Positions 1 to 64,000 of a stretch of DNA of 64,000 nucleotides are shown here, piece after piece; positions within the stretch are counted from its first letter, which is position 1, and each line of letters opens with the position of its first letter. Location: the NCBI GenBank assembly GCA_037200975.1, contig JBBCGI010000001.1, positions 1,178,001-1,242,000 of the forward strand. The letters run 5' to 3'. The notes below the pieces were generated by a model. The model was not told the DNA's origin and ran no database searches. It worked only from the letters and a program-made list of their open reading frames with translations. The DNA is from Pseudomonadota bacterium (GTDB lineage: Bacteria; Pseudomonadota; Gammaproteobacteria; Steroidobacterales; Steroidobacteraceae). The position numbers and the translations under genes were made by a program.

Positions 1-2823
1 CAGCTGGTTGGCGAATTCCACGATCAGCACGCCATTCTTCGCCGCGATGCCGATCAACATGATCACTGCGATCTGGCTGAAGATGTTGATAGTCAGGCCA
101 TACGCCTTGAGCCCGAACACCGCTCCTAACAACGCGAGTGGCACCGTCACCATGATGATGAGCGGATGGATGAAGCTTTCGAACTGCGCCGCCAGCACCA
201 GGAACACGATCACCAGCGCGAACACGAAGGTCAGGTACATCTGCGGGCCAGTGCGCTCGTACTCGCCGGCATCTCCATCCCACATCAACTGGGCCTCGGC
301 CGGCAATTCTTTCGCGACGGTCGCACGAAACCATTCCATGGCCTGTCCGAGCGTGTATCCCGGCGCGAGATCCGCGCGGATCTCGACGGCGCGCAGCCGG
401 TTGAAACGCGACAGCCGGATGGCGCCGGCCGCTTCTTCGAGCGTCACCACGTTCGACAGCGGAATCAGTTCGCCCGTGCGCTCGGAACGCACGCGAATGC
501 CGACCAGGTTCGCCACCGACTGACGCAGATCGTCGCGGGCCTGCAGCACGACGTTGTATTCGCGCCCACGATCCACGTACGTCGTCACCAGCCGTCCGCC
601 GAGCACGGTTTCGAGCGTGCTGCCCACATTGCGCAGCGACACGCCCAGCTCGGCCGCGCGATCGCGGTCGATCGACACCCGGATCTGCGGCTTGCGCTCC
701 TTGTATGAGGTGTCGACGTTTTCGAGGCCGGGGTTCTGGTGCGCCAGATCCAGCAACTTGGTCGACCATTGCGAGAGGCGCTCGTAGTCCGGCCCGCCGA
801 TGACGGCTTCGATGCCGGCGGTGCCGCTGCGGCGCCCGAGGCTGCCCGGTTTGGCCGGGAAGACGCGCACCCCGGTCAGCGTCGACTTCGCCTCGGTCAG
901 GATGTCGCGCAGGATGTCGTCCATCGGCCGGTCGCGATTTCCCCAATCCGTCGCCAGCACCACGGCGCGGGCGGTGTTCACGTTGCCGGTCTGCACGGTG
1001 CCACCGCCCGAGAAGTTAGGCACCCGCAGGATCACGCGTTCGATCTCGCCCTGTTTCATGTGCTTGAGGATGATGGCCTCGAGCTGCTGCGCGTTGGCGT
1101 CCATGTACTCGAAGCTCGAGCCTTCCGGCCCCTCGAGCGCGACACTGCCGCGCCCCACGTCGGCACCCGGCGCGAATTCCGACGGGATGGACACGAAGGT
1201 CAGCGCCCCCAGGCCCATGAGCACGAACAACACGCAGACCACCGTCCACGGACGCAGGATGATCGAACGCAGGACACGCTCGTATCGCGTCGCGAAGCGC
1301 CGGAAGAATTCATCGACGGCGCGCGCGAAGCGATTGCGCGTGTGGTCGCCGGCCGGTAGTTTGGAGGCCAGCATCGGCGTCAGCGTCAGCGACACCAGCG
1401 CCGAGAACAGCACCGCGGCGGCCAGCGTGAAGCCGAACTCGCGGAACAACCGGCCCAGATCCCCGGGCAGGAACGAGATCGGCACGAACACCGCGGCCAG
1501 CGTCAGCGTGGTGGCGATGACCGCGAAGCCGATTTCCTGCGTGCCGGTGACCGCGGCCAGCATCGGCGGCTCGCCGAGCTCGGTGCGCTGGTGGATGTTC
1601 TCGAGCACCACGATGGCGTCATCGACCACGAGACCGATCGCGAGCACCAGGCCGAGCAGCGTCAGCACGTTGATCGAATACCCCAGCGCATACATCACGA
1701 CGAACGAGGCGATGATGGAGACCGGAATCGTGACCGCCGGAATCAGCGTGGCACGCAGGCTGCCGAGAAAGACGTAGATGATGGCGAGCACGGAAAAAAG
1801 CGCGAACACGATGGCGATCAACACCTCGTGCAAGGCCGCCTCGATGGCCACCGCGTTGTCGATGCTGATGGCGAGCGTCGCGCCGGCCGGCAACGTGGTC
1901 TGCAGGCGCGCGACTTCGGCGCGCACGGCGCGCGCAATCTCGCGCGTATTGCTCTTCGACTGCGCCTCGACCTGCAGCGCGATGCCCGCCAGGCCGTTGG
2001 TTCTCGTATACGAGCGGTCGTTTTCCGCCGCGAGCTGCACTTCGGCAACTTCGCTCAGGCGCACCAGGTGCCCGTCCGCGCCGCGCGCGATCACCAGCTT
2101 GCGAAAGTCGTCGGCCGAATCGAGCCCGACGATGGTGCGCAGCGAAAACTCGCGCGCGCGCGATTCGATCCGGCCCGCCGGCAGCTCGATGTTCTCGCGG
2201 CGCAACGTGTCCTCGATGTCGGACACGGCCAGACCGCGCGCGGACAATGCCTCCGGATCGATCCACAGCCGCATCGCCGCGCGCCGCGCACCACCCAGCG
2301 TGACGCGCGAAACGCCGGGCACGGTGGAGATGCGATCGATGAGGTTGCGCTCCGCGTAGTCGGTGATCTCGAGGTTGGACATCGAGGTCGAGCTGAACGC
2401 GAGCACAACGACGGACTCCGCGCTCGAATCGGCCTTGATGATTTCCGGCGGGTCCGCTTCGGGTGGCAGGTTGCTGACTACACGGGCGACGCGATCGCGC
2501 ACGTCGTTGGCAGCGGCATCGACGTCGCGGGCCACGTCGAACTCGATGCGCACCGAGGACCGCTCGTCCTCGCTGTCGGACTCGACCTTGAGAATGCCTT
2601 CGATGCCGGCCACTGCATCCTCGACCGCCTGCGTCACGCGCGTTTCGATGATGGCCGCCGACGCACCGACGTATCGCGTCGACACGGAAACCACCGGGCG
2701 GTCGATGTCCGGATACTCGCGGATCCCGAGCCGGCTCAGCGAGATCAGGCCAAAGATGATGAGCAGCAGGCTGATGACCGTCGCGAAGACCGGCCGGCGT
2801 ACCGAGATCTCAGAGATCAGCAT
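1..2823 (-). CDS. RND family efflux pump inner-membrane permease, 3' end cut by window edge
   Basis: Proton-driven inner-membrane pump of the AcrB/MexB (HAE1) type. It takes small molecules from periplasm or membrane and passes them to an outer-membrane channel through a membrane-fusion partner. The start is the ATG at 2821-2823, giving MLISEISVRRPVF, the usual RND N-terminus. About 941 residues are visible, so roughly the last 90-100 are outside the window. The paired aspartates of the proton relay are seen in transmembrane helix 4 (GLVVDDAIVVLENI, D401/D402, matching D407/D408 of AcrB). The start overlaps the upstream membrane-fusion gene by 14 bp, so the two are translationally coupled. 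The substrate is unknown. Its position as last gene of a sigma/TonB-receptor/peptidase/amidohydrolase locus suggests export of a compound handled by that locus. Confidence 0.93.
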   Translation of the reverse strand, partial: MLISEISVRRPVFATVISLLLIIFGLISLSRLGIREYPDIDRPVVSVSTRYVGASAAIIETRVTQAVEDAVAGIEGILKVESDSEDERSSVRIEFDVARDVDAAANDVRDRVARVVSNLPPEADPPEIIKADSSAESVVVLAFSSTSMSNLEITDYAERNLIDRISTVPGVSRVTLGGARRAAMRLWIDPEALSARGLAVSDIEDTLRRENIELPAGRIESRAREFSLRTIVGLDSADDFRKLVIARGADGHLVRLSEVAEVQLAAENDRSYTRTNGLAGIALQVEAQSKSNTREIARAVRAEVARLQTTLPAGATLAISIDNAVAIEAALHEVLIAIVFALFSVLAIIYVFLGSLRATLIPAVTIPVSIIASFVVMYALGYSINVLTLLGLVLAIGLVVDDAIVVLENIHQRTELGEPPMLAAVTGTQEIGFAVIATTLTLAAVFVPISFLPGDLGRLFREFGFTLAAAVLFSALVSLTLTPMLASKLPAGDHTRNRFARAVDEFFRRFATRYERVLRSIILRPWTVVCVLFVLMGLGALTFVSIPSEFAPGADVGRGSVALEGPEGSSFEYMDANAQQLEAIILKHMKQGEIERVILRVPNFSGGGTVQTGNVNTARAVVLATDWGNRDRPMDDILRDILTEAKSTLTGVRVFPAKPGSLGRRSGTAGIEAVIGGPDYERLSQWSTKLLDLAHQNPGLENVDTSYKERKPQIRVSIDRDRAAELGVSLRNVGSTLETVLGGRLVTTYVDRGREYNVVLQARDDLRQSVANLVGIRVRSERTGELIPLSNVVTLEEAAGAIRLSRFNRLRAVEIRADLAPGYTLGQAMEWFRATVAKELPAEAQLMWDGDAGEYERTGPQMYLTFVFALVIVFLVLAAQFESFIHPLIIMVTVPLALLGAVFGLKAYGLTINIFSQIAVIMLIGIAAKNGVLIVEFANQL

Positions 2824-3820
2824 GGGCGGCCTCGCGAACGGCCGAGCCCGCACGCACGTTCTGCACGCCGCGGATCACCACTCTCTCCGACGCGGCCAGG
2901 CCCGTTACGATCTCGACTTCACCGGGACGGCGCCGGCCCGTTCGCACCTGCCGCCGCTCGACGACATCGCCCACGACCACCATCAGGTACGAATTACCCT
3001 GCTCGGGAATGATCGCCTCTTCCGGGATCATCAAGACAGGCGCGGGCGGCGTGTGCACTTTCACCGTCATGAACATGCCGGGCCGCAGTGCGCCGTCGCC
3101 GTTCGGAATCTCCGCGCGTACGGCGATCGAGCGCGTGTCGATGTCGATGCGCGGATCGAGTGCGGTCACGGCGCCGTGGAACACCCTGTCCGGCAGGCCG
3201 GGTGTGGTCGCCGAAACCTTAAGGCCGCGCGCGAGCAGGAACAGGCTGCCCTCGGGCACCGTGAACTCGACCTTGATGACCGAGGTGTCGTCGAGCGTCG
3301 TGATGACGTCGCCCGGCGCCACCAGGCTGCCGACACTGACGCGGCGAAAGCCGACGTTGCCGTCGAAACCGGCGCGAATGACGGTGTCCGCGAGCCGCGA
3401 ACGAGCGGCATCGAGCCGCGCGCGATCGCCCTTCACGGCCGCTTCCATCAATTCGAGCTGCGAGGCGGACACGATCTGCTGCTGCTGCAGCGAGCGGCCG
3501 CGCGTGAGTTGCGCCTCCGTCTGCGTGAGCGAGGCTTCCGCTTCGCGCACCGCCGCCTGCTGCGCGAGGCTGTCCAGTTCGACCAGCACCGCGCCGCGTT
3601 GCACGCGGCCGCCTTCGCGGAAGCGGATCGCGCTGATGAGGCTCGACACCTTCGTCGTCACCTGCACGGACTCGTTGGCGCGGGCCGTGCCGACCGCTTC
3701 GACGTCGATGCCGAGCTGCTGCAAGGTCGCGACGACGGTCACGACATCTACCGCACGGCGGTTCGCGTCGCCAGCCTTCGCGCCGTGTTTGTCGGAACGC
3801 GCACAGCCCGCCAACAGCAC
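2810..3820 (-). CDS. RND efflux membrane-fusion (periplasmic adaptor) lipoprotein
   Basis: Adaptor that links the RND pump to an outer-membrane channel. The protein has the HlyD/AcrA pattern: beta-barrel strand, lipoyl half, coiled-coil hairpin rich in A, Q and E, then second lipoyl half and beta-barrel, ending near GVQNVRAGSAV. The start is uncertain. The GTG at 3818-3820 gives MLLAGC, a lipobox with almost no signal peptide before it. The frame is open upstream and encodes IKPAGAACGLAVAACAVLL in front of it, a good lipoprotein signal. That signal could only start at CTG 3839-3841 or at ATT 3866-3868, which overlaps the stop of the upstream amidohydrolase. A non-standard start is therefore likely. 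The 3' end overlaps the permease start. Confidence 0.88.
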   Translation of the reverse strand: MLLAGCARSDKHGAKAGDANRRAVDVVTVVATLQQLGIDVEAVGTARANESVQVTTKVSSLISAIRFREGGRVQRGAVLVELDSLAQQAAVREAEASLTQTEAQLTRGRSLQQQQIVSASQLELMEAAVKGDRARLDAARSRLADTVIRAGFDGNVGFRRVSVGSLVAPGDVITTLDDTSVIKVEFTVPEGSLFLLARGLKVSATTPGLPDRVFHGAVTALDPRIDIDTRSIAVRAEIPNGDGALRPGMFMTVKVHTPPAPVLMIPEEAIIPEQGNSYLMVVVGDVVERRQVRTGRRRPGEVEIVTGLAASERVVIRGVQNVRAGSAVREAAHADL

Positions 3821-3863
3821 TGCGCAGGCTGCAACCGCCAGCCCGCAAGCTGCGCCTGCGGGC

Positions 3864-5447
3864 TTAATTCTTGAACCCCGGCGGCGTGATCTTTTTGCCG
3901 GTCCGCGCCTTCTCGGCGTCGACCATCGCCTTCACGTCGGCGAGCAGCTTGCGGGCGTCATACACGATGCCTTCCTTGATCGTGTATTTCACGCCGCCGA
4001 CCCGCCCCACCGTGTCATTGTCCAAGAGCTTGATGTGGCCGGTGCCGTACAACACCTTGAAATTCGCCAGCGGGTTCTGATCGACGACGATGAGGTCGGC
4101 GAGTTTACCGATTTCCACGCTGCCCGTGTCCTTGTCGATTCCTAACAACTCCGCGCCGCTCAGCGTACCCGCCCGCACGACTTCCAGCGGATGGAAGCCT
4201 GCTTCCTGCAGCAGCTCCAGCTCGCGGATCAGCGTGAAACCGGTCAGCACGTTTTCATCGCTGCCCGTCGTGACGCGGCCGCCGCGGTTCTTGTATTCGT
4301 TGATGAACGTCATCCAGAGATGAAACTGCTCGCGCCATTCGGTTTCGTTTTGCGTGGTCCAGTCGTACTGCGAGGACCCATGCCGCAGCCTGCTGGGCGT
4401 GTAACGATCCGCGTAGTCGTCGGGAAATGCGTAGTCCGCGAACCACTCCTGGCCGCGTGCCTGCATGTAGTCGCGCTTTTTCTCGTACACCACCATCGTC
4501 GGGTTGAGCGTGTAGTCGAGCGAGATCATCTCGTTCATGACCTCGTTCCACTTCTCGGAGAACGGCGCGGCGCTCTGGGCGTACAGCTTGCCGCCCTCGC
4601 CAAACCGCATCTGCTCGTTCTGGTAGTCGAAGTCCGCCGGGAAATTCTGCACGGTGCGATCGGTGAACATCGCCTCGGGCAGGCCGTACCAGTGTTCCAT
4701 CGACGCGCCACCGGCGCGTGCGCTGTCGAGGGCATTCCACCTCGCCACCATGGTCTGCCGGTGATGCGTCATGACGCGCAAGCCCACCTTGCGGGCTTCA
4801 TCCAGCGCAGCGCCGATCACGGTCGGCGAAAAGCCGGCGTCCTTGATGCCGTCCGCGCCCGCTTTCTGCGCCATGTGCACCCACGCCCGGGCCGCGGCCT
4901 CGGTGGTGGGCAGGTTGAAGTGTGCGTCCGGATCGAAGCCGAAACGTAGATAGGCCTTGATCTTCGGCGCCGTGATGAGGTTCTGGGCGCTCTTCTGCTT
5001 GTGCCGCAGCACCCAGTTGAGCCCGTTGCCTGACCCAGGCTCACGGATGGTGGTGATGCCATGCGCCAGGTCCAGCTTGAATTGATACTCGGGATTTTTC
5101 CCGATGTGCTGGTGCGCGTCGATGAGGCCCGGCATCACGTACATGCCCGTGCCGTCGATCTCGCGGCCGCCTTCCTTGAGCTTCGGAACGTCGCGCGAGT
5201 AGGCCGAAGACCCGACGGCATTGATCAGATGAATGGACTTGATGCGTCCGTTTTCGATGACGATGTGCACCGGCTTGATCGGCGGTGCGAGCGAGCCTTC
5301 GATCAGCGTCGCGTTGCGGATGATCAGCTGGGTGTACGGACCTTCGCCCTCCTTGCGTTCCGGAGAATCGACGACGGTGCGTTCCGCGGCACCTGCCACG
5401 CCGAAAACCAGCGTCACGCAGAGAAGAGATATGAACGTATGTTTCAT
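3864..5447 (-). CDS. Periplasmic metal-dependent amidohydrolase (copy 1)
   Basis: Amidohydrolase-superfamily enzyme of 527 residues that hydrolyses a C-N bond in an unidentified substrate, probably in the periplasm. The ATG at 5445-5447 starts a signal peptide (MKHTFISLLCVTLVFGVAGA). Metal ligands are visible: the HxH after strand 1 in GLIDAHQHIG, later histidines in MTHHRQ and MEHWYG, and the aspartate in TTGSDEN. The C-terminal composite beta domain ends with LADLIVVDQNPLANF, typical of imidazolonepropionase- and prolidase-like members. It is a close tandem paralogue of the gene immediately upstream, at roughly four residues in five by eye, separated by 139 bp. The inserted segment between the last histidine and the aspartate, rich in W, Y and E, is long and shared by both copies. 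Confidence 0.9.
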   Translation of the reverse strand: MKHTFISLLCVTLVFGVAGAAERTVVDSPERKEGEGPYTQLIIRNATLIEGSLAPPIKPVHIVIENGRIKSIHLINAVGSSAYSRDVPKLKEGGREIDGTGMYVMPGLIDAHQHIGKNPEYQFKLDLAHGITTIREPGSGNGLNWVLRHKQKSAQNLITAPKIKAYLRFGFDPDAHFNLPTTEAAARAWVHMAQKAGADGIKDAGFSPTVIGAALDEARKVGLRVMTHHRQTMVARWNALDSARAGGASMEHWYGLPEAMFTDRTVQNFPADFDYQNEQMRFGEGGKLYAQSAAPFSEKWNEVMNEMISLDYTLNPTMVVYEKKRDYMQARGQEWFADYAFPDDYADRYTPSRLRHGSSQYDWTTQNETEWREQFHLWMTFINEYKNRGGRVTTGSDENVLTGFTLIRELELLQEAGFHPLEVVRAGTLSGAELLGIDKDTGSVEIGKLADLIVVDQNPLANFKVLYGTGHIKLLDNDTVGRVGGVKYTIKEGIVYDARKLLADVKAMVDAEKARTGKKITPPGFKN

Positions 5448-5586
5448 GGCGCCAACCTGCGGGTGCGAAACGACTCTCTCAACTATTGGCATGCGCCGGC
5501 CCCACCCTCCAGGTTCGGCGTCCCGAAGGGCAGAGCCGGCGCAACACCTCAGGCTCGGTGGCCTCAGGACCACCAGGCCAAACTGA

Positions 5587-7176
<1,590 letters not shown>

Positions 7177-7189
7177 TTTGTTCAGGATC

Positions 7190-8698
7190 CTAGTTAGTGG
7201 CCACGCCCGGCTGGCCGGCATACGACACGGCGAACACCAGCGCATGTTTGATGCCGGCCCACAACGCGGTGACCGCCATGCTTTCCGTCACGTCGTGGCC
7301 GCCCTGGCGCGCATCGTCCGGCGTCTCCGCCTCGAACTTGCCCTTGCCGTGATCCGTGACTTCGCCACGGAACGACATGCCCGGCAGTCCGCCGGCATAC
7401 AGGTTCTTGCAGTCGCCACAGCCCTGGCCGGCGATGATTTCCGGCGGAAAGCCGTACAACGCGTTGGCCGCGGCGGCGACGTACTTCGCCTGCGGGTTGT
7501 TGGTGAAGTCCCAACCCGGGATCTTGTCGTTGACCGGATCGCGGCCGGAGGTCTCGTTGATGTCGAAGATGAATCCGCAGCGCTCCTTGATGAAGTGCGG
7601 CGGATAACCCTTGGTCTCGAACTCCTCGCAGGATTCGGCCGCGATCTTGCGGACCTGCACCTGCATCTCGCGCAGCTGCGGCAAGGTCGCCGCGCGCATG
7701 TCGATACGCACCAGCGCCTCGGAAGTCGGACGGTTCACGACCGGCGAACCATCGACCATCGAGATGTTGAGGTAACGCTCGGCGCGCTCCGCTTGCTGCG
7801 GACGGCCCGCCGCGTCTTCGCCCGGCGTCACGCAGCGCAGGCAGTCCGGACGCGGGTCCGTGACTTCGCTGCGGATGCGGATCAGCGCGCGCGCCAGGAT
7901 GTCCACGGCGTGCGTGCGCCAGCGCCGGTCGGCACCCGGAGATTCCACGACGCGCCGTTCGAACGGCGTGAAGAAACGCAACGTCGCGCGATTGGTGACG
8001 GGGCCGCTGCCCGTGGTCACGCCCTGCCCCGCGCCGCCGTGCAGCTGCACGAACGCATCGCCGCGTTTCCAGTCGAGGTTGTGCGGGTAATGCGCGCGCG
8101 CGAAATGCACCGCGCCCGGCGAACCCGTTTCCTCGCCCGAGAACGTGACGAACCAGACGTCGCCGTTGGTCTGCAGATTCGCCTTCTGCATGGCGCGCAG
8201 CACGGTGAACAACTGCACGACGCCGGGAATGTCGTCACCGGCGGCCGGGCAGTACACGCGGCCATCGCGCACGAACGCGTTCACCGGCTGTTCTTTCGGC
8301 CAGATCGGCACGTTGTCGTGGTGCGCATTGAGCACCACCGTCGGACCCTTGCCGGTGCCGCGGCGCACCGCGACGACGTTGTACAGGTCGTCGATGTACA
8401 CCTCTTCCAGACCGTAGATGCGGAACATCTTGTAGATCTGGCGCGCACGAAATATTTCATCGTGCGACGGGCCGAGCGCGTTGCAGACGCCTATCCAGTC
8501 CTGGATCACATCGGACGGATCGGCGATCTGTTCTTCGACGAACTCGAGCGCGGTCTTGAGCTGCGGCGTGCCGAGGTGCCGCTTGACCACGGCCACCTCC
8601 TTGGACACATCGGGACCCTTCTGCGCCGCGGTGGGCTGCGCCGCGCCGAGCGCGACGAGCCCAACGACGACGAGCAGTTTGATTGTTTTCCCCGCCAT
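7190..8698 (-). CDS. Secreted M20-like zinc metallopeptidase (copy 1)
   Basis: Exported peptidase or amidase of 502 residues, M20/M28 type. The N-terminus MAGKTIKLLVVVGLVALGAA is a signal peptide. Co-catalytic metal motifs are present in order: NAHHDNVP, AAGDDIPG, SGEETGSPG with the general-base Glu-Glu, and the final histidine in QGGHDVTES. A Cys pair CGDC in the last third may form a disulfide or occupy a metal-site position. It lies 3 bp after the stop of a near-identical upstream copy and 13 bp before the amidohydrolase pair. The likely job is trimming of short peptides or aminoacyl conjugates in the periplasm; the exact substrate cannot be read from sequence. Confidence 0.85.
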   Translation of the reverse strand: MAGKTIKLLVVVGLVALGAAQPTAAQKGPDVSKEVAVVKRHLGTPQLKTALEFVEEQIADPSDVIQDWIGVCNALGPSHDEIFRARQIYKMFRIYGLEEVYIDDLYNVVAVRRGTGKGPTVVLNAHHDNVPIWPKEQPVNAFVRDGRVYCPAAGDDIPGVVQLFTVLRAMQKANLQTNGDVWFVTFSGEETGSPGAVHFARAHYPHNLDWKRGDAFVQLHGGAGQGVTTGSGPVTNRATLRFFTPFERRVVESPGADRRWRTHAVDILARALIRIRSEVTDPRPDCLRCVTPGEDAAGRPQQAERAERYLNISMVDGSPVVNRPTSEALVRIDMRAATLPQLREMQVQVRKIAAESCEEFETKGYPPHFIKERCGFIFDINETSGRDPVNDKIPGWDFTNNPQAKYVAAAANALYGFPPEIIAGQGCGDCKNLYAGGLPGMSFRGEVTDHGKGKFEAETPDDARQGGHDVTESMAVTALWAGIKHALVFAVSYAGQPGVATN

Positions 8699-8701
8699 GA
8701 G

Positions 8702-10222
8702 TTAGCGCGCCACGCCCGGCTGACCGGCGTACGACACCGCGAACACCAGCGCATGTTTGATGCCGGCCCAGATGGCCACCGTCGACATGCTCTCGGTCAC
8801 GTCATGGCCACCCTGACGCGCGTCATCCGGAGTTTCCTGCTCGAATTTTCCCTTGCCGTAATCCGTGACTTCGCCGCGGAACGACATGCCGGGCAGTCCA
8901 CCCTGGTAGAGGTTCGTGCAATCGCCGCAGCCCTGGCCGGAGTTGATCACCGGCGGAAAGCCGTACAACGCACTGGCGGCGGCCGCCACGTACTTGGCCT
9001 GCGGGTTGTTCACCATGTCCCAGCCCGGAATCTTGTCGTTGACCGGATCGCGGCCGTAGACCTCGTTGATGTCGAAGATGAAGCCGCAGCGTTCCTTGTT
9101 GAAATGCGGCGGGAAGCCCTTGGTCTTGAGCTCCTCGCACGACTCGGCCGCGATCTTGCGGATCTGCTCGTGCAGTTTGCGCACCGCCGGCCAGGTCGGA
9201 GCGCGCATGTCGATGCGCACGGCGGCCTCGGACGTCGGCCGGTTCACCACGGGCGAACCGTCGATCTGCGAGATGTTCACGTAGTGCTCCGCGCGAGTGG
9301 GCGTTTTTGCGCGGCCCGCCGCACCTTCGCCGGGACCTACGCAACGCAGGCAGTCAGGACGCGGGTCCGTGACTTCGGTGCGAATGCGGACGAGTGCCCG
9401 CGCCAGCACGTCGACGGCATGTGTGCGCCAGCGGCGATCGGCGCCCGGTGACTCCGCGACGCGCCGTTCGAACGGCGTGAAGAAGCGCAGCGTGGCGCGA
9501 TTGACGATCGGACCGCTGCCGGTCGTCACGCCCTCGCCCGCGCCGCCGTGCAGCTGCACGAAGGCGTCGCCGCGTTTCCAGTCCAGGTTATGCGGATAGT
9601 GCGCGCGGGCGAAGTGCAGCGCGCCGGGCGAACCGGTTTCCTCACCCGAGAACGTGACGAACCATACGTCGCCCTCGGTCTGGAGATTCGCCGTCTGCAT
9701 GGCGCGCAGTACCGTGAACAATTGCACGACGCCGGGAATGTCGTCTCCGGCCGCCGGGCAGTACACGCGGCCGTCACGCACGAACGCGTTGACCGGCTGT
9801 TCCTTCGGCCAGATCGGCACGTTGTCGTGATGCGCGTTGAGCACCACGGAAGGTCCCTTGCCGGTGCCGCGGCGGACCGCGACGACGTTGTACAGGTCGT
9901 CGATGTAGACCTCTTCGAGACCGTAGATGCGGAACATCTTGTAGATCTGCCGCGCGCGGAAGATCTCGTCATGCGACGGGCCGAGCGCGTTGCACACGCC
10001 TATCCAGTCCTGGATCACGTCGGACGGATCGGCGATCTGCTCCTCGACGAACGCCAGCGCGCTCTTGAGCTGCGCCGTGTCCATGTGCCGCTTGACCACG
10101 GCCAGCTCTTTCGACACATCGGGTGGGGCGCTCTGCGCCGGGACCGGCTGCGACATGCCGAGCGTTACGAACGCGAGCATGGCGCAGAGCAGTTTCAATG
10201 AGTGTTTGATCGTGGGCTTCAT
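8702..10222 (-). CDS. Secreted M20-like zinc metallopeptidase (copy 2)
   Basis: First enzyme gene of the locus, 506 residues, with signal peptide MKPTIKHSLKLLCAMLAFVT. The ATG at 10220-10222 is preferred over a TTG two codons upstream. It shares all metal motifs with the downstream copy (NAHHDNVP, AAGDDIPG, SGEETGSPG, QGGHDVTES). Residues 55-300 are nearly identical between the copies, while the N-terminal 40 residues and the segment after the PDCRPCV-like cysteine region differ more. That pattern fits a recent tandem duplication, or gene conversion of the core. It begins 96 bp after the TonB receptor stop. Confidence 0.85.
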   Translation of the reverse strand: MKPTIKHSLKLLCAMLAFVTLGMSQPVPAQSAPPDVSKELAVVKRHMDTAQLKSALAFVEEQIADPSDVIQDWIGVCNALGPSHDEIFRARQIYKMFRIYGLEEVYIDDLYNVVAVRRGTGKGPSVVLNAHHDNVPIWPKEQPVNAFVRDGRVYCPAAGDDIPGVVQLFTVLRAMQTANLQTEGDVWFVTFSGEETGSPGALHFARAHYPHNLDWKRGDAFVQLHGGAGEGVTTGSGPIVNRATLRFFTPFERRVAESPGADRRWRTHAVDVLARALVRIRTEVTDPRPDCLRCVGPGEGAAGRAKTPTRAEHYVNISQIDGSPVVNRPTSEAAVRIDMRAPTWPAVRKLHEQIRKIAAESCEELKTKGFPPHFNKERCGFIFDINEVYGRDPVNDKIPGWDMVNNPQAKYVAAAASALYGFPPVINSGQGCGDCTNLYQGGLPGMSFRGEVTDYGKGKFEQETPDDARQGGHDVTESMSTVAIWAGIKHALVFAVSYAGQPGVAR

Positions 10223-10318
10223 GGTCAATCCGGTCCCTCTGGGTGTAACGCTTGAAATCGCCGGGCCAGCCGTGCCCGTCGGGTGGACTTGCGTCCACCG
10301 CGGCGGGCCCGACCGGGC

Positions 10319-13300
10319 TCAGAATCGCTTGACGAACTCGATGGTCACGGTGCGCCCCGCCACCAGGGCGCCGTGCACGCGGCCGCTGTAACCGAAACCG
10401 AAGTTGCCGGAGGAAACCGGCGGCGCTTCGTCCGTCACATTGATGAGGCCGAGGCGGATGGACGAATCGGACAGCGCACCGCCCGCGCTTTCATCGAACT
10501 TGTAGGCACCGAAGGCATTGAAGTACAGGATGTCTTCGACGCGATAACGATAAACGTCGGAGTTGCCCGTGTACTGATGCACGATGTAGTCGGGTTCGCC
10601 GAATGCTTCGTACTGCGCGGCCGTGGTGGTCGCGAGACTGTCGGCGAACGAACCGATGAAGTACGCGCTCGCGCCCGCGCTCCATCCGGCGTTGCGCCAC
10701 GTGATGTTGGTCGTGCCGCGCCACTTGGACACGCCGTCGACGTTGAGGCGCTCCGTATAGATGGCCGCTCCGCCGGGAACTTCGAGCGTGGTGTTCGATT
10801 CGGTGACCAGGGCCCAATCGGTATCGAAGGAGATGTCGCCGATGGACGTCGCCTTGTTGTACTTGATCGAGAAATCCCAGCCGGCGCTGATGCCGTCCGA
10901 CAGGTTGAGCGGCGGTGCATCGATCTGGAACACGCGGCCGGCCACACCCAGCGGGTTGCCGGGGTTGGCGGCATTGTAGGTCGCGAACAGCGCGCGATCC
11001 GCGTCCGTCGGGGCCTCGCGAATGACCGCCGGGTCGCCCACGTAGTTAGCCGTGCCTTCGCCGAAGTTGATCGACGCCAGCGGTACGCCCGCGGCGATCT
11101 GCGCCCGGGTGTACTCCTGCAGCAGGACCATGTCGTTGTTGCGGATCTGCGCCGCGCTCAACGAACCGATCAGGTTGTCCTGCTTGATCTCCCAGTAGTC
11201 GGCCGACACGCTCAGGCCTTGCACGCCGGGAACATCGAGCACGAAGCCGGCGCTGATGCCTTCCGAATCGATGGGCCTGAGATCCGGATTTCCGGACGTG
11301 CCGTTGCGGCTGACGTACGGACCTTCGTTGGTCGCCGGGTTGCGGTAGATGTCCACGGCTCCCGGAGGTCCCGCGAAGCTCCACTGGTTCTGCATGTGCA
11401 GCAGCGGCAGGCTGGGCGCGGTGAAACCTTCGTTGTATGACGCACGGAGCATCAACGCCTGGATCGGGCGCCAGTTCACGCCGAACTTGGGCTTGGTGGT
11501 CGTGCCGAAGTCGCTGTAGTCCTCGTGACGGACCGACGCGTTGAGCTCGAGCGACTGGACCAACGGCACGTGGTTGTCGCGCGACACCAGCGGCACCACC
11601 GTTTCGGCGTAGAAGCTCGTGACCTTGCGATCGCCATCGGCATCCGGCTTCGGCGACGAGGGGCTGAAGTCGTTGTTGTTGGGGTCGAGTCCCGAGCCGA
11701 CCGGATTCGTGCCGTGGAACGGCGGACGGAAGTCGGCGTATTCCTCGATGCGGTATTCCGCACCCGCGGCCACCGAGATGTCGCCGCTCCAGATCGACAG
11801 CACCGGGCCCGAGACCCGCGCGTCGACGCTGGTCAGCGTGCTGTTGCCGTAGCGGCGCCATTCCTGCATGAACGACTGGTACGTGCCTTCGGAGTTGGTG
11901 TGCGGCTGGTCCGCGACCACCTGGTTGCCGTCGACGCGGAACGTGTAACCGAACGGGTTGTACGCCGTCGCCGGATCCGTACGCGCCAGGGCCTCGTGCA
12001 ACAGGCTCTCGCGCACGTGCGGTGTGTTGCGGTCGATCGCGTAGCTGTAGCTGTGTACGCCGCCGACTTCCCAGTTCCAGTTATCGGCGAACTTGCCGCG
12101 CGCACCCGCGACGATGCGCCAGGTCTGGCCGGAGACGGAGACTTCCTCGGGAATCGTGCTGAAAGGTCCGCTCACCAGCGTGATGGCGCGCGGCGTGCCG
12201 ACGATGCGCGGCGTGCCGTCGGCATTGGGCGCTCCGGCCGGATCGTAGAAGCGCGAACCGTACGGGTTGTAAGGATTGTCGGCCGGCATCGGCGCGAGGT
12301 AATCCGCGGCGGGCGCATTGAGGCCGAGCGGACTGCGGACCAGCAGCGAATCCGCCTTGTAGTACGACAGGTCGCTGAACAACGTGATGTCGTCGGTCAG
12401 GTCGTACTCGAGGCTGGTGAACATGTTGAACCGCCGGCTGTCGCCGATGGCCATCGTGTAGTCGTTGCTGTTGCCGTAAAACTCCGGGTTGTTCGCGCGC
12501 GTCGGGGCCGTGGTCGTCAGCGTCATCGCGCCGTTTACCGGCCGGAAGTAGTTAGCCTGTGTGGACGTGCCGAGACGGAAGTTCCAGAACACACCGGTGC
12601 TGGCGCGGCCGTCGAACGGCCCGCCGGGCGCGTTGAACGGCGCGGGCACGCGCGTGAAGTTCTGCGCCGTGTCGGCGAATTCCCGGTCGCGCAGGTAGAT
12701 GCCGTCGCGGTCGAACCAGTCGAGCGTGGTCAGCACGCGGAAGCGGCCTTCGGCGAATTGCTGCCCGTGGGTCAGCGTGAAATCGATGTTCTGGCCGCCC
12801 GGATGTTCGGGCGCGCCGTAACGCAGGCGGCCCTGGGTGCCTTCAAAATCGCGGGCGGTGATGTAGTTCACGACACCCGCAACTGCATCGGAGCCGTAGA
12901 TCGAAGAGGCACCGTCGCGCAGAACCTCGATGCGCGCCAGGCCCTGCGTAGGGAGCTGGTTCACGTTGGGCGCGAAGTCCATGTCCTCCGTGGTCGGATG
13001 CGCCGTCAGGCGCCGGCCGTTCAGCAGCACCAGCGTGGAGCTGGCGGCGAGACCGCGCATGCTCACCGTGGAAATGTCGCCGCGCGCGCCGGAGCCGCCG
13101 CGCGGCGCTTCGCTCGCGGGCACACCCGTGACCTGCGGCAACGAGGTGAGAATTTCGACCGGCGTGAGCGCGTCGCGCAGGTTCATCGCGTCCTTGCTGA
13201 GCACGGTCATCGGCAACACACCGACGTCGCGGCGGCGCAGGTTGGAGCCGGTGACGACCACCTCTTCCATGGACTCCTCATCCGCGGCAGCGGCGGCGGG

Positions 13301-13666
13301 CGTCGACTCGGGCTCTGGCGTGCTCTGCACGGGCGGCGCAGCCTGCGCCACTATCTGGCCTTCCGGTCCCGCCTGCGCGATCAACATCGCGCCGCTCGGA
13401 TCCGTGCGCAGCTCGAGCGGCGTTCCCTGCAGCAGGCTCGAGATGGCTTGTTTGGTCGTGAGGTCGCCGTGCGCACCCGAGGTGCTCACACCGCGTACGT
13501 GTTCCGGCCGGTAAACGAGATCCGCGCCGAATCGTTCCGAAACCGCGAGCAGCGCCGTGCGCAGCTCACCGGCGGGAATGTCGACCGGATCGGCGACGGC
13601 ATGCGCCGCTGCGGAACACGCGAGAACGGCAGCAACGGCTCTGCGCACATCTGAATTCTTGATCAT
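10319..13666 (-). CDS. TonB-dependent receptor with N-terminal STN signalling domain
   Basis: Outer-membrane active transporter of 1115 residues that also signals. After the signal peptide (MIKNSDVRRAVAAVLAC, cut near AVADP) comes an STN domain at about residues 35-95 (DIPAGELRTALLAVSERFGADL), the part that contacts a FecR-type sensor. An Ala/Pro-rich linker, the plug (EEVVVTGSNLRRR onward) and a large 22-strand barrel ending in aromatic FVKRF follow. The ATG at 13664-13666 has a GGGGAG Shine-Dalgarno seven bases upstream. The sigma and FecR genes lie directly upstream, which completes a Fec-like surface-signalling triad. The substrate is probably the amide or peptide compound cleaved by the downstream enzymes rather than an iron chelate, but this is inference from neighbours. 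Confidence 0.93.
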   Translation of the reverse strand: MIKNSDVRRAVAAVLACSAAAHAVADPVDIPAGELRTALLAVSERFGADLVYRPEHVRGVSTSGAHGDLTTKQAISSLLQGTPLELRTDPSGAMLIAQAGPEGQIVAQAAPPVQSTPEPESTPAAAAADEESMEEVVVTGSNLRRRDVGVLPMTVLSKDAMNLRDALTPVEILTSLPQVTGVPASEAPRGGSGARGDISTVSMRGLAASSTLVLLNGRRLTAHPTTEDMDFAPNVNQLPTQGLARIEVLRDGASSIYGSDAVAGVVNYITARDFEGTQGRLRYGAPEHPGGQNIDFTLTHGQQFAEGRFRVLTTLDWFDRDGIYLRDREFADTAQNFTRVPAPFNAPGGPFDGRASTGVFWNFRLGTSTQANYFRPVNGAMTLTTTAPTRANNPEFYGNSNDYTMAIGDSRRFNMFTSLEYDLTDDITLFSDLSYYKADSLLVRSPLGLNAPAADYLAPMPADNPYNPYGSRFYDPAGAPNADGTPRIVGTPRAITLVSGPFSTIPEEVSVSGQTWRIVAGARGKFADNWNWEVGGVHSYSYAIDRNTPHVRESLLHEALARTDPATAYNPFGYTFRVDGNQVVADQPHTNSEGTYQSFMQEWRRYGNSTLTSVDARVSGPVLSIWSGDISVAAGAEYRIEEYADFRPPFHGTNPVGSGLDPNNNDFSPSSPKPDADGDRKVTSFYAETVVPLVSRDNHVPLVQSLELNASVRHEDYSDFGTTTKPKFGVNWRPIQALMLRASYNEGFTAPSLPLLHMQNQWSFAGPPGAVDIYRNPATNEGPYVSRNGTSGNPDLRPIDSEGISAGFVLDVPGVQGLSVSADYWEIKQDNLIGSLSAAQIRNNDMVLLQEYTRAQIAAGVPLASINFGEGTANYVGDPAVIREAPTDADRALFATYNAANPGNPLGVAGRVFQIDAPPLNLSDGISAGWDFSIKYNKATSIGDISFDTDWALVTESNTTLEVPGGAAIYTERLNVDGVSKWRGTTNITWRNAGWSAGASAYFIGSFADSLATTTAAQYEAFGEPDYIVHQYTGNSDVYRYRVEDILYFNAFGAYKFDESAGGALSDSSIRLGLINVTDEAPPVSSGNFGFGYSGRVHGALVAGRTVTIEFVKRF

Positions 13667-13846
13667 CCGAATCTCCCCGAGAAAAAACGAGTCTTGTTCT
13701 ACGAATACATTGGTAGACGGATGGATTCGAAGAATCCCTCCAAGAGCTTTTCTCAGGGATCGATTAAAAGAATTCGCGGGTGAGAATCGGCGCGGATTGC
13801 ACCAGCGAGTGATGCGAAAGCCGCGCACGCACCTCGAACGGGCGCG

Positions 13847-14848
13847 TTATTTCGAAGCGAGAACGATTCGGTCGTCGTCGATCGATGCGCGGACCGGAAA
13901 GCCGCTTTCGAGCAGCCGCACGAAGGCGCGCACGTTGTCCGGCCGGAAATTCCCTTCGACTCGCAGCGCGGCCACCGCAGGATCGGTGACGACGATCTTG
14001 CGCACGTTGTAGCGATTGAATTCGGAAACCGCCTCGCCCAGCGACAAATCGCGGAACGTGAGCACGCCATCGCGCCAGCTGAGCCGCAACTCGGCCTCTT
14101 CGAGGCTCTTGTGTTGCACCGAGACGCCCGAGCCGTTCGACACCGCGATCGCACCGGCGGTCAGATACACGGAGGCCGCGTCGCCGGCATCTTCCATGCG
14201 CACCTTGCCTTCGGTGACCACGACCACGACGGCGCCGCCCTCATTGCGCACCGAGAATTTCGTGCCGACGGCGATCACGCGTTTGCCGCCCGCCACGACG
14301 ACGAACGGACGGTTCGGATCTTTCGCGACTTCGAAGAAAGCTTCGCCCTGCTGCAGATCGATGTGCCGCTCGTTTTGCGAGAGCGCGACTTTGACCTGGC
14401 TGTCCGTGTTCAACGTGATCTTCGATCCGTCCAGCATGGGGACTTTGGCCAGGCCGCCGATGGAGGTCGTGAACTGCTCGCCGCGTGCCTTCGGCAACTG
14501 GTACGCGAGCAGGCCGGCCGCAACCACGATGAGTACACCGGCGGCCTGTGCAATACGCCCCAGTCGCCGCGGCTGCTTATTCGGGTGTCGCGAAAAAAAA
14601 AGCGTGCTGAAATTCCATTGCCCGGGCGGTGGCGGCCGATCTCCGGGAATCCCGGCGCCCAGTGCCTTGAGCCGCGCGGATTCCTCCCACGCGAGTTCGA
14701 GGCGCAGGAACTCGACCCGATGATGGGTGGAAGCAGCCAGCCATAACGCGAGCCTGGCTTCGTCTGCCTCGTCCCATCGTTCGGAGTCGCGGCGAATGAG
14801 CCATTCGCTCGCGGTCTCTTCAATATCGTTTGTGCGCACCATGTCCAT
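13847..14848 (-). CDS. FecR-family anti-sigma sensor
   Basis: Single-pass inner-membrane sensor of 333 residues. The cytoplasmic N-terminal part carries the DUF4880-like sigma-binding segment (ASEWLIRRDSERWDEADEAR). A transmembrane helix follows at roughly residues 97-117 (AAGVLIVVAAGLLAYQL), then the periplasmic FecR domain (LDGSKITLNTDSQVKVALS ... IDLQQGEAFFEV) and a C-terminal DUF4974/STN-like module (LSLGEAVSEFNRYN). It presses on the sigma factor until the receptor STN domain signals ligand. The start could be the ATG at 14848, 14842 or 14875. All overlap the 3' end of the sigma gene, so the pair is translationally coupled. I chose 14848. Confidence 0.92.
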   Translation of the reverse strand: MDMVRTNDIEETASEWLIRRDSERWDEADEARLALWLAASTHHRVEFLRLELAWEESARLKALGAGIPGDRPPPPGQWNFSTLFFSRHPNKQPRRLGRIAQAAGVLIVVAAGLLAYQLPKARGEQFTTSIGGLAKVPMLDGSKITLNTDSQVKVALSQNERHIDLQQGEAFFEVAKDPNRPFVVVAGGKRVIAVGTKFSVRNEGGAVVVVVTEGKVRMEDAGDAASVYLTAGAIAVSNGSGVSVQHKSLEEAELRLSWRDGVLTFRDLSLGEAVSEFNRYNVRKIVVTDPAVAALRVEGNFRPDNVRAFVRLLESGFPVRASIDDDRIVLASK

Positions 14849-15464
14849 GGTTATTCTGGAAGGATTCTGCTCCATCTGCGTCGTCTATGACATCTGTGAC
14901 ATGTGCAAGCGAATTTTCGCGCATGTAGTGCGCGAGATTCCGCGCCCCGGTCCTCAGATGCTTCTCTACTGTCTTCTCCGCCAGTCCGAGCTTTTTGGCA
15001 ACTTCCTTTTGCGACAGACCCTTCACGCGCCGCAGCCACACGACCTCGCGGCTCTTCGTCGAAAGACGGTCGAAGGCATGCGCGAGGCGTGCGAGTTCCT
15101 GATAGGCACTCACCCGTTGCTCGGGCGAAATTTCTTCGACCAGCGCATTCAGATGCTCGCTTTCTCCGGCGGCCTGGATGGGCACGATGCGTTCGCGTCG
15201 CACGCGATCGGCCATCAGATGGCGGACGGTGGCAAACAGAAAGGCCTTCGGCGCCTGCGGCCGCGCCTGGCGCGCCGCCTCGTACACGCGGATGTAGGCA
15301 TCCTGCCTTATGTCAGCAATCTCGTCGCGACGCGGCCAGACGCGCGAGATGAATCGCAGGAGCATTTCCTCGTGACTGAGAATTTCCCGCTTGAACCAGT
15401 TGTCGAGGGACTCCAGCGCAAGCGGCCTCAACGCGGTACAGGACGGCGGCGGCAGGTTATCCAT
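14820..15464 (-). CDS. ECF-type RNA polymerase sigma factor (FecI-like)
   Basis: Extracytoplasmic-function sigma factor of 214 residues. Region 2 spans the RRDEIADIRQDAYIRVYEAA segment (residues about 45-65). Region 4 is a clear helix-turn-helix (LSQKEVAKKLGLAEKTVEKH, about residues 150-170). The C-terminus is somewhat longer than usual and overlaps the FecR start by 29 bp. It should direct polymerase to the promoters of the TonB receptor and probably the downstream enzyme genes once its FecR partner is released. No ECF promoter consensus is confidently readable because the target sequence of this subgroup is not known to me. Confidence 0.93.
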   Translation of the reverse strand: MDNLPPPSCTALRPLALESLDNWFKREILSHEEMLLRFISRVWPRRDEIADIRQDAYIRVYEAARQARPQAPKAFLFATVRHLMADRVRRERIVPIQAAGESEHLNALVEEISPEQRVSAYQELARLAHAFDRLSTKSREVVWLRRVKGLSQKEVAKKLGLAEKTVEKHLRTGARNLAHYMRENSLAHVTDVIDDADGAESFQNNHGHGAHKRY

Positions 15465-15773
15465 GAATGCTGGGGCTCCCGAGCGATCGGATTATTCAAC
15501 TGGCGCCACCGTTCGATCGATGTTGGCGCCGCTCCCTTTGTCGTGGGACTTCAGAGTTTTTTTTGTTGGCGGAGCAACAGCACAAATTGTGCCAGCATCG
15601 CGCGCATCCGAAGTTTCAATGGCTGCCGCGTGCGCAACTGCGCGCGGAACATGCGCGCTGCGCGGCAAAGTATATTTCAGCACATCGATTTTCCGATTCG
15701 TGCGCCAGCGAATGCGGACCACGGACAACCCACGACGGGGCGACGCGGGAGAAAGCGCACCAGCGTGCGGCAA
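15465..15773. other. Intergenic region upstream of the ECF sigma gene
   Basis: This 309-bp gap separates the sigma gene start from the 3' end of the DUF1028 gene, both minus strand. It must hold the sigma promoter. It contains an AT-rich run of eight T around 15557-15564, which could serve as a terminator tail or upstream element, but no convincing hairpin precedes it. A 93-codon open frame across the gap has arginine/alanine shadow composition and no Shine-Dalgarno, so I do not call a gene. Confidence 0.4.
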
Positions 15774-16847
15774 TCAGCGGATGCGTTGTATCGCGAGCAA
15801 GCGTTTGCGGATGCCGCTGTCGAGCCCCTTGTCGCGCAGGCGCTGCCAGAGCCGCTCGATGACACGGCGATCGACGAAGCCTGGCACGGTGGTGCCCCAA
15901 CCCTGCGCGGCACGAAATGCATCGAGTGCCTTCACGGCTTCCTCGGTGTAGACATTGGCACCGGAGCCGGTGACGTCGAACTCATCCGCGCCGGCGCGGA
16001 AGTAACCCAGCGCGTGCAGCATCATCTTCAGCTGCAATACGTCGCGTCCCGCGAACTGCTCGAGATTGCGGAAGCCCAGCGTTTCGCTGGCGGTGGCATA
16101 GATGCGCCGCATTTCGCCGACCGGCTCGGCGTGCTCGCACACATTGATGTTCACGGACACATGATCGGGCCGGCGCGACATGCCCGGCCGCGGGTCCGCG
16201 ACGACGACCGCCGCCGATTGCGTTTCACCGTGCCGCCCGTCGCCGCCCAGTGCGTGTCCGGCCGCCAGCGCTTCGATGAGCCGGTCGGCGAGTGCGCGGT
16301 CCGATCCTTCGCTGGCTTGAAACGTATCCGCCACGGCATCCACGACCTGCGGACCGACCAGCGAATTGCCCTGCACGACGAAGTTGGCGCCCGCGCGCAT
16401 CTGCACCCAGTCGCCTTGCGCTTCGGAGCCGTACTGCTCCTTGCCGGTCCATTGGGCCGAGCGTCCCTTGCTGTCGACGACGCCCACTTGCCGGCGCTCG
16501 CGTCCTTCGTCGGCGGCCAACACCTGGTTCAGTGCGTCTTTCGGCGACATGCCCTTTTCGAGCAGGTCGAGCAGATCGTTGCCGTATTCGAGCCGCGTCG
16601 CGCCCTGTGTCGCGACGGCGCCCACACCCGCGCGCACCCAGGGCACGCCGTTGCCCACGCAGGGATTTCGCGTCGTGACGGTGACGCCGGTCTCGCCGGT
16701 GGCGAGGTCGACGGCAACGATGGAGAAGGTGTGAAAGTCGACTTCGCGATCGGAGCCCCACAAGGCGGGCTCCTGTGCGCTGGCGCGCAATGCGAACGCG
16801 AGAGTGAAGAGTGTGGCGAGCGTGAGTCGCGAGTGGTTCAGCTTCAT
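15774..16847 (-). CDS. DUF1028 Ntn-hydrolase-like secreted protein with C-terminal peptidoglycan-binding-like domain
   Basis: Protein of 357 residues with signal peptide MKLNHSRLTLATLFTLAFALRASA. The mature start is followed by the DUF1028 fold (FSIVAVDLATGETGVTVTTR, then GVGAVATQGAT and GNSLVGPQVVDAVADTF), a family related to N-terminal-nucleophile hydrolases. The last 90 residues (EEAVKALDAFRAAQGWGTTVPGF onward) look like the small peptidoglycan-binding module often fused to this family. The ATG at 16845-16847 is chosen for its signal peptide; an upstream start adds 36 unlikely residues. Function of the family is not established to my knowledge. It is transcribed toward the sigma gene but probably independent of it. 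Confidence 0.8.
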   Translation of the reverse strand: MKLNHSRLTLATLFTLAFALRASAQEPALWGSDREVDFHTFSIVAVDLATGETGVTVTTRNPCVGNGVPWVRAGVGAVATQGATRLEYGNDLLDLLEKGMSPKDALNQVLAADEGRERRQVGVVDSKGRSAQWTGKEQYGSEAQGDWVQMRAGANFVVQGNSLVGPQVVDAVADTFQASEGSDRALADRLIEALAAGHALGGDGRHGETQSAAVVVADPRPGMSRRPDHVSVNINVCEHAEPVGEMRRIYATASETLGFRNLEQFAGRDVLQLKMMLHALGYFRAGADEFDVTGSGANVYTEEAVKALDAFRAAQGWGTTVPGFVDRRVIERLWQRLRDKGLDSGIRKRLLAIQRIR

Positions 16848-16933
16848 GGTCGCCAGAATGTTAGCCGACTCGGCGGCATCACGCAGCGTAACGCCGCGAG
16901 CAACTTCCATGTCGCCCGCGACGTCGCACCTTT

Positions 16934-18364
16934 TTAGTCCTTGGCCAGCTCGCAATCATTCCGGTCGTGATGGCGGCGATGACCACGTTTCCCGTGGTGT
17001 CCGCCGTCGTCGTCTTCACAGTCCAGCAGCGGCGCCACATGCAACACGATGAACTCGTTATTGTCCGGCACGCCGAACTCGCGGCCGCTCGAGCCCGGAT
17101 AGTTGTTGTCGTCGATGACCAGCAGGCGGTTGTTGTCGAGCACCAGCACGTCTTCGATCGTCGTGAACGGGAACGTGAACACCGTGTTCGTGCGGCCGTC
17201 GCCGGCGACGTCGCGCGGGTCGTAGATGTTCATGAGGTCCGCGACTTCTTCCTTGATCAGAAGACCCTGCGCATCCACCTCGTCGAGGTCGACGCGGTAG
17301 ATCTTCTTCACGCGCGCGGGGTTGGTCTGACGCGGGTCGGAGGCGTCGCCCTGCCCCTGGTCGCGCTCGATGATCACGAACTCACGGTCGGTCAGCGCCG
17401 TGAAATCGCCGATCGCATTGGTGGGCGCGTCGAGCGGATAGGCGAAAGTCTTCCCGGTGTATCTGCGCGCGCCCAGGGAGAACTCGCTGATGATCAGCCG
17501 CGAGCGGTTCGGATCGCCGTTGATGGCCTTCTCGAGCAGCGTGTAGAGGCGGTTGCCGCTCTTGTTGAGCGCCATGCCCTCGAAGCCGCCCGAATCCGGC
17601 AGGTTCGCCGCGAGCGTGCGCTGCGGATTGCTGACCGCCTGCACCAGCGGATTCGTCTCCGCGCCGCCGAGCGTGCTCGGGAAAGCGCGGAAGTTAGGCA
17701 GCGGAATCGGGGCTTCGAGCACCCGGCCCGAGGAATCCGTGTGCAGCAGATAGGGGCCGAATTCGTCGCCGAACCAGAACGTGCCATCCGGCGCGCGGCG
17801 GAAGGACTCGATGTCGAAGTCCGCGCCCGTCAGCAGGCGGCCGGACTTGATCGCCGCATCCACGCGGATCGGGGCGCCGCCGGCCGTGGGCGTTCCCGGG
17901 TAGTTAGCGCCGTCGGCGACGATGGCGAACGGGATTTTCTTCGAGGGGTCGCGCAGCGTGAAGAAGCTGTCCGCGGTGAAGCTGCCGAGCTCTTCGCCAG
18001 TGAAGCGATTGACGGGCTTCACTTCGCCGGTTTCGAAATCCGGCTTGACCGCATCGACGCGCAACAGCGTGTCGGGCGAATTCGGCTTCGAACCAAAACC
18101 ATTGTCGGACATGACGAGGAACGTGCCCTTCGCCGGTCCGCGCAGCACGGCCGAGAATCCCTGCACGGGCTGCTTGTTGATGAGCGGCAGGACGCGGCCG
18201 TTGGCACCGCTGGCGTATTGGCCGGAGGTGGGACCGGGGGAGAATGTGTCGGCGGGCAACACCGCGCGATCGAGCAGCTCCGCGGCGGTTGCGGAGTGGA
18301 AAGCGAATGCGGCACACAGTGCCGACGCGGCGGCGGCGCCCACGCGATTGCGGAAAAGATTCAT
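16934..18364 (-). CDS. Secreted phytase-like esterase (esterase-like activity of phytase family)
   Basis: Secreted beta-propeller-like protein of 476 residues. MNLFRNRVGAAAASALCAAFAFHSATA is the signal peptide. The body matches the phytase-like domain family (PF13449 type): GFSAVLRGPAKGTFLVMSDNGFG, SFRRAPDGTFWFGDEFGPYLLH, GFEGMALNKSGNRLYTLLE and TTIEDVLVLDNNRLLVIDDNNY. An Asp/His/Arg-rich tail (DDDGGHHGKRGHRRHHDRND) could bind metal or keep the protein at the surface. Family members are annotated as phytases or alkaline-phosphatase-like esterases, but the actual substrate is not known. It is divergent from the small secreted protein gene at 18507, sharing a 142-bp regulatory gap. Confidence 0.8.
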   Translation of the reverse strand: MNLFRNRVGAAAASALCAAFAFHSATAAELLDRAVLPADTFSPGPTSGQYASGANGRVLPLINKQPVQGFSAVLRGPAKGTFLVMSDNGFGSKPNSPDTLLRVDAVKPDFETGEVKPVNRFTGEELGSFTADSFFTLRDPSKKIPFAIVADGANYPGTPTAGGAPIRVDAAIKSGRLLTGADFDIESFRRAPDGTFWFGDEFGPYLLHTDSSGRVLEAPIPLPNFRAFPSTLGGAETNPLVQAVSNPQRTLAANLPDSGGFEGMALNKSGNRLYTLLEKAINGDPNRSRLIISEFSLGARRYTGKTFAYPLDAPTNAIGDFTALTDREFVIIERDQGQGDASDPRQTNPARVKKIYRVDLDEVDAQGLLIKEEVADLMNIYDPRDVAGDGRTNTVFTFPFTTIEDVLVLDNNRLLVIDDNNYPGSSGREFGVPDNNEFIVLHVAPLLDCEDDDGGHHGKRGHRRHHDRNDCELAKD

Positions 18365-18506
18365 TACAAGCGACTCCAGTGATGAAAGGCGGGGCGCATG
18401 CTGGCCGCCACGCGTGTCGCTGCCGTTAAGGTGTTGCGACGCGCACGTTACGTCGGGAGCCCTGTGTAGTAAGAGTCCTGCAACCTCGCGGACGCAGACT
18501 CGCAAC

Positions 18507-19058
18507 ATGAAGCGAAATTTCTGCAAGGCATTGCCGGTACTGTGGTTCGTCTGCGCGGTTGCATTCGGCGATCCGATCCATGCGATCGCCGACGGCGCGT
18601 ACTGGCACCACGACAGCGGCTGGGTGTTTCCGGAGAAGATGGGCGAGTTCACGCGCGTCGGCATGCCGCAGGATGTGGCTGGTTCGCGCGATGCGGTCGC
18701 GTACTACGCGCGTGTGATCGAAGGCGCGCGGCTGGTTGCGTCAGTCGATGTCTATCCATCGGACTCGGCGGCCTCGGGTACAACCCTCGAAGCCGCGAAG
18801 GTCGCGCTGGAGCGGGAGCTGCCGGTGGGTGCCGTGACACCGAGCGAAGAAACCCTCGCGCTCGGCGCCGATGGTTCCCTTCGCCTGACTCACGTGACAT
18901 ACACGACGGCGCAGTCCGTGCACGCGCTCTACTTCGTTGCCAAAGGCGATTGGCGCGTGCAGATCAAGATGACGATACCGGCTGCAGATCTGGAAGCGCG
19001 CGCGGCGCTCGATGCTTTCGTGCGCGCGCAGCGCTGGGAGCTGCTGACCGGAAACTGA
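18507..19058 (+). CDS. Secreted protein of unknown function
   Basis: Protein of 183 residues with an N-terminal signal peptide (MKRNFCKALPVLWFVCAVAF). The mature part has an alpha/beta pattern (GEFTRVGMPQDVAG, VAYYARVIEGARLVASVDVYP, VHALYFVAKGDWRVQIKM) and closes with a helix containing RAALDAFVRAQRW. I do not recognise the family. There is no lipobox and no extra membrane segment, so it should be periplasmic. It stands alone on the plus strand between the phytase-like gene and a short minus-strand gene. Confidence 0.65.
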   Translation: MKRNFCKALPVLWFVCAVAFGDPIHAIADGAYWHHDSGWVFPEKMGEFTRVGMPQDVAGSRDAVAYYARVIEGARLVASVDVYPSDSAASGTTLEAAKVALERELPVGAVTPSEETLALGADGSLRLTHVTYTTAQSVHALYFVAKGDWRVQIKMTIPAADLEARAALDAFVRAQRWELLTGN

Positions 19059-19114
19059 CGGTCAGCTTTTCTTCAACCGCGTCCAGAACCCATCGGGCGG
19101 CCCTTGCAGCGCGG

Positions 19115-19570
19115 TCATTTCCCGCCGCACGGAATCAGGAATTTCTCGGTGTTCACCCACGCCGAGCTCCCCATGTAGGGGTTCGTGCCTGCGGTCGCGA
19201 TGGCGTTGTAGCGATACGGCGCGACGACGCAACTGCAGGTGACCTTGAGGCGATAACGAGGCGCCGGCGCAGTGAAGGTCGCGGCCCACAGGCCCGAGAT
19301 GCCCGTTGGACCCGCCGATGCGTTGCCGTCGATGCTTTCGTATTTGCAGCCGGCCGACAGCGAATACTTGGCGTACGGCTTGCCGGTCGTATCGTCGATG
19401 GGCGGCGTCCACTCGAGGATGAAGGCGCCAAGCGCCTTGTCGATACCCTCCACCGCCGTGACCGCCACGTTGGTAGGCGCCGGCGGCCGGGCGGCGCCTG
19501 CGGCGAGCGTGGAGACGCAGAAAAATCCCAGCGCCAGCGCGGTATTGCGCCGTAAAGATTCGAATCGCAT
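19115..19570 (-). CDS. Small secreted fibronectin-III-like protein
   Basis: Protein of 151 residues with signal peptide MRFESLRRNTALALGFFCVSTLAAG. The mature part resembles a single fibronectin type III or Ig-like sandwich (PPAPTNVAVTAVEG, FILEWTPPIDDTTGKPYAKYSL, YRLKVTCSCVVAPYRYNAIA). Four cysteines in the second half could form disulfides. The role is unknown; such modules usually mediate binding at the surface. It diverges from the hydrolase/SUMF1 fusion gene that starts at 19685. Confidence 0.6.
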   Translation of the reverse strand: MRFESLRRNTALALGFFCVSTLAAGAARPPAPTNVAVTAVEGIDKALGAFILEWTPPIDDTTGKPYAKYSLSAGCKYESIDGNASAGPTGISGLWAATFTAPAPRYRLKVTCSCVVAPYRYNAIATAGTNPYMGSSAWVNTEKFLIPCGGK

Positions 19571-19684
19571 GTGCAGCTCCCCTTGGTCTGTTTCATAGCA
19601 GACGAGTGAGGAGCGGATTTGTCAGGGAGGGTCGACATCGCCTGGCAAGTGGGCCACGATTTCCGGACATCAGAGGGGAGCGTC

Positions 19685-21307
19685 GTGAAACATTTCTTGT
19701 TGATTTTCCTGGCCGCGTGCTTCGTCCCATGCGCTGCGGCCGGGGAGCCTCGCGCGTATCAGAACATTCCGTTGTGGGAAACGGGACACGTGCCCGGGGC
19801 CCTCGGTGATGGCCCCCTCGACGCGCCCTTCCTCACGGTATTTCCGCCGCGTGCCGGCACGGCGAATGGCGGCGCCGTCCTCATCGCTCCCGGCGGCGGG
19901 AACATCATGCTGATGTACGGTGGCGAGGGCGCGGATATCGCGGAGGTCTACAACGACTGGGGCGTTACCGCATTCGTGTTGACCTATCGGCTCTCGCCAC
20001 CCTACAGCGACGACATTCGCAGGCAGGATGGCGAGCGAGCGCTGCGAGTGTTGCGCGCGCACGCGGGCGAATGGCATCTCGACCCCGCGAGAATCGGGAT
20101 GATCGGTTTCTCGGCTGGCGGCAGCCTGGCGCGCTCCGTGGCTGCTGCTTCGGACAGTGGCGATGCGAACTCCACCGACGCCGTCGAGCGCGCGAGCTCG
20201 CGTCCCGACTATCTGGCGCTGATTTATGGCGCCGGCCGCGCCAGTCCCGAAGAATCTCTCAAGGACTATCCACCCACCTTCCTGCTGTCGGCGGCCGCGG
20301 ATCAGGGGCCGTCGCTCGCGAATGCGCAGTTGTTCGTGGATCTCGTCAAGGCGGGCGCTGTTGCCGAACTACACGTGTATCAAGGCGGGCGGCACGGTTT
20401 TGGCAGCGGCGTCGGCAGTTCGGAATTTTTCGATTGGATGCCGCGGCTGCAGGGATTTCTGCGCGTCAGCGGCTTCTTGCCGGCAGCCGCGGCGGCAGCC
20501 GGCGCTCCTGCGCGCGCCGTGAAAGCGGCCGCCGCCCCTGTCAACGATGGCTACGGCGAGTACGTTTTCGTACCCGCAGGCGCCTTCAAGATGGGCGAGG
20601 ATTCGCAAGGGCTCGCACGTGAACGGCCCGCGCATGTGGTGGAGCTCGACGCGTACTACATCAGCAAGTTCGAAATCACCAATCACGAGTGGAAGAAGTT
20701 TCGCGACGACCCGGGCTACGACGATCCGAAGTTCTGGCCCAACGGGCGTGTCGTGCCGCGCGATCAGATCCCGTATTGGACGCAGGCCAACAACCACGGC
20801 GGTGGCACACCCGGCTCCGACGATTACCCGGTGCTCGGCGTCAACTGGGATGCCGCGACGGCATATTGCGCATGGCTCAGCGCGAAGACCGGTAAACGAT
20901 ATCGCCTGCCCACGGAGGCGGAATGGGAAAAGGCGGCCCGTGGGACCGACGGGCGCCGTTATCCCTTCGGACTAACTATCGAAAGAACGCAGGCCAATTA
21001 CGTGGGTGCCCAGACCTTCGACACCGTGATGCCCGTTGGCTCCTTCGCCGGGGCCGCATCGCCGTATGGCGCGTTCGACATGGCGGGCAACGTCATGGAG
21101 TGGTGCCAGGATTGGTACGACCGCGACTACTACTCCGTGTCGCCGCGCAAGAACCCGAAGGGACCCGCGGCGGGCGCGTATCGCGTCGTGCGCGGCGGCA
21201 GCTTTTTCGTCGAGGTGTTCGACTTGCGCGCCACGTCGCGCTCGATGGCGTGGCCGTCGTTCAAGGCGCATCGCATGATCGGGTTCCGGCCCGTGCGGGA
21301 GCGTTGA
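19685..21307 (+). CDS. Secreted alpha/beta-hydrolase (esterase) fused to SUMF1/FGE-like domain
   Basis: Two-domain secreted protein of 540 residues. The GTG at 19685 is preferred because GAGGGGAG sits six bases upstream and it opens a signal peptide (VKHFLLIFLAACFVPCAA). Residues about 20-265 form an alpha/beta-hydrolase of the BD-FAE/acetyl-xylan-esterase kind: oxyanion GGGNIM, nucleophile elbow IGFSAGGS, terminal histidine in GGRHGFG. After an Ala-rich linker, residues about 295-540 form a formylglycine-generating-enzyme-like domain (FVPAGAFKMGEDS, YCAWLSAKTGKRYRLPTEAE, AGNVMEWCQDWYDRDY, VVRGGSFF). The catalytic cysteine motif of true FGE is absent: VFDLRATSR stands where a Cys-containing segment is expected, so this half is probably a binding domain. 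No sulfatase lies nearby. Confidence 0.85.
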   Translation: MKHFLLIFLAACFVPCAAAGEPRAYQNIPLWETGHVPGALGDGPLDAPFLTVFPPRAGTANGGAVLIAPGGGNIMLMYGGEGADIAEVYNDWGVTAFVLTYRLSPPYSDDIRRQDGERALRVLRAHAGEWHLDPARIGMIGFSAGGSLARSVAAASDSGDANSTDAVERASSRPDYLALIYGAGRASPEESLKDYPPTFLLSAAADQGPSLANAQLFVDLVKAGAVAELHVYQGGRHGFGSGVGSSEFFDWMPRLQGFLRVSGFLPAAAAAAGAPARAVKAAAAPVNDGYGEYVFVPAGAFKMGEDSQGLARERPAHVVELDAYYISKFEITNHEWKKFRDDPGYDDPKFWPNGRVVPRDQIPYWTQANNHGGGTPGSDDYPVLGVNWDAATAYCAWLSAKTGKRYRLPTEAEWEKAARGTDGRRYPFGLTIERTQANYVGAQTFDTVMPVGSFAGAASPYGAFDMAGNVMEWCQDWYDRDYYSVSPRKNPKGPAAGAYRVVRGGSFFVEVFDLRATSRSMAWPSFKAHRMIGFRPVRER

Positions 21308-21338
21308 GCTACCGCATTCACAATCGTAAGTTCGCACC

Positions 21339-22232
21339 ATGCAAACCCGCCCCTATGCTGTCCTGCAAGCGCCTTCGACGCTCGGCCTCGAAGCCGAGGG
21401 AGTCGAAGGTTTGGCGGATCGCCTCGTTGAGCTTGGCCTGGCGCGCGACATCCATGCGCGCCTTGCAGGCCGGCTTGTTGTCCCGCCGAAGCAAGCCGCG
21501 CGCGATCCGGACACCGGCGTGTTGAACGCCGAGGCCATCGCAGCGTGGTCACCCCAGCTTGCGGATGCCGTTGAGGCCATGTTCGATGCTGGCGAATTCC
21601 CGGTGGTGTTGGGCGGCGACTGCACGATCGTGCTGGGGTCGATGCTCGCCTGCCGTCGACGCGGTCGCTATGGCCTGCTCTTCATCGACGGGAACGCCGA
21701 TTTCTTTCAGCCAGAAGCGGAACCTCGTGGCGAAGGTGCGTCGATGGACCTCGCGTTCGTCACCGGCCACGGGCCGAAGCTGTTGACGGATCTCGAGGGC
21801 CGCGGGCCGATCGTGCGCCCCGCGGATGCCGTCGCGTTCGGGTTTCGCGATCATGACGATCAGGAGGAATACGGCAGCCAGCCGCTTCCGGCCGAGCTCA
21901 AGGCGATCGATCTACCTGCAGTGCGCAAGCTGGGCATCGAAGCGGCGGCGCGTGAGGCCGTCGCGCATCTGGTTCGCAGCGAGCTCGATGGGTTCTTCAT
22001 TCATATCGACGCGGACTGTCTCGATGACGCGGTGATGCCGGCGGTCGACTTCCGTCTGCCAGGCGGCTTGACGGTGGAGGAGTTGGCGACGGTGCTGCGG
22101 ATTGCGCTGGCGAGCGGGTGCGCCGTGGGACTCGAAGTTGCTATCTACAACCCGAGACTGGATGTGGATGGCAGCGCGGGGCGTGCGCTGGTCGGCGTAT
22201 TGAAGGACGTGCTGGTTCGCGCGCGGACGTAG
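21339..22232 (+). CDS. Arginase/agmatinase-superfamily protein with altered metal ligands
   Basis: Cytosolic protein of 297 residues with the ureohydrolase fold. The three signature motifs are present but changed: GGDCTIV where GGDH is usual, DGNADF where DAHxD is usual, and HIDADCLDD for the last aspartate pair. Two manganese-binding histidines are thus replaced by Cys and Asn. A GGDC subgroup exists in annotated genomes, so this is probably a natural subfamily and not a damaged gene. It could hydrolyse another guanidino or amide compound, or bind a different metal. It starts 31 bp after the fusion gene stop, so co-transcription is possible. Its stop codon abuts the first copy of a GTTCC palindrome. 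Confidence 0.82.
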   Translation: MQTRPYAVLQAPSTLGLEAEGVEGLADRLVELGLARDIHARLAGRLVVPPKQAARDPDTGVLNAEAIAAWSPQLADAVEAMFDAGEFPVVLGGDCTIVLGSMLACRRRGRYGLLFIDGNADFFQPEAEPRGEGASMDLAFVTGHGPKLLTDLEGRGPIVRPADAVAFGFRDHDDQEEYGSQPLPAELKAIDLPAVRKLGIEAAAREAVAHLVRSELDGFFIHIDADCLDDAVMPAVDFRLPGGLTVEELATVLRIALASGCAVGLEVAIYNPRLDVDGSAGRALVGVLKDVLVRART

Positions 22233-22250
22233 ACGTTCCAGCGGGAACGC
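22233..22250. repeat. GTTCC/GGAAC palindrome, copy 1 (5' side of HNH gene)
   Basis: An 18-bp interrupted palindrome, ACGTTCC-AGCG-GGAACGC, placed directly after the arginase-like stop and upstream of the DUF222-HNH gene. It belongs to a five-member family in this window with consensus ACGTTCC-NGCK-GGAACGT. This copy has one mismatch in the right arm. Confidence 0.7.
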
Positions 22251-22406
22251 CAGACGGCGAGGGAACGAATCACGCCTAACAACCTTCGCGCCGCCCATCC
22301 GGGATATTTGCGAAAAAAGGCTATTTCGCGCGGCGTCCGCACCGCCCGGCGCGTATACTGTACGCATACACAGTACCCGGTCCCACTCTTATATATGGAG
22401 CGGCCC

Positions 22407-23681
22407 ATGCGTCCAATCGACGAACTCGCTGCCGACATTTGTTCCCTGGCCGGCCGCATCAACGCGGCGAATCATCGCTGGTTGTTGCTGATCGCGGAGT
22501 TCGATCGCCGCAAGGGCTGGTCGGATAGCGCCACGCAGTCCTGCGCGCATTGGCTCAACTGGAGGTGCGGCATCGCGATGGGTGCGGCGCGCGAGAAAGT
22601 ACGCGTGGCGCACGCGCTCGAGAACCTGCCGAAGATCTCCGCGGCGATGGAGAGCGGAGGTTTGAGTTATTCCAAGGTGCGCGAGATCACGCGCGTCGCG
22701 GCTCCGGAGACGGAGGACTACTTGCTGATGATCGCCGAGCACGGCACCGCGCAGCACGTCGAGAAGTTCGTGCGCGCATATCGCCGCTGCAAGGAAGCCG
22801 AGGAGTTGTCGCGTGAAGCGCGGCAGCAGCAGAACCGCCGCGTGAGCTTTCGATATGACGACGACGGTTCGCTCGTCGTCGACTGGCGGTTGCCGGCCGA
22901 GGTCGGCACGAAGTTCATGAAAGCGCTCGATGTCGCGGTCGAAGAATTGCCGCGCGACGTTCCCGCTGGAACGTTTGTCGAGCGCGTGCGCTTCAGTGCA
23001 CGCCGTGCGGACGCCCTCGCCCTGATGTCAGAGAGTTTTCTCGCGCATGGGGCAATCGACGCGGCCGGCGCCGACCGGCACCAGATCGTGGTGCACGTGG
23101 CGCAGGAGACCTTGCGCGATCGAACCGCGGGCTGCTGCGAACTCGAGCATGGGCCGTCGATTGCGGCGGAGACGGCGCGTCGGCTCGCCTGCGACGCGAG
23201 CGTGGTCATGCTGACGGAAAACGAAGATGGCGAGCCGCTCAATGTGGGGCGCAAGACGCGGACGATCTCCGCTCCTCTGCGCCGTGCCCTGAACTCGCGC
23301 GACAAGGGATGCCGCTTTCCCGGCTGCGCGAACTCGCGCTACATGGATGCGCATCACATCGATCATTGGGCCAACGGCGGCGAAACGAAGCCGTCGAACC
23401 TCATCTCGCTGTGCCGGTTTCATCACCGCGCGGTGCATGAGGGCGGGATTCGCATCGAGCGACTCGATGACGGGGCGTTGCGATTCGTGAAGAAGAATGG
23501 CGTGCCGGTGGACTGCGTTGCGCCGGGGTTTGCTCAGCCGCGCAGCGATTGGAGGGAGATGCCGGAAGGCGCTCTCGTGAACAAGTGGCGCGGGGAGCGG
23601 ATGGACCTTGGCCTCGCCATCGAGGTGATGATTCAGAAGGCGAACCGCGGGAAGGACGTTCCGGCTGGAACGTCAGGCTAG
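22407..23681 (+). CDS. DUF222 / HNH endonuclease (13E12-repeat-like family)
   Basis: Protein of 424 residues. The N-terminal two thirds are helical DUF222 (DELAADICSLAGRINAANHR; ALENLPKISAAMESGGLSYSK). The C-terminus holds an HNH nuclease with a zinc knuckle (RFPGCANSRYMDAHHIDHW, then LISLCRFHHRAVHEGG). The ATG at 22407 is chosen because GGAG lies six bases upstream; an earlier ATG at 22395 is in frame. DUF222-HNH genes are common in actinobacteria, where the 13E12 repeat family is associated with phage attachment, and are sporadic elsewhere, which suggests a mobile or domesticated nuclease. The gene contains one GTTCC palindrome at 22957 and ends in another at 23656, both encoding Asp-Val-Pro-Ala-Gly-Thr. 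Confidence 0.88.
   Translation: MRPIDELAADICSLAGRINAANHRWLLLIAEFDRRKGWSDSATQSCAHWLNWRCGIAMGAAREKVRVAHALENLPKISAAMESGGLSYSKVREITRVAAPETEDYLLMIAEHGTAQHVEKFVRAYRRCKEAEELSREARQQQNRRVSFRYDDDGSLVVDWRLPAEVGTKFMKALDVAVEELPRDVPAGTFVERVRFSARRADALALMSESFLAHGAIDAAGADRHQIVVHVAQETLRDRTAGCCELEHGPSIAAETARRLACDASVVMLTENEDGEPLNVGRKTRTISAPLRRALNSRDKGCRFPGCANSRYMDAHHIDHWANGGETKPSNLISLCRFHHRAVHEGGIRIERLDDGALRFVKKNGVPVDCVAPGFAQPRSDWREMPEGALVNKWRGERMDLGLAIEVMIQKANRGKDVPAGTSG
22957..22974. repeat. GTTCC/GGAAC palindrome, copy 2 (inside HNH gene)
   Basis: ACGTTCC-CGCT-GGAACGT, both arms perfect. It lies within the coding sequence of the DUF222-HNH gene and encodes the linker DVPAGT between the DUF222 helices. Confidence 0.7.
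23656..23673. repeat. GTTCC/GGAAC palindrome, copy 3 (3' end of HNH gene)
   Basis: ACGTTCC-GGCT-GGAACGT, both arms perfect. It encodes the last residues DVPAGTSG of the HNH protein. Its right edge touches the 3' end of the convergent CPBP protease gene. Confidence 0.7.
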
Positions 23682-24551
23682 CGGTTTTTCCACGGGTGCG
23701 GTGACAGAACCTTTCCACCGCCATAGCAACACGATCACGACGAGGCTTACCAGCGGACTGAAGACGCTGGACTCGGGGCCGAAGGCACCGCCGGTGAGCC
23801 ACTCGGCCTGGCCCTGAAAGATGGGATGCAGCCAGCCGGTGAAGTCGAAGCCGCTCACTCCAAAACCCATCACGTGGCCCTGGGTCCAGTTCCATCCCAG
23901 GTGCAGACCGATGGGCAGTGCCAGACTGCGCGTGCGCAGGTATGCAAGGCCCAACATCACCGCCCCCAGGAACAGGTCCGCAAAGGCGACTATTTCGGTA
24001 TTGCCCTGCATGCCCGGACTGCCCCAATGCGCCACGGCGAACAAGGTAGCTAGTACGAGTTGCGCCGGCCAGACCCCAATGCCATCCAGCAGCCGTTGGA
24101 AGATGAAACCCCGGAAGAGCGTTTCTTCGAGAAGCGCCACGAACAGGAAGAAGTAGAGTCCGGTCAGCAGCACGCCAACGCTGCGCGCCGGGTCCAATTC
24201 GAAACGCACGCCGCCGATGGCGTAGATCATGCCGACGACCGCCAGCAGCATGGCGATGCCTGACAGCGTGCCCCACGCTACTTCCTTGAACCAGCGCCGA
24301 TCCAGACGAAAACCGACACTCGACAAAGGTTCTTTGCGCAGCCGTGTGCAGGCCCAGGTTGCGAGCAGCACAAACAGAAACGCCGCCGGTTCCAGCCACA
24401 GTTTCGGCACGCCCAGATCTTTCAGGCCGTGGGTCAGCGGCGTGTACGCAAAGCGCGTGACGACGACAAAGGCGATGAAGATGAGAATCCACCAACCGTT
24501 GCGCAGTTGTTGGTTGGTGTTGAGGAACAGGGATTTCAGGAAGGGTTTCAT
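23673..24551 (-). CDS. CPBP-family intramembrane metalloprotease
   Basis: Multi-pass inner-membrane protein of 292 residues with about seven hydrophobic helices. The CPBP (Abi/CAAX prenyl protease-like) signature is clear: EETLFRG with E142, E143 and R147, and a later histidine at H175 in AVAHWG plus GLHLGWNW. Members cleave substrates within the membrane or act in bacteriocin immunity and self-defence. The 3' end overlaps the HNH gene by 9 bp tail to tail. No peptide precursor is seen nearby, so its substrate is unknown. Confidence 0.88.
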   Translation of the reverse strand: MKPFLKSLFLNTNQQLRNGWWILIFIAFVVVTRFAYTPLTHGLKDLGVPKLWLEPAAFLFVLLATWACTRLRKEPLSSVGFRLDRRWFKEVAWGTLSGIAMLLAVVGMIYAIGGVRFELDPARSVGVLLTGLYFFLFVALLEETLFRGFIFQRLLDGIGVWPAQLVLATLFAVAHWGSPGMQGNTEIVAFADLFLGAVMLGLAYLRTRSLALPIGLHLGWNWTQGHVMGFGVSGFDFTGWLHPIFQGQAEWLTGGAFGPESSVFSPLVSLVVIVLLWRWKGSVTAPVEKPLA

Positions 24552-24615
24552 GAGGCGAGCACGCTACACTTCCATCGGCGATCGGGCCACCAGGCCGCGC
24601 GCATGGAGCAGGAAT

Positions 24616-25067
24616 CTAGTTTCGTCGCGGCCCGGAACCCATGAGGCCGAGGATGGCCTCGTAAACCTGATCGAACTGCTTACGCGTGCCTGAGTCGAGG
24701 GCTGCGACCGACCGCTCCAGCGATTCGAGTCGCCGAGCGAGCGTTGAGTTCGACGCCAGTGCCTCTCGCAGCTTCACGAACGCTCGCACGACGTAAACGC
24801 TCATCTGGACTGCGCGGGGGCTATTGAGGACCGTCGCCGCCATGATCGCGCCGTGCTCGGTGAACATTCGAGGCGGTTTGCGTAAACCCCCGTGTGCACG
24901 GTCGCCTGAACTTGATGTTGCAAATTGCAACATCAAGTTTGTAAGCTCTTGAGCATCAAGATAAAAAATGAAATCTGCAAGTCTGCGTCGAAAAGCACGC
25001 GCTGGCCACGAACGCTGACGATGCGCGAGAGAATGTCGGCTGGAACGATGTCGACTGGCGTGCCCAC
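24616..25067 (-). pseudogene. ORF6N-domain protein, internally deleted and frameshifted
   Basis: The 3' part encodes a typical ORF6N-family protein (FIFYLDAQELTNLMLQFATS, FTEHGAIMAATVLNSPRAV, MSVYVVRAFVKLREALASN, coiled-coil tail). The 5' part of the same family is in another frame: from GTG 25067 it reads DIVPADILSRIVSVRGQ then RVLFDADL. The stretch normally between these (Asp-Leu-Ala ... Leu-Tyr-Gly-Val ... Phe-Pro-Glu, about 25 residues) is missing, and the frame shifts at about 24975-24980. The gene is thus broken by a deletion. ORF6N proteins are phage- and element-associated DNA-binding proteins, so this is probably a relic of a mobile element. An uninterrupted frame reaching 25095 has a non-homologous N-terminus. 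Confidence 0.75.
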
Positions 25068-25100
25068 TCTCTTGATCCTGCATCTCGCGAATCACCCGAA

Positions 25101-25118
25101 ACGTTCCCGCTGGAACGT
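25101..25118. repeat. GTTCC/GGAAC palindrome, copy 4
   Basis: ACGTTCC-CGCT-GGAACGT, perfect arms. It is followed by CAGG, as is copy 3. It lies in the 113-bp gap between the broken ORF6N gene and the small gene at 25181, where it could overlap either promoter. Confidence 0.7.
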
Positions 25119-25180
25119 CAGGGCCTGCTCAACAAGCCGACGAGTAAGCTACGCATGGAGCAAAACGAGGTCCAACGCGA

Positions 25181-25441
25181 ATGACTGATCCCACGATCAT
25201 TGACGGATTGTTTGTCGAGCTCATGGCGGCGGCGAAGCCGTATATGAACGCCGCCGAGATGAGCGAAGTTCAGGAGCTCCTGGACGACGCTCAGTACGAG
25301 TTGGCCCTGGAAACCATCGTGCATGCTTTCGTCGAAGGCGGAAAGAGCGCCACCGACCAGGTCTTCACGCTCATCACGCGCCTGACGAACATGATGCACA
25401 TGCCGCTCGATGATTCGATTCGGAAGATCGACCGGTTATAG
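25181..25441 (+). CDS. Small acidic protein, possibly MafI-like immunity protein
   Basis: Acidic helical protein of 86 residues. The middle (MSEVQELLDDAQYELALETIVHAF) resembles the MafI family of small immunity proteins, which are 80-90 residues with the pattern EVxxLIDxGEYxxALExL. No toxin gene is adjacent, so if the resemblance is real it is an orphan immunity gene. The 3' end overlaps the convergent methyltransferase gene by 6 bp. The start ATG follows a weak purine-rich stretch (AACGCGAATG), so initiation strength is unclear. Confidence 0.6.
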   Translation: MTDPTIIDGLFVELMAAAKPYMNAAEMSEVQELLDDAQYELALETIVHAFVEGGKSATDQVFTLITRLTNMMHMPLDDSIRKIDRL

Positions 25442-26017
25442 CGCAGCGCCCGAACAAACAAAAAACTGCGCCGGAGGCAGGTTCCGGAACTCAAACCCGC
25501 GCCGCACGTTCTGAAACGTGCCGCGCAGCACCGGCAACACGCGGCTCGTGAATTGATAGACGAGGAATTCGCCGCGGGTGTCGAGCGCCTCCTTGCTCGC
25601 AACCGCAATCGCCGATTGCAGCCACTTCGGCATGCTGCCGAGCGGCACACCCGACAAGATGTAGTCGGCGCTCGGCAGACCGCGACGTTCGAGAATCTCC
25701 TGCACGTTTTCCGCCGAGTCGTGCTCCACGACGAGCCGAGGGTCTGCCATTCCGTCGGCGAGCAGTTTCACAAAATCGCGGTTCGTCTCGATGACAACCA
25801 GCGTGGCATCGGCGCGCATGCGCCGAAGGATCTCCGCGGTGAACGTGCCGACGCCCGGCCCGTATTCCACGATGACACGCGCGTGCGACCAGTCCACGGA
25901 TGCGAGTACGGCATTCACGAGGAAACGCGAGCTCGGGACGATCGACCCGAGCATGTAGGGGTCACGCAGGAAGTTGCTGGCGAAGAGACGCGCTTCGCTC
26001 GCGCGCGTGGCTTTCAA
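25436..26017 (-). CDS. Phospholipid N-methyltransferase / KsgA-like SAM methyltransferase
   Basis: SAM-dependent methyltransferase of 193 residues. The opening LFASNFLRDPYMLGSIVPSS is the signature of the PmtA/rRNA-adenine-dimethylase-like family. Motif I is VEYGPGVGTFTAEIL and motif IV is ILSGVPLG. Phospholipid methylation of phosphatidylethanolamine is a plausible reaction and fits the phosphatidylserine decarboxylase gene 3.5 kb away. No ATG or GTG start is available close to the conserved N-terminus. The TTG at 26015-26017, which overlaps the TGA of the glycosyltransferase as TTGA, gives a protein of normal length and implies translational coupling. Confidence 0.78.
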   Translation of the reverse strand: MKATRASEARLFASNFLRDPYMLGSIVPSSRFLVNAVLASVDWSHARVIVEYGPGVGTFTAEILRRMRADATLVVIETNRDFVKLLADGMADPRLVVEHDSAENVQEILERRGLPSADYILSGVPLGSMPKWLQSAIAVASKEALDTRGEFLVYQFTSRVLPVLRGTFQNVRRGFEFRNLPPAQFFVCSGAAL

Positions 26018-27066
26018 ACCGGCTGACGAAAGGTGGGTACGACCCGCACCGCGCGCGTCGAGCGCTGCCCGCCGGCCGGAACCAGGTTCGTTTCGAACTC
26101 GCGCGAGCACAACTCCCAACCCGAGCGCAATGCGCGGTCGCGGCATTTCTGCGGATCGATCGCCAGCGCACGCAGCGCCGCACGCGCGAGATCTTCGTCG
26201 AGCGCGCCGGTGACTCCGTCCTCCACGACGTCGATGGGCCCTGCCACCGGGTAGGCAGCCACCGGCACGCCGCACGCCATCGCCTCGAGGTTCACGAGAC
26301 CGAAGGTGTCCGTGAGACTCGGGAACACGAACACGTCCGAGGCCGCCAGATGCCGCGCGAGGTCTTCGCCGAAGCGGAACCCCGCATAGACGGCATCGGG
26401 GAACTGCGCCTTCAATCGCGGCAGCTCCGGTCCATCACCGACGACGAGTTTGCTGCCTTTCCAGGGCATACGCAGGAATGCGTCGATGTTCTTCTCGATC
26501 GCCACGCGCCCGACGTAGGTCGCGATCGGGCGCGGCAGCTGCAGAAAATCCTTCGCGGCGGGCTTGAACAACTGCGTATCCACACCGCGTTGCCAGGTAA
26601 CCAGATTGCGAAAACCGCGCTCGGCCAGCTGATTGCGTACGGTCTGCGTGCTCACCATGCAATGCGTGGCCGCGCCGTGGAACCAACGCAGCGCGCGATA
26701 GGAAGCCGACACCGGAATCGGATAACGCGAGCGCAGGTACTGCGGAAACTGCGTGTGATACGAGGTGGTGAAACTCAAGCCATTGCGCAGGCAATAACGG
26801 CGCGCTGCGAATCCCAGCGACCCCTCGGTCGCGATGTGGATTGCATCCGGGGCAAACCCGGAAATCAGCGCCGACAGCTTCCGGTACGGAAACAGCGCGA
26901 GCCGTATCTCCGGGTAGGTGGGGCACGGAATGGAGCGAAACAGGCTGGGCGTCACGTGCAGGATCTCGTGCCCCAGCTGCTCCAGACACTCAGTAGTTTG
27001 TCGCAACGTGCGGACGACGCCGTTGGTCTGTGGCGACCAGGCGTCCGTAACCATCGCTATTCGCAT
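26014..27066 (-). CDS. GT4-family glycosyltransferase (mannosyltransferase-like)
   Basis: Glycosyltransferase of 350 residues with a GT-B fold. The N-terminal domain begins MRIAMVTDAWSPQTNGVVRT, typical of the alpha-mannosyltransferase/PimB-like group. The donor domain has ATYVGRVAIEKNIDAFL, GDGPELPRLK and the acidic motif SLTDTFGLVNLEAMACGVPV. Such enzymes use a nucleotide-sugar to glycosylate lipids or polysaccharide. It is the first gene of a two-gene operon with the PmtA-like methyltransferase. A glycolipid role is suggested by the neighbours but not proven. Confidence 0.88.
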   Translation of the reverse strand: MRIAMVTDAWSPQTNGVVRTLRQTTECLEQLGHEILHVTPSLFRSIPCPTYPEIRLALFPYRKLSALISGFAPDAIHIATEGSLGFAARRYCLRNGLSFTTSYHTQFPQYLRSRYPIPVSASYRALRWFHGAATHCMVSTQTVRNQLAERGFRNLVTWQRGVDTQLFKPAAKDFLQLPRPIATYVGRVAIEKNIDAFLRMPWKGSKLVVGDGPELPRLKAQFPDAVYAGFRFGEDLARHLAASDVFVFPSLTDTFGLVNLEAMACGVPVAAYPVAGPIDVVEDGVTGALDEDLARAALRALAIDPQKCRDRALRSGWELCSREFETNLVPAGGQRSTRAVRVVPTFRQPV

Positions 27067-27200
27067 TCCCCACGTTGACTTTTTCGCATGACACTGGCGT
27101 GAACACGAGACGAAGGTTTCGTTGCGTCATCTGGCTGCCACACGAATGAGATATTTCGTTCACCAGCTTTCAACTCTCGTTGCCCTGACAAGGAAACTTC

Positions 27201-27842
27201 ATGCACAACTTCCTGGATGCACTGCGGACACAGCGATGGGATGACCACCGCTTTTACCACCACAGCCGGATCAACCAGAGCCTGCATCTATTGAGCGCGT
27301 TCAGCTTCCTGGCGGCGTATGTGTTGCTCTTTATCAACCCCGCCGCAGCCGCGCTGGTTGCCTGGCTGGTGGCGATGGTCAGCCGCCAGAGCGGGCACTT
27401 CTTCTTCGAGCCGAAGGGCTACGACGAGGTGAACCAGGCTTCCCATGAGCACAAGGAAGAGATCAAAGTGGGCTACAACCTCAAGCGCAAGATCATCTTG
27501 CATTCCGTTTGGGCGCTGTCACCCGCGATCTTGTGGATCAAGCCGACCGTGTTCGGTCTGTTCCCGCCGATCACTTCAACGGAAGTGGCGATTTACCAGG
27601 TCGGTGAAATCTGGCTGTGGGTAGGCCTCGGCGCCCTGTTGTTCCGCACCGTGCACCTGTTCTTCCTGCGTGACGTGCAGACCGGCCTCGTGTGGATCAC
27701 GAAGATCGTCACCGACCCGTTTCAGGACATCAAGACGTACTGGAAGGCGCCTCTGTATTTGATGCGTGGGGAGTTGATCGACCCGATGCACGGAAAACAC
27801 CCAGAGCGCGAAGGGTTTCAGACCGCACGCGACGCCGGATAG
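27201..27842 (+). CDS. Multi-pass membrane protein, Mpo1/DUF962-like
   Basis: Protein of 213 residues with about four hydrophobic helices. The N-terminal pattern RFYHHSRINQSLHLL followed by a helix pair and RQSGHFFFEP resembles the conserved histidines of Mpo1-type (DUF962) dioxygenases, which bind iron and shorten 2-hydroxy fatty acids. A third His cluster, ASHEHKEE, follows. The resemblance is at motif level only. The 3' 113 bp overlap the 3' end of the convergent aminotransferase gene, so either tail could be regulated by antisense transcription. It may act in lipid metabolism, in line with nearby psd and PmtA-like genes. Confidence 0.6.
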   Translation: MHNFLDALRTQRWDDHRFYHHSRINQSLHLLSAFSFLAAYVLLFINPAAAALVAWLVAMVSRQSGHFFFEPKGYDEVNQASHEHKEEIKVGYNLKRKIILHSVWALSPAILWIKPTVFGLFPPITSTEVAIYQVGEIWLWVGLGALLFRTVHLFFLRDVQTGLVWITKIVTDPFQDIKTYWKAPLYLMRGELIDPMHGKHPEREGFQTARDAG

Positions 27843-29454
27843 TTTGATTCGTAAGTTCCGGCGCGCTCCACCACCAGCCGTCGCGATGCATCGCGACGGC
27901 TGCGGTGACGATGCGTGTCACGATTTTGGCGAAGTCCTCTTCCGGCAGATCGATGCGGAAGATCAGCCTTCCGGTGCCGACCCAGCTCAAGGCCAGGCCT
28001 TCGGCGCGCAGGTAGAACTGCAGCATCCAGTTGTAGCGCGATGGCTGCGTGAAGATGAACGACCAGACCGTCGAGAAATGCTCGACGCGCGACGGCACGC
28101 CCGCCGCGGTCAACTGCGCGTTGAGGTTAGCCGCGCGCCGGTCCCACAGGTCGTCAAGGCCTCTGTACTTGGAAAGGAACTCCTCGCTTTCCAGCGCCAC
28201 GAGGAATTCATGCATCGCGCCCATGACGTATGGGTGCGAATTGAATGTGCCGCGCGCGAAGCAGACGTCTGCGGGCCTATCTTCCCGAAAACGCTTCATG
28301 AGGTCCTTGCGGCCGCAGAGCACGCCGACCGGCAGACCACCGCCCAGGGTCTTGCCATACGTGACCATGTCCGCGCAGATACCGAAGTATTCCTGCGCGC
28401 CGCCGGCCGCCAGGCGAAAACCCATGAAGACTTCGTCGAAGATCAGCACGATGCCGCGTTCGGTGCACACGTCGCGCAGCTTGAGCAACCACTCGCGATA
28501 CGCGGCGCGGTCGAAGTGCGCGCTGCGGCCGCTGTCGAGCAGCATCGAGTCGCTCGGTGCGTTGGAATTCGGATGCATGGCCTGCAGCGGATTGACCAGT
28601 ACGCAGGCGATGTCGCGGCGCTTGCGCAGCACACGCAGCGATGCGTCACTCATGTCCGCGAGCGTGTAGGTTTCGCGCGCGGTAATGGGATTGCCTACGC
28701 CCGGCTGCACGTCGCCCCACCAGCCGTGATAGGCGCCGCAGAACCGGACGAGATGCGTGCGGCGCGTGTGGTAACGCGCCAGCCGCACCGCCTGCATCAC
28801 CGCCTCCGTGCCCGACATGTGAAAGGACACTTCATCGAGCCCGGAAATCTCGCGCAGGCGCTTCACGTTGTACGTCATTACCGGGTGATAGCCGCCGAGC
28901 ACCGGGCCGAGATCGGCAACCAGGCGCGCGCCGCGTTCGATGCAGCCCTTGTAGAAATCGTAGCCGAAGACATTCACGCCGTACGAACCCGTGAGGTCGT
29001 AGAGCCGGTTGCCGTCGAGATCCGTGACTTCCGCGCCGCTCGAAGACTGCAGGAAGTTGCCGGCCTTGAGGTGCCGCCGCGCATAAGAACTGAACGGGAA
29101 CGGCACGCGATACCGCGCGGTGAACTGCACGTCGGACACACCGCGCTCGATCTCCGCGGACGCCGCCACCGTCTTGGGGAAACGCTGCGTGTACAGATCC
29201 GCGAGGCGCATGAATGCGCCGCGCCGGGTCTGGGCGACCTCACGCGGCGCGTCGTCGGCGCTGAAGAATTGCGCCTCGTCGAATTCGTAGAACGGCAACA
29301 GCTTCGCGAACCGTCGCGACCAGCGCGCGTGGCCCGCGAGCGAGCGGTGTTTGGCGCTCGACAGCTCGAGACGCAGCTGCAGCTTCCAGGACAGCCACAG
29401 TGTTGCGAGGAGCGCGAGGACGATGAGAGCCATGCCGGCAGGCGTGATGTTCAT
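27730..29454 (-). CDS. Membrane-anchored class III aminotransferase (glutamate-1-semialdehyde aminomutase-like)
   Basis: PLP enzyme of 574 residues. An N-terminal transmembrane helix (MALIVLALLATLWLSW, residues 8-23) should anchor it to the inner membrane. The catalytic domain has the class III features: FHMSGTEAVMQAVRLAR, LIFDEVFMGFR with D340 for the PLP nitrogen, and the Schiff-base lysine K368 in MVTYGKTLGGGLPVG. Sequence style is that of glutamate-1-semialdehyde mutase relatives, but the anchor and about 100 extra N-terminal residues make a hemL role unlikely. Similar fusions occur near natural-product or lipid genes. It diverges from psd with only 47 bp between starts. Confidence 0.82.
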   Translation of the reverse strand: MNITPAGMALIVLALLATLWLSWKLQLRLELSSAKHRSLAGHARWSRRFAKLLPFYEFDEAQFFSADDAPREVAQTRRGAFMRLADLYTQRFPKTVAASAEIERGVSDVQFTARYRVPFPFSSYARRHLKAGNFLQSSSGAEVTDLDGNRLYDLTGSYGVNVFGYDFYKGCIERGARLVADLGPVLGGYHPVMTYNVKRLREISGLDEVSFHMSGTEAVMQAVRLARYHTRRTHLVRFCGAYHGWWGDVQPGVGNPITARETYTLADMSDASLRVLRKRRDIACVLVNPLQAMHPNSNAPSDSMLLDSGRSAHFDRAAYREWLLKLRDVCTERGIVLIFDEVFMGFRLAAGGAQEYFGICADMVTYGKTLGGGLPVGVLCGRKDLMKRFREDRPADVCFARGTFNSHPYVMGAMHEFLVALESEEFLSKYRGLDDLWDRRAANLNAQLTAAGVPSRVEHFSTVWSFIFTQPSRYNWMLQFYLRAEGLALSWVGTGRLIFRIDLPEEDFAKIVTRIVTAAVAMHRDGWWWSAPELTNQTIRRRVRSETLRALGVFRASGRSTPHASNTEAPSSTS

Positions 29455-29501
29455 GGCTCACAACCTTATTGCCGCCAGCTTTCAATGAAGTGACATTTGC
29501 C

Positions 29502-30344
29502 ATGAGTTTGCGTGAGGAATTGAGTTTTCTGGTGACCAACCGCGTTCCGCGCCGTTGGTTGACGCGCCTGATGGGCCGTTTGAGCCCGCTCGAGGTGCCG
29601 ATCCTGACCCCCGCCGCCATCGGGCTGTGGAAGATGTTTTCCGATCTCGACCTGAGCGAAGCCCGGAAGAGCCGGTTCACCAGCCTGCAGGATTGCTTCG
29701 TTCGCGAGCTGAAGCCCGGCGCGCGGCCTATCGCCCAGGACCCCGCGACGCTCGTGAGTCCGTGCGACGGGATCGTCGGTGCGTGCGGGTTGATCGAGCG
29801 CGGCACTGTGCTCCAGGCGAAGGGATTTCCGTACACGTTGACCGAGCTACTGGGTGATGACGCGCTCGCGGAGGTTTACGAGGGCGGGCAGTACGTCACT
29901 CTGCGCATTACGCCGACGATGTATCACCGCTTCCACGCGCCGCATGATCTCGAAGTGCAGCACGTTACTTATGTGACCGGCGATACGTGGAACGTGTATC
30001 CGATCGCGTTAAGCCGCGTTCCGCGGCTGTTTTGCCGCAACGAGCGCGCCATCCTGCGGTGCCGGCTGACTTCGAGCGGGACGCCGATCGCGTTGGTGCC
30101 TGTTGCGGCCATTCTTGTCGCCAGCATCCGGTTGCATTGCGCGGATGTGTTGTTGCATCTCAAGTATGCCGGGCCTAACGAAATACCTTGTAACGCGAGG
30201 TATGAGAAGGGACAGGAGATGGGGTGGTTTCAGCATGGGTCCACGATCATCGCGCTGGTGCCGAAGGGTGTGGAGTTGAGTGAAGGGGTCAGCGAAGGAA
30301 AACGGATCCGCATGGGGGAGCCGCTGTTTTGCGAAGCGAGATGA
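29502..30344 (+). CDS. psd: Phosphatidylserine decarboxylase proenzyme
   Basis: Makes phosphatidylethanolamine from phosphatidylserine. The 280-residue proenzyme cleaves itself to give a pyruvoyl group. The cleavage motif HGST is present at G246-S247-T248, and the catalytic Asp (SPCDG, D89) and His (TMYHRFHAPHD, H142/H145) are in place. I chose the ATG at 29502 (MSLREELSFL); an upstream start at 29469 adds 11 residues. The last codons overlap the next gene by ATGA, so the downstream membrane protein is translationally coupled. Confidence 0.92.
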   Translation: MSLREELSFLVTNRVPRRWLTRLMGRLSPLEVPILTPAAIGLWKMFSDLDLSEARKSRFTSLQDCFVRELKPGARPIAQDPATLVSPCDGIVGACGLIERGTVLQAKGFPYTLTELLGDDALAEVYEGGQYVTLRITPTMYHRFHAPHDLEVQHVTYVTGDTWNVYPIALSRVPRLFCRNERAILRCRLTSSGTPIALVPVAAILVASIRLHCADVLLHLKYAGPNEIPCNARYEKGQEMGWFQHGSTIIALVPKGVELSEGVSEGKRIRMGEPLFCEAR

Positions 30345-31096
30345 AAGTCGTCGCGTGGTGGGTGTTATTGAGCGCGGTGGCGGCGATCAACATCGTGTTG
30401 TGGTGCCTTGCCGCCGGGGCGGACGATCGCGACCCAGCCAGCGCGCAGCTCGTGTTGTCGGGTCTCTACGTTTTCGGCTGCGCGTTTCGATCGTTCTTGC
30501 CCATCTACGACATCCCGCGGCTGTGTCTGGTGAACACGTGGGCGTCCACCGTTATCGTCGGCCGCTCCGTCGCGACGGTCGCCGAACTCGCGTTCGCTGC
30601 GCAATGGGCGGTGTATCTGCATGCCAGCGAGCTGGAAAGTTTGCGCGTGGTGTCGCTCTTGATCGTGCCACTCATCACCATTGCGCAGATTTGCTGCTGG
30701 CATGCGGTGCTCACGACAAGGAATCTGGGGCACGTATTCGAGAACTCGCTGTGGGGAGTTTCCGCCGCGCTGATCGTCGTGGGGCTTCTTGCAACTGCGT
30801 ACCAGTGGCCGGCAAGCCGCACGCCTCTGCTTGCCACGTGGGTGGTGGGAGGCGCGATGTATATCGCGTACATTTTCATCGTCGACGTTCCCATGTATTG
30901 GTCACGATGGAAGTCGGACGAGGCGCAGGGACGGAAGTACCTCAGCCTCACACAGGGAGTAGCCGACGCGTCCCGGCGCAGTCAAACATCGTTCCGGTGG
31001 GAAGTTTGGCGCAGCGAAGTTGTCTGGATGACGCTCTACTTCAGCGTCGGCGTGTGGGTGAGTCTTTCGCTTATTTTTGCGACGCCTTCCAATTGA
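30341..31096 (+). CDS. Six- to seven-helix membrane protein coupled to psd
   Basis: Hydrophobic protein of 251 residues. Helices are visible from MKVVAWWVLLSAVAAINIVL, then around GLYVFGCAFRSFLPI, VATVAELAFAAQWAVYL, VSLLIVPLITIAQICC, GVSAALIVVGLLATAY, VVGGAMYIAYIFIVDVPM and a last one before the C-terminus. A cytoplasmic loop follows the sixth helix (SRWKSDEAQGRKYLSL). I do not recognise the family. The ATGA overlap with psd suggests a function in phospholipid metabolism or lipid sensing. The convergent VOC gene starts its 3' end 10 bp away. Confidence 0.7.
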   Translation: MKVVAWWVLLSAVAAINIVLWCLAAGADDRDPASAQLVLSGLYVFGCAFRSFLPIYDIPRLCLVNTWASTVIVGRSVATVAELAFAAQWAVYLHASELESLRVVSLLIVPLITIAQICCWHAVLTTRNLGHVFENSLWGVSAALIVVGLLATAYQWPASRTPLLATWVVGGAMYIAYIFIVDVPMYWSRWKSDEAQGRKYLSLTQGVADASRRSQTSFRWEVWRSEVVWMTLYFSVGVWVSLSLIFATPSN

Positions 31097-31106
31097 CGTC
31101 CTTGCT

Positions 31107-32096
31107 CTAGCGGCTCAACCCATGAAACTCGAACAGCAGCCCGACGTCGTCGTACGTGGGCGCAAGGATTGAATCTCCTTCCAACCCTGCGTATTGCTCG
31201 AGCTTCAAACCGTACCCGCGTTCGATCATTCGCTGGGTCCGCGCGAGATCCTTTACCGCAAGACTCAGGCCCAGCACGTGCGTGCCGCGCTTCGCGAGCG
31301 CTTGCGCCGCGATGCCCTCGCCCTTCGGCACTAGCAAGACGATCGAGTCAGGTCCCGCCTCGAGCCGAACGCCGCGCGCGTTGAGCCGTGTCATCTCGAC
31401 TTCTCCGCGATCGACAAAGCCCATCTTCTCGAGCGCTTTCCGGTCCGCGGCAATGTCCTTCGACAGCACCCAGATGCTCGACCAGCTCTGGGTACCATTG
31501 GGATGTATGCTCGTGATCGCGCGATCCGCGCTCTGAATCGCGGTGGGATTCGACTCGGCATAACTGATGAAGAACAAATCGCCGAACGTCACCGGCGACT
31601 TCGCAAAACTTGCGATGCGCCAATCTGCCGTGACCGGCGGCCGTGGCCCCTCGCCATCGGGATCGAAGGTAAGCGGCGATGGCAGATCGAGATCGAAGCC
31701 GCGCTTACGTAGATAGCCATCCAGCGCGTCGAAATCGAGCGGATGGATCGCGAAGGTTCTCGCTCCCCGGTCGCTGTGCAGCGCGTCGAGGTCTTCGCGA
31801 GTGTTGTCGTCCAGCTCGGCGCGTGGCTTGGTCGTGTAGAGCAGCTCGATGTAGCTTTGCTCACCAAGGCGGACCATCCGGTTCGCGACGCCGTCACCGA
31901 AATCGCCGCCCGGCCGCACCTGGAAGCCGAGCTTCACCGCGAACACCGCAGTGGCGCGGTCGATGTCGGCGGTCCACAGCATGATGTGGTCGAGGCCGTC
32001 GGTGCGCCATGTGGCATCGGCGGCGGATGCGGGGGCTTGCGCGAGTGCGCTTAGGGTGAGTACCGCAACCAGCGAGACTATGCGCGTGTTAGGCAT
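31107..32096 (-). CDS. Secreted VOC (glyoxalase-fold) protein
   Basis: Protein of 329 residues, with a signal peptide (MPNTRIVSLVAVLTLSALAQAPASA), which is unusual for the vicinal-oxygen-chelate fold. The first module starts LDHIMLWTADIDRATAVFAV and holds a His and a Glu (SYIELLYTT). The second covers SSIWVLSKDIAADRKALEKM to VGLLFEFHG. The arrangement matches glyoxalase-like domain proteins (PF13468 type). The role could be metal-dependent isomerisation or dioxygenation in the periplasm, or ligand binding. Start at ATG 32094-32096, in the 96-bp gap shared with the divergent TonB receptor. Confidence 0.75.
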   Translation of the reverse strand: MPNTRIVSLVAVLTLSALAQAPASAADATWRTDGLDHIMLWTADIDRATAVFAVKLGFQVRPGGDFGDGVANRMVRLGEQSYIELLYTTKPRAELDDNTREDLDALHSDRGARTFAIHPLDFDALDGYLRKRGFDLDLPSPLTFDPDGEGPRPPVTADWRIASFAKSPVTFGDLFFISYAESNPTAIQSADRAITSIHPNGTQSWSSIWVLSKDIAADRKALEKMGFVDRGEVEMTRLNARGVRLEAGPDSIVLLVPKGEGIAAQALAKRGTHVLGLSLAVKDLARTQRMIERGYGLKLEQYAGLEGDSILAPTYDDVGLLFEFHGLSR

Positions 32097-32153
32097 GGGG
32101 AGAATCGTACCGCATTGCCGGCGAAACGGGGCCATCCGCACTCCAATAGTTAT

Positions 32154-32171
32154 ACGTTCCAGCGGGAACGT
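32154..32171. repeat. GTTCC/GGAAC palindrome, copy 5
   Basis: ACGTTCC-AGCG-GGAACGT with perfect arms, located 22 bp upstream of the TonB receptor start at 32193 and 58 bp upstream of the divergent VOC gene. In this position it could act as an operator for either gene. Confidence 0.7.
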
Positions 32172-32192
32172 CGTGGCTCATACTACCCCCGC

Positions 32193-34307
32193 ATGAAGAA
32201 AGCGGCTGCATGGATGCTGTTGGTGGCGACCAGCGTGACAGGCGTGCATGCGCAAACGCCGACTCCCGCGCCCGCCCCCGTCGTTACCGAAATCGTCGTC
32301 ACCGGCGAGAGACCGGCCGTCGAAACGCGCGTCGATAGAAAGGTGTACGCGGTATCGCGAGATTTGCAGGCCGCGATCGGCAGCGCCACCGACGTGCTGC
32401 GCAACGTGCCGTCCGTGAGTGTCGACATCGAGGGCAATCCGAGCCTGCGCGGCGACTCGAGCGTTCAGATCTTCATCGATGGCCACCCTGCCCCGGCGTT
32501 CAACGGCGCGAACCGCGGCGCGGCGCTCGAGCAGCTGTCCGCCGACGAGATCGATCGCATCGAGGTCATCACCAACCCGCCGGCTAACTTCAAGCGCGAA
32601 GGGACAGCGGGGATCATCAACATCGTGCTCAAGCATTCACGCAAGTCGCGGTCGGCTTCCGCGCGTGCGAGCGTGGGCACCGCGGGGCGATATGCCGCCG
32701 GAATGACCCAGGGCGTGCAAACGGGCAAACTGAACCTGCGGGCTTCCGCGCAGGTGCGCCACAACATCCGGGTCGAGGATTCTGAAGAATTCCGAATCCT
32801 GCGCGATGCGAATGGCGCAGTCGACAGCGATCTACAGTACCTCCGCCGAAGCGATGACGACCGCGTCGGAAAGTCGGTCAACTTCGTCGCGGACTACGAC
32901 GCGAGCGAAAGCGACCGCGTGACCGCCGAGGGCAACTTCTGGCGCCGTGACACGGCAAGCCGCTTCACCGAGGACTCGCTCCTCCTCGATGGCACCGGCA
33001 CCACGTCGAGCGAGACGTCGCGGACGCGCAGGTCGGACGACTACACCTATTGGAGCGTCGCGGCCTTGCGGTGGCACCACGCCGGTGTGGCCGACGGTGA
33101 CGGGCTGGACGTGAGCTTGGAGCGCGTGGACGGTCGAGAAGTCGAGCCTTGGCGATTCACGGAGTCGAGCCTGGTACCGGCTGAGCCCGATCGGTTGCGG
33201 GACCAGAAGACGTACGAGGCCGAAGTGACGACCGAGCTTTCGATCGAGCACACGAAGAATTTCGAGTCGAAGGCGCGGTTCATCGCGGGCTACGACGCGG
33301 TACGCCTGCAAGGCAGATACGATCTGGTCCAGACCGTTCCGACATTGGTCGGTGAGCCCACCGTGGTCGACGACGACGCATCGTGGCAATTCGCGCATGA
33401 ACAGACGATTCACGCGCTGTATGCGTCGTTCGAGCAACCGTTAAACGCGTGGACCGTGCTGGCCGGACTTCGGCTCGAGCAGGCCGACATCGCCGCGGCG
33501 AGCGACTACTTCCGCGCATATCCCACCCTGCACGTCGCGGACAAGCTCGACGAACACAACACGCTGACGTTCAGCTATTCGCGCCAGGTGGAGCGGCCGT
33601 ACTGGCGATCGCTCTATCCAGACGTGTGGCGCCTCGATGAGCATACGCTGTACGCTGGCAATCCCGATCTCAAGCCCAGCGAAATGGATTCGCTCGAAGC
33701 GGGATGGTCGTGGGAGGACGGCCGTTCGTCATTGAGTGCGACGGTGTACACGCGGCGCACGCACGATGAGTTTACGGACGTGAATACCGTAAACGACGAC
33801 GATGTGTTGGTGGTTCAACCAGTGAACCTCGGGCAGAGCCAGTCCGGCGGACTCGAGCTCATTGCGTCGGGGCGCATCGTGGCCGGACTCGATGCCACGT
33901 TGAGCGGCAACGCTTATTACAAGGAAATCGACGCGAGCAACCTCGGGTTTGACGGCACACGATCGACGATCAGCTATGAAGGCAAGGCCGCGCTCAACTG
34001 GCGTGTAAGTGCGCGCAACCGCGCGCAGGTGAATGTCGAGGCGAAGGGCAAGGAGCTCACGCCGCAGGGGTATAGACGCGGCAGCGCGGCGGTGGACGTG
34101 GGATACCGGTTTCAGGTGCGGCCGAATTTTGCGGTGTTGGTGACGGCGTCCGATGTGTTCGCGAGCCGTCGAAATTCGATGGTGCTGGACACGCTCGCGA
34201 TTACGGGCGCGGAGACGGTGCGGCAGCCGGGGAGGATCGTGTTTGTTGGTGTGTCGTGGACGTTGGCGGCGGAAAAGAACGCGGAGAGTTTCGAGTACGA
34301 GAAGTAG
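32193..34307 (+). CDS. TonB-dependent outer-membrane receptor
   Basis: Receptor of 704 residues with signal peptide MKKAAAWMLLVATSVTGVHA. The plug domain starts EIVVTGERPAVETRVDRKVY, with the conserved NVPSVSVDIEGNPSLRG and IDRIEVITNPPANFKREGTAG. The barrel resembles the outer-membrane-protein beta-barrel family 3 receptors (short CirA/FepA relatives). It has no STN domain, so it does not signal. A palindrome of the GTTCC family sits just upstream of its start. The substrate is unknown. A decayed copy of its 3' region exists 3.1 kb downstream. Confidence 0.88.
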   Translation: MKKAAAWMLLVATSVTGVHAQTPTPAPAPVVTEIVVTGERPAVETRVDRKVYAVSRDLQAAIGSATDVLRNVPSVSVDIEGNPSLRGDSSVQIFIDGHPAPAFNGANRGAALEQLSADEIDRIEVITNPPANFKREGTAGIINIVLKHSRKSRSASARASVGTAGRYAAGMTQGVQTGKLNLRASAQVRHNIRVEDSEEFRILRDANGAVDSDLQYLRRSDDDRVGKSVNFVADYDASESDRVTAEGNFWRRDTASRFTEDSLLLDGTGTTSSETSRTRRSDDYTYWSVAALRWHHAGVADGDGLDVSLERVDGREVEPWRFTESSLVPAEPDRLRDQKTYEAEVTTELSIEHTKNFESKARFIAGYDAVRLQGRYDLVQTVPTLVGEPTVVDDDASWQFAHEQTIHALYASFEQPLNAWTVLAGLRLEQADIAAASDYFRAYPTLHVADKLDEHNTLTFSYSRQVERPYWRSLYPDVWRLDEHTLYAGNPDLKPSEMDSLEAGWSWEDGRSSLSATVYTRRTHDEFTDVNTVNDDDVLVVQPVNLGQSQSGGLELIASGRIVAGLDATLSGNAYYKEIDASNLGFDGTRSTISYEGKAALNWRVSARNRAQVNVEAKGKELTPQGYRRGSAAVDVGYRFQVRPNFAVLVTASDVFASRRNSMVLDTLAITGAETVRQPGRIVFVGVSWTLAAEKNAESFEYEK

Positions 34308-34356
34308 GAGCCCAGGGACGGTGATCGACACACCGCCTCAGAGCCAGGTATCGCGT

Positions 34357-34908
34357 CTACTTTCTGTGACCTAGCTCGACATCGATCCGATGACGCACTT
34401 CCGGGCGCATCTCCGCAGTCTTCATTCCACGCTCAAGTGCCGCTCGCGCAGTTGGCGTGCCGATTCGCTCGAGCGCAACGGCAGAACGAACGCGATACAG
34501 CGATTCGAGATTGCCCAAGTAGATGTCTACGTACTGTTGCTGAGACATTGCGGGCCCGTCTTCCTTGCCGCGCTTTTCGGCGTACAAGGAAAGCTCCTGA
34601 TACGCAACGATCAGCTTTTCGCGCGCCTCTTCACGCTTGGATGGCGCCAGCCCCGCGACGAGTGTGCTGGATAGCGATGGAACGATCGCGTCGCCGTAGT
34701 GCACGATGTTCTCCAGCTCGCCATCCGTGCATTCATCGCATTCGAACCACGCGACGAGCGCAGTTCGAGCCTTGGTGGAATCTTCGGGTTTGAAGGACAC
34801 GGGCTTTGGAGCCAGCTGCGCCTCGGTAGAAGTGTCTTGCTTACTGCATGATGCGCAGGCGATCAAGACACTCACTGAAGCCACTAACAACATTGGTCGG
34901 ATTTTCAT
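34357..34908 (-). CDS. Lipoprotein of unknown function
   Basis: Protein of 183 residues with a lipoprotein signal (MKIRPMLLVASVSVLIACASC). The mature part begins with a disordered stretch and then has helices suggesting HEAT-like packing (NIVHYGDAIVPSLSSTL, RSAVALERIGTPTARAALERGM). A CDECTD motif may form a disulfide. It is the last gene of a three-gene minus-strand operon, 29 bp after the metalloprotease. It could be a chaperone, inhibitor or anchoring partner for that protease; this is a guess from order only. Confidence 0.65.
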   Translation of the reverse strand: MKIRPMLLVASVSVLIACASCSKQDTSTEAQLAPKPVSFKPEDSTKARTALVAWFECDECTDGELENIVHYGDAIVPSLSSTLVAGLAPSKREEAREKLIVAYQELSLYAEKRGKEDGPAMSQQQYVDIYLGNLESLYRVRSAVALERIGTPTARAALERGMKTAEMRPEVRHRIDVELGHRK

Positions 34909-34937
34909 GACGGTGAACCTCCATAGTCGCGATGTCT

Positions 34938-36371
34938 TCAGGGATCGATCGCGAGACTGGGGCAGGCATCGTTGGCGGTCGCATCCGGGCAGCTTCTCGT
35001 TGGCTCGCCAGGCCGGCGGCCATGAACGTTGAGACGCGAATTCGAATTGATGCTGGTTCGAAACATCTGCCCAATCGAAAACGAATTCCGGCCCGTGCCT
35101 CCAGTAATCATGATGTTGGTCGCGGGCATGCCTGCGACGGTGTTCGAGTGCCGCAGCGAGAAGGCATGGCCAATCTCGTGCGCAAGCGACTCATTGTCTG
35201 CGGCGGAGCTGATGATCAACACGTCGCCGTTACTTCCACCACACCACCAGCCGCGAGCGCCGGACGTGTCGTTGTAGTACACATTCAGCTCCCCGGCGGT
35301 GAAGCCAATATCACCGGTGAGCGCCGCCACGCTGTCGCAATCCGAATTGAGGAGCCCAGGTGCATCGGGGTCGGCTGTAGCATCGTGTACGGCGGTCGTC
35401 GTGATGCGAATTCCGCCCTCCTGTTGGTTGTACAGCTGATTGGCGCGTGCAACATCGGTCGTGATACGCGTTTGGGTAGAGCTGAACGGGCCTTGAATCA
35501 CCCAGAAAGTCACGGGTTCGGTGACCAGAGCAGACATAGCGACAGGCGTGACGTCGCCCCGATTGTCTGTCCAGGTATTCACGTTCTCTTTGAGCTTAAC
35601 CGCGTTGTCGAGCGAGAAGATGCCGACTTCCGAACGACAGTTTTGGTTGGATAACACGCTTCCTTTTATGATGACCGGATTGCCCCGCTCCGGCTCGTCA
35701 TTGACGCAACCGCTGATTCTGCGCGCGTCGAGCAACGAGAGCGCCTGACTTCCGGATGTGTTGTTAGTGATGCGGATTAAATCGAACCTGGGAGGTTTTC
35801 GACAGAAGGGGAACTGATACCGCATCCCGAAATCTCGGACGGTGAAATCCCCCAGGTACTGAGTCGCCGTGAAGGTGATTTCTTCGTTTGTAGAGGCGTC
35901 CGCCTTGTCGGCAATCTCATCCGCCGTAAATGCCTTGATCAACTTTTCGGGCAGCTGGATCTGCGGCGTGAGGATTGGTACGCCTCTCGCATCGCTGGAC
36001 CAACCTGAAATCGACGCCTGCCCCGGAGAAACCAACAGCGTATCTGCTTCCAATTTGGCGTTGCCGGTAATCTTCAGCGCCTTGAGCATCTCAGCCCGAA
36101 CGCCTTTCACCTGCAACCTGGCGACAGTGCCCTCCGGCGCAGTGAACCGAATGCGCATATCGATGGGGCCGGGACCCGGGCAGCCGGGACAACAGTCAAC
36201 TACCTCGCAACCGACAGGAATCTTTTGAATGGGAAGCTCAAGCTGAGCGCGCTCGAGTGGGCATCTCTTGAAGTCGATGGCAAATGGGGATTGCGCCATT
36301 GCCGATGAAATAGATCCGATGACGATCAACGACATCGCGACGACGTATCGGCGAGACAGTTGGATGCCCAT
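34938..36371 (-). CDS. Secreted metzincin-type zinc metalloprotease
   Basis: Protein of 477 residues. MGIQLSRRYVVAMSLIVIGS starts the signal peptide. The zinc site HEIGHAFSLRH (H398, E399, H402, H408) and a Met-turn candidate in NIMITGG (M421) define a metzincin. The N-terminal 200 residues carry cysteine-rich and Ig-like parts (CEVVDCCPGCPGPGP), probably a propeptide or binding region. Base composition is less GC-rich than the genes outside 34-42 kb. It lies between two small genes on the same strand and may be expressed with them. The substrate is unknown. Confidence 0.8.
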   Translation of the reverse strand: MGIQLSRRYVVAMSLIVIGSISSAMAQSPFAIDFKRCPLERAQLELPIQKIPVGCEVVDCCPGCPGPGPIDMRIRFTAPEGTVARLQVKGVRAEMLKALKITGNAKLEADTLLVSPGQASISGWSSDARGVPILTPQIQLPEKLIKAFTADEIADKADASTNEEITFTATQYLGDFTVRDFGMRYQFPFCRKPPRFDLIRITNNTSGSQALSLLDARRISGCVNDEPERGNPVIIKGSVLSNQNCRSEVGIFSLDNAVKLKENVNTWTDNRGDVTPVAMSALVTEPVTFWVIQGPFSSTQTRITTDVARANQLYNQQEGGIRITTTAVHDATADPDAPGLLNSDCDSVAALTGDIGFTAGELNVYYNDTSGARGWWCGGSNGDVLIISSAADNESLAHEIGHAFSLRHSNTVAGMPATNIMITGGTGRNSFSIGQMFRTSINSNSRLNVHGRRPGEPTRSCPDATANDACPSLAIDP

Positions 36372-36391
36372 GTTCCCTCCCGAATCGAGAC

Positions 36392-36904
36392 CTACTTGGT
36401 CACCACGAAAGTTCCCGTTTGTTCCTGTTCCTTGCTCGAATGCATTACGAGCACTGATAGTCCAACCGCCGTCATGCACGCCGGCGCTGTTAGACGACTA
36501 ACTACCACTCCATTGCCCGACGGACTCAAAAACTCGAATTGAGTTCTTCCCTTTGCTTCCTTCCACGCCTTATCGAGACCTTGCGGTGTCAAAGCCTTCT
36601 GCGCCACTGGCGGATTACCAGCTTCCTGCTGCGTCTCTTTCTCGACTTTAAAAGTCACGTTGACCCATACATAAGGCGCGGGCTTGCCTGCGGTCGTTGG
36701 CGTGCAATTGCAAATGGTCAACTGGAGCGGCGCCCTGGCGCCAAGCAGAAGATACTGCTCAGACACGTCAAGCAACGGCTCGACTTTGGGAAGCACCCAA
36801 GGAAATCCCGTTTTGCAAGGATCCGTCGGAGTTTGCGGCGGCGCATCACCTGCGAAAGCAATGCTGCAAAAACAAGTGCTGAGAACAAACGCGATGATTT
36901 TCAT
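36392..36904 (-). CDS. Small secreted protein of unknown function
   Basis: Protein of 170 residues, signal peptide MKIIAFVLSTCFCSIAFAGD. The mature protein appears beta-rich (LLLGARAPLQLTICNCTPTT, PYVWVNVTFKVEKET, TAVGLSVLVMHSS) with a CNC motif. I do not recognise it. It is the first gene of the operon that continues with the metalloprotease 20 bp downstream, so it may be a substrate, inhibitor or propeptide-like partner. Confidence 0.6.
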   Translation of the reverse strand: MKIIAFVLSTCFCSIAFAGDAPPQTPTDPCKTGFPWVLPKVEPLLDVSEQYLLLGARAPLQLTICNCTPTTAGKPAPYVWVNVTFKVEKETQQEAGNPPVAQKALTPQGLDKAWKEAKGRTQFEFLSPSGNGVVVSRLTAPACMTAVGLSVLVMHSSKEQEQTGTFVVTK

Positions 36905-37519
36905 GTTGTTTCCCTTACATCTGAACTCGATATTCGTCTTCCTGCCGGCCGGCAAGGTTTCGTCTTCTTGAAGGACGTCTTATCTATAGTGTCGCGACAC
37001 GGGGATTTCTCTCACCTCATGAGCGCAGCTGATTTCCTGCAACGGGAAGCGGTGACGAACTACGACCGCAACCTCATGATTGCAGAGGACTTGCTAGAAC
37101 ATTCACTAACTACGATCGACGTTGAGCAATAAGGCCAAGGCCGCGCTCAACTGGCGCGTGCGTGCGCGCAACCGCGCCCGGGTGAATGTCGAGGTAAATG
37201 GACCTCTAGCTTAAATTGGCGCTATTTTTTTACAGATTCTGACTAACCTCATAGTGACCGGCGCACCTCTTTCTCGCGACAGAAGATAGTATCTCTAACT
37301 TTTTGAAGATACTCTCTGACTACCGCCGATTGACTCGCGGATCGCACACGTGGCAATTACGGCAAGATCGGAACTGACGACTCCATGAATATCGTGCGCC
37401 CGCGCTTTGTATACAACCTCACATGCGAAACAGCTAGGCGAGCTTACGTCTGTGGTTGAGTCCTTAATCGACCGGTTTCCGGATCGCGTCTGCGAATCAA
37501 TAGTCCCAGCATTCAAGAA
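36905..37519. other. Gene-poor junction region upstream of the QueC-like operon
   Basis: This 615-bp stretch contains no gene I would call. Features seen are a 12-bp perfect palindrome GTGTCGCGACAC at 36989-37000, a 37-codon open frame at 37019-37132 with no recognisable product, the TonB-receptor fossil at 37136-37194, a run of six T at 37225, and a short inverted repeat AGATA-G-TATCT at 37284-37294. Composition is AT-rich after 37200. Promoters for the divergent metalloprotease and QueC-like operons must lie here, but I cannot place them. Confidence 0.5.
37136..37194 (+). pseudogene. Fossil fragment of a TonB-dependent receptor gene
   Basis: 59 bp match the intact TonB receptor at 33983-34041 with about 54 identities by eye and no gap. 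The translation would be KAALNWRVRARNRARVNVE versus KAALNWRVSARNRAQVNVE. Flanking sequence on both sides is unrelated. It is therefore a remnant of a related receptor, left when DNA was inserted or deleted. Confidence 0.7.
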
Positions 37520-38368
37520 ATGACAACCAAGAGACCAAAGCCCCTATTACTCACGAAGGGTGTTTCGGCTAAGTCGGTTGCCACCGGAATTGTTCTGTCG
37601 ATGGCTCACTCCCTCATTGCCATCTGTGCGCTCGCCACTGTGGGTGGACCTGCGTTGGCAGAACTACCCTCAAGGGAACTTGCGCCTACGCAGCCCGTCG
37701 CCGCGCTGCCACCGACAAGCTCGCCGGCAAAATCGTCGGACCTCTCATCCGCGCCGCCAAAAGCCGCTCCAATTTTGAAACCATCACCTCAGATTTGTGA
37801 TTTGAAGTGTCAACCGAATGATTCGATGTCGACTGCCGAACCCGCCAAGCTACCTGACGTCTCGACATTCCTCTTAGGAAGCGGCGTTGCACTCTTAATT
37901 GCGCTCTTAGCATGGGGAGAGCAAATCCGAGCAATCACACGTGATACGCGCGACCTCGAGCGAGACTTCCTCGAACTGACGGATATTTCTAAGAGTCAAC
38001 TCAACTCTGTGTTGGACGCAGAGACCGATGACGATCGGCTGGTGGCGTTCACTAATCTAATGGCGTCAGGCAACTTGACCAGCGCATCGCAGATTCAATT
38101 GCTCCCACTATTTAATGAGTGGCGAGCGCTTGGCGCAAACCTGCAAAACAAACAGTCGCAGAAGTACTGGTTTACTATCGCGCTGACGCTCGTTCTATTT
38201 TGCAGTGGCACAGTTGCAGCCATATTTTCCATTGGCGTCTATCTACTCGTCTCGGTCACCTTGCCACCTGGCATATTGGTGGTTATCCTGTTGTGGATCG
38301 TTGTGTCCGCCGGTCGACTTGAGCAAAAGCTCAATGTCGTTCTGAAGAAAATCGCCGAGAAAGTATAG
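37520..38368 (+). CDS. Multi-pass membrane protein, candidate effector of QueC-like system
   Basis: First gene of a compact four-gene operon. The 282-residue protein has a first hydrophobic segment (residues about 20-46, ending GGPALA, possibly a cleaved signal), a Pro/Ser/Ala-rich linker (50-95) and a transmembrane helix near 112-128 (FLLGSGVALLIALLAW). A cytoplasmic helical domain follows (AITRDTRDLERDFLELTDIS ... NEWRALGANLQNKQSQ), then a hairpin of two long helices near the C-terminus (TIALTLVLFCSGTVAAIFSI; LVSVTLPPGILVVILLWIVV). I know no family match. Membrane-disrupting or channel effectors are common last-step components in antiphage systems, and this layout would suit one. The next gene starts 7 bp downstream. 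Confidence 0.7.
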   Translation: MTTKRPKPLLLTKGVSAKSVATGIVLSMAHSLIAICALATVGGPALAELPSRELAPTQPVAALPPTSSPAKSSDLSSAPPKAAPILKPSPQICDLKCQPNDSMSTAEPAKLPDVSTFLLGSGVALLIALLAWGEQIRAITRDTRDLERDFLELTDISKSQLNSVLDAETDDDRLVAFTNLMASGNLTSASQIQLLPLFNEWRALGANLQNKQSQKYWFTIALTLVLFCSGTVAAIFSIGVYLLVSVTLPPGILVVILLWIVVSAGRLEQKLNVVLKKIAEKV

Positions 38369-38375
38369 ACACTAC

Positions 38376-38741
38376 ATGGGTGGTCGTCGCGCATCGTCGA
38401 TTTCCGAGATCGTAGGCTCAAATCCTCGTCTCGCTCCGCTCAGCCGGAAACTCGGAAAAGCACTTACGTCCGAAGACCCGGAGAAGGTCGCCCGCGCCGC
38501 GGCGGATCTGGTCGCGACCGGCTCAAAAAGTACGGACATCCTCTATTACGCGACTCAAATGTCGGAGTTCATCCGACGCACTGTCGAGTCTGGAAAAGAT
38601 CTTTCGCACAATGAACGGGAGTCGCTTGCTCGCGAAGAGTGGAGCCGCGTAAAGGCTCGTGAGGGACTTCCTGACGACTCGATCGCGACGCAAGCAATTG
38701 TATCCGCCGCCACGCGTGCCATCGCGCGAAAGAAGAAATGA
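38376..38741 (+). CDS. Small protein with Met-Gly-Gly N-terminus, candidate substrate of the QueC-like enzyme
   Basis: Basic helical protein of 121 residues beginning MGGRRASSISEIVG. Methionine removal would expose an N-terminal glycine. In Qat and type IV CBASS, as I recall recent reports, the QueC-like enzyme attaches a deazaguanine to the N-terminal glycine of a partner protein, so this start is notable beside a QueC-like gene. The rest is helical (PEKVARAAADLVATGSKS, ILYYATQMSEFIRRTVESG) and ends in a lysine-rich tail (AIARKKK). No known domain. Its stop overlaps the start of the next gene as ATGA, so the two small proteins are probably made in equal amounts and may form a complex. Confidence 0.68.
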   Translation: MGGRRASSISEIVGSNPRLAPLSRKLGKALTSEDPEKVARAAADLVATGSKSTDILYYATQMSEFIRRTVESGKDLSHNERESLAREEWSRVKAREGLPDDSIATQAIVSAATRAIARKKK

Positions 38742-39028
38742 AGCGGCCAAAGAAACGTCGCTCGATAAAACCCGAGGTTGAGGAAGCCTCGGTAGTCTTC
38801 ATTCAGGAATTGCTCTTGAGTCAAATGAAGGGGTTGCTGCAAGCGGAGAACCTCGAAGCGCGCTACGTAGTAGTGCGCGATCGCATTGCCAGTTCAACGG
38901 ACGCTCAAATTCGCGTGCTCGCTCGGAGGGCGGCGGAGTATTGGGTGAAGAATGCCCCCACGCCGCTTACCAAAGATGATACGGAAAAGCTCAAGGTTGA
39001 GGCGTTTAACCACGCGTTGAACGGCTGA
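38738..39028 (+). CDS. Small helical protein of QueC-like operon
   Basis: Protein of 96 residues, strongly charged, starting MKRPKKRRSIKPEVEEAS and continuing as helices (VVFIQELLLSQMKGLLQAEN; IASSTDAQIRVLARRAAEYW). It has no signal peptide and no recognised domain. Translational coupling (ATGA overlap) to the MGG protein and a 7-bp gap to the QueC-like gene make a joint role very likely. The basic N-terminus could bind nucleic acid. Confidence 0.65.
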   Translation: MKRPKKRRSIKPEVEEASVVFIQELLLSQMKGLLQAENLEARYVVVRDRIASSTDAQIRVLARRAAEYWVKNAPTPLTKDDTEKLKVEAFNHALNG

Positions 39029-39035
39029 CTTCCGC

Positions 39036-40265
39036 GTGCGCTACCTACACGATATTCAGCACGCCCCGGCGGCCGCCTCCAATAGGGAACAAGCGATCGG
39101 CCTGAACTGCCGATTGATTGCTTCTGCTGCTGTTGAGGTAGAGAAGCGCGGAAGGGACGACGCAATAGATATAGTAGAAATCCCTCTGTATGGTCCGTCG
39201 ACTCTCGATTACGACGAAAAGAAGTTGGCGGCTCTACTTGAAGAGTTGTTCCTATACGTTTTGGTACGCCGCGTTGAAGTTCGGTTTCGATCGCGCCCAA
39301 TTCAAGAGTCACTAATCGTCGATCAAGATCAGCCACAAGCCGATGCTGTATGCCTCTATTCAGGTGGCATTGACTCCTATTCAGGAATTCTTCAGGCCGT
39401 GACAAGTCACCGCTCACTTGTCGGCGTCTTTTGCGCACATAGCGATCAGTCACGAATGATCGAGATCGTTCGCCGCCAAGAGCCTCGCCTTCGAGATCAT
39501 GGCTTACAAACTTTAATCGAGCTCCGGGTGCCCCCCTTAGGCGCGCGCGGCTATATACAACTACGAGGATTTCTTTATGTAGTCAGCGCGGGGACGGTGC
39601 TTTCTCAGTCGCGTGCCTCGACTTTGCTTGTGACGGAGTGTGGACCGACTATGTTTCAACCCCGCTTTTCGCTCCTAGATTCGATCACCATGACAACTCA
39701 TCCTGAGGTGCTTCGTCTGGCGCGCGAGTGTCTCGGCATTTTGCTCATGCGATCCATTTTGTTGGCTACACCACACGCAAACCTAACTAAAGCAGAAGTA
39801 ATGCTGAAATGCCCCGACCCGAATGGGTTGTGGAAGACGCATTCCTGTATCAGCCAGCGCTTCGGGGACCACGACGGTACTTGCTATGGTTGCATTGTGC
39901 GGCGACTAGCATCGACGGCAGCTGGAATAAGGGATACCCGCTATCGTCGAAACCCCATTTGGGACGAGAAAGCGAACGGAGGAAATCTGTTGGAGTTGCT
40001 GCGCTTCTCGACAAATGTCCTTGCCAATCCAAAGCGCTTGCAGGACTTTCAACAACGTAGCATTGCCCAATTCAAAGTTAGGGATCTTTTTCAGCGATTT
40101 GCATTGGACAATTTAGCGGCGATTCACAGTATTCGCGCTCGTGGCGGAAAGCTTCGCGGCTCAATCAAACAAATGCTGGAGGAAGTGGATCGCAAGCATG
40201 GCGAAAGTATATTGGAGTCGCGGCTCACTGAACTTCGCAAACTACGTGGCGCAGAGGCTAGTTAA
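39036..40265 (+). CDS. QueC-like PP-loop protein (QatC/Cap9-like), defence-associated
   Basis: Protein of 409 residues, start GTG at 39036. The PP-loop ATP-pyrophosphatase motif SGGIDS lies at residues 109-114 (VCLYSGGIDSYSGIL). A zinc-type cysteine cluster follows (THSC at C271, TCYGC at C283 and C286, then IVRR), as in 7-cyano-7-deazaguanine synthase QueC. The body TECGPTMFQPRFSLLDSITM and TTHPEV resembles QatC more than metabolic QueC, and the 100-residue N-terminal extension and C-terminal helices are absent from QueC. No queuosine pathway gene is nearby. As a defence enzyme it would conjugate a deazaguanine to a partner, probably the MGG protein. The convergent AIPR gene ends 15 bp away. 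Confidence 0.82.
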   Translation: MRYLHDIQHAPAAASNREQAIGLNCRLIASAAVEVEKRGRDDAIDIVEIPLYGPSTLDYDEKKLAALLEELFLYVLVRRVEVRFRSRPIQESLIVDQDQPQADAVCLYSGGIDSYSGILQAVTSHRSLVGVFCAHSDQSRMIEIVRRQEPRLRDHGLQTLIELRVPPLGARGYIQLRGFLYVVSAGTVLSQSRASTLLVTECGPTMFQPRFSLLDSITMTTHPEVLRLARECLGILLMRSILLATPHANLTKAEVMLKCPDPNGLWKTHSCISQRFGDHDGTCYGCIVRRLASTAAGIRDTRYRRNPIWDEKANGGNLLELLRFSTNVLANPKRLQDFQQRSIAQFKVRDLFQRFALDNLAAIHSIRARGGKLRGSIKQMLEEVDRKHGESILESRLTELRKLRGAEAS

Positions 40266-40280
40266 TAAAGACGGAGTAAA

Positions 40281-42002
40281 TCAAGCAATTCCCTTACGTC
40301 TAATTTCGGCTTCGAAAGCAGTCCGAAGTTCATTCGAGAAGTCCCTACTCCTAACAGCCTCCTTCAACTGAAGCTTGCTCTTACGAAGAGAATGCTCTAC
40401 CAAATCGCCACAGGCTTTGAAGACCATGAAGCAATCTCCGTTGATGTCATACAGTTGGAGGGTTTCGTCGAAGGAGTGCCCCTTCTTCTTCTGTCTCACC
40501 ACTTCGTTGTACGAATGGGCCATGTACAAAATCTGAAAGCGAAATCTCTGGAGATTCTTCGGCAGCTTTCCTGACTTGAATGCGCGATCAAGGCGATTCA
40601 GCATGAGGCTGGCAAGAAAGTACGGCTCTTTGTTGTCATCGGCACGAAAGAGCTTGCTTCTATTAGCCTCCAATAGCTCTCCGTAGTACCGATGGGTGCT
40701 ATGGGGCTGCGCCAATGTTGTAGCAACGTACGCATTGGTTTGCGCCGCCAATGTCACTACCTGAGATGGCTTAATGTTCGGCGAGCCATCGTACTGGCGC
40801 GATCGGCGCTCATAAAAAATGGGGTTACCGATCTTCCTAGAGTGCGCGTTGTAGAATTCTTCTAGATCTTTGTGGAAAGGGGCAAGGGACTCGAATGCCT
40901 CGTCCGTAACGTGCGTTTGCTTGTTGGTCGCTCGAATCACTCTTCCCGAAAGATCTTGATCGGTGGTTTCTATGAACTTCACGATGACGTGAGTTCCAGC
41001 TTTAAGTTTAGCTCGCTGTTCGAAAAGAACGTGAGATGACTGGCAACCATTCACGATCTGGAAATCTGTCAATTTTAGCTTCGCGCCAACCGGATCAATC
41101 TTCTTAGCGATGATCGTTATGCCATTGTTTAGAATTGCCAGCGCCGCCTGAGTCGCCGTGTCAGTTAGGGTTGCTTTGATGTCCGCATTGACCTTCGTTG
41201 TTCCCTGGAAGTCGCGAACATTGTCTTCAAAGAGGCTTTTCTGAAGATTTCCGTCGGAGTCAGAGATTAGTCGCACGTACTCAGTCGCAGAGAGGCTTCC
41301 TACGAAAGATTGCCGCACGCCGGGAATCACCGGCAAGGCAACGTGGTTAGGGAAATCGACTTCTTTGATAGTTTTCCGACGGAGTTCTCGATATGTTTCC
41401 TTAAGACGATTTGCGTCATAGAACGTAAACGTCACTGCTCGAAACATTCGCCTCGCCTTAATGTCGGCGAGTTCGCGCTCCACTCTTCCAGTAATTTGTT
41501 CCGGCTCCTTCCATTCGCCAGTAGTCACAAAATAGATTCTTAGCTCCGGAGGATCGTCGAAGTTAATCGAATGCTTGTAGATCTTGTCTTTGAGGGACCT
41601 TAGATTCTTGATGTCTTCGTTCTCCGGAATTGCGGGCGCACTATCAAAGAATGACTTTATTCCGAAGATCAATGTTCCGACTTGATCGCCCTTAAACTTT
41701 GGTGATGATTTGGACTGAATGAACGCAAAGGACGCGTCAATGTATCCGTTCTTTTGAAGCAGGTACTCGATCTCCTCTTCACTCTGAACGATATTTCCGT
41801 TCACGGTGATTGCCACGCCATCGGATCCAATGTCATCGCCGCCTCCAACTGAGAGGCTCTCGATGTCGAATTCTCGAGGATACTGTTTCGAAACGACGCA
41901 GTAGTTAACGAATCGCTCGAACTGATCGGACTCTGAGAGTTCTTTGAATCCCTCCGCATCGGAGAAATCATTTACATAGCTTTCGAGGATCTGGTCCTTC
42001 AT
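40281..42002 (-). CDS. AIPR-family abortive phage infection protein
   Basis: Protein of 573 residues. The AIPR pattern is recognisable: an N-terminal restriction-nuclease-like segment (DDIGSDGVAITVNGNIVQ ... DASFAFIQSKSS) and the conserved core FEDNVRDFQGTTKVN, LNNGITIIAKK, FQIVNGCQSSHVLFEQ and KFIETTDQDLSGRVIRATNKQ. AIPR proteins abort infection when triggered; the enzymology is little known. The N-terminal Asp and Gln-x-Lys (IQSKSS) suggest a PD-(D/E)xK nuclease. The ATG at 42002 is preferred, with TGGGGTG close upstream. A TTG at 42062 in the same frame would add 20 residues. It faces the QueC-like operon tail to tail. Confidence 0.85.
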   Translation of the reverse strand: MKDQILESYVNDFSDAEGFKELSESDQFERFVNYCVVSKQYPREFDIESLSVGGGDDIGSDGVAITVNGNIVQSEEEIEYLLQKNGYIDASFAFIQSKSSPKFKGDQVGTLIFGIKSFFDSAPAIPENEDIKNLRSLKDKIYKHSINFDDPPELRIYFVTTGEWKEPEQITGRVERELADIKARRMFRAVTFTFYDANRLKETYRELRRKTIKEVDFPNHVALPVIPGVRQSFVGSLSATEYVRLISDSDGNLQKSLFEDNVRDFQGTTKVNADIKATLTDTATQAALAILNNGITIIAKKIDPVGAKLKLTDFQIVNGCQSSHVLFEQRAKLKAGTHVIVKFIETTDQDLSGRVIRATNKQTHVTDEAFESLAPFHKDLEEFYNAHSRKIGNPIFYERRSRQYDGSPNIKPSQVVTLAAQTNAYVATTLAQPHSTHRYYGELLEANRSKLFRADDNKEPYFLASLMLNRLDRAFKSGKLPKNLQRFRFQILYMAHSYNEVVRQKKKGHSFDETLQLYDINGDCFMVFKACGDLVEHSLRKSKLQLKEAVRSRDFSNELRTAFEAEIRRKGIA

Positions 42003-42614
42003 AACACCCCAGTGTTGTGGATCTCCACAGAGAATCTCGTGAACAGTTAGCCTCGCAAGCAATCAGGGACACGAGAGTAGCTTGATTGGCTTCTCAATCT
42101 TCTCTGGCACTATTACGTGATCTGAAATCTATTATAGATAGAGAGACTAGCTAACTATAAGAATGGCACTGATCTGCTAAGCAGTACAGCCCGAGTTGCT
42201 AGTCAGAATGTGCGAAGCGTCATGGAACAAGGAACCAATGCCAGTTCAGATTCGGCTGCTTGGCACGCGCCGCGCATTCAATCCAAGGCACGGGTAAATG
42301 AACTCGAGGTGGCGTCGATTTCTGCCGACTGCCAGTCTCCGCTCGGATTGCCGCGGCGTTGCCGGCGTGGTGGAAGCAGGGTCGAAAACTTTTGAATTGT
42401 GGTGAGAAGCCGCGAGCTTGCGGCCCTTTCAAGACTGCCTCCACGGCGCCTGCGCTCGACAAGTCCGCGGATTTGCTGGTCTTTTTGCGCGCGGCGCTGT
42501 CTCCGAACTCTCCCAAGCAAATCGCCCCGTTTTTCTCTACCATTCGCCGCTCTAAAAACGCCCCGGGCCGGGTCTTTTCCCGCCCCAATTCATTGAATTT
42601 CAACGGAACTTGCC
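42003..42614. other. Long leader between AIPR gene and fusA
   Basis: 612 bp with no recognisable gene. The left part (to about 42200) is AT-rich like the defence island, the right part is GC-rich, so the island boundary probably falls near 42.2 kb. A small hairpin GCCGC-GAGCTT-GCGGC is at 42409-42424, and poly-T runs occur near 42480 and 42530. Open frames of 60-130 codons exist on both strands but have no signal or family match. The AIPR promoter and the fusA promoter must be here. No tRNA end or integrase is visible. Confidence 0.45.
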
Positions 42615-44777
42615 ATGGCCCGCACTACGCCTCTTGCTGACATCCGCAACATCGGAATCATCGCCCACGTCGACGCCGGAAAGACGACGACCACCGAGCG
42701 CATCCTTTATTACACCGGCAAGAAGCACACGATCGTCGAGATCCACGAAACCAAGGATCTGAAGACCACGACGACGACTGACTACCTGGAGCAGGAGCAG
42801 AAGCGCGGCATCACGATCCAGTCCGCGGCGGTCTCGACCTTCTGGCGCAAGAAGAAGATCAACGTCATCGACACCCCCGGGCACGTGGACTTCACCATCG
42901 AAGTGAACCGTTCCCTGCGCGTGCTCGACGGCGCGGTGGTGGTGTTCGACGGCGTGGCGGGCGTGGAGCCGCAGTCGGAGACGAACTGGCGCCTGGCTAA
43001 CAACTACAACGTGCCGCGCGTCTGCTACGTGAACAAGATGGACCGCAGCGGCGCGAACTTCGTGCGCTGCGTGGACATGATCAAGAACCGCCTGGGCGCG
43101 CGTCCGCTGGTGGTGCAGCTGCCGATCGGCTCGGAAGATCACTTCAAGGGCATGATCGACCTGGTCGAAGAGAACGCGCTCGTCTGGGACTCGGACGACA
43201 AGGACGCGAAGTGGGCCGTGATCCCGGTCGGCGACGGCAAGGGCCTGGCCGACAAGTTGGGCATCACGGTGCCGTCGGATCGCAAGATCCTCGACGACTA
43301 CTCGAAGTACCGCAATGAGCTGGTGGACACGGCGCTCGAGATGGACGACGAGGCGATGGAAAAATACCTCACGGACAACGTGCCGCCGACGGCCGATGTG
43401 CTGCGCTCCTGCATCCGCAAGGGTGTGATCAAGAGCCACTTCACGCCGGTGCTCTGCGGCAGCTCGTACAAGAATAAAGGTGTGCAGCAGGTGCTCGACG
43501 CGGTCGTCGACTACATGCCGGCGCCGACGGACGTCGACGCGATCGCGACGGTGGACGCGGACGGTAACCCGATCGGCACGCGTGCCACGTCGGACGACGA
43601 GCCGTTCTCGGGCCTGGCGTTCAAGGTGATCAACGACACGTACGGCGCGCTGACGTTCGTGCGCGTGTATTCGGGCGTGCTCACGAAGGGCATGTCGGTA
43701 ACTAATACGACTCGTGGTAAACGGGAAAAAATCGGCCGCATGGTCGAGATGTTCGCGGACAAGCAGAACCCGATCGAAGAAGCGCGCGCGGGCGACATCA
43801 TCGCGCTGGTCTCGTTGGCGGAGACGGATACGGGCGACACGCTGGCGGATACGGATCACCAGGTGGTGCTGGAGCGCATGCGCTTCCCGGATCCCGTGAT
43901 CTCGGTGTCGGTGAAGGCGAAGACGAAGGCCGAAGCGGAGAAGTTCGGCGCGGCGCTGGGCAAGATGGTTCGTGCCGATCCTTCGCTGCATCTGGAGACG
44001 GATCGCGAGACGAACGAGACGATTCTGCGCGGGATGGGTGAGCTTCACCTGGAAGTGACGCTGGATCGCATGCGGACGGAGTTCGGCGTGGAAGGCGTGA
44101 TGGGCGAGCCGCAGGTGGCCTATCGCGAGAGCTTCACGAAGGCGATCGACGAGCACTACGTGCACAAGAAGCAGACTGGTGGATCGGGTCAGTTCGCCGA
44201 AGTGTGGATCAAGTTCGAGCCGCTCGCGCGTGGCGAAGGCTTTGTGTTCGAAGACGCGACGACCGGCGGTTCGGTGCCGCGCGAGTTCGTCCCGGCCGTT
44301 GAAAAGGGTTTGAAGATTCAGAAGGAAGATGGCGTGCTGGCGCACTTCCCCACGGTGGACTTCAAGGCGACGCTGCATGACGGGTCGTACCACGACGTTG
44401 ACTCGAACGCGCTGACGTTCGAAATCGCGGCGAAGGCTTGCTTCCGCGAGGGTATTCGCAAGGCGGGGCCGCAGTTGCTGGAGCCGGTGATGAAGGTGGA
44501 GACGGTGTCTCCGGGCGATTACCTGGGTGACGTGATCGGTGACATGAACCGGCGCCGCGGGACGATTCTCGAGCAGGTTGAGCGTGGCACCAACACGGCT
44601 GTCGTGGCGACGATCCCGCTGAGCGAGATGTTCGGGTACATCGGGCAGTTGCGTTCGATGAGCTCGGGGCGCGCTTCGTTCACGATGGAGTTCTCGCACT
44701 ATGATCCGGTGCCGAAGAACGTTGCCGACGAAGTGATTGCGGAAGTGGCGAAGCGTCGCGCTGCGCTGAACGCGTAG
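42615..44777 (+). CDS. fusA: Elongation factor G
   Basis: Translocation GTPase of 720 residues. G1 [15 protein letters not shown] (from residue 17), G3 [10 protein letters not shown]4 [10 protein letters not shown], then domains II-V with [20 protein letters not shown] and the C-terminal [16 protein letters not shown] are all present. The switch I segment [19 protein letters not shown] differs from the usual EVHDG-x-x-x-MDWMEQE of the main bacterial EF-G. There is no rpsL, rpsG or tuf around it, so it is either a relocated fusA or a second EF-G paralogue. A 54-bp hairpin begins 9 bp after the stop and may terminate transcription. Confidence 0.95.
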
Positions 44778-44786
44778 TTGGGAGAT

Positions 44787-44840
44787 GGTGCCGGGTGGGG
44801 AAAGTGGGGAGAGGACTCCCCACTTTCCCCACCCGGCACC
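44787..44840. repeat. 54-bp hairpin element, copy 1 (after fusA)
   Basis: Two 25-bp perfectly complementary arms around the 4-base loop AGGA. The left arm starts GGTGCCGGGTGGGGAAAGTG and the right arm ends CACCCGGCACC. It lies 9 bp after the fusA stop, where it could act as a transcription terminator without a T tract, or protect the mRNA 3' end. Confidence 0.85.
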
Positions 44841-44900
44841 CGACCAGAATCGAGGGCGGGTGAGCGATCACTCGCCCTTTTTCTTGAGGTGAGTAGATCG

Positions 44901-45509
44901 ATGCCTGTATTCAGAAACCATTCTTACGCGGCGTTCTTGTTCGATATGGACGGGACGTTGTTGGACTCATCCGCGGTTGTTGATCGGGTGTGGGGGGCTT
45001 GGGCGAAGCGGCATGGGGTTGACGCTGTGGCGTTGATGGCGAATGTCCATGGAGTGCGCGCGGAAGATACGGTCCGGCGGTTCGCTGGGGCGACGGTGGA
45101 TGTTGCCAAGGAGGCGCAGTGGATACTCGATGCTGAAGTCGCGGATGTCGACGGCGTTGTCGCGGTGGAGGGAATCCATTCTTTCATCGAAGCACTGGAT
45201 CCCGGCACGTGGGCCATTGTTACGTCCGCGCCGCGCGCCTTGGCCGAAGTCCGGCTGCGGGCTGTGCATCTGCCGATTCCGGACGTGATGATCACTGCTG
45301 AAAACGTGCAGCGCGGCAAGCCGGATCCGCAGGGATTTTTGCTGGGCGCCGAGCGGCTGCGCGTGAGCATCGGCGAGTGCCTGGTGTTTGAGGATTCGCC
45401 GGCGGGTGTTGCTGCGGCGAAAGCCGCGGGCGCTCAGGTGGCGATTGTTGGTGGGCTGGTTCCGGAGGCTGAAGGGAATTTCGCTCTGGCGAACTACGGC
45501 GGCGGTTAG
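44901..45509 (+). CDS. HAD-family phosphatase (sugar-phosphatase-like)
   Basis: HAD subfamily IA phosphatase of 202 residues. Motif I FLFDMDGTLLDSS, motif II IVTSAPR, motif III lysine in RGKPDPQGF and motif IV VFEDSPAGV are complete. A helical cap follows motif I. Likely substrates are sugar phosphates or 2-deoxyglucose-6-phosphate, as for E. coli HxpA/YfbT-type enzymes. The ATG at 44901 is chosen; an earlier in-frame start would translate the hairpin element. The stop is followed immediately by hairpin copy 2. Confidence 0.88.
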   Translation: MPVFRNHSYAAFLFDMDGTLLDSSAVVDRVWGAWAKRHGVDAVALMANVHGVRAEDTVRRFAGATVDVAKEAQWILDAEVADVDGVVAVEGIHSFIEALDPGTWAIVTSAPRALAEVRLRAVHLPIPDVMITAENVQRGKPDPQGFLLGAERLRVSIGECLVFEDSPAGVAAAKAAGAQVAIVGGLVPEAEGNFALANYGGG

Positions 45510-45563
45510 GGTGCCGGGTGGGGAAAGTGGGGAGAGGACTCCCCACTTTCCCCACCCGGCACC
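45510..45563. repeat. 54-bp hairpin element, copy 2 (after HAD gene)
   Basis: Same 25-4-25 structure and same loop orientation (AGGA) as copy 1. It begins at the base right after the HAD stop codon and ends 12 bp before the 3' end of the convergent antitoxin gene, so it would separate the two converging transcripts. Confidence 0.85.
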
Positions 45564-45575
45564 GTCCGAATCCCT

Positions 45576-45893
45576 TCAGATTTCGGACAGCCGCTGCATC
45601 GTATCGGGATATCGCTGCACCAATCTGATGAGCAGCGCGGCTTGTGCATTCGGTTTCGCCCTTCCCTGCTCCCAGTTCTCGAGTGTCCGAACGTTCGTCC
45701 GTAGATAGCCCGCCAACAAACCGCGGGAGATGTTCATATCCTTGCGCAGCCTTGCAAGTTCGCGCGCGGTGATCCTCGGCGCCGGTTTTGTCTTGACGGC
45801 GTGAGTCCGAAGCGTGCGCTTGCCAGCCCGCTGATCCGCCAGCGCCTCAAAACCCTCGACGATTTCAGCGAATAGGTCCCGCTTCTTCTTCAA
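45576..45893 (-). CDS. higA: HigA-type antitoxin, HTH XRE family
   Basis: Antitoxin and autorepressor of 105 residues. The C-terminal half is a helix-turn-helix of the XRE type (ARLRKDMNISRGLLAGYL, RTNVRTLENWEQGRAKP). The N-terminal part (residues 1-35) should wrap the toxin. Its ATG overlaps the stop of the toxin gene by 4 bp. Toxin-first order is typical of higBA. It probably binds the 9-3-9 inverted repeat in front of higB. Confidence 0.85.
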   Translation of the reverse strand: MKKKRDLFAEIVEGFEALADQRAGKRTLRTHAVKTKPAPRITARELARLRKDMNISRGLLAGYLRTNVRTLENWEQGRAKPNAQAALLIRLVQRYPDTMQRLSEI

Positions 45894-46234
45894 TTGAAAT
45901 TCCTCGCTTTCAATTCCGACTTGAGGTGTTCGCGGAGCGCGGCCAGTTGCCTCGGAGACAGGTCATCGACCTCGCCTTTGGCATACAGCGCGAACAGCCA
46001 AAATTCCGCGTGCCCGCCCCAGTAGAAGTAGATCACTCGCAAGCCTCCGCGCTTGCCTTTGCCGCGCCTCGCGTCACGAAAGCGGAGCTTCCGAAGCCCG
46101 CCTGAGCCCTCGATCAAGTCGCCAGCTTCTGGCGCGAGAAGCATCAGGCTTTGCAAACTCGCGTAAGCGTCGTCATCCAGATACTGCTCGCGGGTTCGTT
46201 CGAACGCTGGCAGCTCGATGAAGCATCCTTGCAT
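45890..46234 (-). CDS. higB: HigB/RelE-type toxin
   Basis: mRNA interferase-like toxin of 114 residues. The RelE-fold pattern is visible: FERTREQYLDDDAYASLQ, GSGGLRKLRFRDARRGKG, GGLRVIYFYWGGHAEFWLFALYAKGEVDDLS and a C-terminal helix. Basic and aromatic residues in the last strands are in place for ribosome-dependent RNA cleavage. It is the first gene of the pair, with a leader of only about seven bases to the operator. Confidence 0.85.
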   Translation of the reverse strand: MQGCFIELPAFERTREQYLDDDAYASLQSLMLLAPEAGDLIEGSGGLRKLRFRDARRGKGKRGGLRVIYFYWGGHAEFWLFALYAKGEVDDLSPRQLAALREHLKSELKARNFN

Positions 46235-46241
46235 TCAGTCA

Positions 46242-46262
46242 ATATACGTAGGTTACGTATAT
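46242..46262. promoter_or_regulatory. HigA operator (9-3-9 inverted repeat)
   Basis: ATATACGTA-GGT-TACGTATAT is a perfect inverted repeat 7 bp upstream of the higB start, inside a very AT-rich patch that would include the -10 region on the minus strand. Position and symmetry are those expected for the autoregulatory site of a HigA dimer. Confidence 0.75.
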
Positions 46263-46353
46263 ATCTTATAGCTGCATTTCTTGCAATCGCTGCTGGATTC
46301 GCCGGTGGAATTTGGGAACGTCTCCGAGTGGCTCAATCGAAGTCCCTTCGGAG

Positions 46354-46407
46354 GGTGCCGGGTGGGGAAAGTGGGGAGTCCTCTCCCCACTTTCCCCACC
46401 CGGCACC
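46354..46407. repeat. 54-bp hairpin element, copy 3 (inverted loop)
   Basis: Same 25-bp arms but the loop reads TCCT, the reverse complement of AGGA, so this copy is in the opposite orientation to copies 1 and 2. It can be extended by one base pair on each side. It sits 20 bp before the DUF72 gene start, not after a stop codon, so it is not simply a terminator. Confidence 0.85.
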
Positions 46408-46427
46408 CTAAACGCTAAGCTCGCGCC

Positions 46428-47183
46428 ATGGCCACACGTAAAGCGGGCAAGATCTTCGTCGGCATTGGCGGCTGGAACTTCGCGCCATGGCGCGGCAGCT
46501 TTTATCCGAAGGGCCTGGTGCAGACGAAGGAGCTGCACTACGCAAGCCGCGAGATCACTTCGATCGAGATCAACTCAACGTTCTATGGTTTGCAGAAACC
46601 GGCGACGTTCAAGAAGTGGCACGACGAGACGCCCGACGGATTCGTGTTCAGCGTCAAGGCACCGAGGTTCGTGACGAACCGCAATCGCCTCGACACCGCC
46701 GCGTCTAGTGTCGACCGCTTCCTCGAGAGCGGAGTGCTGGAGCTCGGCGACAAGCTCGGTCCTATCAACTGGCAGCTCGCCCCGGGCAAACCCTTCGACG
46801 CGCAGGAGCTGGCAGGATTTCTCGCGCTGCTGCCGCGCAAGCTCGAAGGCCGCGCGCTTCGTCATGCCCTCGAAGTGCGCGACACGAGCTTCGACTGCGA
46901 GGAGTTCGTCGCACTCGTGCGCGAGCATGAGGTCGCCGTCGTTGAAGCCGGCGACTCGGAGTACCCCCGCATCCAGGCGCGCACCGCGCCGTTCAGTTAC
47001 CTGCGCGTGATGGGCACGAAGGCCAGCGCGCCGCAGGGCTACGCGCCCACCGCCCTCGCGCGCTGGCGGGAACACGCCCAAACCCTTGCAGGCGACGGAA
47101 ACGTGTTCCTGTACTTCATCAGCGGGGCGAAGGAGCGCAATCCACAGGCGGCGCGCGCGCTGATCGCGGCACTCGAGGCGTAA
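46428..47183 (+). CDS. DUF72 domain protein (YecE-like)
   Basis: TIM-barrel-like protein of 251 residues with the DUF72 markers: GIGGWNFAPWRGSFYP, ITSIEINSTFYGL, WHDETPDGFVFSVKAPRFVT, RHALEVRDTSF and VAVVEAGDSEYP. The Glu and His pairs in the barrel mouth suggest an enzymatic site, but no reaction is established. It is preceded by hairpin copy 3 and the higBA promoter region on the other strand. Confidence 0.88.
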   Translation: MATRKAGKIFVGIGGWNFAPWRGSFYPKGLVQTKELHYASREITSIEINSTFYGLQKPATFKKWHDETPDGFVFSVKAPRFVTNRNRLDTAASSVDRFLESGVLELGDKLGPINWQLAPGKPFDAQELAGFLALLPRKLEGRALRHALEVRDTSFDCEEFVALVREHEVAVVEAGDSEYPRIQARTAPFSYLRVMGTKASAPQGYAPTALARWREHAQTLAGDGNVFLYFISGAKERNPQAARALIAALEA

Positions 47184-47197
47184 GAGACGCCTCTTCT

Positions 47198-47434
47198 CTA
47201 ACAAACCTTCTCAGATCGGCATCGAAGAGCGAACGAGCAGTCCTCCGCGCTCTCTGTCTTCGCCCGGTCGAGCCCCGCGTTCGTAGCGTCTTTCGGCTGC
47301 ACGAGTATCTGCGCAGACGCACCTTTTGCGGGCGCGCGTTCCGATCCTGCACTGACAACGACGCCCGCGACTAAAACCGCGTAGGCGGCTACAAGCCCGA
47401 TCACACGATCGCGGGTTTTTCGAATCAAAAACAT
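47198..47434 (-). CDS. Small exported protein of unknown function
   Basis: Peptide of 78 residues starting MFLIRKTRDRVIGLVAAYAV, with an N-terminal basic part and a hydrophobic helix (residues 12-28) that is either a signal peptide or a membrane anchor. The rest is hydrophilic with two cysteines near the end (EDCSFALRCRSEKVC has three). A GAGGAGCAGAGGC stretch directly before the ATG is a good ribosome site, which is the main reason to call it. It diverges from the BenE-type gene. No family recognised. Confidence 0.5.
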   Translation of the reverse strand: MFLIRKTRDRVIGLVAAYAVLVAGVVVSAGSERAPAKGASAQILVQPKDATNAGLDRAKTESAEDCSFALRCRSEKVC

Positions 47435-47543
47435 GCCTCTGCTCCTCATGAATGAAGGACCAGCATGAAAGCTCAGCGTGGGAGCCGGCGTGGGAACCGC
47501 AGTGGAATTATCTGCCCGCTTCAACTCTGGCACTCTACGGCCC

Positions 47544-48710
47544 ATGCTCAAACAACTTCCGCCGCTGCATTCGTGGTCCTCCGCGCTGATCGCCACCGTC
47601 GTCGGCTTCGGCGGGACGATCGCATTGCTGGTCCAGGCGTTCCGCACGCTCGGCGCGACGGTCGAGCAAACAGGATCGGCCGTGACCGCGCTCTGTCTCG
47701 GCTTCGCTGTCGGTGGCGCCGCGTTGTCGCTCAAGATGCGCATCCCGATCGTGCTCGCCTGGTCCACACCCGGCGCGGCGCTGCTGGCGGCCTCCCCACC
47801 CGGCACGACTTGGCCCACCGCCATCGCCATCTTCCTGGTCGCTGCACTGCTGATGATCGTGTTAGGCCTGGTGCCAGCACTAGGCCGGCTCGCGGCGCGC
47901 ATCCCGAGCTCCGTCGCGTCGGCCATGCTCGGCGGCGTCCTGCTGCCGTTCTGCCTCACGGCCTTCCGCCTCGCAGCCGAAGACTGGCTGCTCGTCGCCT
48001 TGCTGGTGGGCGTCTTCATCGTCGCGCGGCGGCGCGTACCGCTGTACGCGCTGCTGCTCGTGCTGGTCACCGCGATCGCGATCACGCTGATCCGCGGCGA
48101 CGCCGGGGCGCTGCCGCCCGGAGCGGTGTTCGGCCAATTGCTGCCCACCATGCCCGCGGGCGAATGGCGCACGATCATCGGCCTCGCCTTGCCGCTGTTC
48201 CTGGTGACGCTGGTATCGCAAAACCTGCCGGGATTGATGGTGTTGCGCAATGCCGGATACGAACCGAAGGCGGGGCCGCTGATCGTAAGCACCGGCACGT
48301 TGTCGCTGGTGCTCGCGCCGTTCGGCGCACACGCGGTCAACCTCGCCGCGATCACCGCGGCGCTGGTCACGAGCGACGACGCGCATCCCGACCGCACGAA
48401 GCGCTGGATGGTCGCGGTGATCTACGCTAGCCTCTATCTACTGCTGGCGATCTTCGCGCCCGCGCTGGTGCGGCTGTTCCTGGCGCTGCCGCATGCGGTG
48501 ATCGCGGTGCTCACCGGGCTCGCGCTGATCCCGGCGCTGATGAGCGGCCTCGAGAACATGCTGGCGGTGAAAGACGAGCGCGACGCCGCGATCCTGACCT
48601 TCCTCGCCACCGGCTCGGGGCTCGCGCTGTTCGGGCTCGGCTCGGCGTTCTGGGGCCTGATGATCGGGTTCCTCGCGCTGGCGGCGAAGAAGATCTGGCC
48701 CAGCCGCTAG
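47544..48710 (+). CDS. BenE-family benzoate/H+ symporter-like transporter
   Basis: Inner-membrane transporter of 388 residues with about 12 helices. The BenE pattern is seen: GFGGTIALLVQAFRTLGAT, IPIVLAWSTPGAALLAAS, AMLGGVLLPFCLTAF, LVSQNLPGLMVLRNAGY and FGAHAVNLAAITAALVTS. Family members carry benzoate with protons. No benzoate-degradation gene is near, so the substrate may differ. I use ATG 47544. No strong Shine-Dalgarno precedes it and a GTG at 47478 is in frame. The 3' end overlaps the convergent metalloprotease by 4 bp. Confidence 0.87.
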   Translation: MLKQLPPLHSWSSALIATVVGFGGTIALLVQAFRTLGATVEQTGSAVTALCLGFAVGGAALSLKMRIPIVLAWSTPGAALLAASPPGTTWPTAIAIFLVAALLMIVLGLVPALGRLAARIPSSVASAMLGGVLLPFCLTAFRLAAEDWLLVALLVGVFIVARRRVPLYALLLVLVTAIAITLIRGDAGALPPGAVFGQLLPTMPAGEWRTIIGLALPLFLVTLVSQNLPGLMVLRNAGYEPKAGPLIVSTGTLSLVLAPFGAHAVNLAAITAALVTSDDAHPDRTKRWMVAVIYASLYLLLAIFAPALVRLFLALPHAVIAVLTGLALIPALMSGLENMLAVKDERDAAILTFLATGSGLALFGLGSAFWGLMIGFLALAAKKIWPSR

Positions 48711-51700
48711 CCGCGCGCCGATTTCCCGCGGCGCATCGCGAGGGTGGTTAGCAGGACGAGAAGCAGCCACTCGATGCGGCCGCCGCCCCCTCCTCCGCTG
48801 CCGCCGGCACTTCCACCACCACCGCCTCCGGAAGACGGCGCTGCGTTCACGGTGAAAACCGCGGAGACAGCGTTGTTGCCGGGCGTTGAATCGTTGAAGC
48901 CGCGCAGCACGACATTGCTAGTGAAAGTGCCGGTCGCCGTCGCGGTCATGGCGATGTCGATGTTGCGCGAGGTGTTCGGTGAGAGGGAGAGCAACGTGCA
49001 TTGCAGGGTCGTGGTGCCGCTGCACAGGATTTCGCTTGACGATATGGCGTTCACCGTGACGAACGGCGGCAACGGGATATCCACGGTGATGTCGAGCGAG
49101 AGCGCGGCACCGTTGGTTATCGTGATCAGCGGAAAACGCAGCGCGGCACCGTTGTTCGCGGTCACGCTGGTCTGTGCGACCGACAGCTGGATGTCGGTCG
49201 CGTCGGCCGTGAGGATGGTTACCACGAGGCTGTTGTTGAGCTGATTTGAATCGCGATCCGGGTAGACGTCGAGCACAGAAATCGTGTTTCTCCCGCCGGT
49301 GACGGCGCGGAACACGGCCCTGACGGGGATCACGGAATTCGCGGGCAGGGTTCCGAGCTCGCACGGCATGCCGATCTGCGCCTGCGGGCAATCCACGCCG
49401 CCGATGCTCAGGGAATCGAGCGCCACCGAGGCATCGGCTACACCCGGAACCAACCTGGCTCCCACCACCGGATTCCTGCCGGTGGTGATGGTGGCATCGA
49501 CGGTAGTAGTTTGGCCGGTCAGCAGCATTCGTGCCGCGAGGGGCCCGCTTATTCCGATATCCACGATGGGCCGCACTTGCAGCGTGGCGTGCGCGACATT
49601 GTTGGTCGGATCACCGTCGTCGGTGGCGGTCACTGTGATCGTCGCGTCCCCGTCGACGGCCGTGTCGGAGACGAAGGTGAAGCCCATGGTGGCGCTTATC
49701 TGGTTTGACAGAGCGCCGCCAGGAAATGATCCGGTGCAGCGCCCGCGCTGCGACGTGAGCAGCGCACACGTCCACCCCGAGGGGCCATTGTTGAACCCGA
49801 GAGTCAACAGGCGCAGAGGTGCCGCGAGTTCGATGGTCGCGGTCACGTTCTGGGCCGGATTCACGCCCTCGCTTACGACCTGGAACGCGGAGCTTGCGAT
49901 CGCGCCTTCTACAACTCCGAAGGAATTCCCCACGACCGCGGCGACGTCGACGGCGAGGCTCGCATACACCCAGGTGAACACGCCCGAATACGCGATGTCC
50001 GCTCCGTTGGCCCAGCGCGCGCTTGCATAGAGGGTCGACGTGGCGTCAGCGATCATGTGGAACCGCACCACGACGGTTCGGACGTCGCCCGGATTCAGCG
50101 TGCCGAAGTCGCAGGCGATGAAGTCCGGCACTGGTGCGCAGGTGATCGACGGTGTCGTCACGGACTCGACCACACCCTGATACGGCAGTTGCAGCAAGAA
50201 GCGCGCATTCTGCGAGGGAAGCCGGCCGACCACGTCCAGTGTGTACGTAAGCTCGTACGAGGTACCGATGACGGCGCGCAGCTCTTCGGTGGAGACGCTG
50301 ATGCGCACTTCGCGCTCCGCGCTCACGTCGACGCGAGCCCTGGCTTGGTCGTTGCCGGCGTTCGAATCGTTAGGCACGTTCAGAGTCGCGCTCCCGTTCG
50401 CGATGCGGGCGATGTTCGCGCGGCCGCGCAGCGTGATGCGCGTCGATGTCCCGACGGCGATGTCGGCGAGCTGGCAATTCAGTATCCCGTCAGAAGACAC
50501 TTCGATGACGCAGGTGTGGGGCCCACCGTTGAACGACTCGATCGGTATGCCGCCGAGGTTGATCAAGACCCGGCCGCCGTGCGAGTCCTGCGTTCCGCGG
50601 GACAAGACGTCGACGGTGTAGTCGACTACGTCGTTTACAAACGCCGTCGAAACGCTCGGGGTGATCGTCACTCCGAGGTCCACACCCGACTGGAGCCCCA
50701 CCAGCACGAGACCCGAGTTATTGCCCGTGACGAAATCGTCCTCGACGGTGAGCACCGCCTGAACGGAAAAACTGCCGACCGTACTTCCGGTGACGCGCAA
50801 ATCCAGCGCCCGTTCTTCGCCGACGGCGACATCGGCGAGCGCGCAGGTGATCACGCCGCTTGCGACACTGCAGTTCGCGCCCGCGAGCGTCGCGCCAGTC
50901 AACGAATACCAAGAGGGAAATGTGACTTCGAGCTCGACATGGGTGCCGATGCGATTGCCGATCGAACGCAGCGTCATGGGCAGCGAGAATGTGCCGGTCG
51001 TTTGCGTCTCGTACGGTGAGGGCGGCAGTACGAGCGCGACGTCCACGTAGTTCGCCGAGCCGATGCAGATGCCGCGGGCGGCAGCGATCGAGGCCGCCAT
51101 CGAACTCAAACTGCACGCGGAAAACTCCGTGCTGCCGTTCAGCGTGGGCGACATGAGCCAGTTCTGCGGCGTGCTCGCGCAAACACCTTCGACGCCATCG
51201 TGACGCGCGCCGAAGTTGTGGCCGATCTCGTGCGCCATGACGAGTGCGGAGTAGAACGCTCCCTGCTCGGAATCGCTCAGCGACACGCCCTCGTGCGCCT
51301 TGCAAAGCGAATCGACGAACGCGATGCCGATGGTGTCGCCATCGAGGTTCTTGCCGGTCATCAGGTGTGCGAGACCCGCCGCGCGCACCGCCGGTATCGA
51401 CTCGCGATAGTCCGCGAGCTGTTCGAGCAGCGTGCCGGCTTCTGTCGCGGTAAACGGGTCGGGACTCGAGGGCGCGAGACGCAGCTCGGTTGGCAGGAGC
51501 AGCACGCCGACCTGCTCGGCAAAAATTCCGTCGACGACGTTCAGTCGCGCGAGCATCGCCGCGGTTGCATCGGCGCCGGCTGAATTCTGAAAGGCCTTGT
51601 CCGCGATCAACGATATGTCGAGTGCTTCGTTGACGGCGGCCGTCGCGGCATTGGCGCGCAGCTGTGCCACGAAACCCTTGTACTGCTGCAGCCCCGAATC

Positions 51701-52198
51701 TCCGGCGGCAGCGGCCGTGCCGCCCCCATCCACGAGGCCGCAAAATTCCGGCGGCAACCCGTTCAGCGTATCCGAGAGGCGGTAGACAACCGTCTGGTCC
51801 GCCGCCGCCGCGAAAGGCGTCGTGAGTTTGCCGGCGATGCTGCCGTAACTGGCAACGACGTAGACGTCGTTACCGTCCCAGATCGCGCCTTCGAGACGCG
51901 TGCCGACACGCGTCAACCGCACCCACGAGCCCGGCACCTCGTCGAGTTTTCCGCGCAGAACGCGCGTCTGGGCAAAACTTGCCTTGCGCGCGGCCGGAAT
52001 GGCCTTGAGCAGCCGGGCATTGCTTTCGAGTGTCAGTGCGAACCGCCGTCCATAGGCATCGAACTGGGTTTTGCCTTCGGCCGCAGGCAGCGTCACGGGC
52101 TCGGCGAACTTGATCTGCATCTGCGATGCGGCGCGCGCGACGCCCGGGGAAACCACCCATGACATTAACCCAACCGCGATGGCGAAGACTGCTCGCAT
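48707..52198 (-). CDS. Large secreted reprolysin-like metalloprotease with DUF11-type repeats and GlyGly-CTERM
   Basis: Protein of 1163 residues. MRAVFAIAVGLMSWVVSPGV is the signal peptide. A propeptide-like domain (30-185) precedes a metzincin domain with HEIGHNFGARHD (H323, E324, H327, H333) and Met-turn M349 in NWLMSP. From about residue 385 come six or so Ig-like DUF11-type repeats (LPMTLRSIGNRIGTHVELEV; ARVDVSAEREVRISVST; VDVAAVVGNSFGVVEG). The C-terminus is a GlyGly-CTERM sorting signal: a glycine-rich tract (GGSAGGSGGGGGG), hydrophobic helix WLLLVLLTTLAM and basic end RRGKSARG. It should be processed by a rhombosortase and leave by type II secretion. Neither is in the window. Confidence 0.85.
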   Translation of the reverse strand: MRAVFAIAVGLMSWVVSPGVARAASQMQIKFAEPVTLPAAEGKTQFDAYGRRFALTLESNARLLKAIPAARKASFAQTRVLRGKLDEVPGSWVRLTRVGTRLEGAIWDGNDVYVVASYGSIAGKLTTPFAAAADQTVVYRLSDTLNGLPPEFCGLVDGGGTAAAAGDSGLQQYKGFVAQLRANAATAAVNEALDISLIADKAFQNSAGADATAAMLARLNVVDGIFAEQVGVLLLPTELRLAPSSPDPFTATEAGTLLEQLADYRESIPAVRAAGLAHLMTGKNLDGDTIGIAFVDSLCKAHEGVSLSDSEQGAFYSALVMAHEIGHNFGARHDGVEGVCASTPQNWLMSPTLNGSTEFSACSLSSMAASIAAARGICIGSANYVDVALVLPPSPYETQTTGTFSLPMTLRSIGNRIGTHVELEVTFPSWYSLTGATLAGANCSVASGVITCALADVAVGEERALDLRVTGSTVGSFSVQAVLTVEDDFVTGNNSGLVLVGLQSGVDLGVTITPSVSTAFVNDVVDYTVDVLSRGTQDSHGGRVLINLGGIPIESFNGGPHTCVIEVSSDGILNCQLADIAVGTSTRITLRGRANIARIANGSATLNVPNDSNAGNDQARARVDVSAEREVRISVSTEELRAVIGTSYELTYTLDVVGRLPSQNARFLLQLPYQGVVESVTTPSITCAPVPDFIACDFGTLNPGDVRTVVVRFHMIADATSTLYASARWANGADIAYSGVFTWVYASLAVDVAAVVGNSFGVVEGAIASSAFQVVSEGVNPAQNVTATIELAAPLRLLTLGFNNGPSGWTCALLTSQRGRCTGSFPGGALSNQISATMGFTFVSDTAVDGDATITVTATDDGDPTNNVAHATLQVRPIVDIGISGPLAARMLLTGQTTTVDATITTGRNPVVGARLVPGVADASVALDSLSIGGVDCPQAQIGMPCELGTLPANSVIPVRAVFRAVTGGRNTISVLDVYPDRDSNQLNNSLVVTILTADATDIQLSVAQTSVTANNGAALRFPLITITNGAALSLDITVDIPLPPFVTVNAISSSEILCSGTTTLQCTLLSLSPNTSRNIDIAMTATATGTFTSNVVLRGFNDSTPGNNAVSAVFTVNAAPSSGGGGGGSAGGSGGGGGGRIEWLLLVLLTTLAMRRGKSARG

Positions 52199-52328
52199 TT
52201 CGGCCCCTTCCCGCCTGCCGGCGATGTTTTCGTTTGCACCGGATCATACGGCTATCCGGCGGGCTTGAACAAACTACAGTTTCAGAGGAGTTGGCCCCTA
52301 TCCACAGCCGGTACGGAATCGAGCGCGG

Positions 52329-53198
52329 CTACTTCTTCGCGAGCTCGCTGCCGCCCGCCAGTTCCGGCGCCTTCTGTGCCGCCATCCACTTGCGAATGCG
52401 CCGGGCGTCTGCGGTGCGCGTCAGCTTGCCGAAGGAATTCAGGAACACCATGTCGACGACACGGTCGTCGAGGATGGTCTGCATCACCAGGCATTGGCCG
52501 GCATCGTTGGTAAAACCCGTCTTCTGCACGAGGATGGTCCAGTCATCCTTGCCGATCAGCAGATTCGTGTTGCGATACATCAGCATGCTCTTGCCCGCGC
52601 GCACTTCGTGCGAATGCAGCGTCGAGAACTCCTTGATCTCGGCCTGGCGCGCGGCGGCGTTGACGAGCTTCACCAGGTCGCGCGCGGTCGAGGTGTTGAG
52701 GCTGGAAAGCCCGGACGGATCGGCGAAGTGCGTGTGCGTCATGCCGAGCACCTTTGCCTTCAGGTTCATCGTCTTGACGAACGCGGGGATGCCGCCCGGA
52801 TAGTTGCGCGCCAGCACGCGTGCGGCGAGGTTCTCGGACGCCATCAGCGCGAGGCGCAGCAGATCGCGCCGCGTGAGCTTCGTGCCGTTCGGCAGATGCG
52901 AGAACGCGCCCTTGCCTTTCCAGCGGTCGTCGGCGGTGATCTTGATGACTTCGTCGAGGGACTGCTGCGCGTCGAACACGACGAGTGCGGTCATGAGCTT
53001 GGTGACGGAGGCGATGGGCGTGACGACGCCAGCATCGTGTTCGAAGATCACCTCGCCGCTTTTCGCGTCGACCACCAGCGCAGCGGCGGATTTTACACCG
53101 GGCCCTGGGGTCTTTTTGTCAGCGGCGCTCGCCGAAAATCCCGACGCCATCGAAAACGCTGCGAGCAAGCTCGCGAAAACGGCCGTGCTTCGGCGCAT
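52329..53198 (-). CDS. pbpG: D-alanyl-D-alanine endopeptidase (PBP7-like, peptidase S11)
   Basis: Periplasmic peptidoglycan endopeptidase of 289 residues. The ATG at 53196-53198 gives a signal peptide MRRSTAVFASLLAAFSMASG. All three penicillin-binding motifs are present: SVTK (S64, K67), SEN (121-123) and KTG in LVQKTGFTND. It lacks the C-terminal amphipathic domain of PBP5-type carboxypeptidases, as PbpG does. It cuts D-Ala-meso-DAP cross-links during wall growth. An open frame continues upstream to 53540 but is the opposite-frame shadow of the VOC gene. Confidence 0.9.
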   Translation of the reverse strand: MRRSTAVFASLLAAFSMASGFSASAADKKTPGPGVKSAAALVVDAKSGEVIFEHDAGVVTPIASVTKLMTALVVFDAQQSLDEVIKITADDRWKGKGAFSHLPNGTKLTRRDLLRLALMASENLAARVLARNYPGGIPAFVKTMNLKAKVLGMTHTHFADPSGLSSLNTSTARDLVKLVNAAARQAEIKEFSTLHSHEVRAGKSMLMYRNTNLLIGKDDWTILVQKTGFTNDAGQCLVMQTILDDRVVDMVFLNSFGKLTRTADARRIRKWMAAQKAPELAGGSELAKK

Positions 53199-53274
53199 CG
53201 CGCAATCCTTCCGATCGAAGTTCCCTGATTGCCCGCGATGGTATGCCGAAGTCCGGCGGTGTGCACTGCTCCGA

Positions 53275-53664
53275 TCAGTTGCGGGCGACGGCCTCGATGT
53301 TGTTGCCGTCCGGGTCGAGGACGAAAGCGCCGTAGTACTTGTCGCCGCCTTGGCGCGGGCCGGGCTTGCCGTTGTCGCGGCCGCCGGCGGCCAGCGCCGC
53401 GCGGTGGAACTCGTCGACCGTCGCGTGATCCTTCGCCGCGAACGCGACGTGCATCTGGTTGATGCCCGCGCGCGAGCCTTCGATCCAGTACGACGGACGC
53501 AACGTGCCGATCCACAGGTAGGGAATTTCACCCGGGCCACGGCCTAACAAGAAGAAATCCTTGTGAGGCTGCGTGATGCCGAGCCCGAGCGCTTTGGCGA
53601 CCGCGTCGTAGAAGGCGCGGGCCTTGGGTAGATCGGTGACGACGATGCCGGTGTGGTCGAGCAT
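53275..53664 (-). CDS. VOC family protein (glyoxalase/bleomycin-resistance fold)
   Basis: Small cytosolic protein of 129 residues, single VOC module. MLDHTGIVVTDLPKARAFYD is the first strand-helix unit, with a metal His, followed by INQMHVAFAAKDHATVDEFH and the terminal FVLDPDGNNIEAV with the ligand Glu. Members of this size act as dimeric lyases, isomerases or antibiotic-binding proteins. The neighbouring genes do not reveal a substrate. I use ATG 53664. Confidence 0.85.
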   Translation of the reverse strand: MLDHTGIVVTDLPKARAFYDAVAKALGLGITQPHKDFFLLGRGPGEIPYLWIGTLRPSYWIEGSRAGINQMHVAFAAKDHATVDEFHRAALAAGGRDNGKPGPRQGGDKYYGAFVLDPDGNNIEAVARN

Positions 53665-53787
53665 GGGCGATTTCCTCTCATGGCGAAGTCGTCGATGCTG
53701 AACCGCGTGCAATTCGACGTCTGTCGCAGGGCGACCGGCACTCGCGTGGGGTGCCTCCTACGGAGAGAAACCGAAGTGTGTCCCTAT

Positions 53788-55689
53788 CTAGAGACGCCAG
53801 GAAATTTTGGCGTAGGCGGTGCGCTCGAGTTCCTGGCGGGATGCTTCCACGCCGACTTCGGGGTGGCGGTCGTGCAGCAGATTCTGGCCGACGATGGCGA
53901 GTTCCCATTGGTCGGTCACGAGCCACGCGAGGCGCAGATCGAGCTCGGTGTAGCCGGGCACCGCCACGGTCGCATTCTCTATGCGGCTGACGTAACGCAG
54001 CGTGGCGTCGAGCTGCAGATTGCGCGGCAGATCCAGCGACGAGCGCAGCAGCGCGTGATGTTTGGAGTCTGCCGCTTCGGCAAGACCGAACGTGTTGTCG
54101 AGACTGCCCGGCTTCGGGCGGATATCGAGGCGCAGTTCCGAAACACTCGCGCGCAGGCGCCACGCATCGGTGACGCGATAGTCCAGGTTCAGCTCGGCGC
54201 CGTAGCCCTCGCCTTTCTGGCCGTTGAGAAACACCAGCGGCAGCGGTGCGGGCGGGTTTTCCGGCTCGACGCTGCGAATGTCGTCGTAGTCGTTGTAGTA
54301 GCCGGCGAGCGATACGGACACGCGTTCGTGCGGCTGCACGCGATAACCCACTTCGTAGGCGATCAGTGTCTCCGACTGCAGATCGGGGCTGCCAACCGAA
54401 ATCGGCGGGATGTAGTAGTTGCGGTCGACGCGCGACGGCGTGCGCACGGCGCGCGAAACGGCCGACCACAACAACTGTTTGTCGCGCAGCTGCCATGCCA
54501 GGCGCACGCCCGGCTGCCACTCATTGCCGGTGTAGTCGTTGTTCTCGAGCTTCGTTCCGACCGTCAGGTGCAGCTTGTCCGGCACCAGCGCGATCTCGTC
54601 CTGCACGAACGCGCTGAACGTTTCGAGCGACACGCGCTCTGGCCGCAGGCCGATGGCACGCGAGGTGAAATCGTCACGCACCTGCCGATAACCCGCGCCC
54701 CAGACGATGTTGTGCCGCGCGCCCACACCGAGTTGGTGCTGAAAATCCACGTCGTACGTGGTGGTCTGGTCCTTGTAGGAACCCGGTGAATCGCCGTCCG
54801 TGCGATCCACATAGACCTGCAGCTTGAAATCCGAGTCGTCGGACAACTTGCGCGACCAGCGCCCGAGCACGTTCGCACCATGCGAGACGATTTCCTGGGG
54901 CGGCACGTCGATGGTGTTTTTGTAGAAGTCGCCTTGCAGGGTCAGCAGATCGCCGCCGGAGGTCTCGCTATCGAGCCGGAAGCCGCCCTGGGCGTGGTCC
55001 ATGTCGTTGCCCGGGTCGGCGCCGCTGGCGAGTAGCGTGCTGTCGAAACTCGAGTATTTCCCGTACGCACGGAAGTGGGTGTTTTCGGAGATCGCGCCGC
55101 CGTAACGCACCGCGCCCTCGGTGAGCCGGTCGCCACCGCCCGCTTCGAGATACAGGCCCTGCGTGTCGCGCGCGGTTTTCGTCATGATGTTGATGACGCC
55201 GTTGACGGCATTCGCGCCCCACACCGTCGCGCCGGGGCCGCTGATGACCTCGATGCGCTCGATGTCCTCGAGCAGCACGTCCTGCACTTCCCAGAAGACG
55301 CCGGAGAACAGCGGCGTGTACACCGTGCGCCCGTCGATCAGCACCAGCATCTTGTTGCTGAGCGGCGCATTGAAACCGCGCGCGCTGATCATCCACTGCG
55401 CCGCGTTGATCTGCGCCAGCTCGAGATTGCCCGCCAGCCGCAGCGCCTCCGGCACGCTCGTGGCGCCGGAGCGGTGGATGTCGCTCTGGGTGATGACGTC
55501 GATGGCGGCGGCGGTTTCGCTGAGCTTCTGCGGACGCTTCGAAACCGAAGTCACTTCGAGATTCGAAAGGTCGTCGAGGCTCAGGGTCTTCAACGCGTCG
55601 ATGTTCGGAGCGCCCTCGGCCGCCGTGGCCGCGCCGAGGCCGACGGCTGCGAGAGCGAACAACAGGCCCGGCATACGCTGTGAAATCAT
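53788..55689 (-). CDS. TonB-dependent outer-membrane receptor (vitamin B12/colicin receptor-like)
   Basis: Receptor of 633 residues. Signal peptide MISQRMPGLLFALAAVGLGA, then the segment LKTLSLDDLSNLEVTSVSKR, typical of a subgroup with TonB box near VTSVSK. The plug has VPEALRLAGNLELAQIN, MLVLIDGRTVYTPLFSGVFW, EDIERIEVISGPGATVWGAN and AVNGVINIMTK. The barrel ends LERTAYAKISWRL. No partner genes are next to it, so the ligand is unknown. It diverges from the serine hydrolase gene at 55793 with a 103-bp gap. Confidence 0.9.
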   Translation of the reverse strand: MISQRMPGLLFALAAVGLGAATAAEGAPNIDALKTLSLDDLSNLEVTSVSKRPQKLSETAAAIDVITQSDIHRSGATSVPEALRLAGNLELAQINAAQWMISARGFNAPLSNKMLVLIDGRTVYTPLFSGVFWEVQDVLLEDIERIEVISGPGATVWGANAVNGVINIMTKTARDTQGLYLEAGGGDRLTEGAVRYGGAISENTHFRAYGKYSSFDSTLLASGADPGNDMDHAQGGFRLDSETSGGDLLTLQGDFYKNTIDVPPQEIVSHGANVLGRWSRKLSDDSDFKLQVYVDRTDGDSPGSYKDQTTTYDVDFQHQLGVGARHNIVWGAGYRQVRDDFTSRAIGLRPERVSLETFSAFVQDEIALVPDKLHLTVGTKLENNDYTGNEWQPGVRLAWQLRDKQLLWSAVSRAVRTPSRVDRNYYIPPISVGSPDLQSETLIAYEVGYRVQPHERVSVSLAGYYNDYDDIRSVEPENPPAPLPLVFLNGQKGEGYGAELNLDYRVTDAWRLRASVSELRLDIRPKPGSLDNTFGLAEAADSKHHALLRSSLDLPRNLQLDATLRYVSRIENATVAVPGYTELDLRLAWLVTDQWELAIVGQNLLHDRHPEVGVEASRQELERTAYAKISWRL

Positions 55690-55792
55690 TCGCCCGCGAG
55701 TGTTCACTTTCGACGGTGTCTTTGCAAAGCCTCCGAGTGTGCACTGCGTCTCACTACTCGCCCCTAAGGAGCACTCGGCTTATCATGACGGC

Positions 55793-57139
55793 ATGAAACG
55801 CACTCTCGTCATGCTCGCGATCATCCTGATCGCCGCGACTTCTTTCGCCGCTCAGACTCCCGACAGCTCCGCGCGCATCGATCAGGTGGTGCAGGAATAC
55901 GTGAAGGCCGGCGCCTTCATGGGCACTGTGCTGGTCGCCCGCGATGGCCAGATCGTCTTCAGCAACGCTTATGGCGCTGCGAACGTCGGGAAGACGGCGC
56001 CGAACACGCTGGAGACGCGGTTTCGTATTGGCTCGCTCACCAAGCAGTTCACGGCCGCGGCGATCCTGGTGCTCGAGCAACGCGGAAAACTTTCCACCAC
56101 TGATCTCGTGAAAAAGTATCTGCCCGACGCGCCCGCCGCGTGGAACCAGATCACGGTCGCGCACCTGCTCACGCACACTTCGGGCATCCCCAACTTCACG
56201 TCGTTTCCGGAGTACGCCGAGTTCTCGCGCCAGCCAAATACACCGCAGCAGCTCATCGACCGCTTCCGCGGCAAGCCGCTAGATTTCGCGCCGGGCACGG
56301 AAATGCGCTATTCGAATTCGGGGTATGTGCTGCTCGGGTACATCGTCGAGAAGGCCAGCGGCATGCCGTACGCGAAGTTTCTCGATGAAAACATCTTCAA
56401 ACCATTGGAGATGAAAGATTCGGGCTACGAGACGAGCAATCCGCCGATCCCGAATCTCGCTCAGGGGTATGCACGCGGCTCGAGCGGACCCGAAGTTGCC
56501 CAGCCGCTTGACATGACCGTGCCGTTTGCCGCAGGCGGGCTGTACTCCACTGTCACGGACCTGCTGCGTTGGGAGCAGGCGCTGTTCGGCAACAAGCTGC
56601 TGTCGGCCGCGTCGCTGCAGAAGCTGACGACGCCGGCGAAGAACGAGTACGCCTTCGGTCTCGTCATAAGTAGTCGCGCGGGACAGCGCGTGATCGAACA
56701 CAACGGAGGCATCAACGGCTTCAACTCGAAGCTCGCGTATTACCCAGCCGACAAGGTCACCGTGGTGGCGTTGTCGAACATCAACGGCAATGGCGCCGAC
56801 CAGATCGTCGACACGATCGGCGCACTCGTGCACGGCGAAGCCGTGGTGTTGCCGAGCGAACGCAAGGAAGTGCAGCTGCCGCCCGAGGTGCTGAAGCAGT
56901 ACGTCGGCAGCTACGAGATGAGGCCGGGGTTCGACTTCGTCATGGCAGTGAAAGACGGTCAGCTCACGATCTCACCGACCGGGCAATCGACCGACGTGCT
57001 GTACGCGGAGTCGAAGGACCACTTCTTCTCGAAGCGCATCGATGCACGTATCGAGTTCGGCCGCGACGACAGCGGCGCGGTGACGCACCTGGTCCTGCAC
57101 CAGGGAGCATTCAACGGGAAGGCGCTGAAGAAGGAGTGA
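55793..57139 (+). CDS. Secreted serine hydrolase, beta-lactamase (class C)-like
   Basis: Protein of 448 residues with signal peptide MKRTLVMLAIILIAATSFA. Catalytic motifs are SLTK (S81, K84) and YSN (MRYSNSGYV), with EHNGGINGF in place of KTG, as in many class C-like esterases and peptidases. The last 100 residues (LPPEVLKQYVGSYEM onward) form the lipocalin-like DUF3471 domain common in these proteins. A D-aminopeptidase or esterase is as likely as a beta-lactamase. The ATG at 55793 is preferred over far upstream starts in the divergent receptor gene. Confidence 0.87.
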   Translation: MKRTLVMLAIILIAATSFAAQTPDSSARIDQVVQEYVKAGAFMGTVLVARDGQIVFSNAYGAANVGKTAPNTLETRFRIGSLTKQFTAAAILVLEQRGKLSTTDLVKKYLPDAPAAWNQITVAHLLTHTSGIPNFTSFPEYAEFSRQPNTPQQLIDRFRGKPLDFAPGTEMRYSNSGYVLLGYIVEKASGMPYAKFLDENIFKPLEMKDSGYETSNPPIPNLAQGYARGSSGPEVAQPLDMTVPFAAGGLYSTVTDLLRWEQALFGNKLLSAASLQKLTTPAKNEYAFGLVISSRAGQRVIEHNGGINGFNSKLAYYPADKVTVVALSNINGNGADQIVDTIGALVHGEAVVLPSERKEVQLPPEVLKQYVGSYEMRPGFDFVMAVKDGQLTISPTGQSTDVLYAESKDHFFSKRIDARIEFGRDDSGAVTHLVLHQGAFNGKALKKE

Positions 57140-57204
57140 GGCCGGCCGGCCGCGCGCGAGAGCCGCATCGCGTCGGCGTGGGAATTGAGGCATGTCCCCT
57201 TTTG

Positions 57205-58584
57205 CTAGGAAATGGGGAGTGTCCCCATTTCGAACTTGGCGGTGAAGTGGCGCAGCGCTGGCGGTTCCCAGACGATCTTCATTCCCGGGAGCGAATCCTT
57301 GCGGGCGGCCACGTCGAGGATGACTTCCACGAGGTAGTCCGCATGGGACTGCGTATACACGCGGCGCGGGATCGCGAGTCGCACCAGCTCCATCGCCGCG
57401 GGTTTCTCGCTGCCGTCCACTTGCCGGCCGAACATCACCGTGCCGATCTCGCAGCTGCGGATGCCGCCCGCTTCATATAGCGCTACGGCCAACGCCTGGC
57501 CCGGGTACTGAAGCGCTGGAATATGCGGCAGCAACGAACCGGCATCGATGAACACCGCATGGCCTCCCACCGGCAGCACGATCGGGATACCCGCCGCGGT
57601 CAGCCGCTCGCCGATGTAGGTGTTGGCACGCACGCGGTACTGTAGATAGTCCTCGTCGACGATTTCCTTGAGGCCCTGCGCGATCGCTTCCAGGTCGCGC
57701 CCGGCCAGGCCGCCGTAACTCGTGAAGCCTTCCGTGAGGATCAGCCGGTTCTTGGCGTTGCGCGCCAGCTCGTCGTCGTTCACGGCCAGCCAGCCGCCGA
57801 TGTTGGCGAAGGCATCCTTCTTGGCGGACATCGTCATGCCGTCCGCCGCGGAAAACATGTCGCGCACGATGTCGGGGATCGAGCGCGCCGCCTGCCCGGG
57901 TTCGCGCGACTTGATGAACCAGGCGTTCTCGGCGAAACGGCAGCCGTCGATGTAAAACGGCTTGCCGTGGCGATGCGCGATCTCGCTGACCGCCTTGATG
58001 TTGGCCAGGCTCACGGGCTGGCCGCCGCCGGCGTTGTTGGTCACGGTGATCATCACGCACGGAACCTGCGCGCCGTTCACCGCGAGAAAGGTCTCGAGCT
58101 TCGAGAGGTCCATGTTCCCCTTGAACGGGTGCAGGTTCGACGGGCTCTTGCCCTCCTCGATCAGCAAGTCGAATGCCTGCGCGCCGCTGGCCTCGATGTT
58201 GCCGCGCGTGGTGTCGAAGTGCGTGTTGGAAGGAATCTTCCGCCCCGCGCCGCCGACGATGGAAAACAGGATCGCCTCCGCCGCGCGGCCCTGGTGCGTG
58301 GGAATCACGTGTTTGAAGGGCATCAGCTCGCGTACCGCCTCTTCGAATCGTTCGAACGACGGCGACCCGGCGTACGACTCATCGCCGCGCATCAACGCGG
58401 CCCATTGCTCGGCGCTCATCGCGCTGGTGCCGGAATCGGTGAGCAGATCGATGATGACGTCCTGCGAGCGCACGGCGAACAGGTTGTAGTGCGCCGCGCG
58501 CAGGATCTGCTGGCGCTGTGCGAGAGTGGTCATGCGGATGGGCTCGACCGACTTGATGCGAAACGGTTCGATGATGGTTTTCAT
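57205..58584 (-). CDS. tnaA: Tryptophanase
   Basis: PLP enzyme of 459 residues that splits L-tryptophan to indole, pyruvate and ammonia. The PLP lysine is in MSAKKDAF (K255/K256). Two positions separate tryptophanase from tyrosine phenol-lyase: the loop GIRSCEIG has Ile where tyrosine phenol-lyase has Arg, and the C-terminal LRHFTAKF has His where the lyase has Phe. Both favour tryptophanase. The normal end at HFTAKF is followed by EMGTLPIS, encoded by a palindrome that seems to have replaced the original stop. No tnaC leader or tnaB permease is seen. It diverges from arsR across 90 bp. Confidence 0.88.
   Translation of the reverse strand: MKTIIEPFRIKSVEPIRMTTLAQRQQILRAAHYNLFAVRSQDVIIDLLTDSGTSAMSAEQWAALMRGDESYAGSPSFERFEEAVRELMPFKHVIPTHQGRAAEAILFSIVGGAGRKIPSNTHFDTTRGNIEASGAQAFDLLIEEGKSPSNLHPFKGNMDLSKLETFLAVNGAQVPCVMITVTNNAGGGQPVSLANIKAVSEIAHRHGKPFYIDGCRFAENAWFIKSREPGQAARSIPDIVRDMFSAADGMTMSAKKDAFANIGGWLAVNDDELARNAKNRLILTEGFTSYGGLAGRDLEAIAQGLKEIVDEDYLQYRVRANTYIGERLTAAGIPIVLPVGGHAVFIDAGSLLPHIPALQYPGQALAVALYEAGGIRSCEIGTVMFGRQVDGSEKPAAMELVRLAIPRRVYTQSHADYLVEVILDVAARKDSLPGMKIVWEPPALRHFTAKFEMGTLPIS
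57209..57231. repeat. REP-like palindrome at 3' end of tnaA
   Basis: GAAATGGGGA-GTG-TCCCCATTTC, a perfect 10-3-10 inverted repeat covering the last codons of tnaA. A related half-site ATGTCCCCTTTT lies 9 bp to the left at 57192. Short GGGGACA/TCCCC palindromes of this kind occur as dispersed repeats in many proteobacteria. Confidence 0.65.
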
Positions 58585-58637
58585 GGGGAGTGCCGAATTG
58601 GATTGGCCGCGATAGTACCGGCTCGACGTTCGGACCT

Positions 58638-58664
58638 TTGACATTTTGATAATAGTCGTACTAT
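58638..58664 (+). promoter_or_regulatory. arsR promoter with overlapping ArsR operator candidate
   Basis: A consensus -35 TTGACA is at 58638-58643 and a -10-like TACTAT at 58659-58664 (15-bp spacer, slightly short). The inverted repeat ATAGT-CGT-ACTAT at 58652-58664 covers the -10 element. A repressor bound there would block polymerase, the usual arrangement for ArsR autoregulation. The arsR ATG is 10 bp downstream. Confidence 0.65.
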
Positions 58665-58674
58665 CGTACGCCGC

Positions 58675-58995
58675 ATGAAAACCGGCCAGGTCGTCGATGC
58701 ACTCGCTGCGCTCGCTCACACGCACCGCCTGGCGATCTATCGCCTGCTGGTCGAACAGGGTCCGGCGGGAATTTCTGCGGGGGCGATCGCGGAGCGCGTC
58801 GGCCTCGTGCCCTCCTCTCTCACGTTTCACCTGCAGTCCTTGCACCGTGCCGGGCTCATCTCGCAGGTGCGCGCCAGCCGGCAACTGATCTACAGCGCGG
58901 ACTACACGGCGATGAACGAGCTCGTGGGGTATCTCACCGACAAGTGTTGCGCGGCGAGCGGCCAGAGCTGCGTTCGTAAAAAATCCGCTGCCTGA
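58675..58995 (+). CDS. arsR: ArsR-family arsenic-responsive repressor
   Basis: Winged-helix repressor of 106 residues. The recognition helix lies in IAERVGLVPSSLTFHLQSLH. The metalloid site is C-terminal: adjacent C91 and C92 (DKCCAAS) with C99 (GQSC), as in the ArsR type with cysteines in the last helix, and unlike E. coli ArsR, whose cysteines are in the DNA-binding helix. It should release the operator when arsenite binds. First gene of an arsR-arsC-aquaporin operon. Confidence 0.9.
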   Translation: MKTGQVVDALAALAHTHRLAIYRLLVEQGPAGISAGAIAERVGLVPSSLTFHLQSLHRAGLISQVRASRQLIYSADYTAMNELVGYLTDKCCAASGQSCVRKKSAA

Positions 58996-59008
58996 GCCGG
59001 AGACCACG

Positions 59009-59524
59009 ATGACCGATCGGCCCTTCAACGTCCTGTTCCTGTGTACGGGCAACTCCGCACGCAGCATCCTGGCCGAAGCCCTGGTGACGCACTGGGGCCG
59101 TGGCAAGTTTGCCGGCTTCAGCGCCGGCAGCTCACCGAAGGGAAAGGTGCATCCCATCGCACTCGAACTACTGCGGCAGATGAACATGTCCACTGCCGGA
59201 ATGCGCTCCAAGAGCTGGGAAGAATTCGCGCGGCCCGGCGCTCCGACGCTCGACTTCGTATTCACCGTCTGCGACAACGCCGCGGGAGAGATGTGTCCCG
59301 TCTGGCCCGGCCAGCCGATGACGGCCCATTGGGGCGTTGCCGATCCGGCGGCCATCGAAGGATCCGAGACCGAACGATGGCTCGCATTCCGTCAGGCTTT
59401 TCGCGAGCTCGAGAGCCGCATCAAGACCTTCACGAGTCTTCCGATCCGTGCGCTCGATCGGGCGAAGCTGCAGGAACGATTGCGGGCCATCGGCACAGAC
59501 CAAACTACCGACGCCCTCGCCTGA
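59009..59524 (+). CDS. arsC: Arsenate reductase, thioredoxin-coupled (low-MW phosphatase fold)
   Basis: Reduces arsenate to arsenite. The 171-residue protein has the phosphatase-type P-loop CTGNSARS at C12, and two further cysteines C88 and C96 in VCDNAAGEMCPVWPG for the relay, as in the thioredoxin-linked class. It starts 13 bp after arsR. Its TGA overlaps the aquaporin start as TGATG-type coupling (one shared base). The product arsenite would leave through the next gene product. Confidence 0.93.
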   Translation: MTDRPFNVLFLCTGNSARSILAEALVTHWGRGKFAGFSAGSSPKGKVHPIALELLRQMNMSTAGMRSKSWEEFARPGAPTLDFVFTVCDNAAGEMCPVWPGQPMTAHWGVADPAAIEGSETERWLAFRQAFRELESRIKTFTSLPIRALDRAKLQERLRAIGTDQTTDALA

Positions 59525-60168
59525 TGTTTCGCAGGGTGCTCGGCGAGGCGCTGGGCAGCCTGCTGCTCACGGCCTGCGTCGTCGGTTCCGGAATCATGGC
59601 CGAGCGCCTGTCAGGCGGGAACGGCGCGGTGGCGCTGCTGGCGAACACGCTGGCGACGGTGGCGGGTTTGGCCGTGCTCATCATGCTGTTCGGTCCCGTC
59701 AGCGGCGCGCACTTCAATCCTTTGATCAGCGGCGTCGCATGGTTCACGCGCCGAATCGAGGCGCGCGCGGCGGCGCGGTACGTGCTCGCGCAAATCGTCG
59801 GGTGCTGCGCCGGTGCGATCCTCGCCAACGCAATGTTCGAGCTGCCTCTCGTGGCGGCGTCCGGCCACGCTCGAACCGGCGCGGGCCAGTGGCTCTCCGA
59901 GTTCGTCGCCACCGCCGGCCTCGTGTTCATTGCTTCCCGGGCCGAATCGATCCGGGAAGCTGCCTGGCAGGTGTCGCTGTGGATAGGCGCCGCCTATTGG
60001 TTCACCGCTTCGACCTCGTTCGCCAATCCGGCCATCACCATCGCTCGCGCGCTGAGCGATACATTCGCGGGCATCCGTCCCGTGGATGTCCCAGGTTTCA
60101 TCGCCGCGCAGGTTGCGGGCGCGTTGACGGGTGTGCTGCTGTTGCGCGCCTTCACCGATAAAAGATGA
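59524..60168 (+). CDS. aqpS: Aquaglyceroporin-like arsenite channel
   Basis: MIP-family membrane channel of 214 residues with six helices. The two pore loops are SGAHFNPLISG (NPL, first motif altered from NPA) and TSFANPAITIA (canonical NPA). In arsenic operons such as that of Sinorhizobium meliloti, an aquaglyceroporin lets arsenite flow out down its gradient in place of an ArsB/Acr3 pump. No ArsB or Acr3 gene is present here, which supports the same role. Start overlaps the arsC stop. Confidence 0.88.
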   Translation: MFRRVLGEALGSLLLTACVVGSGIMAERLSGGNGAVALLANTLATVAGLAVLIMLFGPVSGAHFNPLISGVAWFTRRIEARAAARYVLAQIVGCCAGAILANAMFELPLVAASGHARTGAGQWLSEFVATAGLVFIASRAESIREAAWQVSLWIGAAYWFTASTSFANPAITIARALSDTFAGIRPVDVPGFIAAQVAGALTGVLLLRAFTDKR

Positions 60169-60233
60169 TGACGCATGTCGAACGGGCCGCCAGCCGTTCG
60201 ACCAACCGGTGAACCTCATACAGGAGCACCGAA

Positions 60234-60869
60234 ATGCGCGTTTTAACCTCGTCAGCCTTGTGGATCCTCGCCGCTGCGGCGCAGGCATCCACTCCCGCGA
60301 ACACCCCCTCCGTACCCAAAGGCGTCTACACACTCGACAAGGCGCACACCAGCCTGATCTTCCGCGTGAATCACCTGGGTTTTTCAACCTTCACCGGCCG
60401 CTTCACCGGCGTGGATGCGCGGCTCGAGACCGATCCGTCGAAACTCAGCGCGTCGAAGCTCGACGTGACCATCGACCCGGCGTCGATCGCCAGCGACAAC
60501 GCACCGGACGGCTTCCTCGCGATGGTCGCTGGCAAAGGCTGGCTCGATGCGCAGGATTTCCCGACGATGCACTATCGCTCGACGAAGGTCGAAGTCATCG
60601 GCGCCAACAAAGTGCGCATCGATGGCGAGCTCACGTTCCACGGTGTCACGAAGCCGGTAGTACTCGAGGCGAAATACAACGGCGGTTACGCGGGCCACCC
60701 GATGGACCCGCACGCGCGCATCGGCTTTTCGGCGACCGGCAGGTTCAAGCGCTCGGATTTCGGCGTGACGGTGGGCGTCCCGGCGCCCGGCACGACCATG
60801 GGTGTCGGCGATGAAGTGGAAGTAGTGCTGGAGACCGAGCTGTCCGGCCCGGCGCTGGCGAAGAACTAG
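60234..60869 (+). CDS. YceI-family periplasmic lipocalin-like protein
   Basis: Secreted protein of 211 residues (MRVLTSSALWILAAAAQAS signal peptide). The YceI beta-barrel motifs are clear: YTLDKAHTSLIFRVNHLGFS, GRFTGVDARLETDPSKLSAS, FPTMHYRSTKVEVIG and GELTFHGVTKPVVLE. The fold binds isoprenoid-like lipids; physiological ligand unknown. It is 65 bp after the aquaporin gene but probably independent of arsenic. The 3' end is 4 bp from the convergent SDR gene. Confidence 0.9.
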   Translation: MRVLTSSALWILAAAAQASTPANTPSVPKGVYTLDKAHTSLIFRVNHLGFSTFTGRFTGVDARLETDPSKLSASKLDVTIDPASIASDNAPDGFLAMVAGKGWLDAQDFPTMHYRSTKVEVIGANKVRIDGELTFHGVTKPVVLEAKYNGGYAGHPMDPHARIGFSATGRFKRSDFGVTVGVPAPGTTMGVGDEVEVVLETELSGPALAKN

Positions 60870-60873
60870 CCAA

Positions 60874-61608
60874 TCACACCACGCCGCCGTTCGCGCGCAG
60901 CACCTGGCCGTTGATCCACGCCCCATCGGGCCCGGCCAGGAACGCGACGGCGGCGGCGATGTCTTCGGGCTGGCCCAGGCGCTCGAGCGGCGCGGCCTTG
61001 GCGATCCTATCTACCAGCTCCTGCGGCTTGCCGGTCAGGAACAGCTCCGTCGCGGTCGGCCCCGGCGCAACCGCGTTCACGGTGATGTTGCGGCCGCGCA
61101 TTTCATTCGCGAGCACGTGGGTGAGCGCCTCCACCGCGCCCTTGGTCGCCGCATACACGCCGTACGTGGGTTGATAGAGCCCGACGACGCTCGACGAAAA
61201 GCTGATGATGCGCCCGCCGTCGCGCAGGCGCTTCGCGGCCTCGCGCATGCCGTTGAACACACCCTTGAGGTTCACCGCGATGTGCCGGTCGAACATCGCA
61301 TCGTCCGCATCGGCGATCCGCGCCAGCTGCATGATGCCGGCGTTGTTCACGAGGACGTCGACCCCGCCGAATTCCGCTTCCGCCGCGTCGAACAAGCGCC
61401 GCATCGCCGCCGCATCGCTCACGTCGGCTTGCACCGCGACCGCCTTGCCGCCGTCGGCGCCAATCTGCTCGCGCAGCGCCTCCGCGTCCGCGGCACGGCC
61501 CGCGAAATTGATTACCACCGCAAATCCATCCGCCGCGAGCCGGCGCGCGATCGCCGCGCCGATGCCGCGCGATGCTCCTGTCACAATGGCGGTCTTGCTG
61601 CTGGTCAT
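60874..61608 (-). CDS. Short-chain dehydrogenase/reductase
   Basis: Classical SDR oxidoreductase of 244 residues. Cofactor motif TGASRGIG at residues 10-17, NNAG in VLVNNAGIM, catalytic Ser in FSSSVVGLY and YxxxK in YGVYAATKGA. An early NFAGRAADAEAL segment suggests NADPH preference. The C-terminus ends GAWINGQVLRANGGVV, as usual in FabG-like enzymes acting on 3-oxo or hydroxy substrates. No pathway neighbours identify the substrate. Confidence 0.9.
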   Translation of the reverse strand: MTSSKTAIVTGASRGIGAAIARRLAADGFAVVINFAGRAADAEALREQIGADGGKAVAVQADVSDAAAMRRLFDAAEAEFGGVDVLVNNAGIMQLARIADADDAMFDRHIAVNLKGVFNGMREAAKRLRDGGRIISFSSSVVGLYQPTYGVYAATKGAVEALTHVLANEMRGRNITVNAVAPGPTATELFLTGKPQELVDRIAKAAPLERLGQPEDIAAAVAFLAGPDGAWINGQVLRANGGVV

Positions 61609-61771
61609 GGCGTTTCCCTTGAATTGAACGCCAGCTTACACGGGGCGTCAGATGGGTCACTTATCCTACGCCCGGCCCATGTATTGTCCGACAAGCCGGC
61701 CTGCCGCGAAGTCGGGATGAAGAAGGCATGCTCCGACGCGGCAAACGGCCTAAAAGCCCCAGGCTTCGCCT

Positions 61772-62845
61772 ATGGTCTCCCGTCTCTCATCTCTCTTCTG
61801 CTGCCTGGTGCTCTGCGCAGCGGAAAATCTCGCCGTGGCCGACGACGCGGGCACCGCTGAACCCACCTATGTCGCCTACTCGGCCGCCGACACGGCGGTC
61901 ATCGGGGTGGGCACCGCGAAAGTGCCGATGGGGTACACATCCAAGGACCCGTTGCTCGACCGCACCCAGCGCTGGGTGTTCCAGTCGGTGTGGCGCGCGG
62001 CGATGCGCATCGACCGGGTGTTCGGCGCCGAGATCGACGAATCCGCCTACCAGGAGGCGAGCGGCTCGCTCGCGCCGGCGTTGCTGTGGGATGAGTTCGA
62101 CGGCTTCCAGCCGAAGCTGCGTTTCAACGTCAATTTGCCGCTGCCGCACCTCGACGAACGGTTCCACGCGTTCATCGGCCGCGTCAACCGCGACGAATAC
62201 GTCACCGAGCGCAATCTCGAATCCGGCGCGTTTCCGCGCCAGTACGGCCCGGTCGAGGACGATCAGACCTTGTTAGGCCTGCGCTTCCGCTCGCCCAAGG
62301 CGGGCGCGCACTTCGACGCCGACGCGGGTGTACGCCTCAATTTCCCCGTCGACCCGTTCGTGAAGGGCAGCTACCGCTTCTTCCATGGCTCCTCCGAGAA
62401 CGTGTTGTTCAGTTTCCGTGAGACGGCGTTCTGGCAGAACAGCGAGGGCGTGGGCGTCACCAGCCGCGTCGACATCGAAAAGATTTTCGACTACAGCTGG
62501 CTGGCGCGATTCACGGCGTCGGGCACGATCTCGCAGGAATCCGAAGGCGTGCGCGGTTACACCGCCTTGTCGCTGGTGCACGGCATGCCGAACCGCCGCG
62601 CGATCGCGGCCGAGCTGTTCACCAGCGGCGAGATGGACGCGGACGTGCCGCTCGGCAACTACGGCATGAAGCTCGCCTATCGCAAGAGCATTTCGCGCGA
62701 CTGGTTGATCATGGAGATCCGCACCAGCCTCACCTGGCCGAAGGACGAAGCCTGGCAGGTGCGCGAGGCCACGTGGGGCGTCGGCATCGGCTTCGAGATG
62801 TTCTTCGGCACCGACGATTTCCTCGCGCGCCCGGTTACTTTTTGA
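61772..62845 (+). CDS. Envelope protein of unknown function, probable beta-barrel
   Basis: Protein of 357 residues with an N-terminal signal (MVSRLSSLFCCLVLCAAENLAVA). The rest alternates polar and hydrophobic residues in long strands (PKLRFNVNLPLPHLDERFHAF, FVKGSYRFFHGSSENVLFSF, LARFTASGTISQES, IGFEMFFGTDDF), as expected for an outer-membrane barrel. No known family is recognised. It stands alone, between the SDR gene (divergent) and a serine hydrolase gene (convergent, 7 bp apart). Confidence 0.65.
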   Translation: MVSRLSSLFCCLVLCAAENLAVADDAGTAEPTYVAYSAADTAVIGVGTAKVPMGYTSKDPLLDRTQRWVFQSVWRAAMRIDRVFGAEIDESAYQEASGSLAPALLWDEFDGFQPKLRFNVNLPLPHLDERFHAFIGRVNRDEYVTERNLESGAFPRQYGPVEDDQTLLGLRFRSPKAGAHFDADAGVRLNFPVDPFVKGSYRFFHGSSENVLFSFRETAFWQNSEGVGVTSRVDIEKIFDYSWLARFTASGTISQESEGVRGYTALSLVHGMPNRRAIAAELFTSGEMDADVPLGNYGMKLAYRKSISRDWLIMEIRTSLTWPKDEAWQVREATWGVGIGFEMFFGTDDFLARPVTF

Positions 62846-62852
62846 GCGGCAT

Positions 62853-63983
62853 TCAGTTCGGCGCCACCCGGTCGGTGATGTATTTGCTGAGATCGCGCAC
62901 GGCTTTTTCGGCCTTTTCTCCGCCGGCGTTGGTGACGACGATCGAGATCACGTCCTGCTGCGGCAGGATGCGCAGATCCGCCACCCAATACCCATTGCTG
63001 CCGGTATGCGCCAGCAGCGACACATCGCCGTTGGGCTCCGTGAGCACTCCCCAACCCATCGCGTAGCGGTTCTTGACCGGCGTGTGCAGCAGCTTGTAGG
63101 TCTCGGGCTTGAGTAGTTTGCCGTGGCCGTGAAGGCCATCGAGCTGGTCCTGCGCGAACAGCATCCAGTCCTGCAACGTGATGTTGACCGTGCCGGCGGG
63201 CCCCACCGCGGGTGGGTTGTCGCTCTTCGGATCGCCCACATCGAGGGCGACGAGTCCGCCGCGGGCGGGAACGTGCCCGAGCGGCTGATCGTATTTCTTG
63301 CGCTTGCCCGGAGCGCCGAAACTCGCATTGACGATTCCGAGCGGCTTCCAGACTTCGGCGCGCAGCGCGTCTTCCCAGGTATCGCCGGTAAGCGATTCGA
63401 CCACCGCGCCCGCGATGACATAGCCCAGGTTCGAGTACGCGAACTCGCCGACTTTCGAAGCGGGCGGCTGCCGCAGGTAATAGGCCACCACCATCGCGCG
63501 CTGCGCGCGCAGGCTCTTGCGCGTGCCGATGACCGTGTCGAAGTCCGCGATCTCGCGGGGATCGGCGAGCGCCGGCAGACCGGCGGTGTGTGTCAGCAGC
63601 TGTCGCAACGTGACGCCCTGCAGCTGCGAATTCATTCCCGCGGCGACGCCCGGAAAAAGCTGCGCGAGGGTGGAGTCGAAGCTGACCAGGCCTCGCTCGA
63701 CCAGCCGCGCAATCAACGTCGCCGTCATCGCCTTGGTGTCGGAGCCGATGTGCCAGCGATCCCGTGTCGTCACGGACGGTTTCTGGTTGAGCGCGCGCTT
63801 GCCGGAGGCAGCCTGCGCTTCGATACGTCCCTTGATCTGCACCAGCGCCGCCGTGGCCGGCAGACCGGCGCTGTCGCGCGTCTGCGTGATGGCCTGTTCC
63901 ACGAATTGCTGTAGTGGGGCATCCGCAAACGCGGGCGCAGCCGCCGCGAACAACACGCATGCCAGGGTCTGCCTCGAAATCAT
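62853..63983 (-). CDS. Secreted serine hydrolase, beta-lactamase (class C)-like
   Basis: Protein of 376 residues with signal peptide MISRQTLACVLFAAAAPAFA. The catalytic motifs are SDTK (S81, K84), YSN (FAYSNLGYV) and HTG (LLAHTGSNGYW) in place of KTG. LLTHTAGLPAL is the conserved helix before the active-site groove. It lacks the lipocalin tail seen in the 55793 gene. D-alanyl-D-alanine carboxypeptidase-like or esterase activity is likely. The ATG at 63983 is 17 bp from the window edge, so an upstream partner cannot be judged. Confidence 0.87.
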   Translation of the reverse strand: MISRQTLACVLFAAAAPAFADAPLQQFVEQAITQTRDSAGLPATAALVQIKGRIEAQAASGKRALNQKPSVTTRDRWHIGSDTKAMTATLIARLVERGLVSFDSTLAQLFPGVAAGMNSQLQGVTLRQLLTHTAGLPALADPREIADFDTVIGTRKSLRAQRAMVVAYYLRQPPASKVGEFAYSNLGYVIAGAVVESLTGDTWEDALRAEVWKPLGIVNASFGAPGKRKKYDQPLGHVPARGGLVALDVGDPKSDNPPAVGPAGTVNITLQDWMLFAQDQLDGLHGHGKLLKPETYKLLHTPVKNRYAMGWGVLTEPNGDVSLLAHTGSNGYWVADLRILPQQDVISIVVTNAGGEKAEKAVRDLSKYITDRVAPN

Positions 63984-64000
63984 CTGTCCCCCTCGTAGAT

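Follow-up and report, generated by a model that had tools for sequence, protein, structure and literature searches.

The closest described systems pair a QueC-family enzyme with a protein partner that begins Met-Gly. In type IV CBASS, the enzyme Cap9 attaches 7-carboxy-7-deazaguanine to the N-terminal glycine of CD-NTases that start with MGGS, as described in a preprint and in PMC13279940. For the qatABCD system, PMC13279940 reports that: the QatB substitution G2D abolishes defence in P. aeruginosa qatABCD; mutants in the SGGxDS motif or in the Thr pair of QatC lose defence; and exchange of this Thr pair, which replaces the base-holding Tyr/Asp of Cap9 and QueC, for Tyr/Asp likewise abolishes it. 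In its account of QatC, PMC13279940 calls the reaction unresolved, and work on QueC-family enzymes (PMC13329287) gives deazaguanylation as the proposed one; as far as these accounts go, the two sources differ in how firmly they name the reaction.

Here, a four-gene operon within a window of 64,000 nucleotides (the whole stretch of DNA analysed) is compared with these systems. The best reading of the data is N-terminal glycine modification of its 121-aa protein, which we consider probable.

Gene layout and the glycine-start protein

The operon lies on the forward strand and encodes, in order: a 282-aa membrane protein (37520..38368), a 121-aa protein beginning MGGRR (38376..38741), a 96-aa protein (38738..39028), and a 409-aa QueC-like protein (39036..40265). 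The membrane-protein stop ends at 38368, leaving 7 nt to the ATG at 38376; the 121-aa and 96-aa genes share an ATGA overlap of 4 nt (38738-38741); and a 7-nt gap separates the 96-aa gene from the GTG start of the QueC-like gene at 39036. The preliminary description of this DNA had placed a 121-residue protein starting MGGRR, with glycine directly after methionine, in one coupled operon with a QueC-like gene. Reading of the open frames confirms the protein and its start, and the tight spacing and overlap confirm the coupling.

The N-terminus of the 121-aa ORF (38376-38741, forward strand) reads MGGRRASSISEIVG, with the Gly2 codon at 38379..38381. Between the upstream stop at 38343 and Met62, the ATG at 38376 is the sole ATG, GTG or TTG in this frame, making Gly2 independent of start choice; the same interval holds a single CTG, at codon 45. 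An initiator methionine is cleaved before a small second residue, and by this rule Gly2 would be exposed as the putative N-terminal acceptor. No other product of the operon carries a glycine at position 2.

The AlphaFold model of the 121-aa protein, made from the single sequence, is all-helical (best of five pLDDT 80.2, pTM 0.74; the remaining four at 60-69), and this predicted fold supports the view that the gene is truly coding. By GC content at the three codon positions, the gene stands out only weakly from shadow ORFs. In the model, residues 1-10 have a mean pLDDT of 57 and the first helix spans residues 9-15; the low values would fit a free N-terminal tail. No homologues of the protein were found in plasmids (E 0.1), viral contigs or the QatC-like loci collected by then (tblastn, E 0.5), and only its own copy was found among 340 genomes of the class. 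A fold search of the model against the PDB gave nothing at E 0.001. The top VIA-align score, Z 6.5 for the archaeal virus protein 3fbz, falls in the unspecific range of that tool, and QatB is not among the matches listed.

The 96-aa protein has a basic start (MKRPKKRRS...) with Lys2 in place of glycine, and matches no Pfam, PADLOC or NCBIfam family and no plasmid. Its gene adjoins the enzyme gene and puts the 121-aa gene one gene further off than the partner gene in the other loci counted. A mutual similarity of the two small proteins, suspected by eye, was rejected (blastp E 10, hhalign probability 0.4%).

The 96-aa protein could represent the latter part of a partner that has been divided in two. 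One alternative would make the two small proteins the halves of a shrunken QatB, in a reduced qatBC that has shed qatA and qatD. Gly2 would then sit on the first half, the order of Gly-start gene or genes followed by a QatC-like gene would be kept, and both small proteins are unannotated. Residues 18-51 of the 121-aa protein also match canonical QatB weakly, just past its variable tail, at E 0.016; this is the best of eight hhalign comparisons, insignificant once their number is considered, and the likeness was rejected. For the 96-aa protein, hhalign detected no likeness to QatB. The QatB models of NCBIfam and PADLOC match neither small protein. This alternative is held to be quite improbable.

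The first gene of the operon (37520..38368) encodes a protein with about four hydrophobic segments by hydropathy, near residues 20-42, 111-133, 216-237 and 240-265, and is rich in Pro and Ser between the first and the second. It is a candidate membrane effector or sensor. No family scored above cut-off in the libraries scanned (Pfam, PADLOC, NCBIfam), and plasmids gave no match. Among 366 genomes of the order, its own copy was accompanied by three matches at E 9e-4, which were set aside as chance: two fall in one 417-aa ORF and one crosses a stop codon. The 417-aa ORF has no QueC-like neighbour in the 3.3 kb covered.

Convergent with the operon lies a gene for a 593-aa AIPR/AbiU-like protein (40281..42062, reverse strand; Pfam AIPR 1e-38, PADLOC AbiU 9.8e-135), likely a second defence gene of the same low-GC island. 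GC content is 0.48-0.57 across 35-43 kb and 0.60-0.68 in the remainder of 30-50 kb. With 34.0-45.5 kb as the query, no DNA match to 34.0-42.5 kb was listed in four related genomes. In one congener (G001) the match begins at about 42.5 kb, beside fusA and inside a contig; in another (G003) it begins at a contig edge; and a third related genome (G002, 67% complete) has no match to the query. The low GC and the lack of a match to 34.0-42.5 kb in these genomes give the block the look of an accessory island. Just past fusA, at about 44784-44841 of the window, lies a palindromic REP-like element. A 91-base query around it has 101 matches in its own genome, often on both strands of one place, and also matches many places in G003.

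The QatC-type enzyme

The QueC-like gene named in the preliminary description is borne out, and its product (39036..40265) is of the QatC kind by both sequence and fold. Its best matches are PADLOC QatC (4.4e-12), the PDB sequence of QatC 9vlk (4.7e-10), and NCBIfam QatC NF041925 with 57.4 bits (E 1.2e-15), under the curated cut-off of 280 bits. Against Pfam QueC it scores 17.2 bits, under the cut-off of 22. The best fold match of its AlphaFold model (34 alignment rows; pLDDT 80.7, pTM 0.86) is 9y01_B, the QatC of a QatB-QatC complex (E 1.5e-12), with TM 0.66/0.64 over 398 columns and rmsd 4.5. This superposition covers nearly the whole chain, extensions included; those on QueC 3bl5 and Cap9 9nto cover about 200 columns each, the core. 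By target length, TM is 0.78 for Cap9 9nto, 0.72 for QueC 3bl5 and 0.64 for QatC 9y01_B. The superposition of the core on Cap9 or QueC is thus no worse than that of the entire chain on QatC, and core fold alone does not separate the three.

Three sites were read from the sequence. The first is the SGGIDS motif, a predicted pyrophosphate-binding loop (residues 109-114; 39360..39377, forward strand). The second is TMTTHP (residues 218-223; 39687..39704, forward strand), in which the Thr pair 218/220 is QatC-like and differs from the Tyr/Asp of Cap9 and QueC, with roles assigned from the account in PMC13279940. The third is the zinc-site region, C271...H279 D280 G T C283 Y G C286 I V R R (39846..39905, forward strand), which has three Cys and places Asp280 at the position of the fourth. 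T218 and T220 are common to the enzyme and all 33 of the 33 other alignment rows. In addition to SGGIDS, T218, T220 and TTHP, the enzyme retains P246, T251-K252, C271, C283 and C286. It deviates at many positions otherwise invariant in the 33 QatC-type rows, among them 175, 202 and 208, the W of WxR, and one zinc Cys.

A tree of the core places the enzyme inside a clade whose partners begin MGH (described below), on a branch of length 7.4 that leaves its position unsure; the host QueC, used as outgroup, is likewise misplaced by a long branch. Sequence and model together mark the enzyme as a highly divergent member of the QatC type, and with its altered invariant residues and very long branch it may catalyse a different reaction or none.

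Homologues of the same subtype were found neither in overlapping sampled sets of 59, 369, 396 and 398 genomes nor in plasmids, phages, genome contigs or the viral-contig matches listed. These scans used conserved-motif patterns on sampled genomes, and one viral set comprised 80 of 114 relatives. Among the matches listed, the relatives of the enzyme are other QatC-like types only, at no more than about 33% identity over the core; the highest identity among them, 39%, covers one short segment in L098. Six further viral loci showed no extended similarity.

Glycine-start partners and a proposed tagging reaction

Besides the window, 154 distinct QatC-like loci were collected, defined by SGGxDS and TxTTHP without an intervening stop and with identical 125-aa keys merged. 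Their zinc-site motifs assign 43 to the canonical group and 110 to a second clade, with one left unclassed. Retrieval started from SGGxDS and TxTTHP, with which the viral collection was scanned twice, and many loci are related. In 10 of the 154 the partner is cut by a DNA end (L020, L024, L027, L035, L038, L057, L093, L143, L162 and L209), and these were left out. At 143 of the 144 assessable loci, a start codon and a glycine peptide (MGTS or MGH) stand upstream of the QatC-like gene, a figure that counts loci rather than independent events; nor should the proportion on viral contigs be read as a frequency in nature. The sole exception is L009.

The glycine peptide is in frame with the partner at 139 of the 144 loci; the automatic count in the chosen partner frame was 138, to which L054 was added as intact in another frame (260 aa). 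Four more have a stop or an apparent frameshift. At L056:2643-3428 the glycine peptide reaches a stop after 14 residues; at L193:3764-4551, L200 and L210 it lies in a different frame from the remainder of the partner. Either sequencing error or decay may account for these four broken genes.

At canonical QatC loci the partner begins MGTS and is 251-299 aa long. In the second clade, hereafter the MGH clade, an MGHxRLGxLP partner of 255-269 aa accompanies a QatC-like protein of mostly about 600-720 aa (for example L021:4781-7428, L014:4109-7013 and many of L016-L156), and 82 of its 110 loci are on viral contigs. With NCBIfam QatC, the enzymes of the two MGH pairs scanned reached 225 and 215 bits and so stayed under the cut-off of 280; their partners had no above-chance match to a family of NCBIfam or PADLOC. 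The 100% conservation of G2 and H3 in the MGH partner alignment is a consequence of row selection. One hhalign comparison of the MGTS and MGH partner families gave a probability of 5% and E 0.007; by sequence, then, the two families are not detectably related.

The background rate of Gly2 is about 5% per gene in two sets of mechanical ORF calls: 20 of 413 ATG ORFs of at least 250 aa in the loci collected by then, partners excluded; and 4 of 77 ATG ORFs of at least 200 aa whose GC peaks at the third codon position, taken from 400 kb of the host's own genome. Among four unrelated genes, the chance of at least one with Gly2 is about 18%. A lone Gly2 gene among four is thus not rare, and its weight here rests on the QatC-type neighbour.

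This background rate lends some weight to the possibility that Gly2 is coincidental: the 121-aa protein would be a helical partner of the usual sort, and the target of the enzyme would be something else, or nothing. Other targets can be named: the 96-aa protein, whose Lys2-bearing gene adjoins that of the enzyme; tRNA; or a small molecule. The loss of many QatC-invariant residues from the enzyme would also suit this possibility. Against it stand the Gly-start neighbour at 143 of 144 assessable QatC-type loci, and the retention of the core ATP site, the Thr pair and three zinc Cys. Coincidence is regarded as rather unlikely. The acceptor role of the 121-aa protein is considered probable on the partner rule set against the per-gene chance rate. 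Taken in aggregate, the near-universal Gly-start partner, the two partner families that lack detectable similarity, and the present operon, itself an orphan, argue for a shared N-terminal glycine modification.

The preliminary description had proposed that the two proteins form a pair of enzyme and substrate. This gains from the QatC kind of the enzyme and from the Gly-start partners elsewhere; the intervening 96-aa gene, a departure from the other loci, counts against it.

The starting points for a mechanism are features that the computation shows directly: how the genes are arranged, Gly2, the fold and Thr-pair site of QatC type, and the near-universal Gly-start partner elsewhere. If the operon is taken as a diverged module of the Qat type, the sequence of events likely involves: removal of Met from the 121-aa protein, placing Gly2 at the tip of a short flexible tail; binding of ATP by the SGGIDS loop of the QatC-type enzyme and activation of a small carboxylic acid; and coupling of the activated acid onto Gly2. 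The tagged 121-aa protein, together with the 96-aa and membrane proteins, would then stop phage growth. The location in a low-GC block beside the AIPR/AbiU-like gene also speaks for this reading. The acceptor, the bond, the group added, what the two accompanying proteins do and the defence function itself are all proposals.

As to the added group, the preliminary description had named deazaguanine. Following the QatC-Cap9 correspondence given in PMC13279940, Thr218 and Thr220 replace the base-holding Tyr/Asp, and the active site as read from the sequence does not support this group. Deazaguanylation proper would have the enzyme act like Cap9, transferring 7-carboxy-7-deazaguanine onto Gly2. 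The action of Cap9 on MGGS-starting CD-NTases (PMC13279940; preprint) is a precedent, and the MGG of the 121-aa protein resembles MGGS. The acid may be available, as queC and queE are adjacent genes in the host (G000:C1 201960-203277; L242:4961-6278). However, the host genome, rated 97% complete, has no QueD-family match (TIGR03367 or PF01242) at E 0.001, making this supply uncertain; the host 7-deazaguanine pathway may be incomplete or served by another enzyme. Together with the Thr pair, and with the report that QatC carrying Tyr/Asp in its place gives no defence (PMC13279940), this makes a Cap9-like reaction unlikely.

Beyond glycine modification itself, the operon could be a third QueC-family protein-tagging defence system, in which a stripped-down QatC-type ligase tags the N-terminal glycine of the 121-aa protein, which in its tagged form opens or arms the membrane effector encoded in the same operon. 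This extension is speculative, and is put forward as doubtful. If it is true, glycine tagging by QueC-like enzymes would be a general switch wired to differing effectors: a cyclic-nucleotide synthase in CBASS and a membrane protein here. The 121-aa protein would also be a far smaller substrate for intact-mass work than QatB, which is 29.7 kDa in the published construct (PMC13279940).

Comparison with known systems

No published description of the operon or of the MGH clade was found in the open-licence PMC literature. The five proteins scanned for the comparisons below are the four operon products and the convergent AIPR/AbiU-like neighbour.

Canonical QueC shares with the enzyme the SGGxDS ATP-binding fold and the zinc-site region. 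The enzyme nevertheless falls under the Pfam cut-off, and the host's own queC is elsewhere, beside queE.

Type IV CBASS shares the combination of a QueC-family ligase and a protein partner with an N-terminal MGG(S). In contrast to that system, no CD-NTase and no Cap10 are present among the five proteins scanned. Cap9 also keeps Tyr/Asp and lacks the extensions, whereas the enzyme here has T218/T220.

The MGH clade likewise has a Gly-start partner and contains the nearest sequence relatives of the enzyme; within the tree set the best of them reaches 32% across 193 columns. Its partner, however, shows no detectable similarity to the 121-aa protein; its enzyme is usually longer and has SQCIDRR at the zinc site; and no membrane or 96-aa gene was seen. 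Cluster 2 of PMC13329287 may contain this clade, since only about one third of the cluster's members, by the figures given there, are beside qatA or qatD.

The likeness to qatABCD lies in the enzyme, which shares the QatC-type fold, an extension at either terminus, SGGxDS, the Thr pair and TTHP, and in a Gly-start partner encoded upstream within the operon. The differences are: five scanned proteins of which none matches a KAP ATPase (QatA) or a TatD nuclease (QatD); a partner that has 121 aa, a short tail and the start MGGRR, where QatB has 251-299 aa and MGTS; QatB models (NF041924, PADLOC) that match neither the 121-aa nor the 96-aa protein; the additional 96-aa and membrane proteins; and an enzyme at 57 bits against a cut-off of 280. 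With QatB, QatA and QatD not found and the enzyme below the QatC cut-off, the operon is not a member of qatABCD; it is Qat-like in type.
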